Assembly (NCBI RefSeq): GCF_001010805.1
Contig: NZ_CP011477.1
Location: forward strand, 1,999,001-2,063,000
Source: Spongiibacter sp. IMCC21906
Lineage (GTDB): Bacteria; Pseudomonadota; Gammaproteobacteria; Pseudomonadales; Spongiibacteraceae
Length of the DNA stretch: 64,000 bases
Direction: 5' to 3'
Shown here: piece by piece, positions 1 to 64,000 of the stretch
Layout of the letters: every line of letters begins with the position of its first letter
Position numbering within the stretch: the stretch's first letter is position 1
The notes under the pieces: model-generated
Databases searched by the model: none
The model's input: the letters and a program-made list of their open reading frames with translations, nothing else
Told to the model about the DNA's origin: nothing
Translations under genes and position numbers: made by a program

Positions 1-374
1 CCCAGCTTACTGATGATCAGCTGGAAGCCGTGGTGCACAGTGACGGCGAGCTGAGTGGCGATGCGTTGTCATTAAGCAATGCCGAGTTACTGCGCAATGC
101 GGGTCCTTGGGGACAAGCATTTCCCGAACCGCTTTTTCATGGCCGCTTCCGCCTTCAGCAGCAGCGTGTGGTGGGGGAGAAGCATCTGAAAATGCTGTTG
201 CTGCCAGAGCAGGGCGATCAGCCCTTAATCGACGCAATTGCTTTTAATGTCGATACGCAAATTTGGCCAGATAATGGCATCGAGTTGGTGGAGTTGGTTT
301 ACAAACTTGATAGCAATCTCTGGCGTGACCGCTTGTCACTGCAGTTGCTTGTTGAGCATCTGCGACCGTTATAA
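1..374 (+). CDS. recJ: RecJ single-stranded-DNA exonuclease, C-terminal end (partial)
   Basis: The reading frame is open from the window edge (codons in phase from base 3) to a TAA at 372-374, giving about 123 C-terminal residues. The tail, with a segment on H-x-K-M-L-L-L and 'LIDAIAFN' followed by 'VELVYKLDSNLW', resembles the C-terminal OB-like domain of RecJ, the 5'-3' single-strand exonuclease of recombination and mismatch repair. The catalytic DHH motifs lie outside the window. Being directly upstream of prfB and lysS matches the recJ-prfB-lysS order of many gammaproteobacteria, which supports the call as much as the sequence does. Confidence 0.85.
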   Translation, partial: QLTDDQLEAVVHSDGELSGDALSLSNAELLRNAGPWGQAFPEPLFHGRFRLQQQRVVGEKHLKMLLLPEQGDQPLIDAIAFNVDTQIWPDNGIELVELVYKLDSNLWRDRLSLQLLVEHLRPL

Positions 375-461
375 GACGCAATCTCTGTTCAGCTCGCTTT
401 CCGCCACCTCTCCCATCAGGTAAAATGCCCGCCTTTTACAGACAGGCCCGGAATCGCATCC

Positions 462-1560
462 ATGTTAGAAATCAATGCCCTGCGCAATGCCCTCAAGGAC
501 ATGACCGAGCGTACCAATACGCTCAGGGGGTATCTTTGACTACGCCAATAAGAAGGAGCGTTTAACCGAGGTAGAGCTAGAGCTAGGCGACCCAACAGTA
601 TGGGACGATCCCGCTCGCGCTCAAGACTTGGGTAAAGAGCGGGCCAATCTTGAAGCCGTGGTCGGTTCCATTGACGAGCTGGATGCTGGGGTTGCCGATG
701 CCGACGAGCTATTGCAAATGGCAGCGGAAGAAAACGATGAAGAAACCTTTGCGGTCTTGCAAGGCGATGTCGATAAGCTAGAAGCGGTATTGGCCAAGCT
801 TGAATTCCGGCGGATGTTCTCGGGTGAAATGGACCCTAATAACTGCTACCTCGATATTCAATCCGGTTCTGGCGGCACCGAGGCGCAAGACTGGGCCAAT
901 ATGGTGTTGCGCATGTATTTGCGCTGGTGCGAGGGTAAAGGGTTTAAAGCCGATCTGGTCGAAGTTTCTGACGGCGAGGTTGCGGGTATTAAAAGTGCCA
1001 CCATTCATGTTCAAGGTGAATACGCCTACGGTTGGCTGAGAACAGAAACGGGTGTACACCGCTTGGTACGCAAATCACCTTTCGATTCAGGCAATCGCCG
1101 TCACACCTCATTTTGTTCGATTTTTGCCTCACCGGAAATCGACGACAATATTGAGATTGATATCGATCCCTCAGACGTGCGCACCGACACTTATCGGGCC
1201 AGTGGTGCGGGTGGTCAGCATATTAACAAAACCGACTCGGCGGTTCGTTTGACCCACGGGCCGACTAATATTGTGGTGCAGTGTCAGAGCGAGCGCTCTC
1301 AGCACCAAAACCGAGACAACGCTTGGAAAATGCTGAAAGCCAAGCTGTATGAATTAGAAATGCAAAAGCGCAGCAGTGCCGCCCAAGCCTTGGAAGATAG
1401 TAAGTCTGATATTGGCTGGGGCAGTCAAATTCGCAGTTACGTACTGGATGACCAGCGAATTAAGGATTTGCGCACCAATGTTCAAACCAGCAACTGTAAT
1501 ACCGTTTTGGACGGCGATTTAGATATGTTTATTGAGGCCAGCCTGAAGTTTGGCTTGTAG
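462..1560 (+). CDS. prfB: Peptide chain release factor 2, made by programmed +1 frameshift
   Basis: RF2 ends translation at UGA and UAA. The gene starts at ATG 462; the zero frame runs 25 codons to TGA at 537-539, and the rest is in the +1 frame (from 538), giving 365 residues, the length of E. coli RF2. The stop-recognition tripeptide SPF falls at residues 205-207 and the peptidyl-hydrolysis GGQ at 250-252, the same numbering as in E. coli. Residue 246 is Ala, as in most bacteria and unlike the Thr of E. coli K-12. The in-frame TGA is autoregulation rather than damage: low RF2 favours slippage and restores synthesis. lysS follows 94 bp downstream. Confidence 0.98.
525..539 (+). promoter_or_regulatory. 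RF2 programmed frameshift site
   Basis: AGG GGG TAT CTT TGA C: an internal Shine-Dalgarno-like AGGGGG (525-530), then the slippery codon CTT (534-536) and in-frame stop TGA (537-539). It is identical to the E. coli prfB recoding site, including the C after TGA that weakens termination. Reading resumes at GAC 538-540. Confidence 0.97.
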
Positions 1561-1654
1561 TCAGGTCTTGTCGCTTAAGCTGACGTACGGATAAACAACA
1601 CACTGATTTTATTTCTGGTCCAGTACAACACTGGCTCCGACCCAAGGAACAACA

Positions 1655-3157
1655 ATGTCTGACAATCAAAACCAGCCGCAAGCCGCACAGGAAGAAAACC
1701 GTCTCATCGCAGAGCGTCGCGGTAAGCTGGCTGCCATTCGCGAAAAGCGCAATCCATTTCCCAATGATTTCCGTCGGGATGCCTATGCTCAAGACTTGCA
1801 GGAAGAGCTCGGTGATAAGGAAAAACCCGCGCTGGAAGTTCTTGACCGCAAAGCTAAAGTGGCGGGTCGGATTATGGCGAAACGGGGGCCATTCTTGGTG
1901 TTGCAGGACATGAGCGGCCGTATCCAAGCCTATGTTGACAAAAAGCAGCTGCCAGCAGAATTAACAGAAGAAATTAAGCACTGGGATATTGGCGATATTG
2001 TTTTTGCCTCTGGTCCCGTTCATAAGTCCGGTAAAGGTGATCTCTATGTCTATATAGAAGAAGCGGGCTTGTTGACCAAATCGCTGCGGCCGTTGCCCGA
2101 TAAATTCCACGGTTTGCAAGATCAAGAAATGCGCTACCGCCAGCGTTATGTCGACCTGATAATGAACGAGCAATCCCGTCGGACCTTTGCTATCCGTTCA
2201 AAAATGATCAGCAGTATTCGCAACTATCTTCAGCAGCGCGATTATGTCGAAGTCGAAACGCCAATGATGCAGGTGATTCCTGGCGGTGCCACGGCCAGGC
2301 CGTTTGTTACGCATCACAATGCACTGAATATGGATATGTATTTGCGTATTGCGCCCGAGTTATATCTCAAGCGTTTGGTGGTGGGCGGTTTTGAACGGGT
2401 GTTTGAAATTAACCGTAACTTCCGCAATGAAGGTTTATCGACCAGGCACAACCCTGAGTTCACCATGATCGAATTTTATCAGGCCTATGCGGATTACAAT
2501 GACCTGATGAATTTAACCGAGGACATGTTGCGCAGTGTGGCCCAAGAAGTGCTGGGAACAACGACGATCAACTATCAGGGTAGCGAATATGATTTTGGTC
2601 AGCCTTTTGCGCGCTTATCGGTGTTTGATGCCTGCTTGAAATACAACCCAGAGCTCACTGCTGAGCAGTTGTCTGACAAAGATCAAGCCACGGCGTTTGC
2701 GAAAAAGCTGGGGATTGATGTAAAAAGCATTTGGGGCTTGGGGAAAGTTCAAATCGAGATTTTTGAAGAAACCGCCGAGCATAAGCTGGATCAGCCCACG
2801 TTTATTACCGAATACCCAACCGAAGTATCGCCGCTGGCGCGCCGCAGCGATAGCGACCCTTTTGTTACCGAGCGGTTTGAGTTTTTTGTAGGTGGTCGCG
2901 AATTGGCCAATGGCTTCTCGGAGCTGAATGATGCCGAAGATCAGGCTGAACGCTTTATGGCCCAAGTGGCAGAAAAAGACGCTGGCGATGATGAAGCCAT
3001 GCACTACGACGCCGATTTTATCGCTGCGCTGGAATACGGCTTACCGCCCACTGCCGGGGAAGGGATTGGGATTGATCGCTTGGTGATGTTATTTACCGAT
3101 TCGCCGTCTATTCGCGATGTTTTATTGTTCCCGCATATGCGTCCTCAAGAAAGCTAA
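1655..3157 (+). CDS. lysS: Lysyl-tRNA synthetase, class II
   Basis: A 500-residue class II aminoacyl-tRNA synthetase that charges tRNA-Lys in the cytoplasm. The N-terminal third is the OB-fold anticodon-binding domain ('[17 protein letters not shown]'). The catalytic core shows motif 2 ('[20 protein letters not shown]') and motif 3 ('[14 protein letters not shown]') near the C terminus, with '[15 protein letters not shown]' for substrate binding. The start ATG 1655 follows 'ccaaggaacaaca', an AAGGAA Shine-Dalgarno. Length is typical for the family (about 500). It follows prfB as in E. coli and is closed by a strong terminator. Confidence 0.98.
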
Positions 3158-3163
3158 ATACGG

Positions 3164-3202
3164 GTCGCTGCCGACCTGGGTCGGCAGCGACGTGGTTTTT
3201 TT
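3164..3202 (+). terminator. Intrinsic terminator of prfB-lysS
   Basis: A perfect 13-bp GC-rich stem (3164-3176 with 3179-3191) and a very tight loop, followed by a run of seven T at 3196-3202. It lies 7 bp after the lysS stop codon. Confidence 0.92.
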
Positions 3203-3267
3203 GTCTCTGCTTTTTAGTACTGCGACATAGTCTTTTCTGAACTTCTCACATCTCGATAAACTCAAAC

Positions 3268-3295
3268 TGGACAATCACTTAAGTCACTGTACTAT
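3268..3295 (+). promoter_or_regulatory. Candidate sigma-70 promoter for the Crp/Fnr-family gene
   Basis: TGGACA (3268-3273), 16 bp, TACTAT (3290-3295): five of six and four of six matches to the sigma-70 -35 and -10 hexamers. It sits after the lysS terminator and about 90 bp before the regulator's start codon, the only stretch where a promoter for that operon could lie. Inference from sequence only. Confidence 0.5.
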
Positions 3296-3385
3296 AGTGC
3301 CGAGCCAACCTTGTCGATAGTTATCTTGCAAGGCAGGGGCGAACGTAGCGAGTGTCAGCAGCAATATTGTTCAGGAGAAAGCTTG

Positions 3386-4039
3386 ATGAGTATCGAAAAT
3401 GTGGACTTGTTTGACGGTCTCTCGCCCGGTGAATTGCAAATTCTTCGGGACACCAGCGTTCTTCGTGAATTTGCCAAAAACACAGTTCTGATTCATGAGG
3501 GTGATACTGCCGACTCCCTTTACGTTATTGAAACGGGGCGGGTGAAAGTTTATTGCAGTGATAAAAGCGGCAAGGACTTTGTGTTGAACATTCTTGAGTC
3601 TGGCGATTATTTTGGTGAACTGGCATTGCTGGATGATGACCGCCGTTCGGCGTCTGTACGCGCAATGGAATCTACCCATGTGCGAATTATCTACAAAGAA
3701 GATTTTAAATCGATTTTGGATTTGCACCCCAATATCACTCGAATTCTGAATAAAAACCTGACACGGCGTATTCGTAAGCTGACCAACGATGTTAAAAGTT
3801 TGGCTTTGCAAGACGTTTATGGACGAGTGGTCAAAGTGCTGACTGGATTGGCGTCACCCTTTGGTGATGAAGGTCAAATGCGGATTGAAGAAAAACTGAC
3901 CCAGCAAGAAATTGCCGATCGGGTTGGTTCATCTAGAGAAATGGTGGCCAGAATACTGAAAGACCTCACCATTGGCGAATACGTTGAAGTAGAAGGTCGG
4001 CATATTATTTTGCGGAAGAAACTACCCGAGAGTTACTAG
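3386..4039 (+). CDS. Crp/Fnr-family transcriptional regulator
   Basis: A 217-residue regulator. The N-terminal half is a cyclic-nucleotide-binding-type beta barrel with the phosphate-binding cassette 'FGELALLDDDRRSASVRA' (about residues 74-91). The C-terminal half is a winged helix with 'LTQQEIADRVGSSREMVARI', the Crp-type recognition helix region. No N-terminal cysteine cluster is present, so it is not an oxygen-sensing FNR. The intact R-S-A cassette makes cyclic-nucleotide binding possible but does not prove it. I chose ATG 3386 because AGGAG lies at 3373-3377; an upstream in-frame start at 3311 has no such site. The stop overlaps the next start, so the lipoprotein gene is co-translated. 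Confidence 0.88.
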   Translation: MSIENVDLFDGLSPGELQILRDTSVLREFAKNTVLIHEGDTADSLYVIETGRVKVYCSDKSGKDFVLNILESGDYFGELALLDDDRRSASVRAMESTHVRIIYKEDFKSILDLHPNITRILNKNLTRRIRKLTNDVKSLALQDVYGRVVKVLTGLASPFGDEGQMRIEEKLTQQEIADRVGSSREMVARILKDLTIGEYVEVEGRHIILRKKLPESY

Positions 4040-5208
4040 TGCGTTGTTTAGCCCGGTTTACATTGTTTGCCGCCCTAACTGGGCTTTGGGCCTGTAGTGC
4101 GATAGATAAGCAGCCAGACGCTGATAGTGCCTTGGTGCAAGAACCCGCTTTTCCGACGCTGTCGGTTTTTTTGAAAAAACCAACGGAATCTTTATTTGAG
4201 TCCTGTACCAACTTCGATAAAGAATCTTTGCTTCATCACTGTCAGCTCAACCCCATAGGCTTATCAACGATTACTGACAGCGTGGCCGAAAAGAAATTTT
4301 TTACGCAAGTGTTGGCCGCCGATGATGCCCAGCCTTACCGCTTATTTATTTCTACCGCCGTTTTTCATCAAGAAGACGCTGGCGAAATAGGAAATACCGC
4401 CATTTCAAGTGCCACTCTGTTTTTGGTGCCGTTAGTACAAAATCAATTGCTGGCGGCAGAGGCCGATCTGTTTTGGCATGGTCAGCATCTTAAACATTTC
4501 AGCTATGAGTTACCCATCAAACGCAAAGTGTCGTTGTTTTCACTTAACCAGGATTTTAAAGGGGAGATGGCCGCGCAGATTGCCGAGGCTTTAGGGCAGG
4601 ACCTTTTCGCTAACGACGATATGTTTACCGCCCAGTATTTAGGTCGCGCCATGGGGGCCAGCGATTATCAAGCTGCACTGGCATTGCCTGACGCGGTGGG
4701 CCCGTTTCAACGCGGGCCGTCGCGGCAATTTCACCACCCATTTTTGGGCGTGCAATATCGCTACCTGCGCCAATCTGAATATCAGGATTACGCCGATGTC
4801 TTTGTTTATCCAATAAGAGCGGCAACTAATTTTGCCAGCGATGAGGCGATGCGTGCCGAAGTCGATAATATCAAGCAAGAGATTATTGAGGTCAGCAAAA
4901 AAGACGAGCTGTCCGAACTGAGTTTTAGTGATGTTTCTGACTTTAATGCCGAATCGGTTACCCGGGCGGTGTCATTTTATGCTGACTATTCCGACGCCCT
5001 TGATAACCACTACCGTTCCCGGGTGTATTTAGCGGTGAAGGGCGATAAGTTTGTCAAAATCCGGCATACCGTTTTAGAGAGCGATCCGGTTGCGGAGACC
5101 TTGAAGCTGTTTAGCCAACAGCTGTTTGCGGAAGTCAGTGTGCCGGATGAATCACGCTTTATGAGCCGCATTCGAGAGGAGTGGCGGCAGAAGCATGCTG
5201 CGGAATAA
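4039..5208 (+). CDS. Lipoprotein of unknown function
   Basis: A 389-residue protein starting at GTG 4039, which shares one base with the preceding TAG (TAGTG), so translation is probably coupled. The N terminus is a lipoprotein signal: positively charged start, hydrophobic stretch and lipobox 'LTGLWAC' with Cys at about residue 19. I recognise no domain in the body; it is acidic to neutral with no further membrane segment or repeat. Overlap with the Crp/Fnr regulator suggests a functional tie such as an envelope stress output, but this is inference. It converges with xseA. Confidence 0.7.
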   Translation: MRCLARFTLFAALTGLWACSAIDKQPDADSALVQEPAFPTLSVFLKKPTESLFESCTNFDKESLLHHCQLNPIGLSTITDSVAEKKFFTQVLAADDAQPYRLFISTAVFHQEDAGEIGNTAISSATLFLVPLVQNQLLAAEADLFWHGQHLKHFSYELPIKRKVSLFSLNQDFKGEMAAQIAEALGQDLFANDDMFTAQYLGRAMGASDYQAALALPDAVGPFQRGPSRQFHHPFLGVQYRYLRQSEYQDYADVFVYPIRAATNFASDEAMRAEVDNIKQEIIEVSKKDELSELSFSDVSDFNAESVTRAVSFYADYSDALDNHYRSRVYLAVKGDKFVKIRHTVLESDPVAETLKLFSQQLFAEVSVPDESRFMSRIREEWRQKHAAE

Positions 5209-5268
5209 TACTTTCGAGTGCTGATAACGGCAGACCCTTCATTATCCTAGCCCGCATCTCACACTGCT

Positions 5269-6621
5269 TCAGTCTTGAATCTTTTGCACCACCAATTCGG
5301 CACGGCCTTTGGCAAAACGGGCGGAGACTTTTTGCTGCGCGCTTATTGTTTTGGTATCCCGTACTGCTTGGCCTTCTGAGTCCAGCACAATGGCATAACC
5401 TCGTTGTAGCGTTTGCTCTGGTCCCAGTGTTTGCAATTGCTGTTGTAAATACGAATGGCGGCGCTTAGCCGATTGCAGCGTTTGTGGCCACGCCTGCAGC
5501 AGTCTGCTTTGCAATGATACTAAATCGCGCTTTTTCTGCCCCAGCTGCCGTTGTGGGCTGAGTAGTGCCAATTGTTTTTCAAGTGCCGCTAGTTGCTGTT
5601 TTCGTTGCAGCTGTCTCTGCCGCCATTGACCTTGCAAGCGCAATTCCAAATCGTCTAGGCGCTGGCTTTGTTCGCGCAACTGGCTGCGAGGATCTTTAAG
5701 CCGGGCGCGTAGCTCTAAACAGCGTTGGCGCCATTGTGAGAGTCGACGGTTTTGAGCGGCAATCAAGCGCCCCCCCAATAAATTCAAATTGGATAGCAGG
5801 GTTTGTTGATCGGGACTTAGCAATTCGGCAGCGGCAGAGGGGGTTGGCGCCCTCACGTCAGCGACAAAATCGCTAATGCTAAAATCGACCTCGTGGCCCA
5901 CGGCGCTAATCACCGGTAGGTGGGAAGCGCGAATTGCCTGGGCGACAATGCGTTCATTAAACGGCCACAAGTCTTCCAGCGAACCGCCACCCCGGCTAAG
6001 CAGCACAACATCAAAATCGCTTGCTGCAGATTGCACCCAGCGGTTTGCGGTGGCAATGGCCTCGGCTATTTGCCCGGCAGCTTGCTTGCCCTGAACCATC
6101 ACCGGCAAAATACTCACCTTCATGGCGGGCCAGCGGCGTTGTAACACCGCTAAAATATCTTGAATGGCGGCGCCAGTGGGGGAGGTGACCACGGCAATAT
6201 GCTGAATTTGGCTGGGCAGTGCCTGTTTGTTTTCGGCATCAAACCACCCCGCTTCTTTCAGCTCTTGTTTTAATTGCTCAAAGGCGGCTGCCAGCGCCCC
6301 GGCACCGGCGATGTCCATCGAGTCGACAATCAGCTGGTAATCGCCCCGGCCCTCATAAAGACTCACCTTGCCCCGCACAGTGACCTGTTGGCCGGGTTCG
6401 GGTTGAAAATTCACCCGCATATTGCGGTTTTTAAAAAACGCGCAGCGAATTTGTGCGCGCTGATCTTTGAGAGTGAAGTACCAGTGGCCAGAACTGGGGC
6501 GGGAGAGGGTAGAGAGCTCGCCACTGACTTGCACTTGGGCAAAACAATCTTCTAATAGCTGTTTGGCCAGGCGATTAAGCTGGCTGACTGATAAGGTGTC
6601 TGGGGGCGTGGCTGAGTTCAT
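5269..6621 (-). CDS. xseA: Exodeoxyribonuclease VII large subunit
   Basis: The large subunit of ExoVII, which degrades single-stranded DNA from either end together with XseB. The 450-residue product has the N-terminal OB fold ('QVSGELSTLSRPSSGHWYF TLKD', residues about 29-51) and the catalytic domain with 'VVTSPTGAAIQDIL', 'SRGGGSLEDLWPFN' and 'SAVGHEVDFSI'. A long Q/R-rich coiled coil follows that binds the small subunit, and a short C-terminal strand ends the protein. ATG 6621 is chosen because it aligns with the family N terminus; upstream in-frame ATGs would add a tail not seen in homologues. xseB is not nearby, as is usual. It is divergent from guaB. Confidence 0.96.
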   Translation of the reverse strand: MNSATPPDTLSVSQLNRLAKQLLEDCFAQVQVSGELSTLSRPSSGHWYFTLKDQRAQIRCAFFKNRNMRVNFQPEPGQQVTVRGKVSLYEGRGDYQLIVDSMDIAGAGALAAAFEQLKQELKEAGWFDAENKQALPSQIQHIAVVTSPTGAAIQDILAVLQRRWPAMKVSILPVMVQGKQAAGQIAEAIATANRWVQSAASDFDVVLLSRGGGSLEDLWPFNERIVAQAIRASHLPVISAVGHEVDFSISDFVADVRAPTPSAAAELLSPDQQTLLSNLNLLGGRLIAAQNRRLSQWRQRCLELRARLKDPRSQLREQSQRLDDLELRLQGQWRQRQLQRKQQLAALEKQLALLSPQRQLGQKKRDLVSLQSRLLQAWPQTLQSAKRRHSYLQQQLQTLGPEQTLQRGYAIVLDSEGQAVRDTKTISAQQKVSARFAKGRAELVVQKIQD

Positions 6622-6774
6622 CGCGGCATTGTAGCACCCATACTCACTATCGCTCATCTTTGATATTGCAAACTCCAACGCCCCCGATCTCGGGGCTTAC
6701 TGATTTTAAAGGGAAAGTATCGGTTTACTCAGCAGTCTGCATCACTTAAAATTGCGAGGATTCAGGTGGCCTGA

Positions 6775-8292
<1,518 letters not shown>

Positions 8293-8370
8293 TTTGCCTA
8301 ATTGGTTAAATCAACCTCATTCCTGTAACCGGTACCTTTGTGCCGGTTTGCTATTTGTAGAGAGAGCTCC

Positions 8371-9954
8371 GTGTCCATTCCTGATATTCATGCCCACCGT
8401 ATTCTGATTCTCGATTTTGGCTCCCAATACACACAACTGATTGCCCGCCGGATTCGGGAAATTGGCGTGTATTGCGAGATTCGTGCGTTTGATATTAGCG
8501 ATGAAGATTTTGACGAATTTAAGCCCTCCGGCGTGATTTTGGCGGGTGGCCCCGAGTCGGTGACAGAGCTAGGTTCACCACGGGCACCTGAAAAAGTGTT
8601 TTCAGCAAATATCCCCGTATTGGGTATTTGCTACGGCATGCAAACAATGGCCGAGCAGCTTGGGGGTAAAGTAGAGGGGTCACCGATTCATGAGTTTGGT
8701 TACGCCCAAATTCGTTTAGAAACACCAAGCTCACTTACCGAAGATATTGCTGATCATATCGACAGTGACACTGGTGCCGCGCTGTTGGATGTGTGGATGA
8801 GCCACGGCGACAAGGTTATTACCTTGCCAACAGGCTTTGAAGTTTTGGCCTCAACACCATCTTGCCCTATTGCGGCAATGCAGTGCGAAGATCGCAAGTT
8901 TTACGGCGTTCAGTTTCACCCAGAGGTGACCCACACTCTGCAGGGCAAGCGTATTCTTGAACATTTTGCGTACAAGCTCTGCGGTTGTGAAGGCTTATGG
9001 ACCGCAGAAAATATCATCAACGATGGTATTGAAAAGGTCCGGGAGCAAGTGGGTTCGCAAAAAGTATTGCTGGGTTTATCCGGTGGTGTCGACAGCTCTG
9101 TTGTCGCGGCCTTGTTGCATAAAGCTATTGGCGATCAGCTTACCTGTGTGTTTGTGGACAATGGCCTGCTTCGTAAAAACGAAGGCGACCAGGTGATGGA
9201 CATGTTTGCTAAAAACATGGGCGTTAAAGTAATTCGAGTGGATGCCGAAGAATTATTTCTTGATAAATTAGGCGGCGAATCCGATCCCGAGAAAAAACGC
9301 AAAATCATTGGCAATACGTTTATCGACGTGTTTGATGACGAAGCCACAAAGCTGAAAGACGTGAACTTCTTGGCCCAGGGCACGATCTATCCCGATGTTA
9401 TCGAATCGGCGGCAGCTAAAACCGGCAAGGCCCATGTCATAAAATCCCACCACAATGTGGGCGGCCTGCCCGAAACGATGAAAATGGCGCTGGTCGAACC
9501 GCTGCGCGAGCTGTTTAAAGACGAGGTTCGCAAGATCGGCCTGGAGCTGGGCCTGCCCTACGATATGGTCTACCGTCATCCTTTTCCCGGTCCGGGCTTG
9601 GGCGTGCGGATTCTTGGCGAGATCAAGAAAGATTATGCGGATATTCTCCGTGAAGCTGATGCAATTTTCATTGAAGAACTGCGCGCCGCCGATTGGTATC
9701 ACAAGACCAGTCAAGCGTTTGCCGTTTTTCTGCCGGTGAAGTCAGTTGGTGTAGTGGGGGATGCTCGTCGCTACGAATATGTTATTGCTTTACGTGCAGT
9801 TGAAACCATCGACTTTATGACCGCGCGCTGGGCGCATCTGCCCTATGAATTGTTAGAGACAGTTTCTAATCGAATAATAAATGAAATTACCCAGGTTTCT
9901 CGGGTGACTTATGATGTCTCCAGCAAACCCCCTGCGACTATAGAGTGGGAGTAG
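8371..9954 (+). CDS. guaA: GMP synthase (glutamine-hydrolysing)
   Basis: Converts XMP to GMP using ATP and the amide of glutamine. The 527-residue product holds a class I glutamine amidotransferase domain (about 1-200; nucleophile Cys in 'GICYGMQ', His/Glu in '[11 protein letters not shown]'). An ATP-pyrophosphatase domain (P-loop '[10 protein letters not shown]') and a C-terminal dimerisation domain ('[13 protein letters not shown]', ending 'PPATIEWE') follow. GTG 8371 is preferred: it follows AGAGAG and gives the conserved N terminus, whereas the longer frame from 8338 adds 11 poor residues. It is the second gene of guaBA and marks the left edge of the accessory stretch. Confidence 0.98.
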
Positions 9955-10366
9955 TCGTGTGATTTCAGCCGTTGGCACTACATAAAAAATGTTTAATTTT
10001 GCCGCTAAAATGAAAAGTTAGTTGTTGTTGGCTTTTCAGTGAAAGGTTGTTGAAAACCTCTAATTCAACAGCTTTTCTGCTTAGGTTTAGAATGACTTTT
10101 TCAGCCGGTTTTTGCTGTGGCTGATTGCATGACCACAGCCCCGTCATTAGCCAGGCGGCTTTCTGTCCTGTATGTTGTAGGTGTTAATTCGAGATCATGT
10201 CGCTGTTATTACAGTGAAATTTCGTCACCCGACTTAAGGCCTGAGGCATACAGGTCCACTGGTAGTTCAAGGAGTTTCGGCCAGTATTGTCCTGCGGCAG
10301 CGCCTTTGTTTTAGCCTTAAAAGGTGGCGATCATGATCAAATTCGCCACCATCTGGAGGCAGAAAC
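9955..10366. other. 412-bp noncoding stretch between guaA and the ATP-grasp gene, with several hairpins
   Basis: No credible gene is seen; the small open frames here have no start context or composition that stands out. Inverted repeats are GCTGTGG/CCACAGC (10114-10120, 10133-10139), CCTG/CAGG (10240-10243, 10251-10254), ACTGG/CCAGT (10258-10262, 10281-10285) and an 8-bp stem at 10323-10350 just before the ribosome binding site. No T-rich terminator follows guaA. It could be a long leader for the downstream operon; I recognise no known riboswitch class. Confidence 0.45.
10323..10350 (+). promoter_or_regulatory. Hairpin next to the ribosome binding site of the ATP-grasp gene
   Basis: GGTGGCGA (10323-10330) pairs perfectly with TCGCCACC (10343-10350), loop of 12. 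The GGAGG ribosome binding site at about 10354-10358 begins a few bases after the stem, so folding or protein binding here could affect translation start. No T run follows, so it is not a terminator. Regulatory role is inference. Confidence 0.4.
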
Positions 10367-11593
10367 ATGGAGAAAGATCTCAACAAAGGTTACATCGCGC
10401 TTCTTGGCTGGGCGCCCAATGCCGTAGAAGCTGCGGAAAATTTCGATCGTCGTTATGTCGTCGTGGCGCCAGAATGGGCAGAGGAGTATTGCGAAAAGCA
10501 CAATATTCCCTATGTGCCGTGGAACTTTGAAAGACTCAATGATCGTTCGATGGAAATTGCGCAAACCCTGAAAGAGATGGGTGTGGATGTCGCCATTCCG
10601 TTGTTTGAAGAAACAGTGGAATGGGCCGGTGCGATTAACTCGGTGTTACTCGATAACCCGCGCTTGCTTGGCCACTCTATGTTGATGCGTGATAAATCCC
10701 TGATGAAGCGTCGTGCCCAGCTGGGTGGCATTCGTGTGGGTATTTTTGAGGAAGCCCATGATCGGGAAGACGTTATTCGTTTTCTTAAACGGGTCAATCA
10801 AACGCTACTCAAACTCGATGGTGATCTTAACGATCCTATCCATTTTAAAGCCTTTGATAAGGCGGGTTGTCTTGGGCATCGGGTTATCCGCACACCGGAT
10901 GATGTCGATGGTATCCCCGACGAAGAATTTCCTGCGTTAATGGAATCGCATCTCGACGGCTGGGAGTTTGCCGTAGAGGCGTGGGTACATAATGGCAAAA
11001 TCGCCTTCCTGAATATTTCTGAATACGTCACGCTGGGTTACTCGGTGCATGTCCCTGCGTCGCCAGAATTGGAAAAATACCGCCCGCAGATTACCGCTCA
11101 GATTAATAAACTGATCAAAACCTTCGATATTGAATTTGGCATGATTCATCCCGAGTACTTTGTTACCAGCGATGATGAAATGTACTTTGGTGAAGTGGCT
11201 TATCGTCCACCCGGTTTCAAGGTGTTTGAGTTGCTGGAGCGGGTTTATCCCGGTTTTAATGCCTATCATGCGACCTTTATGGTGTTTGATCCTAAAACCA
11301 CCGAAGAAGAAGTCAAAGCTTACTTTCCAACTGCGGTGGAAGATGCCACCGGTTATGCGGGTTGCTTCGGGGTATACCCTCGCCGCCGTGTGGTTAGCCA
11401 GTTAGAAGTTCCGGAAGAGGTTGAAGAGCATCCCTATTTTGAGTCTCACGAACTCACCACGCCACTGGAAGAAATTGTCACCAAGCGTACCGCCTTTGGT
11501 ACCCATTGGGGATTGGTGTATTTTGTCGGCGACAATGCTAAAGAGATGCATGATCTGCTTAAACGGCAGGAAGACCTCGATTATTATGTATAG
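10367..11593 (+). CDS. ATP-grasp domain protein, putative carboxylate-amine ligase
   Basis: A 408-residue ATP-grasp protein of the CarB/PurK-like type; such enzymes activate a carboxylate as acyl phosphate and join it to an amine. An N-terminal Rossmann-like part ('YIALLGWAPNAVEAAENFD') precedes the grasp core ('HLDGWEFAVEAWVHNGKI'). Metal-ligand positions are E263 ('MIHPEYF') and E276 ('GEVAYRPPG'), spaced 13 as in D-Ala-D-Ala ligase, but the Asn expected two residues after the second is Ala278. ATG 10367 has GGAGG seven bases upstream. The next gene follows after 39 bp, forming a two-gene unit. Substrate is unknown; a biotin carboxylase label would be too specific. Confidence 0.82.
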   Translation: MEKDLNKGYIALLGWAPNAVEAAENFDRRYVVVAPEWAEEYCEKHNIPYVPWNFERLNDRSMEIAQTLKEMGVDVAIPLFEETVEWAGAINSVLLDNPRLLGHSMLMRDKSLMKRRAQLGGIRVGIFEEAHDREDVIRFLKRVNQTLLKLDGDLNDPIHFKAFDKAGCLGHRVIRTPDDVDGIPDEEFPALMESHLDGWEFAVEAWVHNGKIAFLNISEYVTLGYSVHVPASPELEKYRPQITAQINKLIKTFDIEFGMIHPEYFVTSDDEMYFGEVAYRPPGFKVFELLERVYPGFNAYHATFMVFDPKTTEEEVKAYFPTAVEDATGYAGCFGVYPRRRVVSQLEVPEEVEEHPYFESHELTTPLEEIVTKRTAFGTHWGLVYFVGDNAKEMHDLLKRQEDLDYYV

Positions 11594-11632
11594 TTGTCAA
11601 TGCGTAATTGCCTGAGCAGTCAAGGAGAATAA

Positions 11633-13648
11633 GTGTTACAGCCTGAGAGCAGCAACGACAAACTGGCATTGCTATTGACGCGCTTCGACGCTGCCATTGC
11701 TGCTTTGCAGCAGGCACCGGCGTTTGCCAAGCCCGGCAAGTTACCACGGGTGATGGATACGGCCCGCCGGGTCATTCGTTTGGATGGTGGCTGTGCGGCA
11801 CTACAGGCTCGGGCCTTCGATATAGAAGAAGCGGGCCTGTTTCTGGGTACGGATTGGTGTGAGCCACAGATATTGCTTTCGGCTCTGACCGCTAGCACCC
11901 TGCGCACAAACAATGCCGATACTCTCGTACTGGAAATTATTAGCCAGTTGCGTTTTTTGGCCGTGGCTAAGGGCGAGTATCCGCATTCGAAACTATCTGC
12001 CGAGCAGGCTCATCACTTTTTAACTCAAGTACTGGCCGTTAATCTCGCCTTGCTGTTTAGCCCGCCCGGTGAAGCCGAGCGTGAACAGATGGGGCGGTTG
12101 GCTGAACTTCCGCACCGCTTGCTTGAGCACCTGGCCAGCAGCATCGGTTATGAACATATTGTCGACCAATTGATTGGTGAAATTTGGCGAATCCTGCAAC
12201 AACGCCCGATTCAGGTCGATGCGGTGAAGCATATGATTACCCAGATCGCGATTTGTCAGGCCAACCCTGATATTGATTTGGGTAGCAGTGGTCAGGGTGC
12301 AGACCGCTTGGTCAGTAGCTTGTTTGGGCCAACTCAAGCTTGCCGTGAAGACCCCGGTATTGATGTTTACCAGCAACAGCTGGATTACATGGATGTCAGC
12401 GCCCTGCAGAACGAAGCCACCGGCATGGCCAGAGCCATGCATGACACGGGCTTGGTATCGCCTTATCACGGCACATTGTTGCGCCATCTGTTGGATAACA
12501 ATGAGCAGCTATTGGCCGAAGCTTTGGGTTTGTCGTCTACTGGCCGTGACTGTCTGCTGTGCTATCGGTCGCTGGTGCATGAGCTTATTCGAGCCAGTAT
12601 TTTCCCAGCTACTTGTCAGGGTATTTATGGTTTGGCGTTATTGCTTGAGCGGGGCATTCTTTACCAGCCATCGGCTGCGCCAGCCATGTGGCGCCAACTT
12701 GGTTTGCGATTAGCACCTGCGGCTCGGGAGCGTTTGCAGCTGGCCTTTGGCGATATCGTCAGTGCTGAAGCTCGACTGTTGGAAGGGGTTTTGTGCATGC
12801 TCGGTTTACCCCTCGGCGTGGGGCAGGGCAATAATCCGACCTGTCAGTCTGCCCGTGCCCTGTCAATATGGGCCTATAACGACCCGGGTTATCTGTTACA
12901 AATGCTCGCGTGGGCAGCCCGAGACGATGAAATCATCATGCACTTCGAGGGTCAGCCGATCTCCTCTCAAGACAGTCAAACTGGGGTTGCGAGTTTGGCG
13001 CCGATTGATCTTGATCCCTTGTCGCTATTGGTTGTACCCCATCTAGACCGGATTTACGCAGAGATGGGGCGACGTTGCATTGGCCGCGAAGGGGATCCGC
13101 ATCGCTGGGTTAATCCTGAGTTTCATGGCTGGTGGTCTGGCCGCGGTTTTTGCATCAATGTGGATGTTGCCACCGGGGCACTCATTAATTTGGACGATTT
13201 TATTCGTCACTTCTACGCCACCTACCATCCTTACTACAACGGTAACCAGCCCCTGATACATCCCCAGCCGGCAGGGGTTGCCGTGACTGACAGTGCGGCG
13301 CGTTTTATTGGTTGGCACGCCATTACCATATTACGGGTGGCCCTTGATCCTCAGGACGGGATGCGGGTGTATTTCTACAACCCCAATAATGACAGCGGCC
13401 AGAACTGGGGAGATGGCGTCACCGTGAGTACCGCAGGGCAGGGCGAACGCTTTGGCGAAGCTTCATTACCCTTCGAGCAGTTTCTGTCGCGCTTGTATAT
13501 CTACCATTACGACCCGCTGGAGCACGGTGAGTTAGCCAATGTCAGTCGTGCTGATCTTGAGCAGGTTATGGGGTATATCCGCCGCAGTTGGGGTGCAGAT
13601 CGGCTGCCAGCCGAGGAAATCCATGCTGATGATGGTTCTGCCCTTTAA
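11633..13648 (+). CDS. Unknown 671-residue protein with a papain-like C-terminal Cys/His/Asn pattern
   Basis: I do not recognise a named family. Residues 1 to about 380 look all-helical. The C-terminal 290 residues carry a pattern like a papain-fold enzyme: Gln398, six residues before Cys404 ('GQGNNPTCQSARALSIW'), as Gln19 and Cys25 are spaced in papain. His562 follows ('GWHAITIL'), then Asn583 and a G-x-x-W-G turn ('YNPNNDSGQNWGDG'). That predicts a thiol peptidase, amidase or acyl transferase. No signal peptide or membrane segment, so probably cytoplasmic. Start GTG 11633 with AAGGAG five bases upstream. It is paired with the ATP-grasp gene, which suggests the two act on the same amide bond. 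Function is inference. Confidence 0.75.
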   Translation: MLQPESSNDKLALLLTRFDAAIAALQQAPAFAKPGKLPRVMDTARRVIRLDGGCAALQARAFDIEEAGLFLGTDWCEPQILLSALTASTLRTNNADTLVLEIISQLRFLAVAKGEYPHSKLSAEQAHHFLTQVLAVNLALLFSPPGEAEREQMGRLAELPHRLLEHLASSIGYEHIVDQLIGEIWRILQQRPIQVDAVKHMITQIAICQANPDIDLGSSGQGADRLVSSLFGPTQACREDPGIDVYQQQLDYMDVSALQNEATGMARAMHDTGLVSPYHGTLLRHLLDNNEQLLAEALGLSSTGRDCLLCYRSLVHELIRASIFPATCQGIYGLALLLERGILYQPSAAPAMWRQLGLRLAPAARERLQLAFGDIVSAEARLLEGVLCMLGLPLGVGQGNNPTCQSARALSIWAYNDPGYLLQMLAWAARDDEIIMHFEGQPISSQDSQTGVASLAPIDLDPLSLLVVPHLDRIYAEMGRRCIGREGDPHRWVNPEFHGWWSGRGFCINVDVATGALINLDDFIRHFYATYHPYYNGNQPLIHPQPAGVAVTDSAARFIGWHAITILRVALDPQDGMRVYFYNPNNDSGQNWGDGVTVSTAGQGERFGEASLPFEQFLSRLYIYHYDPLEHGELANVSRADLEQVMGYIRRSWGADRLPAEEIHADDGSAL

Positions 13649-13918
13649 GCGGGCGGCGTCACTTTCCCGTGTCCGAGGCCTCGATAATCAGCTGAGGGCT
13701 TAGAAACCTGAAGCGCAATTTACCTTTACGGCGTCTCAGGTAGTGGGCTGTTTGGGTGTGTTTGATTTAAAAAAACAGAATGCTTTAGTAAACGATTTTC
13801 TACTGCGTTGTCGAACATTATGGTTATTCGCAATTAAATAGCTTTTGGCTATACCGAGCGCCAGATCGGCGTCTGTTAATCAGCGCGAATGAGGTGGTGT
13901 TCCGTGGTGGCAATAAAA

Positions 13919-14746
13919 ATGCAAAAATGGTGGCTGTGTTTTGCGGTGATGGTTGCGCCAGCTGCCCATGCCCTTAAAGCGGGTGATCTCATTGTTCAGG
14001 GTGGTTGGTTTTATATTGCCCCCCAGGAATCCAGTGAGCCGCTCAATACCAAGCTGGCTCCCAGTCTTGCGGGTAGCGCATTGGGGATAGACCCGCATTT
14101 TAGCTCACCGGGAACGTCGTTATCGGTCAGTGATTCCAATACTCCGGCTTTAACGCTTTCTTATTTTCTGACGGACCATTTTGTTGTGAAGTTAGAGGGG
14201 GGAGTTCCCGCCGAGTTTGATTTGTCAGGTCAAGGCGTTGTGAGGCCAACGGGGCCAGCGGGTGCGCTGGTAAACGTTGATCTTGGGGCGTCACAAAACA
14301 ATCCATTGGCTTCCGTGAGGCAATGGAGTCCGGCAATATTGGGTCAATATTACTTTCGCAATCCTGGCGATAAAATACGCCCTTACCTCGGTTTGGGAGT
14401 TACGTATACGTGGTTTGATAATATAGAACCGGATAAAGACTTTGAGCAGAGTCTGAATCAAAATTTTGGTTCGGTGCTGGCGCTGGCAACGGATAGTAAT
14501 CCAAACACCCATGTTAGTGCCGAGGCTGAGTCGGATATTGCACCGATTTTTAATGCCGGTTTGTCGCTAGAATTAGATGAGCGGTGGAGTCTGTCGCTTT
14601 CTGTATCGTATTTAGCATTAAAAACCACATCGCAAATCACGATTAGCTCAAACGATGGAACTCAGCTTGCTAAAAGCAACAGCAAGCTCGACTTAAATCC
14701 GATTGTTTCTTCTTTCTTGATTTCTTATCGTTGGGGCGACGATTAA
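13919..14746 (+). CDS. OmpW-family outer membrane beta-barrel protein
   Basis: A 275-residue precursor. The signal peptide 'MQKWWLCFAVMVAPAAHA' is cleaved before 'LKAGD'. The mature part has the OmpW signature order: 'GDLIVQGGWFYIAPQ' first strand, 'PALTLSYFLTDHFVVKLEGG', 'PAILGQYYF', 'IRPYLGLGVTYTWFDN', 'FNAGLSLELDERWSLSLSVSYLALKTT', and a C-terminal strand ending 'ISYRWGDD'. Longer than E. coli OmpW (about 210) because of loops. ATG 13919 is preferred; earlier in-frame starts at 13889 and 13904 would extend the signal. It lies 270 bp after the ATP-grasp unit and may or may not share its function. OmpW proteins are small barrels for hydrophobic molecules; the substrate here is unknown. Confidence 0.82.
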   Translation: MQKWWLCFAVMVAPAAHALKAGDLIVQGGWFYIAPQESSEPLNTKLAPSLAGSALGIDPHFSSPGTSLSVSDSNTPALTLSYFLTDHFVVKLEGGVPAEFDLSGQGVVRPTGPAGALVNVDLGASQNNPLASVRQWSPAILGQYYFRNPGDKIRPYLGLGVTYTWFDNIEPDKDFEQSLNQNFGSVLALATDSNPNTHVSAEAESDIAPIFNAGLSLELDERWSLSLSVSYLALKTTSQITISSNDGTQLAKSNSKLDLNPIVSSFLISYRWGDD

Positions 14747-14774
14747 TCAGCTTTGTTTTTCAGGCGTGCTTATC

Positions 14775-14804
14775 CGCGTATTGGGGTATATGCGCCCTTT
14801 TTTT
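14775..14804 (+). terminator. Probable intrinsic terminator after the OmpW gene
   Basis: A 6-bp stem, CGCGTA (14775-14780) with TATGCG (14789-14794) including one G-U pair, followed by CCC and seven T (14798-14804), 28 bp past the stop codon. Confidence 0.6.
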
Positions 14805-15015
14805 AACAGATAAAGGGCTGTTGAAACCTCTGTTGCCTTGTTTTGTCTGATGGGATAAACGCGATGTTAAAAATTCCGAACTATATCCATACCTAGGCTA
14901 TTTTTAGCATTCCACACAGCTTCGCGAAGGTATAGCTATTTTGTGCAGAAAGAGTGTTTAGAATAGTTCATGTCGTCGCTCACGTAATGACCTATGTAAA
15001 AAAGGAGAGTTTGAT

Positions 15016-15750
15016 ATGTCAACGCAAGCCACGTTATATCGCATGGCAACAGCCGAACACCTTTGTCCTTTCGGCATAAAGTCTCTCGATCTTCTTAAGC
15101 GAAAAAACTTTGAAGTAGAGGATGTAAAACTTCGCTCTCGGGATGAGGTTGACGCGTTTAAAGAAAAGCATGATGTTAAAACCACACCGCAAATATTTAT
15201 TAATGGTGAGCGTGTGGGCGGTTACGACGAGCTGCGCGATTACTTGAATCTTGAACAAGAAGGTGATGAAGGGACTAGCTATAAGCCTATTATCGCTATA
15301 TTTGGGTCCTGTTTTTTGGCTGCGCTTGCCTTGAGTTGGGCTAGTGCGGAGGCATTGGTTTTTTCTACCGTGTTAATGAACTTCATCGGTTTAAGCATGC
15401 TGGTGCTAGCGGTACAGAAGCTGCAGGATATTACGTCCTTCACCAATCAGTTTGTCACCTACGACTTATTGTCGATGCGGTATGTACCTTATGCTTATAT
15501 TTATCCCTTTGCTGAAGCCTACGCTGGCTTGGGAATGTTGAGTGGCATTTTACCTTGGATGTTTGCACCGGTCTCACTGTTTATTGGTGCGGTGGGCGCG
15601 GTCTCCGTTATCAAAGCAGTCTATATTGATAAGCGAGAGCTGAAATGTGCCTGCGTGGGTGGCGGCAGCAATGTGCCTTTGGGGTTTGTGTCGTTAACTG
15701 AAAACCTGTTTATGGTCTTTGCCGGTATCTGGATGTTCTTGCAGATTTAA
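15016..15750 (+). CDS. Glutaredoxin-MauE/DoxX-like membrane fusion protein
   Basis: A 244-residue two-part protein. Residues 1 to about 85 are a glutaredoxin fold with a monothiol-type active site 'CPFG' (Cys17) and the glutathione-binding 'TTPQIFINGERVGGYDEL'. Residues about 93-244 hold four hydrophobic segments of the MauE/DoxX kind, with a Cys-Ala-Cys pair (Cys211, Cys213) before the last helix. Such fusions suggest electron flow between cytoplasmic thiols and a membrane dithiol. ATG 15016 follows AGGAGAG. It stands alone, with no mau genes nearby, so methylamine oxidation is not implied. Redox partner unknown. Confidence 0.82.
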   Translation: MSTQATLYRMATAEHLCPFGIKSLDLLKRKNFEVEDVKLRSRDEVDAFKEKHDVKTTPQIFINGERVGGYDELRDYLNLEQEGDEGTSYKPIIAIFGSCFLAALALSWASAEALVFSTVLMNFIGLSMLVLAVQKLQDITSFTNQFVTYDLLSMRYVPYAYIYPFAEAYAGLGMLSGILPWMFAPVSLFIGAVGAVSVIKAVYIDKRELKCACVGGGSNVPLGFVSLTENLFMVFAGIWMFLQI

Positions 15751-15797
15751 TATCCCGCACAGCGTGGCTGTTATATCTGTGCGACGGCTTCTGTGTC

Positions 15798-15839
15798 ACG
15801 TGTTCTGTATTACGTGTTCTGTATTACGTGTTCTGTGCT
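15798..15839. repeat. 14-bp tandem repeat, three copies
   Basis: ACGTGTTCTGTATT at 15798-15811 and 15812-15825, then ACGTGTTCTGTGCT at 15826-15839. It lies between the 3' ends of two convergent genes. Confidence 0.9.
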
Positions 15840-15853
15840 AGATAGACACGCTA

Positions 15854-16198
15854 TTACTGGCTTTTCGCCGGTGTTGAAGACGGTGATTCGTAGAGGGTAA
15901 CCACGCGAGAGAGCTCGTCTTTAGCTGTGGGTGATCTTGTCTGTGATGCTGTTTGTAATGTGGGGCAGGCCCCACAGCTGGTACAGCCACCGCTACAATC
16001 CCCCGCTGTTTTCTTTGTCAGCAAGCGATGTAATGCCTTGCCAAACCATTGGATAAGAGGCGCTTTTTGGGCGCGCAGAAAGGTGATGAAGGTGAGCAAT
16101 TGACGATTGCTCCATTCCCCAAAGAAGTGGCGAGTTACCACTACCACACTCATGCTAATGATGAACCCAAGAATCAGGTTCTGGGTGAATGTCGTCAT
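15854..16198 (-). CDS. Small Cys-rich membrane protein associated with FeoB
   Basis: A 114-residue protein with one N-terminal membrane segment ('LILGFIISMSVVVVT'). A basic region and a cysteine cluster 'CSGGCTSCGACPT' follow (about residues 68-80), then a polar tail. It resembles the FeoB-associated Cys-rich proteins (DUF6587-like) that replace FeoC in many gammaproteobacteria. It starts 10 bp after the feoB stop with AAAGGTG as ribosome binding site, so it is the third gene of the feo operon. A role as iron or redox-sensing accessory to FeoB is inferred from context. The longer frame upstream of ATG 16198 would overlap feoB and is not used. Confidence 0.75.
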   Translation of the reverse strand: MTTFTQNLILGFIISMSVVVVTRHFFGEWSNRQLLTFITFLRAQKAPLIQWFGKALHRLLTKKTAGDCSGGCTSCGACPTLQTASQTRSPTAKDELSRVVTLYESPSSTPAKSQ

Positions 16199-16208
16199 GG
16201 TGGCACCT

Positions 16209-18068
16209 TTATAGCCATATCGCTGATGCGATTTGATAAACAATGAGTGAGCTGACATAGGCAAGGGCAAACAGGTAGGTCATGGCAAAGCCCATTACCT
16301 TCCAGGAGTTCGTTTCCCGGCGAATAATCGCCAGGGTTGATAAACATTGGGGCGCAAACACAAACCACGCAAGCAAAGAGAGCGCAGTGGGCAGTGACCA
16401 CTGTTGCGAAATGACATGGCCCAATTGCTGGCTGATGGCCTCTTCGCTGCCAGACATGGCATAAACCGTTCCCAACGCTGATACGGCCACCTCTCTGGCG
16501 GCCATACCGGGGATCAGCGCCACTGAAATTTGCCAATTAAAACCGATGGGTTCAAAGACGTTGGCAAGGGCGTGTCCCAGCAGCCCTGCGATGCTGTAAT
16601 CAATGGCTGGACCCGTTGCCCCCATCGGCGGTGAGGGAAAGCTGCACATAGCCCAGAGCAAGATAGTCAGAGCAAAGATAATGCCGCCAACCCGGCGTAA
16701 AAATATTTTCGCCCGTTGCAGTAAGCCCATGCCTAAGTCCCGGAGATTGGGGAGACGATAGGAGGGCAGCTCCATTAACAACGCGTGTTCGCGCTTATCC
16801 CGGCGTAGCCATTTCATGACATAGGCGACAATAAGCGCGCTGATAATTCCTCCAAAATAGAGGCTAAATAGCACCAGCCCCTGCAGGTTGAATATGCCCG
16901 CGACCTGTTGCTGGGGAATAAATGCGGCAATCAACATGGTGTACACCGGCAGCCTTGCCGAGCAGGTCATTAACGGCGCGACTAAAATAGTCGTCAGCCG
17001 ATCTCGCGGGTCTTGAATACTGCGAGTGGCCATAATGCCGGGAATCGCGCAGGCAAAACTCGATAACAGCGGGATAAAAGATCGCCCGCTAAGACCGGCT
17101 CGAAACATAAGACGGTCAAGTAAATAGGCGGCTCTAGGCAGATAGCCAGACTCTTCGAGTATTAAGATAAATAAAAATAAAATGAGAATTTGCGGCAAAA
17201 ATATCAACACATTCCCTAAGCCCGCAATCACACCATCGTTAAGCAAGCTCGACAATGGCGAGTTGCCGGGCAGGAGCGTGTTGGCAATGCCGCTGACTGC
17301 TTCAAGGCTTGCGCTGATGATGTCCATGGCTGGCGTTGCCCAGGCAAATACAGCTTGAAACATCATAAAGAGTAAGGCTGCGAGAATCGCCATACCGGCA
17401 ATGGGGTGAAGAAACACGGTGTCGAGCTTGTCGTCTACGCTGCCGGGGTCGCCGCTGTAACTTAAGCAGTGGTCTAAAATCTGTTTTACTTGTTGATGAC
17501 GGGCATCGACATCACCGCCCCAGCTACGGCTGGGCCGTTGCCAGGCATGGGTCTGTAGCAAATGCATTAATGCTGCGCCGCCGCCGCGTTTTATGGCGAC
17601 GGTTTCTACTACCGGCACACCCAGTTGCGCGGCTAGGGCTTGGCAGTCGACGTGAATACCTTGACGAGCGGCGGCATCCACCATATTTACGACCACGATC
17701 ATGGCTTTGTTGACGCGCATTAACTCCAATACAAACCGCAGATGTAGTTGCAAATTACTGGCATCGACCACGCAGAGCAAAACATCGGGACTGGTTTCAC
17801 CGGGGTAATTCCCCCAGAGTACATCTCGGGTGACAGCCTCGTCGGGGCTGGTGGCATCAAGGCTGTAGGCACCGGGCAAATCAAGAATGGGAAAGTGCTT
17901 GCCGCTGGGTGATTGGCAAAGGCCTTCTTTTCGTTCAACGGTCACCCCGGCGTAATTGGCCACTTTTTGTCGACTACCGGTAAGCAGATTGAATAGGGCT
18001 GTTTTACCACAGTTGGGGTTGCCAACAAGGGCAATACGGGGCGTTTTGGTGGCGGCGCTGGCTTCCAT
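16209..18068 (-). CDS. feoB: Ferrous iron transporter FeoB
   Basis: Inner membrane Fe(II) uptake protein of 619 residues. The N-terminal G domain shows G1 'GNPNCGKTALFN' (from about residue 16), G2 region 'YAGVTVERKEG', G3 'DLPGAYSL' and G4 'VNMVD'. Then comes a helical guanine-dissociation-inhibitor-like spacer and the membrane part with two gate repeats, the conserved 'SFACAIPGIMATRSI', 'LPVYTMLIAAFI' and 'AAREVAVSALGTVYA'. It is shorter than E. coli FeoB (773) but within the range of the family. ATG 18068 overlaps the feoA stop (TAATG), so translation is coupled. Confidence 0.96.
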   Translation of the reverse strand: MEASAATKTPRIALVGNPNCGKTALFNLLTGSRQKVANYAGVTVERKEGLCQSPSGKHFPILDLPGAYSLDATSPDEAVTRDVLWGNYPGETSPDVLLCVVDASNLQLHLRFVLELMRVNKAMIVVVNMVDAAARQGIHVDCQALAAQLGVPVVETVAIKRGGGAALMHLLQTHAWQRPSRSWGGDVDARHQQVKQILDHCLSYSGDPGSVDDKLDTVFLHPIAGMAILAALLFMMFQAVFAWATPAMDIISASLEAVSGIANTLLPGNSPLSSLLNDGVIAGLGNVLIFLPQILILFLFILILEESGYLPRAAYLLDRLMFRAGLSGRSFIPLLSSFACAIPGIMATRSIQDPRDRLTTILVAPLMTCSARLPVYTMLIAAFIPQQQVAGIFNLQGLVLFSLYFGGIISALIVAYVMKWLRRDKREHALLMELPSYRLPNLRDLGMGLLQRAKIFLRRVGGIIFALTILLWAMCSFPSPPMGATGPAIDYSIAGLLGHALANVFEPIGFNWQISVALIPGMAAREVAVSALGTVYAMSGSEEAISQQLGHVISQQWSLPTALSLLAWFVFAPQCLSTLAIIRRETNSWKVMGFAMTYLFALAYVSSLIVYQIASAIWL

Positions 18069-18307
18069 TATTGATCGCTTGTCAGCGTAATGCGTTGAGC
18101 TTCTTGCTTGCGCAGCGCAAAGCGGGTGTTGCCTAGCTGAATAACCAAGGTATTGCCACCCCAAACGCTTTTGGTGACAAGCCTGATACGGGCGCCACTG
18201 ATAAAACCCAGTTCACGCATACGATGGGAGATGGGGTCGTTTTCGTAGGCGTCATCTACCTTTGCCACAACGGCAAATTGGCCTTTCTGTAAATGGTTGA
18301 GGATCAT
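18068..18307 (-). CDS. feoA: FeoA, ferrous iron transport accessory protein
   Basis: A 79-residue SH3-like cytoplasmic protein needed with FeoB for Fe(II) import. It shows the family features 'DPISHRMRELGFISGARIRLV' and the closing strand 'VIQLGNTRFALRKQEAQRI'. It is the first gene of feoA-feoB-Cys-rich protein on the minus strand, with a Fur-box-like sequence 21 bp upstream of its start. Confidence 0.95.
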   Translation of the reverse strand: MILNHLQKGQFAVVAKVDDAYENDPISHRMRELGFISGARIRLVTKSVWGGNTLVIQLGNTRFALRKQEAQRITLTSDQ

Positions 18308-18327
18308 TTAATTTCGCAAACGGTAAA

Positions 18328-18346
18328 TACAATGATTCGCATTATG
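18328..18346 (-). promoter_or_regulatory. Fur box upstream of feoA
   Basis: Read on the minus strand, CATAATGCGAATCATTGTA matches 14 of 19 positions of the Fur consensus GATAATGATAATCATTATC, with both inner half-sites (ATAATG and AATCATT) intact. It ends 21 bp before the feoA start codon, where Fe-Fur would block transcription when iron is plentiful. Confidence 0.8.
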
Positions 18347-18549
18347 CATTTGGTGGGTAGCCATTACTACGCTGGAACGCCGTTGCTGTTGAATATTTTT
18401 TGAGGGGATTGACAGCCGTGATCTTCCACACACCAGCAATGCACGCGAGGCGCATGATCGTAAAGTATTGCTTGCAAAGGGTTTAGGGCAAAGCTTGCTT
18501 CATGTTGCGAGGCAATTGCTTAAGGCATTAAGGGCTTGCGAAGGGTAGC

Positions 18550-19422
18550 TTATCCTGCAAAACGCTCTGCTAAAAAGTTGACGAAGAGTCGGACTTTAGC
18601 GGAGAGGTGACGATTGTGGGGGTACACCGCCCACACACCAGTGTCGGTGGGTTTGTACTCTTCCAGAATGGGCGTTAGCAGTCCTTGATCAATGGCGTCT
18701 TTAGCGTAAAAGTCGGGTAACTGCACAATGCCAAGGTTGGCGATGCTTGCGTGGACCAGCGCCCGGCCATTGTTGCTGTGCCAGTCGCCACTGACGCGCA
18801 CATCAAAGTTGCGTTGACCATCCCGAAAACGCCAGCTGTTCAGCGTGCCGACCAGACAGTTGTGATTGACCAAAGCAGCAATATTTTCGGGTTGGCCGTA
18901 CCGTTTTAAATAGTGGGGCGAGGCGCAAGTGACAAGGCTGCGGTTGCAAATGCGCCTGGCGATCAGCGACGAGTCTTTGAGAGTGCCGGCACGAATCGCC
19001 AGGTCGTAACCTTCAGTGATCAGGTCGGTGATACGATTTGTGAAATCCAGCTCAACCGCCAACCCTGGGTTCTCTGACATAAACTGAGCCGCGGCAGGGG
19101 CGATAAATTCTTCGCCGAAGGCGCCAGCTAGGGTGATGCGCAGTCGACCACGGGGCCGTTCCTGTAAGTCGACTACCGCCTGCTCGGCTTCATCAAGGGT
19201 GTTGAGAATGTCTTGGCAGCGCAAATAAAAGGCTTGCCCGACCTCGGTCAATGAGACGCTACGAGTGGTGCGCAGTAATAACTGGGCATCGAGCCGGGCC
19301 TCAAGCTGGGCGATTTGTTTACTGATATGGGAGCGAGAAACCCCGAGCTCGGTTGCGGCTTTGGAAAAACTTTGCCGTTGCGCTACGCTGACAAAGGCCT
19401 CTATTCCTTCCCATTTATGCAT
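18550..19422 (-). CDS. LysR-family transcriptional regulator
   Basis: A 290-residue LysR-type regulator. The N-terminal helix-turn-helix 'SFSKAATELGVSRSHISKQI' (about residues 17-36) is followed by the linker helix and a periplasmic-binding-like effector domain ('RGRLRITLAGAFGEEFIAP', 'DLAIRAGTLKDSSLIAR'). It belongs to the CrgA/YafC-like subgroup by pattern. ATG 19422 gives the normal LysR N terminus; the longer frame would add 23 hydrophobic residues. It is divergent from adhC with 129 bp between, so it may control the formaldehyde dehydrogenase, though the inducer is unknown. Confidence 0.93.
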   Translation of the reverse strand: MHKWEGIEAFVSVAQRQSFSKAATELGVSRSHISKQIAQLEARLDAQLLLRTTRSVSLTEVGQAFYLRCQDILNTLDEAEQAVVDLQERPRGRLRITLAGAFGEEFIAPAAAQFMSENPGLAVELDFTNRITDLITEGYDLAIRAGTLKDSSLIARRICNRSLVTCASPHYLKRYGQPENIAALVNHNCLVGTLNSWRFRDGQRNFDVRVSGDWHSNNGRALVHASIANLGIVQLPDFYAKDAIDQGLLTPILEEYKPTDTGVWAVYPHNRHLSAKVRLFVNFLAERFAG

Positions 19423-19494
19423 TTGGGTGATTTTCCAAGTGGGATTGTTTCTATTTAAATACAGTAATGTAATAAAAATTGATATTAACATTAA

Positions 19495-20684
<1,190 letters not shown>

Positions 20685-20700
20685 ATAGCAGCACGATAAG

Positions 20701-20729
20701 CCAAGCTCACTAATAGGGCTTGGTTTATT
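20701..20729 (+). terminator. Possible terminator after adhC
   Basis: CCAAGC (20701-20706) pairs with GCTTGG (20718-20723) across an 11-base loop, followed by TTTATT. The stem is short and the T run broken, so this is tentative. Confidence 0.4.
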
Positions 20730-20807
20730 CTTTGTTCCTGTTTTGCTCCCCTCTACCTGCAGCGTCTTAAAATTTGCTATTGTGCGGCCTTGTAATGTGA
20801 TTTTGAC

Positions 20808-21332
20808 ATGACCGAGGGTGTAACGCTGGCGAGTTTAACGGATGAATACTGGATGGGCCGGGCTTTAGCTTTGGCAGCGCAAGCGGGAGAACAAGGTGAA
20901 GTGCCGGTTGGCGCTTTACTGATTCGTGACAACATGGTGTTAGGAGAGGGCTTTAATCAGCCTATTTCCAGCCATGACCCCACCGCCCATGCTGAAATTT
21001 TGGCGCTTCGAGCGGCTGCTAAATCGACAAACAACTACCGCCTGCCGAATAGTTGTCTTTATGTGACGATTGAACCCTGCGCCATGTGTGCCGGTGCAAT
21101 TGTTCATGCCCGTGTCGAGCGGGTGGTGTTTGGTGCCAGCGAGCCAAAAGCCGGGGCGGTTTGCAGCCACTTGGCCCTGTTTGATCAAGCTCAGCTCAAC
21201 CATCTTGTGCAATGGCAAAGTGGGCTTATGGCAGACCAAGCCACCGAGCTTATGCAGCAATTTTTTAGTCGCCGCCGGTCGGAGAAAAAGGCGGCGAAGC
21301 TGCAGGCGGCAAAAAAACCACACCAAGAATAG
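20808..21332 (+). CDS. tadA: tRNA-specific adenosine deaminase
   Basis: Deaminates adenosine 34 of tRNA-Arg(ACG) to inosine so one tRNA reads three codons. The 174-residue protein has the cytidine-deaminase-type zinc site: 'HAEILALR' (His ligand and proton-shuttling Glu) and 'PCAMCAGAIVHAR' (two Cys ligands). The C-terminal tail is Lys/Arg/Ala-rich. It lies between guaA and mltF-purL as in Pseudomonas, though here separated from guaA by about 10.8 kb of other genes. Confidence 0.95.
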   Translation: MTEGVTLASLTDEYWMGRALALAAQAGEQGEVPVGALLIRDNMVLGEGFNQPISSHDPTAHAEILALRAAAKSTNNYRLPNSCLYVTIEPCAMCAGAIVHARVERVVFGASEPKAGAVCSHLALFDQAQLNHLVQWQSGLMADQATELMQQFFSRRRSEKKAAKLQAAKKPHQE

Positions 21333-21358
21333 GGTTTGTTGCTGTTGTTTTGATGTTC

Positions 21359-22810
21359 TTAAAAGGCCAGAAAGCTACGATTCAAGGCCTCCGGTAAATA
21401 ATCAGAGACAATTTTGGGTGGTGGGATGCGATAGCGATTCAGCTCGTCCCAGGTGAGCAAAGAGTAATAGTGGCGGATGTTTTGTACATAGCGCACTGGC
21501 TCATCGCCACGGGCAAAACCGTATTTGGTCGTTTTATACCATTTAGCCTGGCGCAATAGGGGCAAGTTTTCTCTGACGTCTTTCCATAAGTCGGGGTTGC
21601 CGCCATTTTTTTCGGTTAAGACTCTAGCGTCTTCCAGGTGCCCCAAGCCAATGTTGTAGGCTGCTAGAGCAAACCAGCCGCGGTCGGGTTGCTCAACCCC
21701 GCTGGGAATGCGAGCTAGCAGCTTTTTAAAGTATCGCGCACCACCTCGTAAGCTCTCCATCGGGTCAAGACGATCTTCTACGCCGAGTTCTTCAGCGGTA
21801 GCGCGGGTCAGCATCATCATGCCCCGAACTCCAGTGGGGGATTTTGCCGTGGCTTCCCAGTGGGATTCTTGATAGCTGATTGCCGCCAGAAAGCGCCAGT
21901 CCATATCGTATTCAATGGCAACCTGCTCGATCATGCCCTTTACTTCGGGAAGCCGGTCTTCCATTCGCAGCATAAAGGTGTGGGTGCTCAAAAAAGATTG
22001 CCGTTCACTAAAACTAAAGTAACGATCAATTAATCGCGCCAATTTGCCGTTTTCTTGTATTGTCTTAAAATACACTTCCATTTCTTGCCGCAGAGGCTCG
22101 TTGGCTGGGTCGCGAAACATAGCCCAAGCCAGTGGCACGGGTTTGCCGGCGCTCAAGGCAATGCGAAAATCCGGATAAAAGGCGCGGTTGGCATAAAATT
22201 CATTGGAGTCAACCACGGTGGCGTCAATTTGCCCGTCGGCGAGTTGTTCTAGTAAGTCGAAGGTTTCCAGGTCCCGACTTTCTTTCCATTCTAGTTTGGG
22301 GTAGTTCTGTTGTAGTGCGCTCAGGAGTTCCGCATGGGAGCTGTTGGCCATAACCCCGATACGTTTGCCGATCAGTGACTCTATGCTATTCATGGTTTGA
22401 GTCAGGCGGCGGTTGTAAATGAAAAGTTGTTTGATCTTCATATAGCTGGGGCCAAACACCATTCTTTTGTGGCGTTGTTCGGTAATGGTCAGGCCCGCGG
22501 CGGCAAAATCGGCGTCGCCTTGTTCTAACTTATAAAAAATTTGTTCCAGTCCCACCACCGGTATCATCTTCAGTTTAACGCCAATATGATCGGCAAAACC
22601 CTTGGCAAGCTGGTATTCAAAACCCGCTGGGGTGCCTTGGTTTTCATAAAAGGTGGTGGCGGCGTTGCGGGTAAGCACCCGGATAACCCCGGCTTCGCGG
22701 ATGTTTTGAAGGCGGTTGTCACTGTCATCCCAATAGCTAAACACCACGGCGACGACGGTCAGGGGAATCGCGATCAGCAGTATTTTTAGTATGTTGGGAC
22801 GTGGCCGCAA
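21359..22810 (-). CDS. mltF: Membrane-bound lytic murein transglycosylase F
   Basis: A 483-residue two-domain enzyme that cuts peptidoglycan glycan strands with formation of 1,6-anhydro ends. An N-terminal hydrophobic segment ('ILLIAIPLTVVAVVF') anchors or exports it. Residues about 40-265 are a family 3 solute-binding-like regulatory domain ('GVIRVLTRNAATTFYENQG'). Residues about 290-450 are the SLT lysozyme-like domain with catalytic Glu in 'AISYQESHW' and 'TGVRGMMMLT'. The start appears to be TTG 22810 with GGAG eight bases upstream; no ATG fits the family N terminus. It is divergent from purL, the usual arrangement. Confidence 0.95.
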   Translation of the reverse strand: MRPRPNILKILLIAIPLTVVAVVFSYWDDSDNRLQNIREAGVIRVLTRNAATTFYENQGTPAGFEYQLAKGFADHIGVKLKMIPVVGLEQIFYKLEQGDADFAAAGLTITEQRHKRMVFGPSYMKIKQLFIYNRRLTQTMNSIESLIGKRIGVMANSSHAELLSALQQNYPKLEWKESRDLETFDLLEQLADGQIDATVVDSNEFYANRAFYPDFRIALSAGKPVPLAWAMFRDPANEPLRQEMEVYFKTIQENGKLARLIDRYFSFSERQSFLSTHTFMLRMEDRLPEVKGMIEQVAIEYDMDWRFLAAISYQESHWEATAKSPTGVRGMMMLTRATAEELGVEDRLDPMESLRGGARYFKKLLARIPSGVEQPDRGWFALAAYNIGLGHLEDARVLTEKNGGNPDLWKDVRENLPLLRQAKWYKTTKYGFARGDEPVRYVQNIRHYYSLLTWDELNRYRIPPPKIVSDYLPEALNRSFLAF

Positions 22811-22951
22811 AAGTGAATCTCCATAAATCTTGGAGGCTATTGTATCGACCCGTATACATCGGGGCTATAAAACGTATTTCGTATAAAAATCTGTTGTGGT
22901 TTCCTATACAATGGCCGGCTTCAATTCTGATGATCGAGGTTGTCGCTCCGC

Positions 22952-25900
22952 ATGTTGATTCTCCCCGGTGCTCCTGCGCTTTCTGAATTCCGTATTGACA
23001 AGTTATTGGGTCGGCTGCGACAGCAAATTCCTGCTCTGGAGGGCATCAGTGCCCAATTTGTTCATTTGGCCGAAACCAAAGGGCCTTTGAGCGAGGCCGA
23101 AGCCGAGATTTTGGGAAAGTTGCTCGAGTATGGCCCCAACGCTGAAGCCCAAGCCTTTAATGGTGCCAGTTTCTTTGTCGTGCCTCGTCCCGGCACTATT
23201 TCGCCCTGGTCGAGCAAAGCGACAGATATCGCCCGCAATAGTGGTTTGGATAAAGTGCTGCGTTTGGAGCGGGGGGTGCTTTATCAGCTACAAACCACGG
23301 CAGCCTTAAGTGTTCAGCAGCGTCAGCAGGTGTTGAGTGAAATTCACGACCGCATGGTCGAGAGTGTATTGGATAGTCCTGAAGCGGCTGGGCAGTTGTT
23401 TAGCCACCACAGCCCCAAACCACTCACCGCAATAGATGTGTTGGGTGGCGGCCGGGAAGCATTAGCGCTGGCCAATACGGAGCTGGGTCTGGCGTTAGCG
23501 GATGACGAAATTGACTACCTCTGTGACAGCTTTGTGCAACTGGGGCGTAACCCCAATGATGTTGAGCTGATGATGTTTGCGCAAGCCAACTCGGAGCATT
23601 GTCGTCATAAGATCTTTAATGCCAGCTGGACCATCGATGGTGAAGATCAGCCATATTCTTTATTTGGCATGATTAAAAACACTTATGAATGTGGTGGAGA
23701 AGGGGTGCTAAGCGCTTATTCTGATAACGCTGCGGTTATGGCTGGTCCCCAGACTGATCGTTTTTATCCCCGCGCCGGTAGTGCTGAATATCAATACAGC
23801 GAAGAAAATATTCATATTTTGATGAAGGTGGAAACCCACAATCACCCCACTGCCATTGCGCCATTTTCGGGAGCGGGCACCGGCGCTGGCGGCGAAATTC
23901 GTGATGAGGGTGCGGTAGGGCGTGGTTCTAAGCCCAAAGCAGGCTTGTCAGGTTTCAGCGTGTCTAACTTGCGTATTCCGGATTTTATCCAAGCTTGGGA
24001 GCTGGATTACGGTAAGCCAGACCGTATTGTGTCGGCCTTGGAGATTATGTTGGAAGGGCCAATAGGCGGTGCGGCCTTTAATAATGAATTTGGCCGCCCC
24101 AATCTCTGTGGTTATTTCCGTAGCTACGAACAGAATATTGATGTCGGCGCAGGTGAAGAGCGCCGGGGTTATCACAAACCCATCATGATTGCCGGTGGCT
24201 ACGGCAACATCAAAGGCGAACACGTCATTAAAGAGCCGTTCCCTGCCGGTCAAAAACTTGTGGTGTTGGGTGGTCCGGCCATGCTGATTGGTTTGGGCGG
24301 TGGCGCGGCGTCGTCAATGAGTTCTGGTGCCTCCAGCGCCGATTTAGATTTTGCCTCGGTACAACGTCAAAACCCCGAAATTGAGCGCCGTTGTCAGGAA
24401 GCAATTGATCGCTGTTGGGCGATGGGTGACGAAAACCCCATTGCGTTTATCCACGATGTCGGAGCGGGCGGTTTATCCAATGCCTTCCCGGAATTGGTCA
24501 AAGACGGCGGTTGCGGCGGTGAATTTGAGTTGCGGGAAGTGCCTAATGACGAGCCCGGTATGTCGCCATTGGAGATTTGGTGTAATGAATCCCAAGAGCG
24601 CTATGTCATGGCAATTGCGCCAGAAAATTTAGCGACCTTTGCTGCAATTTGTGAACGGGAGCGGGCGCCTTTTGCGGTGGTGGGGGAGTCTACCGAAGAA
24701 AAAACCTTAAAACTGGGTGACAGACATTTTCAAAACAATCCCGTCGATTTGCCCATGTCGGTGTTGTTTGGCAAGCCTCCAAAAATGCACAGAGAAGTGA
24801 CGCGTTTAAATCAGGCCGTTCAGCCTTTAAACGTAGATATATCGGTTGAAGACGCATTGGATCGTTTGCTCTGTCTTCCGGCGATTGCGTCGAAAAACTT
24901 TTTGATCACTATTGGCGATCGTTCTATTACCGGTACGGTTCATCGAGATCAGATGGTTGGCCCGTGGCAGGTGCCGGTGGCCGATTGTGCGGTGACCACG
25001 TCTGGCTATCACGGTTACACCGGTGAAGCGATGTCGATGGGTGAGCGCACACCGCTGGCGTTATTAAATGCCGGTGCGTCGGCGCGGATGGCCGTGGCCG
25101 AGGCGATTACCAATATCGCGGCAACCCGGATTGCAGATATTTCCGATCCAGCGGCGGCGGCAGATTATGCTCAAGGCAAAACGCCCCGGGTTGGTAGCTT
25201 GGCGGATATTAAATTGTCGGCTAACTGGATGTGCGCAGCGGGCCACAATGACGAAGACGCACGGCTTTATGAAGCGGTTAAAGCGGTGGGGATGGAATTT
25301 TGTCCAGCGCTGGGTATTACCGTACCAGTGGGCAAAGACAGTATGTCGATGCGCACGGCGTGGGAGGACGATGGTGAAGACAAGTCCGTCACCGCGCCCA
25401 TGTCACTGATTGTTTCGGCCTTTGCCCCTGTGAGCGATGTCCGTAAAACGGTAACGCCGCAAATTAAATTGGATGCTGGCGATAGCGTGTTATTACGCGT
25501 GGATGTGAACCCTGGTCAGCGCCGTTTGGGTGGTAGTTGTTTGGCGCAAGTCTGCGGTCAATTGGGTGATGTTGCCCCGGATATTGACGCACCAGAAAAC
25601 CTGAAGCGTTTCTATAACGCTATTCAGTATTTGCTAGAAGACGAAAAAATACTGGCCTACCACGACTGCTCCGACGGCGGTTTGTTGGTCTGCGTATTGG
25701 AAATGGCTTTTGCTGGTCATTGTGGTTTAGACCTGAAAATGGCCGATAGTCCCTCGGCTCTTGCAGAGCTCTTTGCCGAAGAAGCTGGAGCGGTAATTCA
25801 AATTCGTCAGCGCGATTTGGACACGGTAAAAGCCGTCTTTACGCAACAGGGTTTAGCCGCCGAAGCTGTGACCAATATCGGCAGCCCTGTTGCGGGCGCC

Positions 25901-26899
25901 GGAATAAAACTTGAATTCGCCGGTGAGCCGGTATTTAGTGGCGATCGCTTGACCCTGCACCGGCGTTGGAGTGAGCTCAGTTATCGCATGCAGTCGCTGC
26001 GAGATAACCCCGAATGTGCTCAGCAAGAATTTGATAGCTTGCGCGAAGACGATCCGGGTTTGAGTGTGGCGCTGAGTTTTGATGCCCGTGATGATGTGGC
26101 CGCACCGTATATTGCCACCGGCGCTAAACCCGCGATGGCAATTTTGCGGGAGCAGGGCGTAAACGGCCAAACAGAAATGGCTGCCGCGTTTGATCGTGCA
26201 GGCTTTCGGGTAGTCGACGTACATATGAGCGATATTTTGGATGGCCGGGTGAGCTTGGCTGACTTTAATGGTCTGGCAGCCTGTGGCGGTTTTTCCTACG
26301 GGGATGTACTCGGTGCAGGTGAAGGCTGGGCTAAAACGATCCTTTTTAATAGCCGGGCGCGGGATGATTTTAGTGCTTTCTTTAACCGGGCAGACAGTTT
26401 TGCCTTGGGGGTTTGCAACGGTTGCCAGATGATGTCGACCCTAAAGCCCTTGATTCCCGGTACGGAACATTGGCCGCGGTTTGTCCGCAATCGCTCCGAA
26501 CAGTTTGAAGCGCGAGTCGCGTTGGTTGAAATACCCGAATCACCCTCCATATTACTGGCGGGGATGGCGGGTTCACGCTTGCCAGTGGCGGTGGCACACG
26601 GTGAAGGCCGGGCTGAGTTTGCCAGCTCGGCGCAATTGGCAGCATTGCAACAAGCGAATCAATTTGCCTTGCGCTATGTTGATAATCACGGTCTTGCTAC
26701 CGAGCAGTATCCGGCTAACCCCAATGGATCGCCAATGGGGCTGGCGGGCGTAAGCAGCGCCGATGGCCGCTTTACAATTATGATGCCGCATCCAGAACGG
26801 GTGTTTCGCAATGTTCAGAACTCATGGACGCCAGAGCTGCAAACTGAAGACAGTGGCTGGATGCGCTTATTCCGCAATGCGCGTAAAGCATTGGCATAA
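22952..26899 (+). CDS. purL: Phosphoribosylformylglycinamidine synthase
   Basis: The fourth step of purine synthesis: FGAR plus glutamine and ATP gives FGAM. It is the large single-chain form (1,315 residues; E. coli 1,295) with an N-terminal PurS-like part. Two AIRS-type ATP-binding halves follow ('[20 protein letters not shown]', '[17 protein letters not shown]', '[13 protein letters not shown]', '[15 protein letters not shown]'). The C-terminal glutamine amidotransferase has nucleophile Cys in '[10 protein letters not shown]' and '[10 protein letters not shown]'. ATG 22952 is preferred over an in-frame TTG at 22940 that would sit directly on the GAGG. It is followed by secD rather than by a purine gene. 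Confidence 0.98.
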
Positions 26900-27010
26900 A
26901 ATGCGACGGTTCGATACGCATAGCGTTGATAAGAAAAATGTGGTCAATACGCTTTTTAAGCCGAGATTTGATTGCCACGTTTTGATAAACAAGTTTTGAT
27001 AAATAGGGAA

Positions 27011-27030
27011 CCGTCCTCGGGGCGGCTTTT
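27011..27030 (+). terminator. Short hairpin with T run between purL and secD
   Basis: CCGTCC (27011-27016) pairs with GGGCGG (27020-27025, one G-U pair), loop of three, followed by C and TTTT. It ends 12 bp before the secD start and so may be a weak purL terminator or an attenuator of secD. Confidence 0.45.
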
Positions 27031-27041
27031 ATGGGGTAACA

Positions 27042-28913
27042 ATGCTAAATAAATATCCGCTTTGGAAAAACCTGCTATTGGTGGCAGTGTTGGGCATCGG
27101 TTTGCTCTACGCCATGCCCAATCTTTACCCACCCGACCCGGCGGTGCAGGTTTCTGGCCAAAGCAGTGGCATGCAGATTGACCAGACAACAATGGAGCGC
27201 GTTTCGCGGGCATTGGATGCGGCAGGCATTGAACACTTTGGTGAACTGGCTAATGAGAATGGTAAAAGCGGGCTGATCCGCTTGTATGACGGTTCTATGC
27301 AGTTACGCTCCCAACGTATTATTCAGCGCGCCTTGGGCGATGGCTATATTGTTGCCCTCAACTTGGCTTCGACTACCCCTGATTGGCTGAGCAACCTCGG
27401 TGCTCAAGCAATGAAACTGGGCCTGGACTTGAGTGGTGGTGTGCACTTTCTCTTGGAAGTCGACACCGATACAGCCATTACCAATCGTCTTGAGCAGTAC
27501 ACGACCGGTATCAAAAAGGCCTTGCGTGAAGAACGAATTCGCGGCTTTGTGACCTTGGAAGACAATGGCAGCATCAGTGGCGTGTTTCGCAGCGAGGAAT
27601 TAAGAGATAAGGCGCTGCAAACCATCCGTAAGGAATATACCGACCTCACGACCCAGCGCAGTGAGAGCGGCGATGGTGAAAATTTCACCCTCCTGGCTAC
27701 CTTGGGTGAAGGTAAGCGTAAAGAAATTGAAGATTATGCAGTCGGTCAAAACTTAACTACCCTGCGAAACCGTGTAAACGAGCTGGGCGTGTCTGAGCCG
27801 TTGGTTCAGCGTCAGGGCAGCAATCGTATTGTGGTTGAGTTACCGGGTATTCAAGATACCGCTGAAGCCAAACGGATTTTGGGCAAAACAGCCAATCTTG
27901 AGTTTCGACTTGAAGCCAAATACGACGCGCCAGTTTCTGACCGAGAGCAGTTTGAATACCGTAACCCCGGCGCAGGCGAGCCGACGGCTTGGTTAGAGCG
28001 AGATGTCGTCATTACCGGTGAGCGGGTGGCAAATGCCCAAGCCAGTTTTGATGAAAATGGCATGCCTCAGGTAAGCATCACCCTGGATAGCGAGGGCGGT
28101 ACCTTGATGCATCGGGTGACCCGCCACAATATCAATCGTCGTTTGGGTGTGCTGTTTATCGAACGTAAAAGCCGCACTCGCTATGAAAAAGACGAGAGCG
28201 GCGAAGAGCAGGTTATTAAAACTCCTTATGATGAAAAGAAGATTATTAGCCTGGCGACGATTAAAGACGCTCTGGGTGTTCAGTTTCGGATTACGGGTTT
28301 AGATGCGCCGGGTGAATCCACTGAATTAGCCCTGTTACTGCGGGCGGGTGCCTTGGCCGCGCCCATCGACTTTGTAGAAGAGCGCACAGTCGGGCCTTCT
28401 TTGGGTGCCGAAAATATCACCTTGGGTATCAAGTCGGTGCAAATCGGCTTGGCGTTGGTGGCACTGTTTATGGTGGTGTATTACCGGGTGTTTGGGGTCG
28501 TTGCTGTCGCGGCGCTGGCCTTTAATATTGTGTTGCTGGTGGCCTGTATGTCGATACTGGGGGCGACCCTGACCTTGCCGGGGATTGCCGGTATTGTATT
28601 GACAGTGGGTATGGCCGTTGACGCCAACGTGTTAATTTTTTCGCGAATACGGGAGGAGATACGCAATGGCCTGTCGGCCCAGCATGCAATCGACTCGGGG
28701 TATGGTCGTGCCTACGTCACCATTATGGATGCCAACATCACCACTCTGCTGGTTGCGGTGATTTTGTATGCGGTTGGCACCGGTCCGGTACGAGGTTTTG
28801 CGGTTACGTTATCCATCGGTATTGTAACGTCGATGTTTACAGCCATTATGGGCACCCGGTCGATCATTAATTTGATCTACGGCGGTCGCCGTGTTCGGAA
28901 ATTGGCGATTTAA
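27042..28913 (+). CDS. secD: Protein translocase subunit SecD
   Basis: A 623-residue inner membrane partner of SecYEG that uses the proton gradient to complete export. It has an N-terminal membrane helix, a large periplasmic P1 region and 'LGLDLSGGVHFLLEVD', the D1 signature. Five C-terminal helices of the RND type contain 'GIAGIVLTVGMAVDANVLIFSRIREE' split across helix 4, with the essential Asp. Together with SecF it makes the SecDF complex. yajC, its usual upstream neighbour, is not present; purL is there instead. SecF follows 13 bp downstream. Confidence 0.97.
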   Translation: MLNKYPLWKNLLLVAVLGIGLLYAMPNLYPPDPAVQVSGQSSGMQIDQTTMERVSRALDAAGIEHFGELANENGKSGLIRLYDGSMQLRSQRIIQRALGDGYIVALNLASTTPDWLSNLGAQAMKLGLDLSGGVHFLLEVDTDTAITNRLEQYTTGIKKALREERIRGFVTLEDNGSISGVFRSEELRDKALQTIRKEYTDLTTQRSESGDGENFTLLATLGEGKRKEIEDYAVGQNLTTLRNRVNELGVSEPLVQRQGSNRIVVELPGIQDTAEAKRILGKTANLEFRLEAKYDAPVSDREQFEYRNPGAGEPTAWLERDVVITGERVANAQASFDENGMPQVSITLDSEGGTLMHRVTRHNINRRLGVLFIERKSRTRYEKDESGEEQVIKTPYDEKKIISLATIKDALGVQFRITGLDAPGESTELALLLRAGALAAPIDFVEERTVGPSLGAENITLGIKSVQIGLALVALFMVVYYRVFGVVAVAALAFNIVLLVACMSILGATLTLPGIAGIVLTVGMAVDANVLIFSRIREEIRNGLSAQHAIDSGYGRAYVTIMDANITTLLVAVILYAVGTGPVRGFAVTLSIGIVTSMFTAIMGTRSIINLIYGGRRVRKLAI

Positions 28914-28926
28914 CGGGGGTTGATGG

Positions 28927-29850
28927 ATGTCTACTAAAGCGAAAATATTAGATTTTATGAAGTTGCGAGGTATTGCCTCGATACTGTCTATTGCATTGGT
29001 GCTGGGTTCTGTTGGGATTCTGGCGTTTAAAGGCCTTAACTTTGGCTTGGATTTTACCGGCGGTACCCTCATCGAGGTGCTCTATGAGGACTCGGTTGAG
29101 CTACAAAATGTGCGCAGCAGCTTGTCTGAAGCGGGTTATGAAAATGCCATTGTCGTGAACTTTGGCTCTGACACCGATGTGTTGGTTCGTCTTCCCCAGG
29201 GTATGAGTCCAACACTGGGGCAAGAAGTTTTGGCTACCCTGCGGGAAGATGCCAACAGTGAAGTGGAGCTGAAACGAATCGAGTTTGTTGGCCCGCAAGT
29301 GGGCGAGCAGCTTCGGGAGCAGGGTGGTTTGGCGGTGCTGTTGGCATTGATCGTGGTGCTGATTTATATCGCCATGCGATTCCAGATTAAGTTTGCGGTG
29401 GGTGCTGTTGCGGCATTGATGCACGACGTCATTATTACCTTGGGTGCCTTTGCCTTGGTCGGCTGGGATTTTGACTTAACCGTGTTGGCGGCTATTTTGG
29501 CGGTGATTGGTTACTCCTTGAACGACACGATTGTTGTGGCAGACCGGATTCGCGAAAATCTTCGCAAACTTCGTAAGCAAAACCCGTATGACGTGGTGAA
29601 CATCTCCCTGACTGAAACACTAGACCGGACGCTGGCAACCTCTGGAACCACGTTAATGGTGTTGTTTGCGCTGGCCTTTTTTGGTGGCGAAATGATCCAC
29701 AGTTTTGCACTGGCATTGATTATTGGTATTGGTGTGGGGACCTACTCGTCAATCTATATCGTGGCCAACCTATTGTTGAGCATGAATATCAGTCAGGATG
29801 ACTTGATTGTAATTCAGAAAGAAGGCGCTGAAGTTGACGATTTGCCTTAA
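28927..29850 (+). CDS. secF: Protein translocase subunit SecF
   Basis: A 307-residue partner of SecD. It has one N-terminal helix and 'GLNFGLDFTGGTLIEV', the conserved motif after it. A periplasmic domain precedes five membrane helices with 'ILAVIGYSLNDTIVVADRIREN', which carries the proton-path residues, and 'TLATSGTTLMVLFALAFFGG'. ATG 28927 has GGGGG upstream; an overlapping ATG at 28923 is out of frame. It ends before a long symmetrical terminator shared with suhB. Confidence 0.97.
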   Translation: MSTKAKILDFMKLRGIASILSIALVLGSVGILAFKGLNFGLDFTGGTLIEVLYEDSVELQNVRSSLSEAGYENAIVVNFGSDTDVLVRLPQGMSPTLGQEVLATLREDANSEVELKRIEFVGPQVGEQLREQGGLAVLLALIVVLIYIAMRFQIKFAVGAVAALMHDVIITLGAFALVGWDFDLTVLAAILAVIGYSLNDTIVVADRIRENLRKLRKQNPYDVVNISLTETLDRTLATSGTTLMVLFALAFFGGEMIHSFALALIIGIGVGTYSSIYIVANLLLSMNISQDDLIVIQKEGAEVDDLP

Positions 29851-29868
29851 CTGTTAGCTAGGACCAAA

Positions 29869-29916
29869 ATTCAGACAATAAAAAAGGGCCAGTTGGCCCT
29901 TTTTTATTGTCTGAAT
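29869..29916. terminator. Bidirectional terminator between secF and suhB
   Basis: A perfect 22-bp inverted repeat (29869-29890 with 29895-29916) around the loop AGTT. A GGGCC/GGCCC core is flanked by six A on the left and six T on the right, so it works as a Rho-independent terminator on both strands for the convergent secF and suhB. Confidence 0.95.
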
Positions 29917-29938
29917 AATGACTGATGGGAATAACTTA

Positions 29939-30742
29939 CTAGATGTTTTCCAGGTGGGGGCGAACCGCCTGCAGAATACTTTTTAAGCACTTGGGGTTGC
30001 CGGCAACGATGTTGCCGCTTTCAAAGTAATTGCCGCCGCCTTTAAAGTCGCTGATCAGACCACCGGCTTCACGCACTAGCAAAATGCCTGCGGCGATATC
30101 CCATTTGTTTAGGCCAATTTCCCAGAAGCCGTCTAGGCGACCTGCGGCAACATAGGCTAAATCCAGTGATGCGGCACCCGCTCGGCGAATACCGGCCGTT
30201 TCACCAGCAATGGCTTCGAGGCTGCGCATGTAGGCGGGGATATGTTGCTCGCAACGGGCTTTAAAAGGGATGCCGGTGCCAATCAATGCGCCTTCCAGGG
30301 TGGTGGCTGCCATGGCAACTCGTACGCGGCGGCCGTTCAGTTGGGCGCCACGGCCACGGCTGGCAGTAAATTCTTCTCGGCGGATGGGGTCCAAAATCAC
30401 CGCATGCTCGATTTGGCCGTTGTGAATACAGGCGATGGAAATGGCGAAATGGGGAATGCCCCGCACAAAGTTAGTGGTGCCATCGATAGGATCAATTATC
30501 CACTTATAGTCACTGTCTGGGTTGCCTGACTCGCCGGACTCTTCGCCCAGAAAGGCGTGATCGGGGTAGGCTTTTTGGAGGTGATAGATAATTTCTTTTT
30601 CGGCTTTGCGGTCGATTTCAGTCACAAAATTGTTCTGACCTTTCTCTTCGACCTGGATTCTGTCCAGTTGCTCGGAGGCGCGCGCTATTAGATCGCCGGC
30701 TTTACGGGCGGCGCGCAGAGCGATGTTTAGCATGGGTTGCAT
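29939..30742 (-). CDS. suhB: Inositol-1-monophosphatase family protein SuhB
   Basis: A 267-residue lithium-sensitive phosphatase fold. Metal-binding motifs are 'GEESGE' (about residue 70), 'WIDPIDGTTNFVRG' (about 83-96) and 'WDIAAGILLVREAGG'. In E. coli SuhB also joins the rRNA antitermination complex, so its cell role may be ribosome assembly more than inositol metabolism. ATG 30742 gives 'MQPMLNIALRAARKAG', matching the E. coli N terminus; an upstream ATG at 30766 adds eight residues without support. It converges with secF as in Pseudomonas. Confidence 0.95.
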   Translation of the reverse strand: MQPMLNIALRAARKAGDLIARASEQLDRIQVEEKGQNNFVTEIDRKAEKEIIYHLQKAYPDHAFLGEESGESGNPDSDYKWIIDPIDGTTNFVRGIPHFAISIACIHNGQIEHAVILDPIRREEFTASRGRGAQLNGRRVRVAMAATTLEGALIGTGIPFKARCEQHIPAYMRSLEAIAGETAGIRRAGAASLDLAYVAAGRLDGFWEIGLNKWDIAAGILLVREAGGLISDFKGGGNYFESGNIVAGNPKCLKSILQAVRPHLENI

Positions 30743-30815
30743 ATAACTAAGACCTTGAATGTTCAAGCAATTGGGCGCGCATTATAACAGAGAGTCTGCG
30801 TTCTATAAGTCCTAA

Positions 30816-32552
<1,737 letters not shown>

Positions 32553-32601
32553 ATTCATTGATTAGACGCTGTGTTTCGTCAAGCCAACAGGTATGAGTTA
32601 A

Positions 32602-33453
<852 letters not shown>

Positions 33454-33458
33454 TTTAA

Positions 33459-34766
<1,308 letters not shown>

Positions 34767-34776
34767 CTTGTTGTTT

Positions 34777-34800
34777 GGGCGCCTTTGGCGCCCTTAATTT
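34777..34800 (+). terminator. Hairpin between eno and ftsB
   Basis: GGGCGCC (34777-34783) and GGCGCCC (34787-34793) form a perfect 7-bp stem with a TTT loop, followed by TTAATTT. It is probably a partial terminator that lowers transcription of ftsB relative to eno. Confidence 0.6.
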
Positions 34801-34856
34801 AGCTGGCCTTTACTATTTTGGCGGCATCAAGAACGTTTAACCAATTAGAGCTCGTC

Positions 34857-35138
34857 ATGACCCGTCGCAGACTGCTAGTTTTGCTACTGCTGATTTTAAT
34901 CGTGCTGCAATTTCGGTTGTGGACGGGTAGTGGTAGCTGGGAGCAAATCGCGACACTAAAGCGCGATATAAAAGCCCAGCGAGTGATTAATGACGATCTG
35001 CAGCAGCGCAATCAGCGTCTTTATAGTGAAGTTGATAGCTTGAAACAAAACTTGGATAGCATTGAAGAGCGGGCCCGGAATGATATGGGTCTGGTCAAAA
35101 AAGATGAAGACTTCTATCTGATCATCGAGAATAAATAG
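34857..35138 (+). CDS. ftsB: Cell division protein FtsB
   Basis: A 93-residue divisome protein that joins FtsL and FtsQ at the septum. A short basic cytoplasmic start ('MTRRR') is followed by one membrane helix ('LLVLLLLILIVLQFRLW') and a periplasmic coiled coil rich in Q, N, L and E ('DDLQQRNQRLYSEVDSLKQN'). The end holds 'SIEERARNDMGLVKKDE', typical of FtsB. ATG 34857 is chosen because it gives the normal basic N terminus; the frame open from 34818 adds 13 residues. It precedes ispD by 10 bp. Confidence 0.93.
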   Translation: MTRRRLLVLLLLILIVLQFRLWTGSGSWEQIATLKRDIKAQRVINDDLQQRNQRLYSEVDSLKQNLDSIEERARNDMGLVKKDEDFYLIIENK

Positions 35139-35148
35139 GCCTTTGATC

Positions 35149-35889
35149 ATGCCCGAAAAAGAAAAGCTTTGGGCAATTGTGCCAGCCGCAGGCGCAGGCC
35201 AGCGGCTTCCAGGTGTTGTCCCCAAACAGTATCTCCATCTTCAAGGTAAAGCCATTATCGAACACAGTTTGGGCTGCTTGCTTAATGAGTTGCGCATAGA
35301 GTGGATCGTGGTAGCGCTTAACCGAAATGACCAAGGCTTTAGCGCTCTTGAAATAGCGAACCACCCCAGAGTAAAAACCACGCTGGGCGGTGCTGAGCGA
35401 GCTGAGTCAGTGCTTAATGGTTTGCAGGCCCTTGCTGAACATGCGGCGGCAGATGATTGGGTATTGGTCCACGATGCGGCGCGTCCTTGTTTACCTCAAT
35501 CCGACTTAAGCAAATTACTGGAGTCGGGCTGTGCCCATGATGTGGGGGCCATTCTTGCTGCGCCAGTAGTGGACACCATCAAGCGCGGGCTGGCAGCCAC
35601 CCAGGAAATATCCGAAACCGTTGATAGGCAGCAATTGTGGCGAGCATTAACGCCACAGTTGTTTCGTTATGGTCTACTTAAATCTGCGCTGGAACATTGT
35701 CAGAATAAGCATTTAATGGTGACGGATGAAGCCTCTGCGGTGGAGCATTTGGGAAAACAACCGCTATTGGTACCGGGACAGGCCTGCAATATCAAAGTGA
35801 CTTATCCTGAGGATGTGGCCTTGGCAGAATTTTATTTACAGGACGCGGTTGTTTTGGATGAACGCAAAGAAAAAGGGGACCGGCAATGA
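35149..35889 (+). CDS. ispD: 2-C-methyl-D-erythritol 4-phosphate cytidylyltransferase
   Basis: The third step of the non-mevalonate isoprenoid route: MEP plus CTP gives CDP-ME. The 246-residue nucleotidyltransferase has the CTP-binding '[20 protein letters not shown]' at residues about 9-28, then '[15 protein letters not shown]', '[12 protein letters not shown]' and '[12 protein letters not shown]'. ATG 35149 is preferred over an in-frame TTG at 35143. Its stop overlaps the ispF start by four bases (ATGA). Confidence 0.96.
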
Positions 35890-36371
35890 CGTTGCGCATT
35901 GGTCATGGTTACGACGTTCATCGTTTTGGTGGTGATAAGCCCCTGATGCTGTGCGGCGTGGAAATTCCTCACCATAAAGGCTTAATTGCGCATTCAGATG
36001 GTGATGTGGCCCTTCATGCCTTGTGCGATGCAATGCTCGGGGCTTTGGCTTTGGGCGACATTGGCAAACATTTTCCCGATACTGATCCCCGTTATGCAGG
36101 TGCTGATAGTGGTGAATTACTGCAGCATTGCCGCCAATTGATTTTAGAGCAGGGCTTTGTGTTGGCTAATGCCGACCTGACCATTGCTGCCCAAAAACCA
36201 AAATTGTCGCCTTTTATTAAGGAAATGCGAGAACGCATTGCCACTTTATTGGATGTTGCTTTGACTCAGATCAGCGTGAAAGCGACCACGACAGAAAAGC
36301 TGGGTTTTGTGGGTAGAGAAGAGGGCATCGCTGTTGATGCGGTGGTGTTGATGCAAGCTTATGATTCCTGA
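35886..36371 (+). CDS. ispF: 2-C-methyl-D-erythritol 2,4-cyclodiphosphate synthase
   Basis: The fifth step of the non-mevalonate isoprenoid route, cyclising CDP-ME 2-phosphate. The 161-residue trimeric enzyme has the zinc-binding 'GHGYDVHRF' at the start, '[20 protein letters not shown]' and the C-terminal '[18 protein letters not shown]'. ATGA overlap with ispD and an 11-bp overlap with truD show tight co-translation. Confidence 0.97.
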
Positions 36372-37371
36372 TTGGCCCCGAGCATTGGGCGGCCCTGCGG
36401 GCCAGGCGCAGCTTAAATTTAACAACGATGATTTTATTGTTGAGGAATTGTTTGAGTTTGAACCCAGCGATGACGGCGAGTTTGATTGGCTTTGGATAGA
36501 GAAATCTGGAGACAGCACTGACTATGTTGCTCGGGCCATTGCCCGGGAGGCAGGCGTCACCACCAAGGCGGTAACTTACTCGGGCCTTAAAGATCGGCAC
36601 GCACTGACCCGGCAATGGTTTTGTGTACACAGAGCGGGTAAACCGGCACTGGAGTGGCAGGACAAAATAAGTGGTAATTGGCGAGTGCTTAAAGCCTGCC
36701 GTCATCGTCAAAAGCTGCGAAGAGGAAGTCATCGGGGCAATCATTTTACGCTGTCGCTCAGGGATTTTGTGGGTGACAAAACATTGCTTGAAGTCCGGGC
36801 TGATGCGGTGGCACAGGGATTTCCAAATTACTTTGGTGAACAGCGCTTTGGGCGTGATGGCGGCAATATTACTGCCTGCCGAGATTGGTTCGGGTCGGCT
36901 AAGCAACTTGGGCGATTTGAAAAAAGCATGTATTTGTCGTCTGCACGGGCCTGGCTGTTTAATCAGTTATTGGCTGCGCGTGTGGATGCGGATAGTTGGT
37001 GCTCTGCTTTAGATGGCGAGCTTTTTGCTTTGCGGGATAGTGGCAGCATTTTTAGTGAGCCCTTAAACGCTGATATATTCTCTAGACTTGAGCTTGGCGA
37101 TATTCATCCTACCGGGCCGTTGTTTGGTGGGGCGGGTAAAACTTGTGTAATGGCTGATGTTGCTAAATTAGAAGCGCAGATATTTGGACGTGAGCCCGAA
37201 TTGTGTGACGGCTTGTTGCGGTCGGGTTTAAAAATGGAGCGGCGTTCACTTCGAGTTTTAGCTAAAAATATGCACTGGCATTGGGCAGATGAGCAAACGT
37301 TTTGCCTAAGCTTTTCTTTGCCCAGGGGCTGCTTCGCTACGGCGCTTGTGCGAGAATTGATCGAATACTAA
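36361..37371 (+). CDS. truD: tRNA pseudouridine(13) synthase TruD
   Basis: Makes pseudouridine 13 in tRNA-Glu. The 336-residue protein carries the TruD catalytic motif '[15 protein letters not shown]' (Asp at about residue 80), '[11 protein letters not shown]' and '[16 protein letters not shown]', with the family's insertion domain between the halves. It overlaps ispF. In Pseudomonas-type genomes surE follows; here 85 bp of noncoding DNA lead straight to pcm. Confidence 0.96.
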
Positions 37372-37456
37372 AACGAGGCTCCAGGATTTAAGATAGTTAT
37401 TTTTGAACTGCCAGAGGGCAAAATAACTGCTTACAACAGTCTCAAGACAATAATGG

Positions 37457-38125
37457 GTGGCAACGCTGAATCTACAAGGTATTGGGATGACATCCCAGCG
37501 CACAAGAGACCGCCTCATCGAAAGAGTGCGTGAGAAAGGCATTACGGATGAGTCCGTGCTTAAGATAATGCGCGCGACGCCTCGTCATATTTTTTTAGAC
37601 GAAGCGCTTTCACATCGCGCCTATGAGGACAGCTCCTTACCGATTGGTTTTCAGCAGACGCTTTCTCAGCCTTATATTGTTGCGCGGATGACCGAGCTAC
37701 TGCTGGCTGCGGGCCCAAGGGAACGCGTGCTGGAGGTGGGTACCGGTTCAGGATATCAAACGGCGATTCTTGCCCAGTTGGTCGAGCGGGTGTTTAGTGT
37801 GGAGCGTATTCGACCGTTGCAGGAACAAGCCCGACAGCGTTTACGACATTTGCGTCTGTACAATGTGCATTTGCGTCATGCCGATGGTGGCATGGGTTGG
37901 CCTCAGCGCGGCCCGTTTGACGGTATTCTCTCTGCTGCCGCCCCGGAGGTGGTTCCCCAAGAGTTGCTTGATCAACTGGCTATTGGTGGAAGGTTGGTGA
38001 TTCCTGTGGGCAAGAAGGGCGTACAACAACATTTATGTGTCTATGACAAAACGGAAGACGGCATAAACGAGCAGAAAATTGAGCCGGTGTTGTTTGTTCC
38101 TTTGGTCAGTGGCGTGGTTGCGTAA
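37457..38125 (+). CDS. pcm: Protein-L-isoaspartate O-methyltransferase
   Basis: Repairs damaged proteins by methylating L-isoaspartyl residues with S-adenosylmethionine. The 222-residue Rossmann methyltransferase has '[18 protein letters not shown]' (substrate region) and motif I '[18 protein letters not shown]', with '[13 protein letters not shown]' near the end. The start is uncertain: GTG 37457 adds 'NLQGIG' residues, while ATG 37487 would give 212 residues beginning '[10 protein letters not shown]', as in P. aeruginosa, with AAGG upstream. surE, usually overlapping its 5' end, is absent. Confidence 0.94.
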
Positions 38126-38176
38126 CGTATCAATTTTAAAAAATTGCTCCCAGCAGCATAAAAGGAATGTGCATTT

Positions 38177-39097
38177 GTGAATGGATTTAAACCAGCTATC
38201 TTTTTGCGCGGGATGGCAATGGGCGCGGCGGATATTGTGCCTGGCGTCTCTGGTGGCACAATTGCATTTATTACCGGTATTTACGACCAGCTTATTGAGA
38301 GCCTGAAATCTTTCAATATCGATGCTCTTAAAATATTATTCAGCCAAGGGGTTCCCGCTTGCTGGCGGCATATCAATGGCAGTTTTTTGTTTAGTCTAAT
38401 ACTGGGCATTATTTTTAGCGCACTTTCTTTAGCCCGAGCCATTTCCTACGCATTAGAGCATTATCCCGTGCCGTTGGCGGGTTTCTTTTTTGGCCTGGTC
38501 TTAGCGTCTGCAGTGCTTATCTATCGCGAAATTCCCACCCGAAGCTATGCCACGTTATTGATGCTATTGCTGGGCGCAATTGCTGCATTGGCCGTGGGAG
38601 AAATGCGGCCTGCCAGTATTGATGTCTCACCGGTGAGTTTATTTTTGTCTGGCGCACTGGCGATCTGTGCCATGATTTTGCCCGGCATATCGGGCAGTTT
38701 TATTTTGCTGTTAATTGGCATGTACGGTCCGGTTATTGATGCCATAAAGGCGCTGGATTTTGGCGCGATTGGGGTGTTTGGTTTGGGCTGTATTACGGGC
38801 TTAATGCTTTTTGTGCGGCTGCTATCGTGGCTGCTTGAACATTATCATGCTGCGCTACTGGCCTTTCTCTCAGGTTTGCTGGTCGGATCCCTTAGAATTA
38901 TTTGGCCTTGGAAATTTGATGCTGAAGCCACGCCTGCTTCGCTGGGAAGTGGCGTGGATTTGACGAATGTATGGCCTTGGCAGTTTGCTGAGCTTGCTAA
39001 TGCCCATATACCTCTGTCTGCTATTCTGGCAGTCTTTGGTATTATTCTGGTAATCGGCATCGAGCGGATTGCCGCACTCAGCGAGGTAAGGTCTTAG
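38177..39097 (+). CDS. DUF368 membrane protein, polyprenyl phosphate translocase type
   Basis: A 306-residue integral membrane protein with about eight to ten hydrophobic segments and the DUF368 start 'FLRGMAMGAADIVPGVSGGTIAFITGIYD'-type motif (the G-A-A-D-x-V-P-G-V-S-G-G-T stretch at about residues 14-26). A second similar re-entrant motif, 'MILPGISGSFILLLIGMYGP', is at about 168-187. DUF368 members (PopT) recycle undecaprenyl phosphate across the inner membrane, which I take from family knowledge, not from this sequence. The start is GTG 38177 with AGGAA upstream. It sits between pcm and nlpD. Confidence 0.88.
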   Translation: MNGFKPAIFLRGMAMGAADIVPGVSGGTIAFITGIYDQLIESLKSFNIDALKILFSQGVPACWRHINGSFLFSLILGIIFSALSLARAISYALEHYPVPLAGFFFGLVLASAVLIYREIPTRSYATLLMLLLGAIAALAVGEMRPASIDVSPVSLFLSGALAICAMILPGISGSFILLLIGMYGPVIDAIKALDFGAIGVFGLGCITGLMLFVRLLSWLLEHYHAALLAFLSGLLVGSLRIIWPWKFDAEATPASLGSGVDLTNVWPWQFAELANAHIPLSAILAVFGIILVIGIERIAALSEVRS

Positions 39098-39122
39098 CTT
39101 AATTCAATAACTTAATTCAATA
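39098..39122. repeat. 13-bp tandem duplication after the DUF368 stop
   Basis: CTTAATTCAATAA at 39098-39110 and CTTAATTCAATA at 39111-39122, starting at the base after the TAG stop codon. Confidence 0.85.
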
Positions 39123-39244
39123 GTAGCTCCGCTGAGAGATTTCAGTGTTATGCAGAGGTTTTTTAGACCGACCATGAACAGAGCGACACCGATACACACA
39201 CTGCTAAACCAATACTGGCCGATAGGTTGTCGGCTAAGGTTGAT

Positions 39245-40015
39245 GTGCCAGTGTTGAACGCGCACTGGATTCCCTTCGCTATTATTATCGCCTTAATTAG
39301 TGGGGGCTGCGTGAGTAGTGGTGGCTCTGCGCCTATTGAAGATCGCTACTCGCCGTCTGAGCGTGCACCTAAAGAGTATATTGTCAGCCGAGGCGATACG
39401 CTGTTCTCAATAGCCTGGCGGTATGGCTTTGATGTAAAGCGACTTGCTGCGGCCAATAAGATCCCCCCTCCGTTCACGATTTATCCCGGCCAAGCGATTC
39501 ACCTGAAAGAAAGCAATACTGTGCAGGTCAAACGGCCTACTTCAGTAGCAACCGCTGCCAAGTCTCCTGAAGTTAAAGCGCCAAGCCGCGATGTTGCCAA
39601 ACCTGTTAAAAAACCTACGCCTAAAGTGTCGTCGAATAAAAATGAATCTTGGCGCTGGCCGGTAAATGGCCGTGTAGTTCGCGCTTTTGTTGCTACCGGA
39701 CAGGCGCATAAAGGTATTGATATCGGCGGTAAAATAGGCGAGCCTGTACATGCAAGCCGCAGTGGTGTCGTGGTGTATTCGGGCAGCGGTTTAGTGGGTT
39801 ACGGCAATTTGCTCATCCTTAAACACTCGGAGCAAGAATTGAGTGCTTACGGTCATAATAAACGGGTTTTAGTAAAGGAGGGACAGAAGGTAAAAGCGGG
39901 TTCTGTTATCGCCGAATTGGGAGACAGTGGTACGGACTCAGCAAAGCTACATTTTGAAGTACGGATTAATGGAAAACCGGTTGATCCTTTGCGCCTGCTT
40001 CCAAAACAAAATTAA
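39245..40015 (+). CDS. nlpD: Lipoprotein NlpD, LysM and degenerate LytM (M23) domains
   Basis: An outer-membrane lipoprotein that activates amidase AmiC at the division site. The signal '[15 protein letters not shown]' gives a lipobox Cys at about residue 20. A LysM domain ('[20 protein letters not shown]') is followed by a Lys/Pro/Ser-rich linker and the M23 domain ('[20 protein letters not shown]'). The HxH metal motif reads K-L-H ('[11 protein letters not shown]'), so the peptidase is probably inactive, as in known NlpD. The start is uncertain: no ATG fits; GTG 39245 has AAGG upstream, TTG 39227 is an alternative. nlpD-rpoS is the universal gammaproteobacterial order. Confidence 0.92.
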
Positions 40016-40077
40016 GGCAGCAGACTAAAGTATCACCCCAGTCAGTCAATAAAATTCTCAACAATAAGGATTTGACG

Positions 40078-41052
40078 ATGCGGGTATTGGAATCGGAGCT
40101 TGATCAAGACGCCTTGGTCGACACCATTCATACAGAAGACTTTAAGCTTGAAAAACGCCGTCTGACGAATAAGCCGGATCAGCGTTTGCATGCCAAACGA
40201 ACGCGCAGCGAGCTTGATGCAACTCAACTCTATCTCGCCGAGATAGGGTATTCCCCTCTACTTAGTGCTGATGAAGAAAAGCACTTCTCTCGGCTGGCCC
40301 GCAGTGGCGATGACGCTGGTCGAAAACGTATGATTGAAAGCAATCTGCGGTTGGTTGTAAAAATTTCCCGACGTTATCTTAACCGTGGTTTGACCTTGCT
40401 GGATTTAGTGGAAGAGGGCAATCTCGGTTTGATTCGGGCGGTTGAAAAGTTTGATCCCGAACGGGGATTCCGGTTTTCAACTTATGCCACCTGGTGGATT
40501 CGTCAGAACATTGAACGGGCAATTATGAACCAGTCCCGCACAATTCGCTTACCTATCCATGTTGTCAAAGAGTTAAACGGCTACCTCCGTGTCGAGCGCG
40601 AGTTAAGCCAACAACTCGACCATATGCCATCTCCAGAAGAAATGGCAGTGGCGATGGACAGACCAGTGGCTGATGCCAAGCGCTTGTGCGGTTTAAAAGA
40701 GCGGGTGGGGTCAATTGATGTGCCTGCCGGTCAAGGTAACGACCAGTCGCTACTGGACACCTTAGCGGATCAGCATGCGGCAAACCCCAGCGATATTTTG
40801 CAAAGTGAAGATCTTACAAAGTGCATCGATACCTGGCTGGATGCCCTTAGCAGTAAACAGCGAGAAGTTGTGCTGCGCCGTTTTGGGCTCCGGGGCTATG
40901 AGAATGCGACCTTAGAAGAGGTGGGCCGAGAAATTGGCTTGACCCGTGAACGTGTCAGGCAGATTCAGGTAGAGGCGTTAAAGACTTTGCGGCAGATGTT
41001 CGAAAATAATGGGCTTAGCGCGGCGTCGTTGTTTTCGGATTGCGAAGACTAG
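40078..41052 (+). CDS. rpoS: RNA polymerase sigma factor RpoS
   Basis: The stationary-phase and general stress sigma factor, 324 residues. Region 1.2 is '[21 protein letters not shown]'; region 2 holds '[21 protein letters not shown]' and '[19 protein letters not shown]'. Region 3 follows ('[16 protein letters not shown]'), then region 4 with the helix-turn-helix '[20 protein letters not shown]'. ATG 40078 has AAGGA seven bases upstream; a TTG at 40072 is a less likely start. In E. coli rpoS is transcribed largely from inside nlpD, which may hold here too. Confidence 0.97.
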
Positions 41053-41060
41053 AAACCAAA

Positions 41061-41083
41061 AAGACCTGCTCAAGGCAGGTCTT
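41061..41083. terminator. Terminator between rpoS and fdxA
   Basis: AAGACCTGC (41061-41069) pairs perfectly with GCAGGTCTT (41075-41083), loop TCAAG. A-rich bases precede it and TCTTCTC follows, so it can serve the convergent rpoS and fdxA. Only 61 bp separate the genes. Confidence 0.8.
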
Positions 41084-41113
41084 CTCAATAGCATACAGAA
41101 TGCGTTCTAGGTT

Positions 41114-41437
41114 TTAACGCTCCAGATACTGCAGCTTGTTGGGCTTACCTGCCCACTCTTCGGCGTCGGCAGGCGGGTCTTTCATTTCAGCAATGTTGGG
41201 CCATACTTCTGATAGTTCAGCATTAAGCTCCAGAAACACTTGCTGATCTTCTGGCAGTTCATCTTCTGAAAAAATGGCTTCTACCGGACACTCTGGTTCG
41301 CACAATGCACAGTCAATACACTCATCTGGGTGGATGACCAAAAAGTTAGGACCCTCATAGAAGCAATCTACTGGGCAGACTTCTACACAGTCTGTATGTT
41401 TGCATTTAATGCAATCTTCACCCACTACAAATGTCAT
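41114..41437 (-). CDS. fdxA: Seven-iron ferredoxin FdxA
   Basis: A 107-residue electron carrier with one 3Fe-4S and one 4Fe-4S cluster. The N-terminal half holds '[20 protein letters not shown]', the modified cluster motif, and '[17 protein letters not shown]', the second. The acidic tail is typical of the Azotobacter FdI-like family. ATG 41437 gives the family start 'MTFVVGEDC'; the longer frame is not used. Its place between rpoS and mutS is the Pseudomonas order. Confidence 0.96.
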
Positions 41438-41578
41438 TTTGGCTCGGCCCCTCTTAAATCGGATGTGGTCTAGTTCCACGAGCCGCGTATTGTAACACTG
41501 GCTAAATTTATCGGTATAGACTTTGTCTTAACAATAATTTAGCTGTGGCTTATCGCTTTTTTAGATGAACAGCTGTGA

Positions 41579-44149
41579 TTACAGTAAGGACTTAAGTTCA
41601 TAGAGCAAATCTTGAGCTTGACGAGGCGTGAGCTCATCGGGGTCCACGTCGCTTAATCGCACAAGGGCTTTTGATGGCTCCGCCGGTGCGGCGAATAAAT
41701 CGGCCTGAAACTGCTGGGCATCGGCGGCACTGATGTGCTCAGTGCTGGCGTGTTTTTCCAGCTCTTCTAGCTTTCGCCGCGCCGCCGACACGACTTTGCT
41801 GGGAATGCCTGCCAGCTTGGCGACTTGTAAGCCGTAGCTACGGTTTGCTGGGCCTTCTTCGACCTTGTGAAGAAAGACAATGTGGTCTTGGAACTCGGTG
41901 ACACCTAAGTGAACATTGGTCGCCAAAGGATAGGTCTCGGGCAAGGCCGTTAATTCAAAATAGTGGGTGGCAAACAAGGTAAAGGCTTTAATGCGCTCGG
42001 CCAGATCAATGCCGCTTGCCCAAGCTAATGACAAGCCATCGAAGGTGCTGGTGCCTCGACCCACTTCATCCATGAGTACCAGGCTTTTGTCGGTGGCGTT
42101 ATTTAAAATATTGGCGGTTTCGGTCATCTCGACCATAAAGGTTGAACGGCCACCGGCTAAATCGTCGGATGAGCCGATACGGGTAAAAATCTGATCAACA
42201 ATACTCATTTCAGCCGATTTTGCCGGAACATAGCTGCCAATATGAGCCAGCAAAACAATCAGCGCGGTTTGACGCATATAGGTCGATTTACCGCCCATGT
42301 TGGGGCCGGTAATAATTAAAGTGCGGCGGTTTTCGTCCAGATGCAGGTCGTTGGCAATAAAGGGTTCATCCAGTACCTGCTCAACCACCGGGTGACGACC
42401 TTGCTCGATATTCAGGCAGGGTGAATCGGATAAAACCGGGCAGCAGAAATCCAATGCCAGCGCACGCTCGGTTAAATTACAAATGACATCCAGCTCGCAC
42501 AAGGCGTTGGAGGAATCTTGCAAGGGCAGCAACTGCGCGTTGAGGGTTTCTAGCAGCTGCTCGTAGAGCATTTTTTCTCGAGCCAGCGCGCGGCTTTTGC
42601 TGCTTAGGGCTTTGTCTTCAAATTCTTTTAGTTCCGGGGTAATAAAACGCTCGGCATTTTTAAGGGTTTGCCGACGGATATATTCAGCAGGGGCCTGTTC
42701 TGCCTGGATACGGCTGATTTCAATGTAATAGCCGTGAACCCGGTTGTAGCCGACTTTTAGACTACTGAGGCCCGTACGCTGTCGTTCTTCCTGCTCCATT
42801 TTTAGCAGAAAGTCCCCGGCATCGCTGCTGAGGCTGCGCAGTTCATCCAGCTCTTGGTCATACCCCGTAGCGATGACGCCACCATCGCGAATCACCATGG
42901 GCGGATTTTCCATAATGGCGCGATCGAGTAATTCTGCCAGTTCAGGAAATTCGCTGATGCTTTCAGACAGGCTTTTTAGCAGCTCGGACTCGGCTTGGCG
43001 CAAGTGGGATTGTAGGTGGGGCAGGCTTGCCAAGGCTTTTGCCAGTCGTGACAAATCCCGTGGCCGGGCAGAACGCAAAGCGACTCGTGCCAATATGCGC
43101 TCTAAATCACCAATATCTTTGAGCTGGGGTTGCAGTGATTCATACAGAAACTCTGCCTGCAGTTCGGCAATCAGCTGCTGGCGCTGTTCCAGTTGAGCTT
43201 TGCTGCGCAGCGGCCGGTGCAGCCAGCGCTTAAGCAAGCGACTCCCCATTGCTGTTTGGCAATGATCAATCACTGACGCCAGGGTGTTTTCGACCCCACC
43301 GCTGAGATTAATATCAAGTTCTAGATTGCGTCGGGTGGCCGCATCCATCGCAACGGCTTCATCTCTGGCTTCATGCTGAAGACGCTGGATATGGGGAATG
43401 CTGGTTCGCTGAGTGTCTTTGACATACTGTAACAGGCACCCTGCAGCGGCGATGGCGGCGGTTAAGCCTGAGCAGCCAAAGCCGTTAAGGTCTTGTACCT
43501 TAAAATGCTGACAGAGACTGCGTTGGGCGGCATCCAAATCAAAATCCCAGGGGGGAAGTCGGCGCAGGCCGGGGCGATTATTCAGCGCGCTACATTCAAA
43601 CTCATCGGCGATAAGTAGCTCTGCTGGTTGCAGACGCTGAATTTCTGCCAGCAAGGCCGTTTCATCCGTCACTTCAAAAATTTGAAAGCGACCGCCGCTC
43701 ATATCGAGAGAAGCGATGCCCAAGCGTCCTTGGGTGGCCGCAATGGCAACCAGTAGGGTGTCCTGACGTGCTTCCAGCAGTGCTTCATCGCTGAGGGTGC
43801 CGGGGGTAACAATGCGGGCGACTTTACGTTCTACTGGTCCTTTGCTGGTGGCGGGATCGCCAAATTGCTCACAAATGGCAATAGACAAACCTTGTCTTAC
43901 CAAGCGGCCGAGGTAATTTTCGGCCGAATGGTAAGGGATTCCGCACATGGGAATGGGGTTGCCACCAGCTTTACCACGGGCAGTCAGGGTAATATCCAGC
44001 AACTGGGCAGCGCGCTTGGCGTCGTCAAAAAACAGCTCGTAAAAGTCGCCCATTCGGTAAAATAACAGCTCATTGGGATGCTGTGCTTTGATGCCAAGGT
44101 ATTGTTGCATCATCGGCGTATGTTGGTTCAGCTCGATGCTTGCATTCAT
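41579..44149 (-). CDS. mutS: DNA mismatch repair protein MutS
   Basis: Recognises mismatches and small loops and starts repair with MutL. The 856-residue protein (E. coli 853) has the mismatch-binding wedge '[15 protein letters not shown]' at about residues 31-45, connector, lever and clamp domains. The ATPase has Walker A '[13 protein letters not shown]', Walker B '[16 protein letters not shown]' and '[11 protein letters not shown]'. The C terminus ends in a short helix-turn-helix tail. It is divergent from recA; the pncC/cinA gene often between them is absent. Confidence 0.97.
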
Positions 44150-44264
44150 CCGGTTATTCCGTCCAAAGTGAGTAATATAAAGGCTGGAAGTTTACGGAAA
44201 GCGTTGCGCTTGTGCTACCGGATAACGATATGTAAAAAGAGCATTGACATTACGGCCAATAATA

Positions 44265-44280
44265 CTGAGTATATATACAG
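44265..44280 (+). promoter_or_regulatory. LexA (SOS) box in the recA promoter
   Basis: CTGAGTATATATACAG: the CTG-N10-CAG LexA operator, differing from the E. coli consensus CTGTATATATATACAG at two positions. A perfect -35 TTGACA lies at 44244-44249 and the box overlaps the expected -10 region, 75 bp before the recA start codon. Confidence 0.93.
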
Positions 44281-44354
44281 TTGTTTTGCCCGGCGGGATT
44301 TTGATCATTCCGCGTTTATCACCCATCGCTAGCAAATAGGCAAGGTAGGAAATC

Positions 44355-45383
44355 ATGGACCCCAATAAACAGAAAGCACTGGAATCCGCTCTCGGCCAAA
44401 TCGAACGTCAGTTTGGTAAAGGCTCGATTATGAAAATGGGTGACAGCTCCAGAGAGGTTATGCCCTCAATCTCCACGGGTTCTTTGGGGCTGGATGTGGC
44501 GTTGGGTATTGGTGGTCTTCCCTGTGGCAGGATTGTCGAAATCTATGGACCTGAATCATCAGGCAAAACCACACTTTGCTTGCAAGTGATGGCCGAAGCG
44601 CAAAAAGTCGGTAAAACCGTCGCCATCGTTGATGCCGAGCATGCACTGGACCCTCAGTACGCAGAAAAACTGGGTGTGAACTTAGAGGACTTGCTGGTTT
44701 CCCAGCCCGACACTGGCGAGCAGGCACTGGAAATTACCGATATGTTGGTGCGTTCCGGTTCAGTCGACGTCATCGTCATCGACTCGGTAGCGGCACTGGT
44801 GCCAAAAGCTGAAATTGAAGGGGACATGGGCGACGCTCACGTCGGTTTGCAAGCTCGTCTTATGTCACAAGCCTTGCGCAAGCTGACTGGTAGCATCAAG
44901 CAAACCAATACACTGGTTATTTTCATTAACCAGATTCGGATGAAAATTGGTGTGATGTTCGGCAACCCAGAAACCACCTCGGGCGGTAACGCACTGAAGT
45001 TTTATGCCTCAGTCCGCTTGGACATTCGCCGCATCGGTTCTGTCAAAGAAGGCGACGAAGTCACCGGCAACGAAACCCGCGTCAAAGTAGTGAAAAACAA
45101 AGTCTCGCCGCCATTCAAACAAGCAGAATTTCAAATACTCTATGGCCGAGGTATTTACCGTCTGGGCGAAGTTATCGACCTGGGGGTGAAGCTGGGTTTA
45201 GTAGATAAGTCAGGTGCATGGTATGCCTATCAAGGCAATAAAATTGGCCAAGGCAAGGCCAACGCGGCTAAGTTCTTAGCAGAGAACCCAGAAATTGCAA
45301 AAGAAGTGGAAGGTTCCATCCGCGAGCAGTTATTGCCTAAACCTACGCCTAAGAAAGTAGAAGAGGCTGAAGCAAGCGAATAG
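44355..45383 (+). CDS. recA: Recombinase A
   Basis: Forms filaments on single-stranded DNA for strand exchange and stimulates LexA self-cleavage. The 342-residue protein has Walker A '[13 protein letters not shown]' at about residues 66-78, Walker B '[12 protein letters not shown]', loop L1 '[19 protein letters not shown]' and loop L2 '[16 protein letters not shown]'. It has an acidic C terminus. It is under a LexA box and followed by a terminator. recX, normally next, lies 12 kb away at 57403. Confidence 0.98.
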
Positions 45384-45403
45384 AGCATCGTGTGATAACA
45401 GCT

Positions 45404-45435
45404 AAAGCCAGTAGTCTTTTTGAGCTACTGGTTTT
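45404..45435 (+). terminator. recA terminator
   Basis: An 11-bp stem (45404-45414 with 45425-45435, one G-U pair) with core CCAGTAG/CTACTGG, loop of ten and flanking AAA and TTTT. It lies 21 bp after the recA stop. Confidence 0.8.
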
Positions 45436-45555
45436 AGTGTTAGTTTTTATTGCTGTGTATGCCAATCGTTATCTACCTTCAGGCTTTTTTAAGCCGCTTA
45501 CTTTTTAAACTCATTAGATGAATAACACTGACTTAACGTTAAAACTACAATTTCG

Positions 45556-45581
45556 GTCATTCCCGCCTGCGTATGAATGAC
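45556..45581. repeat. Decayed copy of a GTCATTCCCGC-type dispersed palindrome
   Basis: GTCATT (45556-45561) and AATGAC (45576-45581) flank CCCGCCTGCGTATG. The ends are those of a repetitive palindrome seen in many proteobacterial genomes, but the inner stem is largely lost. It lies between the 3' ends of recA and pilU. Confidence 0.55.
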
Positions 45582-45606
45582 AAGTTTAAGCCGGTGTCTT
45601 CAATCC

Positions 45607-46773
45607 TTAGAAAATTTGTTCGTCGCCATCGTCCGGTTCTTCTATTGTTAAGCTAAACCCTGTATTTGTTGCTTCGGATTCAGCTTCTTGGTGGGCGCCG
45701 ACGGGCAAGCCTCTACTGCTGTGCAGCTTGATTCTAAGGCGGAGATTGTTAGCAGAGTCGGCATTTTTTAATGCGTCTTCAAGACTGATTTTCCCGTCTT
45801 CATAAAGTTTGAATAAGGCGGCGTCAAAGGTTTGCATGCCTAAGTTTTCAGACTTGGCCATAATTTCTTTAATGCCTTCGATTTCTCCTTTATGAATCGC
45901 TTGAGCGACTGTCGGGGTACCTAGTAAAACTTCAATCGCGGCAGCGCGTTTCCCATCTACAGTGGGTACTAAACGCTGAGAAACAAAGCATTTTAAATTC
46001 AGTGACAAGTCTAATAATAATTGATTTCTGCGCTCTTCCGGAAAGAAGTTAATAATTCTATCCAAGGCTTGGTTAGCATTGTTAGCGTGCAATGTTGAGA
46101 TACAAAGGTGACCCGTCTCGGCAAAGGCGATTGCATGCTCCATTGTCTCTCTATCGCGTATTTCACCGATCAAAATGACGTCCGGTGCTTGCCTCAACGT
46201 GTTTTTCAATGCTTGGTGAAAACTCCTTGTATCAACGCCAATCTCACGCTGGTTGATAATGCTTTTCTTGTGGCGGTGAATAAATTCAATGGGATCTTCA
46301 ATAGTAATAATATGACCGCTACTGCTGGTATTGCGATGATCGATCAGAGCAGCAAGAGAAGTAGATTTACCCGATCCGGTAGCGCCAACAAAAAGTACTA
46401 AGCCACGCTTTGTCATCACCACATCTTTAAGTATTGGCGGTAAGCCCAAATCATCAACTTTGGGGATGTCAGTAACAATATTACGAGCCACAATAGAAAT
46501 TTCATTGCGTTGTTTGAAAATGTTGACCCGGAAGCGTCCGACCTTGGCGATGCTATAGGCTAGGTTCATTTCCAGCTCTAGCTCAAACTCCTTAATCTGC
46601 TCACTATCCATAATTTCATAAGCAATCTTTTTAATATCGCCGCTAGAAAAAGGCTCTTTATTCAGCGGCTTAAGCTGGCCGTGAAACTTGGCGCAGGGTG
46701 GGGCGCCGGTGCTGAGGAACAGGTCGGAGCCAGCGTTTTTGGCAAGGATGGTAAGGTAGTCGTTGAAGGTCAT
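45607..46773 (-). CDS. pilU: Type IV pilus retraction ATPase PilU
   Basis: A 388-residue secretion-type ATPase that assists PilT in pulling back type IV pili. The N-terminal PAS-like part ('DLFLSTGAPPCAKFHGQLKPLN') is followed by Walker A 'GATGSGKSTSLAALIDHR', the Asp box and Walker B 'DVILIGEIRD', and the His box 'ETGHLCISTLHANNANQ'. Length and C-terminal extension fit PilU rather than PilT. pilT, its usual neighbour, is absent, so it stands alone. It serves type IVa pili and is probably not part of the tad machine next to it. Confidence 0.92.
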   Translation of the reverse strand: MTFNDYLTILAKNAGSDLFLSTGAPPCAKFHGQLKPLNKEPFSSGDIKKIAYEIMDSEQIKEFELELEMNLAYSIAKVGRFRVNIFKQRNEISIVARNIVTDIPKVDDLGLPPILKDVVMTKRGLVLFVGATGSGKSTSLAALIDHRNTSSSGHIITIEDPIEFIHRHKKSIINQREIGVDTRSFHQALKNTLRQAPDVILIGEIRDRETMEHAIAFAETGHLCISTLHANNANQALDRIINFFPEERRNQLLLDLSLNLKCFVSQRLVPTVDGKRAAAIEVLLGTPTVAQAIHKGEIEGIKEIMAKSENLGMQTFDAALFKLYEDGKISLEDALKNADSANNLRLRIKLHSSRGLPVGAHQEAESEATNTGFSLTIEEPDDGDEQIF

Positions 46774-46791
46774 ATGGCCAAATTTTCCTGT

Positions 46792-46899
46792 GTAGGGCTA
46801 TACAAATCCACGTTGATAGATAACGAAAATTACTTGTTAACAGTGTATCGCTATATTGAGTTAAATTCCTTTCGATCCAACATGATGAGCTATGTATAG
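46792..46899 (+). pseudogene. Fragment of a REP-associated (Y1) transposase
   Basis: The plus-strand frame ending at TAG 46899 encodes 'LYKSTLIDNENYLLTVYRY' and 'IELNSFRSNMM', matching the conserved 'YKASLID..RYLLTCYRYIELNPVRAGMV' stretch of TnpA-REP/IS200-like Y1 transposases as I know it. Only about 35 residues remain: the HUH and catalytic Tyr parts are missing upstream, where the frame runs antisense into pilU. A stop ends it before the usual 'YPWSS' motif. This is a decayed remnant. Confidence 0.7.
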
Positions 46900-46903
46900 A
46901 AAT

Positions 46904-46935
46904 CCCCTTGGTTTCAGCTACCAAGGGGTTTTTTT
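46904..46935 (+). terminator. Strong intrinsic terminator after the transposase remnant
   Basis: CCCCTTGGT (46904-46912) and ACCAAGGGG (46920-46928) form a perfect 9-bp stem with a 7-base loop followed by seven T (46929-46935). No intact plus-strand gene precedes it, so it is probably left from a lost gene or shields pilU's start region from read-through. Confidence 0.8.
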
Positions 46936-47247
46936 GGTCAATTCATTGAACTATTAACGCCGCATTTAGCGCGTACGCAGCTTGGGAAAACTGACTCTGA
47001 ACGGCAGAGTGCTTACTATCAGCTGTTTCACTGTAGGATGCTAGAGGTGGGGTTGACGGCGATAGGGGAGGTTATAAATAAAGCATCGGTGTTGGGCCGT
47101 AACCGCTTTAAGGTCCAGGTTGAAGGCTATTCCAGAACGGCGGCCAGCGAGGTGGTGATAGGAAGTCAACAGCTTTTCGTGAGCGGTAAAATCAATGACA
47201 CTGAGCCAACGGTCTCTAGTGGTATTAAACTCTAGCTCCATTGATCG

Positions 47248-47274
47248 GTAGGAGCGGGCGCTGACCGCGATTGC
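47248..47274 (+). repeat. REP-like element with 5' GTAG
   Basis: GTAG at 47248-47251 is followed by a small hairpin GCGG (47254-47257)/CCGC (47265-47268) and GATTGC. It resembles the REPs of Pseudomonas, which start with a GTAG or GGAG tetranucleotide recognised by REP-associated transposases. It lies about 350 bp from the transposase remnant. Confidence 0.6.
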
Positions 47275-47331
47275 TATGGACGAGCTTCTTTATATATTTC
47301 AATCGCCTTAGTGAAAGAATCAATTACTCTG

Positions 47332-47355
47332 ACCCTATTGATAACCCTATTGATA
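47332..47355. repeat. 12-bp tandem duplication
   Basis: ACCCTATTGATA at 47332-47343 and 47344-47355. Confidence 0.9.
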
Positions 47356-47386
47356 TAAGTGGCTGGTAGTGTAGGAGAAGCAGTTG

Positions 47387-47398
47387 TAGGAGCTCCTA
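47387..47398. repeat. 12-bp perfect palindrome preceded by GTAG
   Basis: TAGGAGCTCCTA, whose first bases overlap a GTAG tetranucleotide at 47386-47389, 32 bp past the stop codon of the last tad gene. Confidence 0.6.
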
Positions 47399-47429
47399 GG
47401 CTTTCTTTCCATAGGGTTTTAATGCACAT

Positions 47430-49505
47430 TTACATCACCAATCTGACTTTGTCGTTTTCGCAGGTCATAGAACCGCCAACCTCGGCTGCAGCGATGTTAG
47501 CACCCAGTAGCTGCAATACTTGGTTCAAGACGGGGTCCAATATCGGTGATAAAGCGCTGTTTATTGTTGAGTTGATAGTCGAAACCAACGTATTCGCTGT
47601 GCTGCCCACCAATGTGGTTACCAGCCCCAACCCCGAGCCAGTAATGCCGTTTCCATCGCCATTGGGTTCGTAAAACTCAACGCCGATGCCGCCAATGGTA
47701 TCAGTCAGGCTGGCAAGTAAATCTTCTTCGCTGAATGTCTGGAAGGCGTTCTGGCCCATACCATTATCTACGTCAGGCAGATAGGTTTCGTCGGGATAGT
47801 TCTCATAGTCCAGAGGGGTGCCTGATACGGTGCCGGAGTCAGGTGATGGGGCCCAGCGTAGGCCGATGCCTCCACCTGTAAATGCAGTTCGTTGGGCGTT
47901 AGCGGGGTTTGAAGACCAACTACTGCCGGTCCAATACTCCTTGTAGCAGACCACCAGGCACGTCTTTCTCACCAAAACCTCGCCAATATCCAAGATGGGG
48001 AAAGGGCTCATTTCCAATTCAGTGTCAGAAAAGGCCTGGGTACTCGCTTCTTCTGTACTGTTTCCTAACTGGCCTAGGGAGGCACTTAGCAACTGTGAGT
48101 TAGTCTCAACATCCAATGTTTTATCTTCACCAGCACAGCTATAGTCGCTTACTCTGGCTTCGGAATGGCCAGCATTAATTACCACATCCAGTCGGGGGGA
48201 GGGCAAGACTCGAATACTGATTTCTTGCTCTTCGCTTGAGCCTAGGAGATTAGACAGTACTCCAATTAGATCGAGCGCGAGTAAATCATTCACGGTATCT
48301 GCCACCGATGATACTAGGGCGTTGTCAAGCAATGGATCCAAGGCGTTATCTAAAGCGGGAAGATCGAGGGAGATAAAAACTCTTAATTGTGCTGACCTGA
48401 CATAAATTTGATTTGGACCGTCAGGATCAAGTTTCACTAATTCCGGGTTGCCGATCGCTGAGAGTTTGGGAGGCTCTCCCACTTGGAGCCGGATGGTTGC
48501 ATTGGCTAGGCCAAGCAAATTAGTTGGCAAATTTGCGACGATCCCACTTTCACTGTTGGCCAGTTGAATCGTACTTTGGACAAAATCCAGAACACTTAGC
48601 CTACTATCTAACCCAGCTTCATCGGTACCCGTTTGAAGTTCCAGAATATCGCCCAGTTTGACTAACGGTGTGGCGCCGGGAATAGCACCCGACAGTAAAT
48701 TCAGCGCGCTCAAAGTAGCAGTATTTCCGGTCGGCAAGACATCCGCTGCAACGTTTAGGAGGTCGCTAACGCTCACTTCACTTGAGAGCACGCTATCGTA
48801 GCTGCCAGCGTCGAGAGTTAATTCTGATGCGAGTGCATCCATATAATTGAGAAGGTTGATGTCTGTGTCCACCAAACTTTGCCAATCTGCGACATTGAGA
48901 TTCAAGGTGGTGCCAAGGAGTCCCCCCAGTATCGCGTTTAGCAATTCTGACTGGGTACTGTCTATGGAGACAATATTACCGCTAATCGCCAGTTGCGCCG
49001 TAGGCTCACAAGCCTGGGCGACGGCTTCCGCGTAGAGGTCTATGTCTCCTGGAGAGCTAGGCCATAGCTGTTGGAATAAGGATGCGGGAATGGTGCGGGT
49101 TAATTTAACTTCTACGGCTTTGCCATTCTCACCCGCGCTGTTGGGTGTGAAAACCCGGCCACCAGCGCCGCCACCTTGGACTCGCCCCAGCGAAACTTTG
49201 ATGTCGCCATCCTCATCTTCGTCACCAAAATTTCCTTTAAAATCATTTCTGTCTGCTGAAAGTGCGTCCAATGCAACACTGCGACGACCGGCATCATCCA
49301 TGGTCTGGTCTCGGCAGTACAACAACGCCGTTTCCAATGCCGCTAAATCCGCATTTTTTTGCAGTGAGCGCTTTTCAAGAAAGATTCTGCCGGTATCGAC
49401 AACCACTGCTAGAAACATGATCAGTGTGATCATCATTACTGCTGCCATCACCGCGACCACGCCTTGTTGCCGTTGCCGTAGTGTTGTTTTATTTGCGGTG
49501 ATCAT
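47430..49505 (-). CDS. tadG: TadG-like Flp pilus assembly protein
   Basis: A 691-residue protein of the tad machine. The N terminus has the TadE/G-type pseudopilin start 'RQRQQGVVAVMAAVMMITLIMFLAVVVDTGR', split here as a Gly followed by a long hydrophobic helix (about residues 15-42). 'LEKRSLQKNADLAALETAL' follows, the TadG signature. The rest is a long predicted periplasmic region rich in N, L, S and D with a few Cys. It is larger than many TadG proteins. It is the last gene of the minus-strand tad cluster. Exact role in pilus assembly is unclear in the family. Confidence 0.88.
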   Translation of the reverse strand: MITANKTTLRQRQQGVVAVMAAVMMITLIMFLAVVVDTGRIFLEKRSLQKNADLAALETALLYCRDQTMDDAGRRSVALDALSADRNDFKGNFGDEDEDGDIKVSLGRVQGGGAGGRVFTPNSAGENGKAVEVKLTRTIPASLFQQLWPSSPGDIDLYAEAVAQACEPTAQLAISGNIVSIDSTQSELLNAILGGLLGTTLNLNVADWQSLVDTDINLLNYMDALASELTLDAGSYDSVLSSEVSVSDLLNVAADVLPTGNTATLSALNLLSGAIPGATPLVKLGDILELQTGTDEAGLDSRLSVLDFVQSTIQLANSESGIVANLPTNLLGLANATIRLQVGEPPKLSAIGNPELVKLDPDGPNQIYVRSAQLRVFISLDLPALDNALDPLLDNALVSSVADTVNDLLALDLIGVLSNLLGSSEEQEISIRVLPSPRLDVVINAGHSEARVSDYSCAGEDKTLDVETNSQLLSASLGQLGNSTEEASTQAFSDTELEMSPFPILDIGEVLVRKTCLVVCYKEYWTGSSWSSNPANAQRTAFTGGGIGLRWAPSPDSGTVSGTPLDYENYPDETYLPDVDNGMGQNAFQTFSEEDLLASLTDTIGGIGVEFYEPNGDGNGITGSGLGLVTTLVGSTANTLVSTINSTINSALSPILDPVLNQVLQLLGANIAAAEVGGSMTCENDKVRLVM

Positions 49506-49516
49506 CTTGATGATAC

Positions 49517-49771
49517 TCAGTCGTTTGTAAACGTTTCGTCGATAAAACTGTCGGGGATAGGCTGGCTAAAGCTTTTTACGTAGCGCTGATAGATTTCACT
49601 GCGGGCTTTACCACTAAGGTACTGCTCATTACCACTTGCTAATTCCCCTGAGCGTTGTGCAGCCATCAGTTTTGCGGTGGCGGTTTGGGGCTCGCTTTTG
49701 TGGTTCGGAGGTGTGGCAAAAGCAGGGGCGGCCAGCAACAGGGCGGCAGCGGTGGCAATATAGTATTTCAT
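49517..49771 (-). CDS. DUF3613-type small exported protein of the tad locus
   Basis: An 84-residue protein with a signal peptide ('MKYYIATAAALLLAAPAFA', cleavage before TPPN) and a short mature part containing 'GNEQYLSGKARSEIYQRYVK'. It resembles the DUF3613 proteins found beside tadD and tadG in Pseudomonas and Burkholderia. Its start overlaps the tadD stop by four bases (ATGA). Function unknown; probably a periplasmic accessory of Flp pilus assembly. Confidence 0.7.
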   Translation of the reverse strand: MKYYIATAAALLLAAPAFATPPNHKSEPQTATAKLMAAQRSGELASGNEQYLSGKARSEIYQRYVKSFSQPIPDSFIDETFTND

Positions 49772-50481
49772 AGTGGTGCTCCTTTTTTGATGCTGGATGA
49801 ATTGGCTAAGGCGGGTTGCTTAAAGGTGTTTGCTTTGCCAATGAGTTCTTTGAATTCGTGTCTATCGATACCATTGTTCGATGCCATACGGGCGGCGGTG
49901 CGGGTGTCGCCGTCCAGAATCAGGCTGATCACCATATTGCGAATGGCCACTGGGTGCCCAGGTGCAAGTTGTAGGGCGGTCATAAACTCCCGTTGGGCGT
50001 CTTTAAACTCTCGGTGGGCCAACAGAATAAAACCAAAATCATTGCGAATATCTGCATTGGTGGGGGCCAGTTTTCGGGCAGTCAGCATTTGTTGATGGGC
50101 TTGGGGAATGTCACCTCGAGTAGCCAGTATTTTGGCCATGCCAGCGTGACCATAAGCGGTCATGCAGGTGAGACTAAGATCTCGGTAACTGTTATAGGCT
50201 TCGGTCAGTAAACCGGTTTTGCGTTGGCCTTCTGCTCGCAACCATAGTGCTTGGGCGCTATTGGAGTTGTCTCTTTCAAGGTGGGCTAGTGCAGAGTAGT
50301 ACTGCCCCTCTTTAATTAATTGCGAGACCATATCCAGTTTCATGCTTTCGGCCTGTTGCAGCGGTTTATCGCAGCTGGCCGCTACTGAAACGGATTTGTT
50401 AGCGGTGCTGGCACAACCACTTGCCAAAAGGGTCGCGCAAATAGCGATTGTTAAGGTGATTTTTTTCACAGGATTCTCCAT
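49768..50481 (-). CDS. tadD: TadD, tetratricopeptide lipoprotein of the Flp pilus machine
   Basis: A 237-residue lipoprotein: signal 'ITLTIAICATLLASGC' with lipobox Cys at about residue 23. TPR-like helical repeats follow ('SALAHLERDNSNSAQALWLR', 'GLLTEAYNSYRDLSLTCMTA', 'GDIPQAHQQMLTARKLAPTN', 'REFKDAQREFMTALQLAPGH'). TadD proteins are needed for secretin assembly, like other pilotins. It lies between tadC and the DUF3613 gene. Confidence 0.9.
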   Translation of the reverse strand: MENPVKKITLTIAICATLLASGCASTANKSVSVAASCDKPLQQAESMKLDMVSQLIKEGQYYSALAHLERDNSNSAQALWLRAEGQRKTGLLTEAYNSYRDLSLTCMTAYGHAGMAKILATRGDIPQAHQQMLTARKLAPTNADIRNDFGFILLAHREFKDAQREFMTALQLAPGHPVAIRNMVISLILDGDTRTAARMASNNGIDRHEFKELIGKANTFKQPALANSSSIKKGAPL

Positions 50482-50514
50482 CCTTGTACCAAGCTAAGTA
50501 GTTAACCCAAGTGG

Positions 50515-51390
50515 TTAATTGCCCATGCCAGAAAGCGCGCTTGTTAGTGACATAAAGCTGGGGCCTGCCGCAAAAATAAGCAGCGCGGGAAAAAGAAATA
50601 CCATCATAACCAAAGACATCTTTCCCGATAGCTTGTTGACCGTTTCTTGAAGGTCCAAGCGCCGTCTATTTTGTAATAGGGAGTAAAGCTCATTCAGCGA
50701 TTTATCGATGCTTCCGCCGGTGATGGACTGTTGGCGGATGACAATTAGGTATTCTTTAAAGCCTTCCGCCGAGGTGCTATTGATTAGCTCATAAAGCGCT
50801 TCTTCCTGACTCTGGCCCGATTCAATTTTGTTGACCGCCAGGTTCAGTTCCTTGGCGCAGTTCGGGGTAAGGTCACTCAGTTCATCGCAGATTATTGCCA
50901 GTGTTTTGGGCAGCGACAAGCCCACGCGCCAAAGCATACGGGTGGTTTGAATCAGCATTAGGGTTTCGCTTTCAAGTTTGCTTTGGCGCTCCTCGGCGAC
51001 TTTTTTTAGTAGCGAGTAGCTAATCAGCAACATTACCAATAAGCTGCCCAGTACGCTTAAAATCAATTGGCTAAACTCAAAATTACGGGAAAAAGCGTAG
51101 GCACCACCGGTAACGGCAAGCGTGGTGCTGGCGACTAATGTATAGACAGTCGCTCTCATTTGCTGATCGCTTTTAAACAAGCCTGCCCGGCGCAGTAATT
51201 GCGATAAGGAGGCAAGCTGAGTGTTTTCTTCCCGTAGTTGACGCCAGATATCTGTGGCGTTGAAATTCATTTGCTTACTTTTGGTGCCGTTATTGTTGGT
51301 GGTCTCCAGGTGGGCAACCACCAGTAGTAGCACGGGGGCAGTGCATAGCACGATAGCGCCAATAATAAAGTAGATATGATGTGCTTCCAT
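50515..51390 (-). CDS. tadC: TadC, inner membrane platform protein
   Basis: A 291-residue type II secretion F-domain protein. It has an N-terminal helix and two further membrane segments around the conserved cytoplasmic F domain ('LMLIQTTRMLWRVGLSLPKT', 'RQQSITGGSIDKSLNELYSL'). The last hydrophobic segment is 'MSLVMMVFLFPALLIFAAGP'. It forms the pilus base with TadB. It starts 10 bp after the tadB stop. Confidence 0.92.
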   Translation of the reverse strand: MEAHHIYFIIGAIVLCTAPVLLLVVAHLETTNNNGTKSKQMNFNATDIWRQLREENTQLASLSQLLRRAGLFKSDQQMRATVYTLVASTTLAVTGGAYAFSRNFEFSQLILSVLGSLLVMLLISYSLLKKVAEERQSKLESETLMLIQTTRMLWRVGLSLPKTLAIICDELSDLTPNCAKELNLAVNKIESGQSQEEALYELINSTSAEGFKEYLIVIRQQSITGGSIDKSLNELYSLLQNRRRLDLQETVNKLSGKMSLVMMVFLFPALLIFAAGPSFMSLTSALSGMGN

Positions 51391-51400
51391 GTTTCTCTCC

Positions 51401-52261
51401 TTAGCGGCCGATCGATTTGACCATGCGCCATAACACCACTACACCGAGTATCTCCATCCCGATGGCAAGCAACAATAAGGACTGTCCACTAGGGGTAGCC
51501 CACATATCCAGCAGCATATTGGGGTTTTGGTAGAACATATAACCAGCAATGCCGGGGGGGAGCAGGGCCAAGACCATGGCAGTAAAGCGGGTTTCGCCAG
51601 TCATGGCACTAAGTTCACGTTTGCCTGCGTCATCAAGTCTTAAAATGGCAACAATATCGTCTAGAATGGCGCGAATGCTGCCACCGTATTGTTCGTTGAT
51701 ACGTAGTGATGTGGCGAGTACACCAAACTCCTGGAGTTTGCTTGCCTTCGCTTCGCGATCAAAGGACTTGTGCAGCTCGTCGCCGAGATGAACGCGACGG
51801 ACAATACGGCGCATCACTGTTCCCAGAGGACGCTCTAAGGTTTCTACCGAGTCGCTAAACGCGTTTTCCACAGAAATACCTGCCGATAGGCGGCGGGTAA
51901 TTTGGTTGATAAAAGAGGGCAGTTGCGCCAGCATTTTAGCGCGGCGTTTGGCGCCCACGGCCTTTGTCAGCATCACCAGTACGGCGGGTATCAGTAGCAC
52001 CACCATCAGGGCCAGTTTGGTGGGCAACAGCAGCGCACTTAGCAACAGCGCAGCGGCCGCTACCGCCAGGGCGCTGTAAATAATCACTGCTGGCAGTTCA
52101 ACGCCATTGGCTGCCAGGTAGTTTTTGATAAAGTCCGGCACGTCGTCTTCGGTATCGAGCTTGGCGGCCTCGTCTTCGAGGGGCTTGTCGTCATTGTTCA
52201 GTAGCAGCAATATAACAAAGGCCAGGCTGGCAACCAGTAATGACAAGGCTATCCAAATCAT
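51401..52261 (-). CDS. tadB: TadB, inner membrane platform protein
   Basis: A 286-residue type II secretion F-domain protein. It has an N-terminal helix ('MIWIALSLLVASLAFVILLLL'-type segment), paired central helices ('AVAAAALLLSALLLPTKLAL') and the F domain ('INQITRRLSAGISVENAFSD', 'LATSLRINEQYGGSIRAILD'). A C-terminal helix closes it. It partners with TadC and is driven by TadA. It follows tadA by 14 bp. Confidence 0.92.
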   Translation of the reverse strand: MIWIALSLLVASLAFVILLLLNNDDKPLEDEAAKLDTEDDVPDFIKNYLAANGVELPAVIIYSALAVAAAALLLSALLLPTKLALMVVLLIPAVLVMLTKAVGAKRRAKMLAQLPSFINQITRRLSAGISVENAFSDSVETLERPLGTVMRRIVRRVHLGDELHKSFDREAKASKLQEFGVLATSLRINEQYGGSIRAILDDIVAILRLDDAGKRELSAMTGETRFTAMVLALLPPGIAGYMFYQNPNMLLDMWATPSGQSLLLLAIGMEILGVVVLWRMVKSIGR

Positions 52262-52275
52262 TTAATTAATCCTTG

Positions 52276-53526
52276 TTAAACCGTTACTTCTTCATCGAGC
52301 AGCGGTACCACATTGCTGTCGATGGCTTGCAAACTTTTGCTGACGTCGTCGTAGGTAAACAAGGTATTAAGTTCCACCCCCTTGTTTGCTAAGCGTAATT
52401 CGGCAATTTGAAGTACGCACCGATGACCATCAGACTTGCGGCCAATATGAACGATCAGATCCAGAGCACTACCAATCATTTTTAGAATCAGCTCGCTGGA
52501 ACCCTTGAAGCCCGACATGCCCACCATCATTTCTAAACGAGTAATGGCGTCGGTTGCAGAGTTAGCGTGAACAGTACTCATGGAGCCACTATGGCCCGTG
52601 TTCATGGCCTGTAAAACATCTAGCACTTCGCCGCCACGGCTTTCGCCAACAATGATGCGGTCAGGGCGCATCCGCAGGGCGTTTTTCACCAGTTCTCTTG
52701 CGCTAATCTCGCCGACGCCTTCGTTGTTTTCAGGCCGTGTTTCCAGGCGCACTACGTGATCATTACGCAGTTGTAGTTCCGCCGCATCTTCAATAGTGAC
52801 GATCCGTTCGGTGGTGGGAATATACTGGCTTAGAACATTTAACAGTGTGGTTTTACCTGAGCCAGTGGCACCACTGATCAGCATATTACGGCGATTATTT
52901 ACAGCGTTGGTCAGGTAGTCTAGCGCCTCACGGCTAATCGAGCCGCCAGCCAATAGTTCCTCTGCGGTTAGCGGGTCCTTACGAAACTTTCGAATTGACA
53001 GGCAAGGACCATCCAGGGCCAGTGGCGGTACGATTGCATTAATTCGGCTGCCGTCGCCCAGACGGCCGTCTACAATCGGGCTGGATTCATCGATACGACG
53101 ACCCAGCGGGGAGATCATTCTGCGAATAACTCGCAACACATGGCGGTTGTCCAAAAAACGCATGTCCGCTCGCGACAACACACCTGCCCGTTCAATATAA
53201 ATATTGCGGGGGCCATTAATTAAAATGTCATTAATGGTGGGGTCGTCCAACAGAGTTTGTAGAGGGCCATAACCGACTATTTCATCTAGCAGTTGCTTTT
53301 CAAGCTTGGCGAATTGATCGCGGCCAATATTGATTTCATGGATGCGACAGTACTGACGTATATAGGCGGAAATTGCCTCTTCAAGTTTTTTTTGATTGTC
53401 ATCATAGATAACATTGTCGTCTTCAATTCGATCAATAACAAAGGCGTGCATTGCTGCTTTGAGACCTTCGTGATCATTCATATCGGTTTTTTTACTTTCG
53501 GATTCGCGCCGCTCCAAGATTCTCAT
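52276..53526 (-). CDS. tadA: TadA/CpaF, ATPase of Flp pilus assembly
   Basis: A 416-residue hexameric ATPase that powers pilus extension (not the tRNA deaminase of the same name at 20808). The N-terminal domain holds '[20 protein letters not shown]' and '[15 protein letters not shown]'. The nucleotide site has Walker A '[16 protein letters not shown]', Asp box '[10 protein letters not shown]', Walker B '[19 protein letters not shown]' and His box '[14 protein letters not shown]'. ATG 53526 has GGAGAG six bases upstream. Only 18 bp separate it from rcpA, where other tad loci have tadZ. Confidence 0.95.
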
Positions 53527-53544
53527 GAGTCTCTCCAGATTCGC

Positions 53545-54855
53545 TTAATTTGCAAAGCCAACATTGGCCGATCGGGATTCAGTGCTCTTTGAATTCGCTT
53601 TATCCTGACCATCGGGATCAAAAATCATGTCCAAAAATGAGGGAGTGTATTGGCTGTAGACTTCACCAGGGAGCTCAGGCAACTTGGCATTTTTGGCAAT
53701 GGGTTTGACCAGGTGTGGGGTAACAATCATTACCAGCTCCTTGTCTTCCTGCTCAAATTTGGTGGAGCGGAACAACGCGCCAAGAATGGGGATGTCTCCC
53801 AATCCAGGAATACGATCGGCATTATTGAAGGTACTGCGGGTCACCAAGCCACTAATCACAAAGCTTTCGCCGGGGGCCAGCTGAATAGAGGTGTCAGTTC
53901 GCCGTACCCGCAGGCTGGGTACAGCAACGCCGCTGGCCTGCACGCCGTTGCTGAAGTCCAGGTCGCTAACTTCGGGGGCCACTTTCAGCATAATGCTGTT
54001 TTCACTGAGAATGGTGGGGGTGAGGCGTAGCCGTACGCCAAATTCCTTGAACTCAATTTGTACTTGACCGTCTCTGTTAGAAACAGGATAGGGGAATTCG
54101 CCCCCGGCTAGAAAGCTAGCCGTTTGGCCAGACAGGCTCACCAGCGAAGGTTCTGCCAAGGTATAAGCATAGCCATTTTTCTGCAGTGCATTAATTGCTC
54201 CCCGGAACGAATTGGTAGCGTGCCCAACCAGAATAGAAGAGGCATCGCCACTGTTAACCGTGTTGCCGATCAGGGCGCCCACTGGACTGTTGGCGAGCAG
54301 TGGTAGCAGGCCCGTAGAGCCGGTAGCTACCGACGTGTCACCGCCAATATAGGAAAAGGCGGTGCCAATCTGTTTTAGCTGCGAGCGGCTGTATTCCACA
54401 ATACGGATATCGGTTTGTACCTGAACAGCGCCACTTTGCACGGTATTGTCTTGCACCTGTTTGCCGGCCGATTGCAGTAGTTGGTCATGCTGGTTTAATG
54501 ACCGAGTCTTACCCTGCAAGTGCACGCCACTGCCGCTAGCATCTACCGCTACACCAGAGGTGCTGCTTACGGGTAGGTCAGGAACAACGTCAATCTTAAA
54601 TACCGTAGGTTCTGAGCTGCCCTGCCACAGTAGCAACTGGGTAGAGCCCATGGTTTTGGCGGTAAGTAAAAATTCTCGCGAGTTCAACACTTTCAGGCTG
54701 GCAATCTCGGGGCTGCCAATGGCGCTGCGTTTAACACTGTGCTGGGTGTTAAGGGCACGCTGTTCGCCCACCGTCATTCTCAGGGTTTTGTAGGGACTGG
54801 CTTCCACTGAGGTAACAGCCGCGAGAAGTAATCCTACTAGGAATCCTTTTTTCAT
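53545..54855 (-). CDS. rcpA: RcpA/CpaC, outer membrane secretin of the Flp pilus
   Basis: A 436-residue secretin. It has a signal peptide 'MKKGFLVGLLLAAVTSVEA', an N-terminal BON-like domain ('TLRMTVGEQRALNTQ', 'GSPEIASLKVLNSREFLLTA') and a C-terminal secretin domain ('FLAGGEFPYPVSNRDGQVQI', 'GESFVISGLVTRSTFNNADR', 'GDIPILGALFRSTKF', 'ELVMIVTPHLVKPI'). It forms the outer membrane pore. ATG 54855 has AAAGGAG eight bases upstream; the longer frame to 54894 overlaps rcpC and is rejected. Confidence 0.95.
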   Translation of the reverse strand: MKKGFLVGLLLAAVTSVEASPYKTLRMTVGEQRALNTQHSVKRSAIGSPEIASLKVLNSREFLLTAKTMGSTQLLLWQGSSEPTVFKIDVVPDLPVSSTSGVAVDASGSGVHLQGKTRSLNQHDQLLQSAGKQVQDNTVQSGAVQVQTDIRIVEYSRSQLKQIGTAFSYIGGDTSVATGSTGLLPLLANSPVGALIGNTVNSGDASSILVGHATNSFRGAINALQKNGYAYTLAEPSLVSLSGQTASFLAGGEFPYPVSNRDGQVQIEFKEFGVRLRLTPTILSENSIMLKVAPEVSDLDFSNGVQASGVAVPSLRVRRTDTSIQLAPGESFVISGLVTRSTFNNADRIPGLGDIPILGALFRSTKFEQEDKELVMIVTPHLVKPIAKNAKLPELPGEVYSQYTPSFLDMIFDPDGQDKANSKSTESRSANVGFAN

Positions 54856-54893
54856 TACCGATACTCCTTTATGCTGGGCTAGGCCGGTATTCA

Positions 54894-55775
54894 TTACTTG
54901 GTTACTCGAATAGTTTCGACGCTGTCACCGCTGTAAACATAGATGGACTTGGGGGCCGGAGGTGGTTTAAGTCCGGTCACGCTGCGCATCAGAGTGGGGT
55001 CGTCTTCGATAGTTTTGGTGGCATCTTCTGCATTAGCTTTTGCTAGTTGCACGTCGCTTTCGCCAATGGCAACTAAGCGAATATTGCCGCTGTTCTCTGC
55101 TAGTACCAGGGTGTTGATTTGCTCAATGGCGACCTCCAGCACAGCTGAGCGGCTGCGTTTGCCGGAGTCTTTGTCTGCGGTTTTAGGTTTACCTTTTTCG
55201 TCAGTGATTTGGGGTATGGCTTCGCCAATATCATTGCCATAAGCCAGCAGACGAACATTGCTCAGTACTCGGCGCGCCAAACTTTTGTTGTAGTTTTCTT
55301 TGTTGGGCCGGGTGGTGTAAATCACATCCACATAATCACCGGGTTGCAGAAAACCGCCGGTACCTACAACCTCATCCACTTTCACCGCAATAGCTCTGTA
55401 GCCGGGATTTACATCGTCAGCTAATAGACTGCGTTTTTCGAAGTGAACAAGTCGCAGTACATCGCCTTTGCGGAGGTCGGTTTGTAGCGTCTTGCCAACG
55501 ATGTCAGTGACCTTAGAAAAACCACCCTCAATACTTTGGGGGTAGGGCACCAAGTCCACCTGCTCGGCATTAATAACGCTACCTTTGGACAGGTCTTGGT
55601 TACTGATTATTGTTTTTTGGGCGTAGGTGAAACTGCTGGCATCAGCTTGTGGGGCGGTTGCCACCGAGCCAGGTTGACTAGCATCCTGCTGGCTGATCTT
55701 ATAGCCGATCACGCCCATGATAATGGCGCCGATAATCAGCAGCGCCGCGATGATTTTTAAAGTCCTTGCTTGCAT
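54894..55775 (-). CDS. rcpC: RcpC/CpaB, Flp pilus assembly protein
   Basis: A 293-residue protein with one N-terminal membrane helix ('IIAALLIIGAIIMGVIGYKI'), an SAF domain ('ISNQDLSKGSVINAEQVDLV', 'DLRKGDVLRLVHFEKR') and the RcpC/CpaB domain ('GYRAIAVKVDEVVGTGGFLQ', 'PGDYVDVIYTTRP', 'RVLSNVRLLAYG'). It is periplasmic and modifies or stabilises the secretin complex. It is the first gene of the second part of the locus, with a 228-bp upstream region that probably carries its own promoter. Confidence 0.93.
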   Translation of the reverse strand: MQARTLKIIAALLIIGAIIMGVIGYKISQQDASQPGSVATAPQADASSFTYAQKTIISNQDLSKGSVINAEQVDLVPYPQSIEGGFSKVTDIVGKTLQTDLRKGDVLRLVHFEKRSLLADDVNPGYRAIAVKVDEVVGTGGFLQPGDYVDVIYTTRPNKENYNKSLARRVLSNVRLLAYGNDIGEAIPQITDEKGKPKTADKDSGKRSRSAVLEVAIEQINTLVLAENSGNIRLVAIGESDVQLAKANAEDATKTIEDDPTLMRSVTGLKPPPAPKSIYVYSGDSVETIRVTK

Positions 55776-55806
55776 GGTTGAATCCCTAAAATCGCCTTAA
55801 GCTTCA

Positions 55807-55838
55807 ATGTTTCGTATGAGTAATTGGCAACGAAACAT
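55807..55838. promoter_or_regulatory. 9-bp inverted repeat upstream of rcpC
   Basis: ATGTTTCGT (55807-55815) and ACGAAACAT (55830-55838), perfect arms 14 bases apart, 32 bp before the rcpC start codon. It could be an operator for a dimeric regulator or an RNA hairpin in the leader; no T run follows on the minus strand. Confidence 0.45.
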
Positions 55839-55984
55839 ACCTGATATATCTGTAACTTTGATGCTATGGCTTGTGTAGTAGGCTCGATATCGTGAGAGAT
55901 ACGTACTAGCGCCCGTGCATGTCGAAAACCTTGCTTTGCGTCACATTACCGCTGGCGCGATGTCGCTCTAACGCCAATGGCAAA

Positions 55985-56002
55985 GCCGCCGCGAGGGGCG
56001 GC
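55985..56002 (-). terminator. GC-rich hairpin just after tadE
   Basis: GCCGCC (55985-55990) and GGCGGC (55997-56002) form a 6-bp stem with a 6-base loop directly after the tadE stop codon. On the minus strand only TTT follows, so it is a weak or partial terminator separating flp-tadV-tadE from rcpC onward. Confidence 0.4.
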
Positions 56003-56003
56003 A

Positions 56004-56456
56004 TTAAAGACGAAGGCTGGCGCGACCCACCAGGCTGTCTGGCAGACTGGGAATGTCACCCACCAGTGGCAGGGTGATACCCGGTAGAGGCGGCGCGGTG
56101 CTTAGCCGAACCGTACATAACATGTTTGGATCACAGGAGAAGGAGAAGTTTTCACCGCTGGTAGCACTACTCACCAAGGATGCAGACAGCCAGGTCAGGG
56201 AGTTTTGCACTTGGCTGCGTACCACTGGCTCAAGCTCGTCTTGGGTACACACCGATTCCGCGCACTCCGTGGCCAGTGCGGCCCGCAGGGCGTCTTCGCT
56301 GACATAGGTAAAACTCTGGATGATCAGAAACGCCATCCCGTAGGCGATAATCGCGTAAACCATGGCAAAGAAAACCGGAAACATCAGCGCGAATTCAATC
56401 GCCACTGCCCCCGTTTGTTTTTTGGCCTTGCCTGTTTTGTTGCTGTTGTGCTTCAT
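56004..56456 (-). CDS. tadE: TadE-like pseudopilin
   Basis: A 150-residue protein with the TadE signature: a short basic leader then 'GAVAIEFALMFPVFFAMVYA', in which a prepilin-type Gly precedes a hydrophobic helix with Glu at +5. The C-terminal part is periplasmic, with two or three Cys. TadE is cut by the locus peptidase and acts as a minor pseudopilin. ATG 56456 follows GAGG seven bases upstream. It lies between tadV and the hairpin before rcpC. Confidence 0.9.
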   Translation of the reverse strand: MKHNSNKTGKAKKQTGAVAIEFALMFPVFFAMVYAIIAYGMAFLIIQSFTYVSEDALRAALATECAESVCTQDELEPVVRSQVQNSLTWLSASLVSSATSGENFSFSCDPNMLCTVRLSTAPPLPGITLPLVGDIPSLPDSLVGRASLRL

Positions 56457-56502
56457 GATTCCTCGCCCTCCGTCCAGTGGTTTAGCGGGAGAGATTCGAT
56501 AG

Positions 56503-56991
56503 CTAATTGGTGACGTCTAATAGGCTTAGCAAATACTCACCGGTTAATAGATGCAGCGCTGCGCCCAAGGCGATAGCGGTGCCAAGGGGTAGCCCGGTGT
56601 GACTGGGCGGCACTGGCTTGGCGTACGTATGGGAGCTTGGCGCAAACACGCCCCGCCAGCTTGCGACCAGCGGGGCTTGAAGCTTAAGCAGACACACCAC
56701 CAGCAACACGCCGGTGGCAAATACTTGCAGTAATACCGCGCTGGGCCACAGTGGCGCAATCGCCAGCATCAGCTTGACATCGCCGCCCCCCACAATGCCC
56801 TTGATATAGCCGGGCAGGGTAATGGCCAAAGCAAAGATGATATTGATTGCCAGTGTCGTTAGGTTCACTTGGCTTTGCGAAAAAAAGGCAAAGTATGCCA
56901 CTGCCGCTAATAGTGCGTTTAGGGCATTGGGAATTCTGCGACTTTTCCAGTCGAGAACTCCAATGCCGGTTATTAAAGCGGTGGCGATCAC
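56503..56991 (-). CDS. tadV: TadV/CpaA, prepilin peptidase
   Basis: A 162-residue A24-family aspartic peptidase that processes the Flp pilin and pseudopilins. The two active-site Asp residues lie in 'GVLDWKSRRIPN' (about residue 14) and 'GIVGGGDVKLMLAIAPLW' (about residue 73), with several membrane helices around them. The start is GTG 56991; an upstream ATG runs into a stop. It is short, as usual for CpaA/TadV, lacking the methylase domain of PilD. Confidence 0.9.
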   Translation of the reverse strand: MIATALITGIGVLDWKSRRIPNALNALLAAVAYFAFFSQSQVNLTTLAINIIFALAITLPGYIKGIVGGGDVKLMLAIAPLWPSAVLLQVFATGVLLVVCLLKLQAPLVASWRGVFAPSSHTYAKPVPPSHTGLPLGTAIALGAALHLLTGEYLLSLLDVTN

Positions 56992-57022
56992 AGGCTTACC
57001 TATGCATGGCTAGAGGCGCGAG

Positions 57023-57214
57023 TTAACCACCAGTCGCAGTAGTAACATCAGTGAACATACCCGTGAAAATGCTGCTGACACTTATACCACTAGCACCAAA
57101 TGCAACGACCAGCGCTACGACAACTATTGCAGCAATAACCGCATACTCAATCGCGCTGGCACCAGTCTCGTCTTTTGCAAAAGATTTCATTTTGGTCAAA
57201 ATTGTATTTAACAT
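57023..57214 (-). CDS. flp: Flp-type pilin
   Basis: A 63-residue type IVb pilin, the main subunit of the Flp fibre. After a basic leader, the cleavage site G|ASAIEYAVIAA has Gly at -1, Glu at +5 and Tyr at +6, the hallmark of Flp pilins. A single hydrophobic helix ('YAVIAAIVVVALVVAFGAS') and a short Gly/Thr-rich tail follow. GGAG lies in front of the start. It is the first gene of the minus-strand tad cluster, with the promoter presumably in the 188 bp before recX. Confidence 0.95.
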   Translation of the reverse strand: MLNTILTKMKSFAKDETGASAIEYAVIAAIVVVALVVAFGASGISVSSIFTGMFTDVTTATGG

Positions 57215-57402
57215 GGGTCGTTCTCCATTGGTTTAGGTTTCGACCGAGATACATAGGCGAATCCCTATCGGCCTTGGTGATAAGATTGCGCTTTGCACAG
57301 TTGGAAAAAAATAAGTAGTTGCCGTAGCTGATCTAAGGAAATACCCACTATTTGTAGCGTTATGCGAGATAAAATGCGCTTTTTAGCCCCCCTTTTTGCG
57401 TT

Positions 57403-57858
57403 ATGAGCGATAACAAGACGGTTCGCCTGAAGGCCATGGACTTGCTGGCGCGGCGGGAGCACTCTCGAAGTGAGCTTAAAAATAAGCTGTTATTTCGCTT
57501 TAGTGAAAACGAATCAGAAATTGATGTGGCACTGGCCGATCTATCTGCTGAGGGTTTGCAGTGTGATGCTCGGTTTTGCGAATCGTATATCCGTGTTAGA
57601 GCAGAACGGGGGTATGGGCCTCAACGATTACAGCAGGAGCTGCGGCAACGGGGTGTGGATGAGGCGTTGATTAGTGACGCTTTAGGTTGTTGTGATATTG
57701 ATTGGTGGCAGCAGGCAGAGGCGCAGTTAATTAAAAAGTTTGGTGAAGGGAAGCCTAGTGATTATAAAGCTCGCGCTAAGCGTATGCGGTTTTTGCAATA
57801 TAAGGGTTATTCACAGGATCAAATCAACGTAACCTTGGCTACCCTCTGTGGTGATTGA
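57403..57858 (+). CDS. recX: Regulatory protein RecX
   Basis: A 151-residue inhibitor and modulator of RecA filaments. It is almost all helical, with three-helix repeats: 'KAMDLLARREHSRSELKNKL', 'ALADLSAEGLQCDARFCESY' with 'RGYGPQRLQQELRQRGVDEA', and 'YKARAKRMRFLQYKGYSQDQ'. The second-repeat motif R-x-x-x-G-Y-G-P-x-R-L is diagnostic. It is normally next to recA and expressed by read-through from it; here 12 kb with a minus-strand tad locus intervenes, so it needs its own promoter. Confidence 0.93.
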   Translation: MSDNKTVRLKAMDLLARREHSRSELKNKLLFRFSENESEIDVALADLSAEGLQCDARFCESYIRVRAERGYGPQRLQQELRQRGVDEALISDALGCCDIDWWQQAEAQLIKKFGEGKPSDYKARAKRMRFLQYKGYSQDQINVTLATLCGD

Positions 57859-58091
57859 GTTGGACGTTGAATTAAATCGCATTTATGTCATCTAACAGCT
57901 CTATGGTACAAGTGCCTCAGAAGCTTGTAGGGTACTTGTTAAATACATAAACCAGCTTAGCTGATGGTGAATGTGACTCTCTTTGGGGTTATTCACATTG
58001 CTATTTGATACGGTCGATTCAATTGCTATAAGTGGCGACAGTGGCATTAAGTAGCTGCTAAATCGCAGAGTTTTCAATAAGGAGCTTAACA

Positions 58092-58526
58092 ATGTTAAAA
58101 CGTTATTCGGTCATTTTGGCCTCGCTAATCATCTTTTTTTCACTGAGTTCAACGACCCAGGCTCAGCAAGGGGCTGACTTGGCCGCTGCTGGTTTGCAGA
58201 GCCTGGTGACTGAGCTGAAGCTTGATGAATCGCAAAAACAGGAAGTGGATGCATTAATTAAAAGCTACACAGAAAAGTCTACGGCTATCCGTACTAAGGT
58301 TCTGGAGCTGCAAACTGAAATGAAGAGCCTGGAGCTTGGCAACTTGACTAAGAAGAAAATTCAGCGTCTTAGCGCAAGCACGGGTAAATATTCTGCCCAA
58401 TTCACTGAGCAAACGTTGTTGCTTCAAACTGGTTTTTACGCCGTGTTGAATAGCGAGCAAAAAGCGAAATTTGACGAGTTGAGAGGTCAGATTGCTGAGC
58501 GTCGCAGCATCATGTCTTCCCAATAA
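58092..58526 (+). CDS. Small periplasmic Spy/CpxP-like protein
   Basis: A 144-residue protein with a signal peptide ('VILASLIIFFSLSSTTQAQ') and a helical mature part. Two LTxxQ-like motifs, 'LDESQKQEVDALI' (about residue 49) and 'LNSEQKAKFDEL' (about residue 120), are the mark of the Spy/CpxP periplasmic chaperone group. GGAG lies eight bases before ATG 58092. No cpx genes are nearby. The call to this group rests on the motifs and length only. Confidence 0.65.
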   Translation: MLKRYSVILASLIIFFSLSSTTQAQQGADLAAAGLQSLVTELKLDESQKQEVDALIKSYTEKSTAIRTKVLELQTEMKSLELGNLTKKKIQRLSASTGKYSAQFTEQTLLLQTGFYAVLNSEQKAKFDELRGQIAERRSIMSSQ

Positions 58527-58661
58527 ATAAGAAGCTGGGTGCGCAGGTCCAGTCTGCGCGCCGCCACCTACCGAGTAAATAACGGGCACTCAAAACGATG
58601 CCGACCTTTTAGCGTTTATTATGCTTAATATTATTTGAGCCCATTCTCACAGAGGCTTGCA

Positions 58662-58689
58662 GGGTGCACACTCCTTTAGCTGTGCACCC
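58662..58689. repeat. 9-bp inverted repeat between convergent genes
   Basis: GGGTGCACA (58662-58670) and TGTGCACCC (58681-58689), perfect arms with a 10-base loop. No T run on either side, so an intrinsic terminator is not clear; it may still stop transcription of the two convergent genes. Confidence 0.5.
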
Positions 58690-58706
58690 CACCCCCACCG
58701 CGGTGT

Positions 58707-61658
58707 TTATACTTTTTCCAGCGTAAAACCTTCTTCTTTTATCCAATCTGCCAGCGATTTTGCATGGCTGTCATTGCTAACGACAGCGGTACTGGCTTTG
58801 CCTTGTTGTAAGTACGTTTTTGTAACTCTGATGAGATCCTCAGCTTGAGTGTTTAAAACCCGCTGACGAAACAGGCGGCGTTGCGTGAGGCTGCGGCCGA
58901 AAAGATTATTCTGGAAGTCTTGCTTGGCTTCGCCTGCTGGGGAACCCGGTTTGTCGATGCTTCCGATAATACCAAGTATTGCTTGCTCTAGCGCTTCATC
59001 GGAGATGGGGTTATTTAATAACCATTCGATTGAATCATCAAAATCTTGCAGGGTTTCGGTAAGCCTTGGATCGCGATAAGAAAAGAAACGAAATGCGGCG
59101 ATATTCGAATCTTGCGAGGCTCCACCACCGTAAGCGCCACCTTGCTCACGAATACAGCGGTGCAGGTAGCCATTGCGAAGATAGCTGGCAAGCACCGTCA
59201 ACACTGCCGAATCAGGATGCTCTGAGGTGACGGTGGGATAGGCCTTGGCGCAGAAGTTGACCTGGGAGTTGGCGACCCAAAATTCTTGGCGGCTTTCTCG
59301 TAGGGGCGCTAAGGTAAACAGATTACTCTGGCTTTGAGAAAGGTCTGACCATGTGCTGGCAAGCTGCTCGTTAAGGCTTGCTACAATTTCCTCATCGGCA
59401 ATGAATAACAGCTGTTTTGGGCATTGAAGAATTTTAGTATGTAGTGCCAAAAGCCGGGTTGCCAGTTGCTGACGCTGGGTTTGTTCTTTCAGTGCGTCGC
59501 TTAACGCCTTCGATGATTTAATGCCCGGAAGGCCGCCTAATTTGTGATTGATGTTAGCGATAGGACTCATCCCCGCACTGGCCGCGCTCATGGCCAGGGC
59601 ATGGCCGTTTCCGGTAATGGCAGATTGCTTACGTGCGCTAACTTGTGAGGCGATATCAGCGATGCGTTCCAGTTCGTCAAAGCGCTGGGTGGTTAAGGTG
59701 TCTTTCATTAACTGGGCTTGATCAAGGGCGTTGCGGGCGAGGGCTTTAGCACTGATGACTAAATAAGCAGTCGATTTTTGCTCGTCATCGGTATCGCCTC
59801 GCATACTGGTAAACGCCGAAATGCCGCCACACACTCGAGCTTGTCTAGCTTGGGTTTGCAGATAATCTTCTTTTCCCACCCCTAGTTCGGTTAGCAGTTG
59901 GCTGTAAAGGGGCAGTAATGCGGTTTCCTCGTCGCTAAGGGCTGGGAGTGAGAGAAACAGTTGCTGGTAAACCAGGCCGTTGGTGCCCCGGGCATATTGT
60001 GTGCAAGGTAGAGAGCCCAGCTTGGTTTTGTTAAAGGGAATTTCCGGGATATCCAGCTGCACGTCGTCTAATGAGACTTTAGGGAGGATGGATTCGTCTT
60101 CTTGCAAGGTTTGACGTTCCGCCAGTGCCGCAGCTTGATCTACGATGGCTTGTTTTTCAGTGTCTGACAGAGAAGATTGCAGTGATGCCAATTTGGCTCT
60201 TTCGGCATTGTCACGATGCTGTTGCATGGCGGTATCTGGTGCCATGGTCAGTCGTACCCGATGGGGGTTGTCTAGTAGTTGTTGGGCCAAACCTTTTATA
60301 TAACCGGTGTCTTTAATGCTTTCCCGAAGTTTTTCAATGGCGGGGTCAAGGTTAAGTAAATCAATGGGCTTGCCTCGATGAGTAGCACTGCCCATGGCGT
60401 TAAGAATCAGCTGCAGCCCGTAGGGAAAGCCATCGCCACTGATTTCACGTTGCTGTAATTCCAGTTGGTGAAGCACGGCCTCGATATTTTCTTGGGGGAC
60501 GCCGTTGCTGGCGATGTCGGCAATGGTATCCAGTACCATTTTTTCAAACGCGGGGCCGTGCTCAGCTTCGCTGCCTTCAATACCGCATACCAGCGTCATT
60601 TCCTTCATGGAGTCTTCCAGGCCGCAAAGTGGCGAGGGCGCGCTACCCAGCTCAGTGGTTTCTAGTGCCTTTAGAAGTGGGCTGGCGCTATTGTCTAACA
60701 ACACGCCAGATAGTAACTGCGCTTCAAGAAGTGAGTTCAGGTCGGTGCTGGAGCCAAGCAACCACGCCAACACAATGTGAGTTTTGCCCGCGACGTCTTC
60801 ATCCTCGGGTACAGGGTAGTGCTCAAGAACTTGGACTGGGGCGTGATAACGTTTTTCATCGGCAACGGAGATATGCACATCCAGTGCATCAAAGCGTGAC
60901 AGCGCCAGTTCTTCAAAACGGGCCTGATGTTCTGCTGCCGGGATATCGCCAAAGGTCATGAATATCGCATTGCTGGGGTGATAATGCTTGCGATAAAAGT
61001 CTTGTAGTTCTTGATAACTTAGGTCAGGGATGGCTTCCGGGTCGCCACCACTGTTGTAATGATAGGTGTTGCTAGGATAGAGGTATTTGCAGAGGGTTTG
61101 CCAAAGTTGGCTGGAGACGCTGCTCATCGCGCCTTTCATCTCATTAAACACGACGCCTTTATATACTAGCGGCGAGTTGGGGTTGTCTGCCTCTGCAAAC
61201 TCCAGGCGGTGGCCTTCTTGGGCAAAGTCCAGTGGGTCTAGTCGGGAGAAAAACACCGCGTCCATATAGACTTGCAAGAGATTTTCAAAATCTTTGCGAT
61301 TACAGCTGGCAAACGGGTAGGCGGTCCAGTCGGAGCTGGTAAAGGCGTTCATAAACGTGTTTAAGGAGCGCCGGATCATCATAAAAAACGGGTCGCGGAG
61401 GGGAAAACGCTCGCTGCCGCATAAAGCCGTATGCTCAAGGATGTGGGCGACTCCGGTAGAGTCTTGGGGCACCGTGCGTAGCGCAACAAGAAAGACGTTT
61501 TCGGGGTTGTCGCTGGCAATGTGGTAATGGGCGGCGCCGGTGACGCGATGACGGTACTCTGCAAGGTTGACTCCCAGCGCGGGGATATCCTCACTGCTGA
61601 TTAGCTCAAAACTGGCGGTGGTGGTTTTTGCAGCGGCTTGACTCATAGTGGGGGACAT
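58707..61658 (-). CDS. M16C family metalloprotease, presequence protease (PreP)-like
   Basis: A 983-residue zinc protease. The inverted zinc motif is 'HILEHTALCGS' (HxxEH at about residues 74-78), with the distal Glu in 'YKGVVFNEMKGAMSS'. 'FMNAFTSSDWTAYPFASCN' and the second-half 'EQGGAYGGGASQDSNIAAFR' (R/Y pair) are also diagnostic. The two halves form a closed chamber for unfolded peptides, as in PreP, Cym1 and the M16C falcilysin group. There is no signal peptide, so it is probably cytoplasmic and degrades short peptides. Two starts are possible, 61658 and 61646; neither has ideal spacing to the AAGGA upstream. Confidence 0.92.
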   Translation of the reverse strand: MSPTMSQAAAKTTTASFELISSEDIPALGVNLAEYRHRVTGAAHYHIASDNPENVFLVALRTVPQDSTGVAHILEHTALCGSERFPLRDPFFMMIRRSLNTFMNAFTSSDWTAYPFASCNRKDFENLLQVYMDAVFFSRLDPLDFAQEGHRLEFAEADNPNSPLVYKGVVFNEMKGAMSSVSSQLWQTLCKYLYPSNTYHYNSGGDPEAIPDLSYQELQDFYRKHYHPSNAIFMTFGDIPAAEHQARFEELALSRFDALDVHISVADEKRYHAPVQVLEHYPVPEDEDVAGKTHIVLAWLLGSSTDLNSLLEAQLLSGVLLDNSASPLLKALETTELGSAPSPLCGLEDSMKEMTLVCGIEGSEAEHGPAFEKMVLDTIADIASNGVPQENIEAVLHQLELQQREISGDGFPYGLQLILNAMGSATHRGKPIDLLNLDPAIEKLRESIKDTGYIKGLAQQLLDNPHRVRLTMAPDTAMQQHRDNAERAKLASLQSSLSDTEKQAIVDQAAALAERQTLQEDESILPKVSLDDVQLDIPEIPFNKTKLGSLPCTQYARGTNGLVYQQLFLSLPALSDEETALLPLYSQLLTELGVGKEDYLQTQARQARVCGGISAFTSMRGDTDDEQKSTAYLVISAKALARNALDQAQLMKDTLTTQRFDELERIADIASQVSARKQSAITGNGHALAMSAASAGMSPIANINHKLGGLPGIKSSKALSDALKEQTQRQQLATRLLALHTKILQCPKQLLFIADEEIVASLNEQLASTWSDLSQSQSNLFTLAPLRESRQEFWVANSQVNFCAKAYPTVTSEHPDSAVLTVLASYLRNGYLHRCIREQGGAYGGGASQDSNIAAFRFFSYRDPRLTETLQDFDDSIEWLLNNPISDEALEQAILGIIGSIDKPGSPAGEAKQDFQNNLFGRSLTQRRLFRQRVLNTQAEDLIRVTKTYLQQGKASTAVVSNDSHAKSLADWIKEEGFTLEKV

Positions 61659-61815
61659 ATCCTTTTTTAATAACAGCGTATTCCCTCATTCTAGCTGGTG
61701 GGGATCGGGCGAGGCTAGCCCGAAAATTGTCTGGCTTGATGAAACCCCCTGTATTTGCTGGAAATTGTAAATGACTGCTGTCGTTGAAGCAGGTTGATAT
61801 CCCCGAAATCGCTTA

Positions 61816-62718
61816 GCCAGTGTTGCGAGCTTTCGTTGTGGTGGGAAGGGTGTTTTTACTGCGGCGACTGGATCCCGGCTCAAGGCCGGGATGACGATTT
61901 TTGAGATTGAGGATGGCGATTTTCGAGACCGAAGGTGATGATTTTCTAGACAGAGGATGGTGGTTTTGGAGGCTGAGGGTGACGATTTTGCTAACGTCGA
62001 GACTCGATTAATAAAAGCCCAGAGCTGAGTCTTACCCGCGAAAGCGGGTATCCAGTGTTGCGAGCTTTGGCTGTGGTGGGAAGGGCGTTTTTATTGCGGC
62101 GACTGGATCCCGGCTCAAAGCCGGGATGACGATTTTCGAGATTGAGGGTGACGATTTCCGAGGCTGATGAGGGCGGTTTTGGAGACCGAGGGTGACGATT
62201 TCGCTAACGTCGAGACTCGGTTAATAAAAGCCCTGAGCTGAGTCTTACCCGCGAAAGTGGGTATCCAGTGTTGCGGGCTTTGGCTGTGGTGAGGAGGGCA
62301 GTTTTTACTGTGGCGACTGGATCCCGGCTCAAGGCCGGGATGACGATTTTCGAGATTGAGGGTGGCGATTTTGGAGTTGATGGTGGTTGTTTTGGAGCTA
62401 AAGGATAGCGGTTTGAAAATCTGAGGATAGCTGTTTGGAGCCTGAGGATGCCGCTCTGTTAATCACGTTTTTAGAAAATGCTTCCACTTGGTTATGTGGC
62501 CTGTCTAATTTTATGATATGACAAGCTCTATCTCGTTGAGAGGTAATGAAGTGTTACCTATATGGCCGAGCTAGATGGCCGAGCTAGTCTGTAACCCATG
62601 TGACCGGTTTGCACTAAACAGAGTCTTACCCGCGAAAGCGGGTATCCAGTGTTGCGGGCTTTGGCTGTGGTGAGGGCGTTTTTACTGTGGCGACTGGATC
62701 CCGGCTCAAGACCGGGAT
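61816..62718. repeat. Degenerate array of four two-palindrome units
   Basis: Each unit has palindrome P1 (tacccgcgaaagcgggta) about 65-75 bp ahead of P2 (ATCCCGGC..GCCGGGAT), joined by a conserved 'ccagtgttgcg..ctttggctgtggtg' segment. P1 is at 62034-62051, 62246-62263 (one mismatch) and 62627-62644, and decayed in the first unit. P2 is at 61872-61892, 62107-62127, 62321-62341 and 62698-62718 (one mismatch). Unit spacing is about 212-235 bp, then about 380 bp before the last. After P2 comes a GA/TG-rich tail of 'gattttngagnntgagggtgac' type. Similar palindromes are dispersed in many proteobacteria. Confidence 0.85.
62562..62587. repeat. 13-bp tandem duplication
   Basis: ATGGCCGAGCTAG at 62562-62574 and 62575-62587. 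Confidence 0.95.
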
Positions 62719-62727
62719 GACAATTTT

Positions 62728-62775
62728 TGAGGCTGAGGCTGAGGCTGAGGCTGAGGCTGAGGCTGAGGCTGAGGC
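62728..62775. repeat. Hexanucleotide microsatellite (TGAGGC)8
   Basis: Eight uninterrupted copies of TGAGGC, directly after the last P2 palindrome and followed by TGAC. It probably grew from the 'gaggctgaggg' found in the tails of earlier units. It does not lie in a gene. Confidence 0.97.
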
Positions 62776-62889
62776 TGACGAGTTAAAGTGTTATCCCTAT
62801 TGTGGTCGTATATGCAAGATGTTGAAGAAGTTCTTGGATGCTCGCTTACAAGGATGACATGTTTAGATCAATGCCATTCGGTCTTGGAG

Positions 62890-63729
62890 CTACTTTTGGG
62901 GGAGGGGAAGCGGGATTTCAAGCCGGTAAATAACAGGCCAGAATTTCCCGGTAACGAGCCAGCTGCCATCACTGCTGTCGTAAGCGATGCCATTTAGTAC
63001 GGCTTGATCAGAACTGACCGCCGGTTTTAGTGCCGCAAGATTGATCCGGGAAACTACATTTCCGCTTTTAGCGTTGATAAAGACGATGTCGTCGCTTTGC
63101 CAGACATTGGCGACCACATAGTCACCAACACATTCTAGTTCATTAAGCTTATCTACGGGCTTGCCGTTTTCCCTTACCTCTACTTTATGGCTGAGCTTCA
63201 TGTTTGTGGGTGATAACCATTGCAGGCTCGCGCTGCCGTTACTCATCACAAATTGGCCTTCGTCACCCAAGCCGGGGTGAAAGCACAATCCCCAGCCTTC
63301 ACCTTGATAGGCAAAGGCGCCGAGCACACTAAAATGATGGGGATCTAGAATAAGCCCTTTTTGCGCCCGCCATGTCAGCAGATACAGCCGGTCACGATAA
63401 ATACTCAAGCCTTCTGCAAAGGCGGTGTCGGGGAGGGCCACGCCTTTAAGGTCGGGATCTTGACTTGCCTTAGGAGGGAAGTGACGGCTGATAACCTTAG
63501 AGCGACCGTACAACCCCGTGCTTTCAAACATTCGGCCTTTATAGAGCTCTAAACCCTGTGTAAATAAAGCGGTGTTATGAGGGTACTGTGTAATAACCCG
63601 GTAACCCCGTTTCTGTGCAGTTTTAGCAGTGGTGTCGGCCGGTGCGCCGCGAACTTGGGCGGTTAACATCGGTATTGAAATCAGGGCGGCAAAAAGCCAG
63701 CTCCTGTAGCGTATAAAAGTGTAAGTCAT
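62890..63729 (-). CDS. Glutaminyl-peptide cyclotransferase, bacterial beta-propeller type
   Basis: A secreted enzyme that turns N-terminal glutamine into pyroglutamate. The 279-residue precursor has an N-terminal signal ('WLFAALISIPMLTAQVRGAP'). It then has the family pattern 'YPHNTALFTQGLELYKGRMF', 'ESTGLYGRSKV', 'FAEGLSIYRDRLYLLTW' and 'GEGWGLCFHPG'. 'LNELECVGDYVVANVWQSDD', 'INLAALKP' and 'VLNGIAYDSSDGSWLVTGKF' complete it, repeated blades of a five-bladed propeller. ATG 63729 gives a normal signal peptide; the frame open to 63777 adds 16 residues. It stands alone after the repeat array. Confidence 0.9.
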   Translation of the reverse strand: MTYTFIRYRSWLFAALISIPMLTAQVRGAPADTTAKTAQKRGYRVITQYPHNTALFTQGLELYKGRMFESTGLYGRSKVISRHFPPKASQDPDLKGVALPDTAFAEGLSIYRDRLYLLTWRAQKGLILDPHHFSVLGAFAYQGEGWGLCFHPGLGDEGQFVMSNGSASLQWLSPTNMKLSHKVEVRENGKPVDKLNELECVGDYVVANVWQSDDIVFINAKSGNVVSRINLAALKPAVSSDQAVLNGIAYDSSDGSWLVTGKFWPVIYRLEIPLPLPQK

Positions 63730-63932
63730 AACCAAATCATAACAGGGGTAAATGAATATTGGGTAACTCCCTGTCATGGCTACAAATTGTGAAAATTACC
63801 GTTAGGGGAACAACTTTAGGTGTTACTGTGTCAGAGATTACGCTTGGCAAGAAAAGCTAGGTGTAAAAAACATAATGCCACGACTGAAAAAGTGGCGTTC
63901 ATTCTGCGATAGCTCAAGGAGGGCTAAAACAA

Positions 63933-64000
63933 ATGAAGCGCAATTCAGAAAATACCTTGGTTTCAATGGTAAGTCGTTATCTTTTAGTAGCGATTATTGC
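63933..64000 (+). CDS. Start of a gene cut by the window edge (unknown)
   Basis: ATG 63933 follows a strong AAGGAGG (63916-63922). The 22 codons visible read 'MKRNSENTLVSMVSRYLLVA' and then Ile-Ile, a basic start and the beginning of a hydrophobic segment, so a membrane or exported protein is likely. Too little is present to name it. Confidence 0.65.
   Translation, partial: MKRNSENTLVSMVSRYLLVAII

Follow-up and report, generated by a model that had tools for sequence, protein, structure and literature searches.

Our study concerns a pair of adjacent genes, here called A and B, in the genome of Spongiibacter sp. IMCC21906, and the question of what a putative amide-forming ligase and a putative amide-attacking partner would act on in the cell. 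A sequence-only reading of the window (the whole stretch of 64,000 nucleotides that was analysed) had singled them out as a linked ATP-grasp and papain-like pair in an accessory stretch, and had recognised no named pathway for them. By comparing the pair with related genomes, named bacterial loci and family libraries, we rate it as a candidate amide system of the ATP-grasp plus papain-like type, whose metabolic address, that of ectoine, was unexpected.

Location and distribution of the gene pair

Gene A (10367..11593, forward strand, ATG start) encodes a 408-residue protein that we annotate as a divergent ATP-grasp ligase from its open reading frame, its match to PF13535 and its occurrence in the same genomes as B; it is preceded by the ribosome-binding site GGAGG at 10355..10359 (forward strand). 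Gene B (11633..13648, forward strand, GTG start) encodes 671 residues, with a papain/C39-like motif in the C-terminal third, and follows the ribosome-binding site AAGGAG at 11622..11627 (forward strand). The lengths of the two reading frames, the 39 bp between them and the strong ribosome-binding site of each were all re-found as the sequence-only reading had given them. Both are real genes and not chance reading frames, since aligned relatives are 72-92% identical to the window's copy of A and 40-85% identical to that of B. The pair is flanked on one side by a reading frame at 8338-9954, which by eye we take to be guaA-like, and on the other by one at 13889-14746, presumably (again by eye) for an outer-membrane-protein-like product. 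The source genome (3.48 Mb in two contigs) holds one A and one B, and neither gene stands out in GC content (0.48 for A and 0.55 for B, with 0.50 for the window). The stretch deserves its description as accessory, for only one of 17 other genomes of the genus (G006) carries A and B, one of these genomes being 84% complete.

Of 145 relatives, 19 have B (at E 0.001) and 20 have A (at E 1e-10), namely the same 19 and G020, the A-bearing relative without B found, whose genome is 70% complete. Among 369 genomes of the class, the 13 that have B (at E 0.001) are also the 13 that have A (at E 1e-20), and two of them (G000 and G091) are counted among the 145 relatives as well; the E limits for A were made stricter because other ATP-grasp genes would count otherwise. 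An A of the second subtype, used as query, detects A in 58 of 390 genomes of the order (E 1e-50), and a profile search detects B in 11 of 398 genomes of the phylum (E 0.001). Among named loci, the 80 best for B (a selection that favours the window's subtype) have A immediately upstream on the same strand in 76 cases, and four have no A in the surrounding DNA (up to 8 kb on each side). Most carriers among these 80 are from halophilic or marine genera, Halomonas for instance, and they include Halomonas elongata and members of the family Ectothiorhodospiraceae; the pair also occurs in Alcanivorax jadensis. One of the four without A is the B of Halomonas sp. A40-4, whose 18 kb stretch contains no A, and a second-subtype A is present elsewhere in that genome.

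The layout was compared in 80 stretches of other genomes, which were chosen for holding or being reported to hold A or B, some of which reach contig edges, and of which some genomes supply several. A precedes B in 33 of them and B precedes A in 7, while the genes are divergent in 8 and convergent in 2; a further 29 hold a single gene (A in 17, B in 12), and one holds neither. Copy numbers are unequal in some genomes, with five full copies of B and two of A in G039. The distances within A and within B are correlated over 50 cis pairs (Mantel r 0.73, with 0 of 999 permutations as high), a correlation that shared ancestry alone would also lift. The order of the genes thus varies (A before B, B before A, divergent, convergent or unlinked), yet they are co-inherited, near-strictly in the same genomes, and this variety of layouts argues for a functional coupling of A and B that we regard as nearly certain.

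Gene A as a probable ATP-grasp ligase and gene B as a candidate cysteine enzyme

PF13535 (ATP-grasp_4) matches all 27 aligned A proteins at E ≤ 0.01 (best 8.9e-7), which upholds the naming of A as an ATP-grasp protein, though the copy in the window (E 3.5e-5, 23.9 bits) lies below the Pfam cut-off of 27 bits. The A profile also retrieves from the PDB the L-amino acid ligases 4wd3 and 3vot (E 0.00097 and 0.0023, over about 120 positions), whose likeness to A is remote and consists of a common ATP-grasp region; to our knowledge, a papain-like partner is not part of these enzymes. None of ten candidate functional positions of A, picked by eye, varies among the 27 proteins. The lysine presumed to bind ATP, K161 (codon 10847..10849, forward strand), and the presumed metal ligands E263 (11153..11155, forward strand) and E276 (11192..11194, forward strand), with roles likewise assigned by eye, show the same invariance (27/27). 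We consider it very likely that A works as an ATP-grasp ligase and belongs to a subfamily of its own.

The C-terminal third of B contains GQGNNPTCQSAR, GWHAI and FYNPNND, and follows a long N-terminal part of roughly 380 residues. In papain and C39 enzymes a Gln lies six residues ahead of the Cys, followed by the His and then the Asn. The order Gln, Cys, His, Asn/Asp of papain-like cysteine enzymes is found in B in all 38 aligned proteins, where Q398, C404, H562, N583 and N585 are identical down to 40% identity. On the forward strand, these residues are encoded at 12824..12826 (Q398, the presumed oxyanion-hole Gln), 12842..12844 (C404, the presumed nucleophile), 13316..13318 (H562, the presumed catalytic His) and 13379..13387 (N583-P584-N585, of which one Asn is presumed to be the third catalytic residue). 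A Cys-His-Asn/Asp pattern with a Gln ahead of the Cys is likewise found in C39 peptidases and in papain-fold acyltransferases of the BtrH type, but the Pfam models of these families do not match B. A place near C39 is given to BtrH_N in PMC10318531.

The term papain-like is thus supported by a motif of invariant residues but not by family libraries. The window's B matches no family in Pfam or NCBIfam at E 1, and the 38 aligned proteins give few, chance-level matches in Pfam, the best at E 0.011; for papain-like families there is no Pfam match in the 38 at E 1 and no NCBIfam match in the window's B. Searches of the PDB returned nothing credible for the window's B by sequence (best E 0.58) or for the B profile (best E 0.044, a designed helical protein). 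We take B to be an active cysteine enzyme with a putative papain-like fold, and it would represent an enzyme family absent from the versions of Pfam and NCBIfam used.

Association of the pair with ectoine synthase

The proposal of a linked ATP-grasp and papain-like pair finds good support in its co-occurrence, its conserved candidate catalytic residues and its varied order; what the sequence-only reading had missed is that the pair tracks ectoine synthase (EctC). In the 145 relatives, every one of the 20 A-bearing genomes has an EctC above the cut-off, as against 55 of the 125 others (Fisher p 5.5e-7; genus-level p 7.6e-5; kinship is not fully corrected in either). In a second test, EctC was found in each of 12 additional carriers of the pair (11 of the class and G520) and in 0 of 20 pair-less genomes, which were the first of the class sample with the low-completeness G149 and G151 left out; this contrast is the weaker because its pair-less genomes come from other, distant families of unknown habitat. 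Taken together, each of the 32 genomes tested that carry the pair has EctC as well, and none has the pair alone. EctC was the only salt-tolerance family in the co-occurrence tests, and a common saline habitat may explain part of the association. As all 16 pair-less genomes of the same genus have EctC, the pair is an optional addition, and the 55 pair-less relatives with EctC indicate that it is dispensable for ectoine.

EctC is also found physically close to the pair. Neighbour clustering, which used home-made ORF calls and a composition score, placed it within five genes of A or B at six loci in six genera, and the six adjacent genes all pass PF06339 and NCBIfam NF009806; a seventh genus is represented by G022, with the order A-B-ectC at a contig end. 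The 32 pair-bearing genomes have 38 copies of EctC, 5 of which are no more than 2 kb from A or B, against 0.12 expected (Poisson p 2e-7). G402 has B, a deacetylase gene, A and EctC in this order on one strand, and in G402, G095 and G022 (75% complete) the EctC adjacent to the pair is the sole EctC found. In the source genome of the window the pair lies apart from the ect cluster, and ectC (at 547527) and the pair (from 2009367) share a contig at a distance of about 1.46 Mb; that ectC presumably stands in an ectA-ectB-ectC-ask-like order, with its neighbours named by eye. In the surrounding DNA, up to 8 kb on each side, ectC, ectA and ectB are absent from all 80 best named loci.

Descent of the adjacent EctC genes from one inherited paralogue is unsupported, as the seven copies form no single clade in the EctC tree. 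One of them branches with EctCs from the ect clusters of the genus group to which it belongs, and five lie in another supported group. On this tree the adjacency label needs five gains or losses, at least three of which are forced by supported branches, and the three forced changes could be one gain and two losses and do not prove separate gains. The simplest reading of the tree is that the linkage of EctC to A and B would have arisen repeatedly, with losses also possible. The suggestion that g21, a genus with EctC, lacks the ectoine pathway was rejected, for 4 of 4 genomes tested have an EctB-like gene elsewhere, at 63-64% identity to a query named by eye. We consider it somewhat more likely than not that the pair is linked to ectoine or to compatible solutes.

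Other neighbours of the pair

A gene of the histone deacetylase family (PF00850) lies near the pair at eight loci in seven genera, a count that stands without a genome-wide rate; against the PDB, the pair-linked deacetylase is nearer to HDAC6-like enzymes than to polyamine deacetylases. Beside it, a GNAT acetyltransferase gene occurs at two loci (L112 and L129). Weak deacetylase-family matches of 30-42% identity in 6 of the best 80 named loci were not scored as linkage. In G303, a BCCT transporter gene and a gene of the mechanosensitive-channel family flank the pair, and in one genus two B paralogues (L120 and L122) adjoin putrescine-transporter-like genes whose best NCBIfam matches, PotI and PotF, are both below their cut-offs. 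The biggest cluster of neighbours, ABC-transporter ATPases in nine genera, was left out of account in view of the size of that family. Neighbour clustering revealed no precursor peptide or other target gene common to the neighbourhoods, and no recurrent glutamine amidotransferase gene beside the pair.

Relation to known systems

The closest parallel in design is the glutathionylspermidine synthetase/amidase (Gss) of E. coli, in which an ATP-grasp-type ligase is joined to a papain-like CHAP amidase (PMC10318531) able to undo its product. Gss is a single fused protein with PF03738 and PF05257, whereas A and B are separate genes in which Pfam finds neither domain. With hhalign against one single Gss sequence, itself a weak test, the probability was 1.7% for B and 0.07% for A. 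Neither domain content nor profile relation thus supports counting the pair among the Gss family.

PADLOC models of anti-phage defence gave no family for A or B at E ≤ 1, and B had no match in the phage collection; 16 stretches of viral contigs that fitted a pattern proved not to be relatives. The plasmid matches come to one record each for A and B, a Halomonas replicon of 1.83 Mb. ATP-grasp ligases with peptidase-type partners are reportedly among the amidoligase systems of Iyer et al. 2009, where an earlier mention of the pair is possible; among the titles and abstract openings listed, the open-licence literature describes it nowhere. As far as that literature and the family libraries reach, the statement that the pair has no named pathway stands.

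Discussion

Our preferred reading, to which we give a probability of about one half, is that A and B would constitute a two-enzyme module on top of ectoine-based (compatible-solute) metabolism, in which A joins and B cleaves or transfers an amide. A would activate a carboxylate with ATP and couple it to an amine, giving an amide. Through Cys404, B would attack an amide, in the simplest case the one that A has made, and would then either hydrolyse it or hand its acyl group over to another amine. Substrates would most likely come from ectoine, from diaminobutyrate (free or acetylated) or from an amino-acid solute that the cell makes together with these. The exact chemistry proposed here for each enzyme, including the direction in which B works, is tentative. 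A narrower version, in which A would couple ectoine or a diaminobutyrate precursor to another molecule, B would transfer or release it, and some 'solitary' EctC proteins and the deacetylase would serve this branch, is a conjecture that we hold to be unlikely as it stands.

The surroundings of the pair also bear on other explanations. Given the putrescine-transporter-like neighbours of the B paralogues L120 and L122, and the deacetylases near the pair in seven genera, some relatives of which act on polyamines, A and B could make and break a polyamine or peptide conjugate, resembling Gss in action but unrelated to it, with an indirect link to ectoine. The transporter setting is confined to one genus, however, the deacetylase is closer to HDAC6-like enzymes, and the linkage to EctC would be left unexplained, so that this appears quite unlikely. 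It is improbable, too, that the pair has nothing to do with ectoine itself and that both are merely frequent in marine or saline bacteria. The halophilic or marine character of most of the best 80 named carriers would fit such a coincidence, as would the distance of the window's copy and of those 80 loci from ect genes and the remoteness of the 20 pair-less class genomes; against it, EctC lies close to A or B more often than expected, and the copies concerned come from separate regions of the EctC tree.

Two further possibilities concern the molecule acted upon. The pair might attach an amino acid to proteins or peptides as a tag and take it off again, with the N-terminal region of some 380 residues in B recognising the target. 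The length of that region and the L-amino acid ligases nearest to A in the PDB are in keeping with this, but the neighbourhoods lack a common precursor peptide or other target gene, and we find the idea very doubtful. Little probability likewise attaches to the proposal that the pair builds another amide solute, of the acetylglutaminylglutamine amide or carbamoylglutamine amide kind, in cells that make ectoine. Such solutes are reported to accumulate in some halophilic phototrophs (PMC7824335), and Ectothiorhodospiraceae are among the carriers of the pair; against it, evidence for such a solute was found in no carrier, and a glutamine amidotransferase gene does not recur beside the pair.

The reading of A and B as a module on ectoine-based metabolism would extend a pathway that, as described, does not include them: EctC, whether within EctABC or solitary, accompanies the pair. 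The role of solitary ectoine synthase genes is called unresolved in a review of ectoine (PMC5924519), and a pair tied to EctC supplies defined genes, and a metabolite to seek, for that question. If an undescribed branch of ectoine metabolism exists, ectoine would serve as an intermediate as well as a final product. The pair is carried by Halomonas elongata, which is used as an industrial producer of ectoine (PMC3187862). The tracking of EctC thus gives the pair a concrete metabolic setting, and points to what may be an unrecognised branch of salt adaptation.

Neighbors of A and B in compared genomes

In the compared genome G429 (L135 6031-8953), a gene for L-piperidine-6-carboxylate dehydrogenase, an enzyme of lysine catabolism, matches NF050084 above its cut-off and is followed 53 bp downstream by A, the divergent ATP-grasp ligase gene; the distance from A to B, the gene for the probable papain/C39-like cysteine enzyme, is approximately 55 kb in this genome. 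In two stretches from genus g21 (L120 4051-8870 and L122 6280-12458), B paralogues are adjoined by putrescine-transporter-like genes, whose top NCBIfam matches, PotI and PotF, both fall below their cut-offs. In two more stretches from this genus (L114 6025-10804 and L121 6279-10868), the gene that follows the B paralogue weakly matches glutamate-cysteine ligase (GCS2), and next comes a gene of 351 codons that matches no Pfam family. In G039, a fragment of B spanning 60 residues and interrupted by one stop (L142, G039:C10:1017440-1017619) indicates that decay also occurs among B paralogues.

Placement and phylogeny of ectC

In four g21 genomes the ectoine synthase gene, ectC, is separate from ectAB and is adjoined by a transporter-like and a PLP-decarboxylase-like gene, both named by eye (L236, L240, L245 and L248); an EctB-like gene is present elsewhere in each of them. 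The EctC tree contains a distinct, long-branched EctC-like clade (support 100/100), the members of which (L239 6020-6454, L263 1468-1869 and L264 1432-1902) occur in addition to an ordinary EctC in the same genomes. The g21 EctC (L236 5988-6386) clusters with the A-adjacent EctC (L129 5175-5573) of G006, a same-genus relative of the Spongiibacter strain, with support of 100/99, and this grouping suggests that ectC has been transferred between genera.
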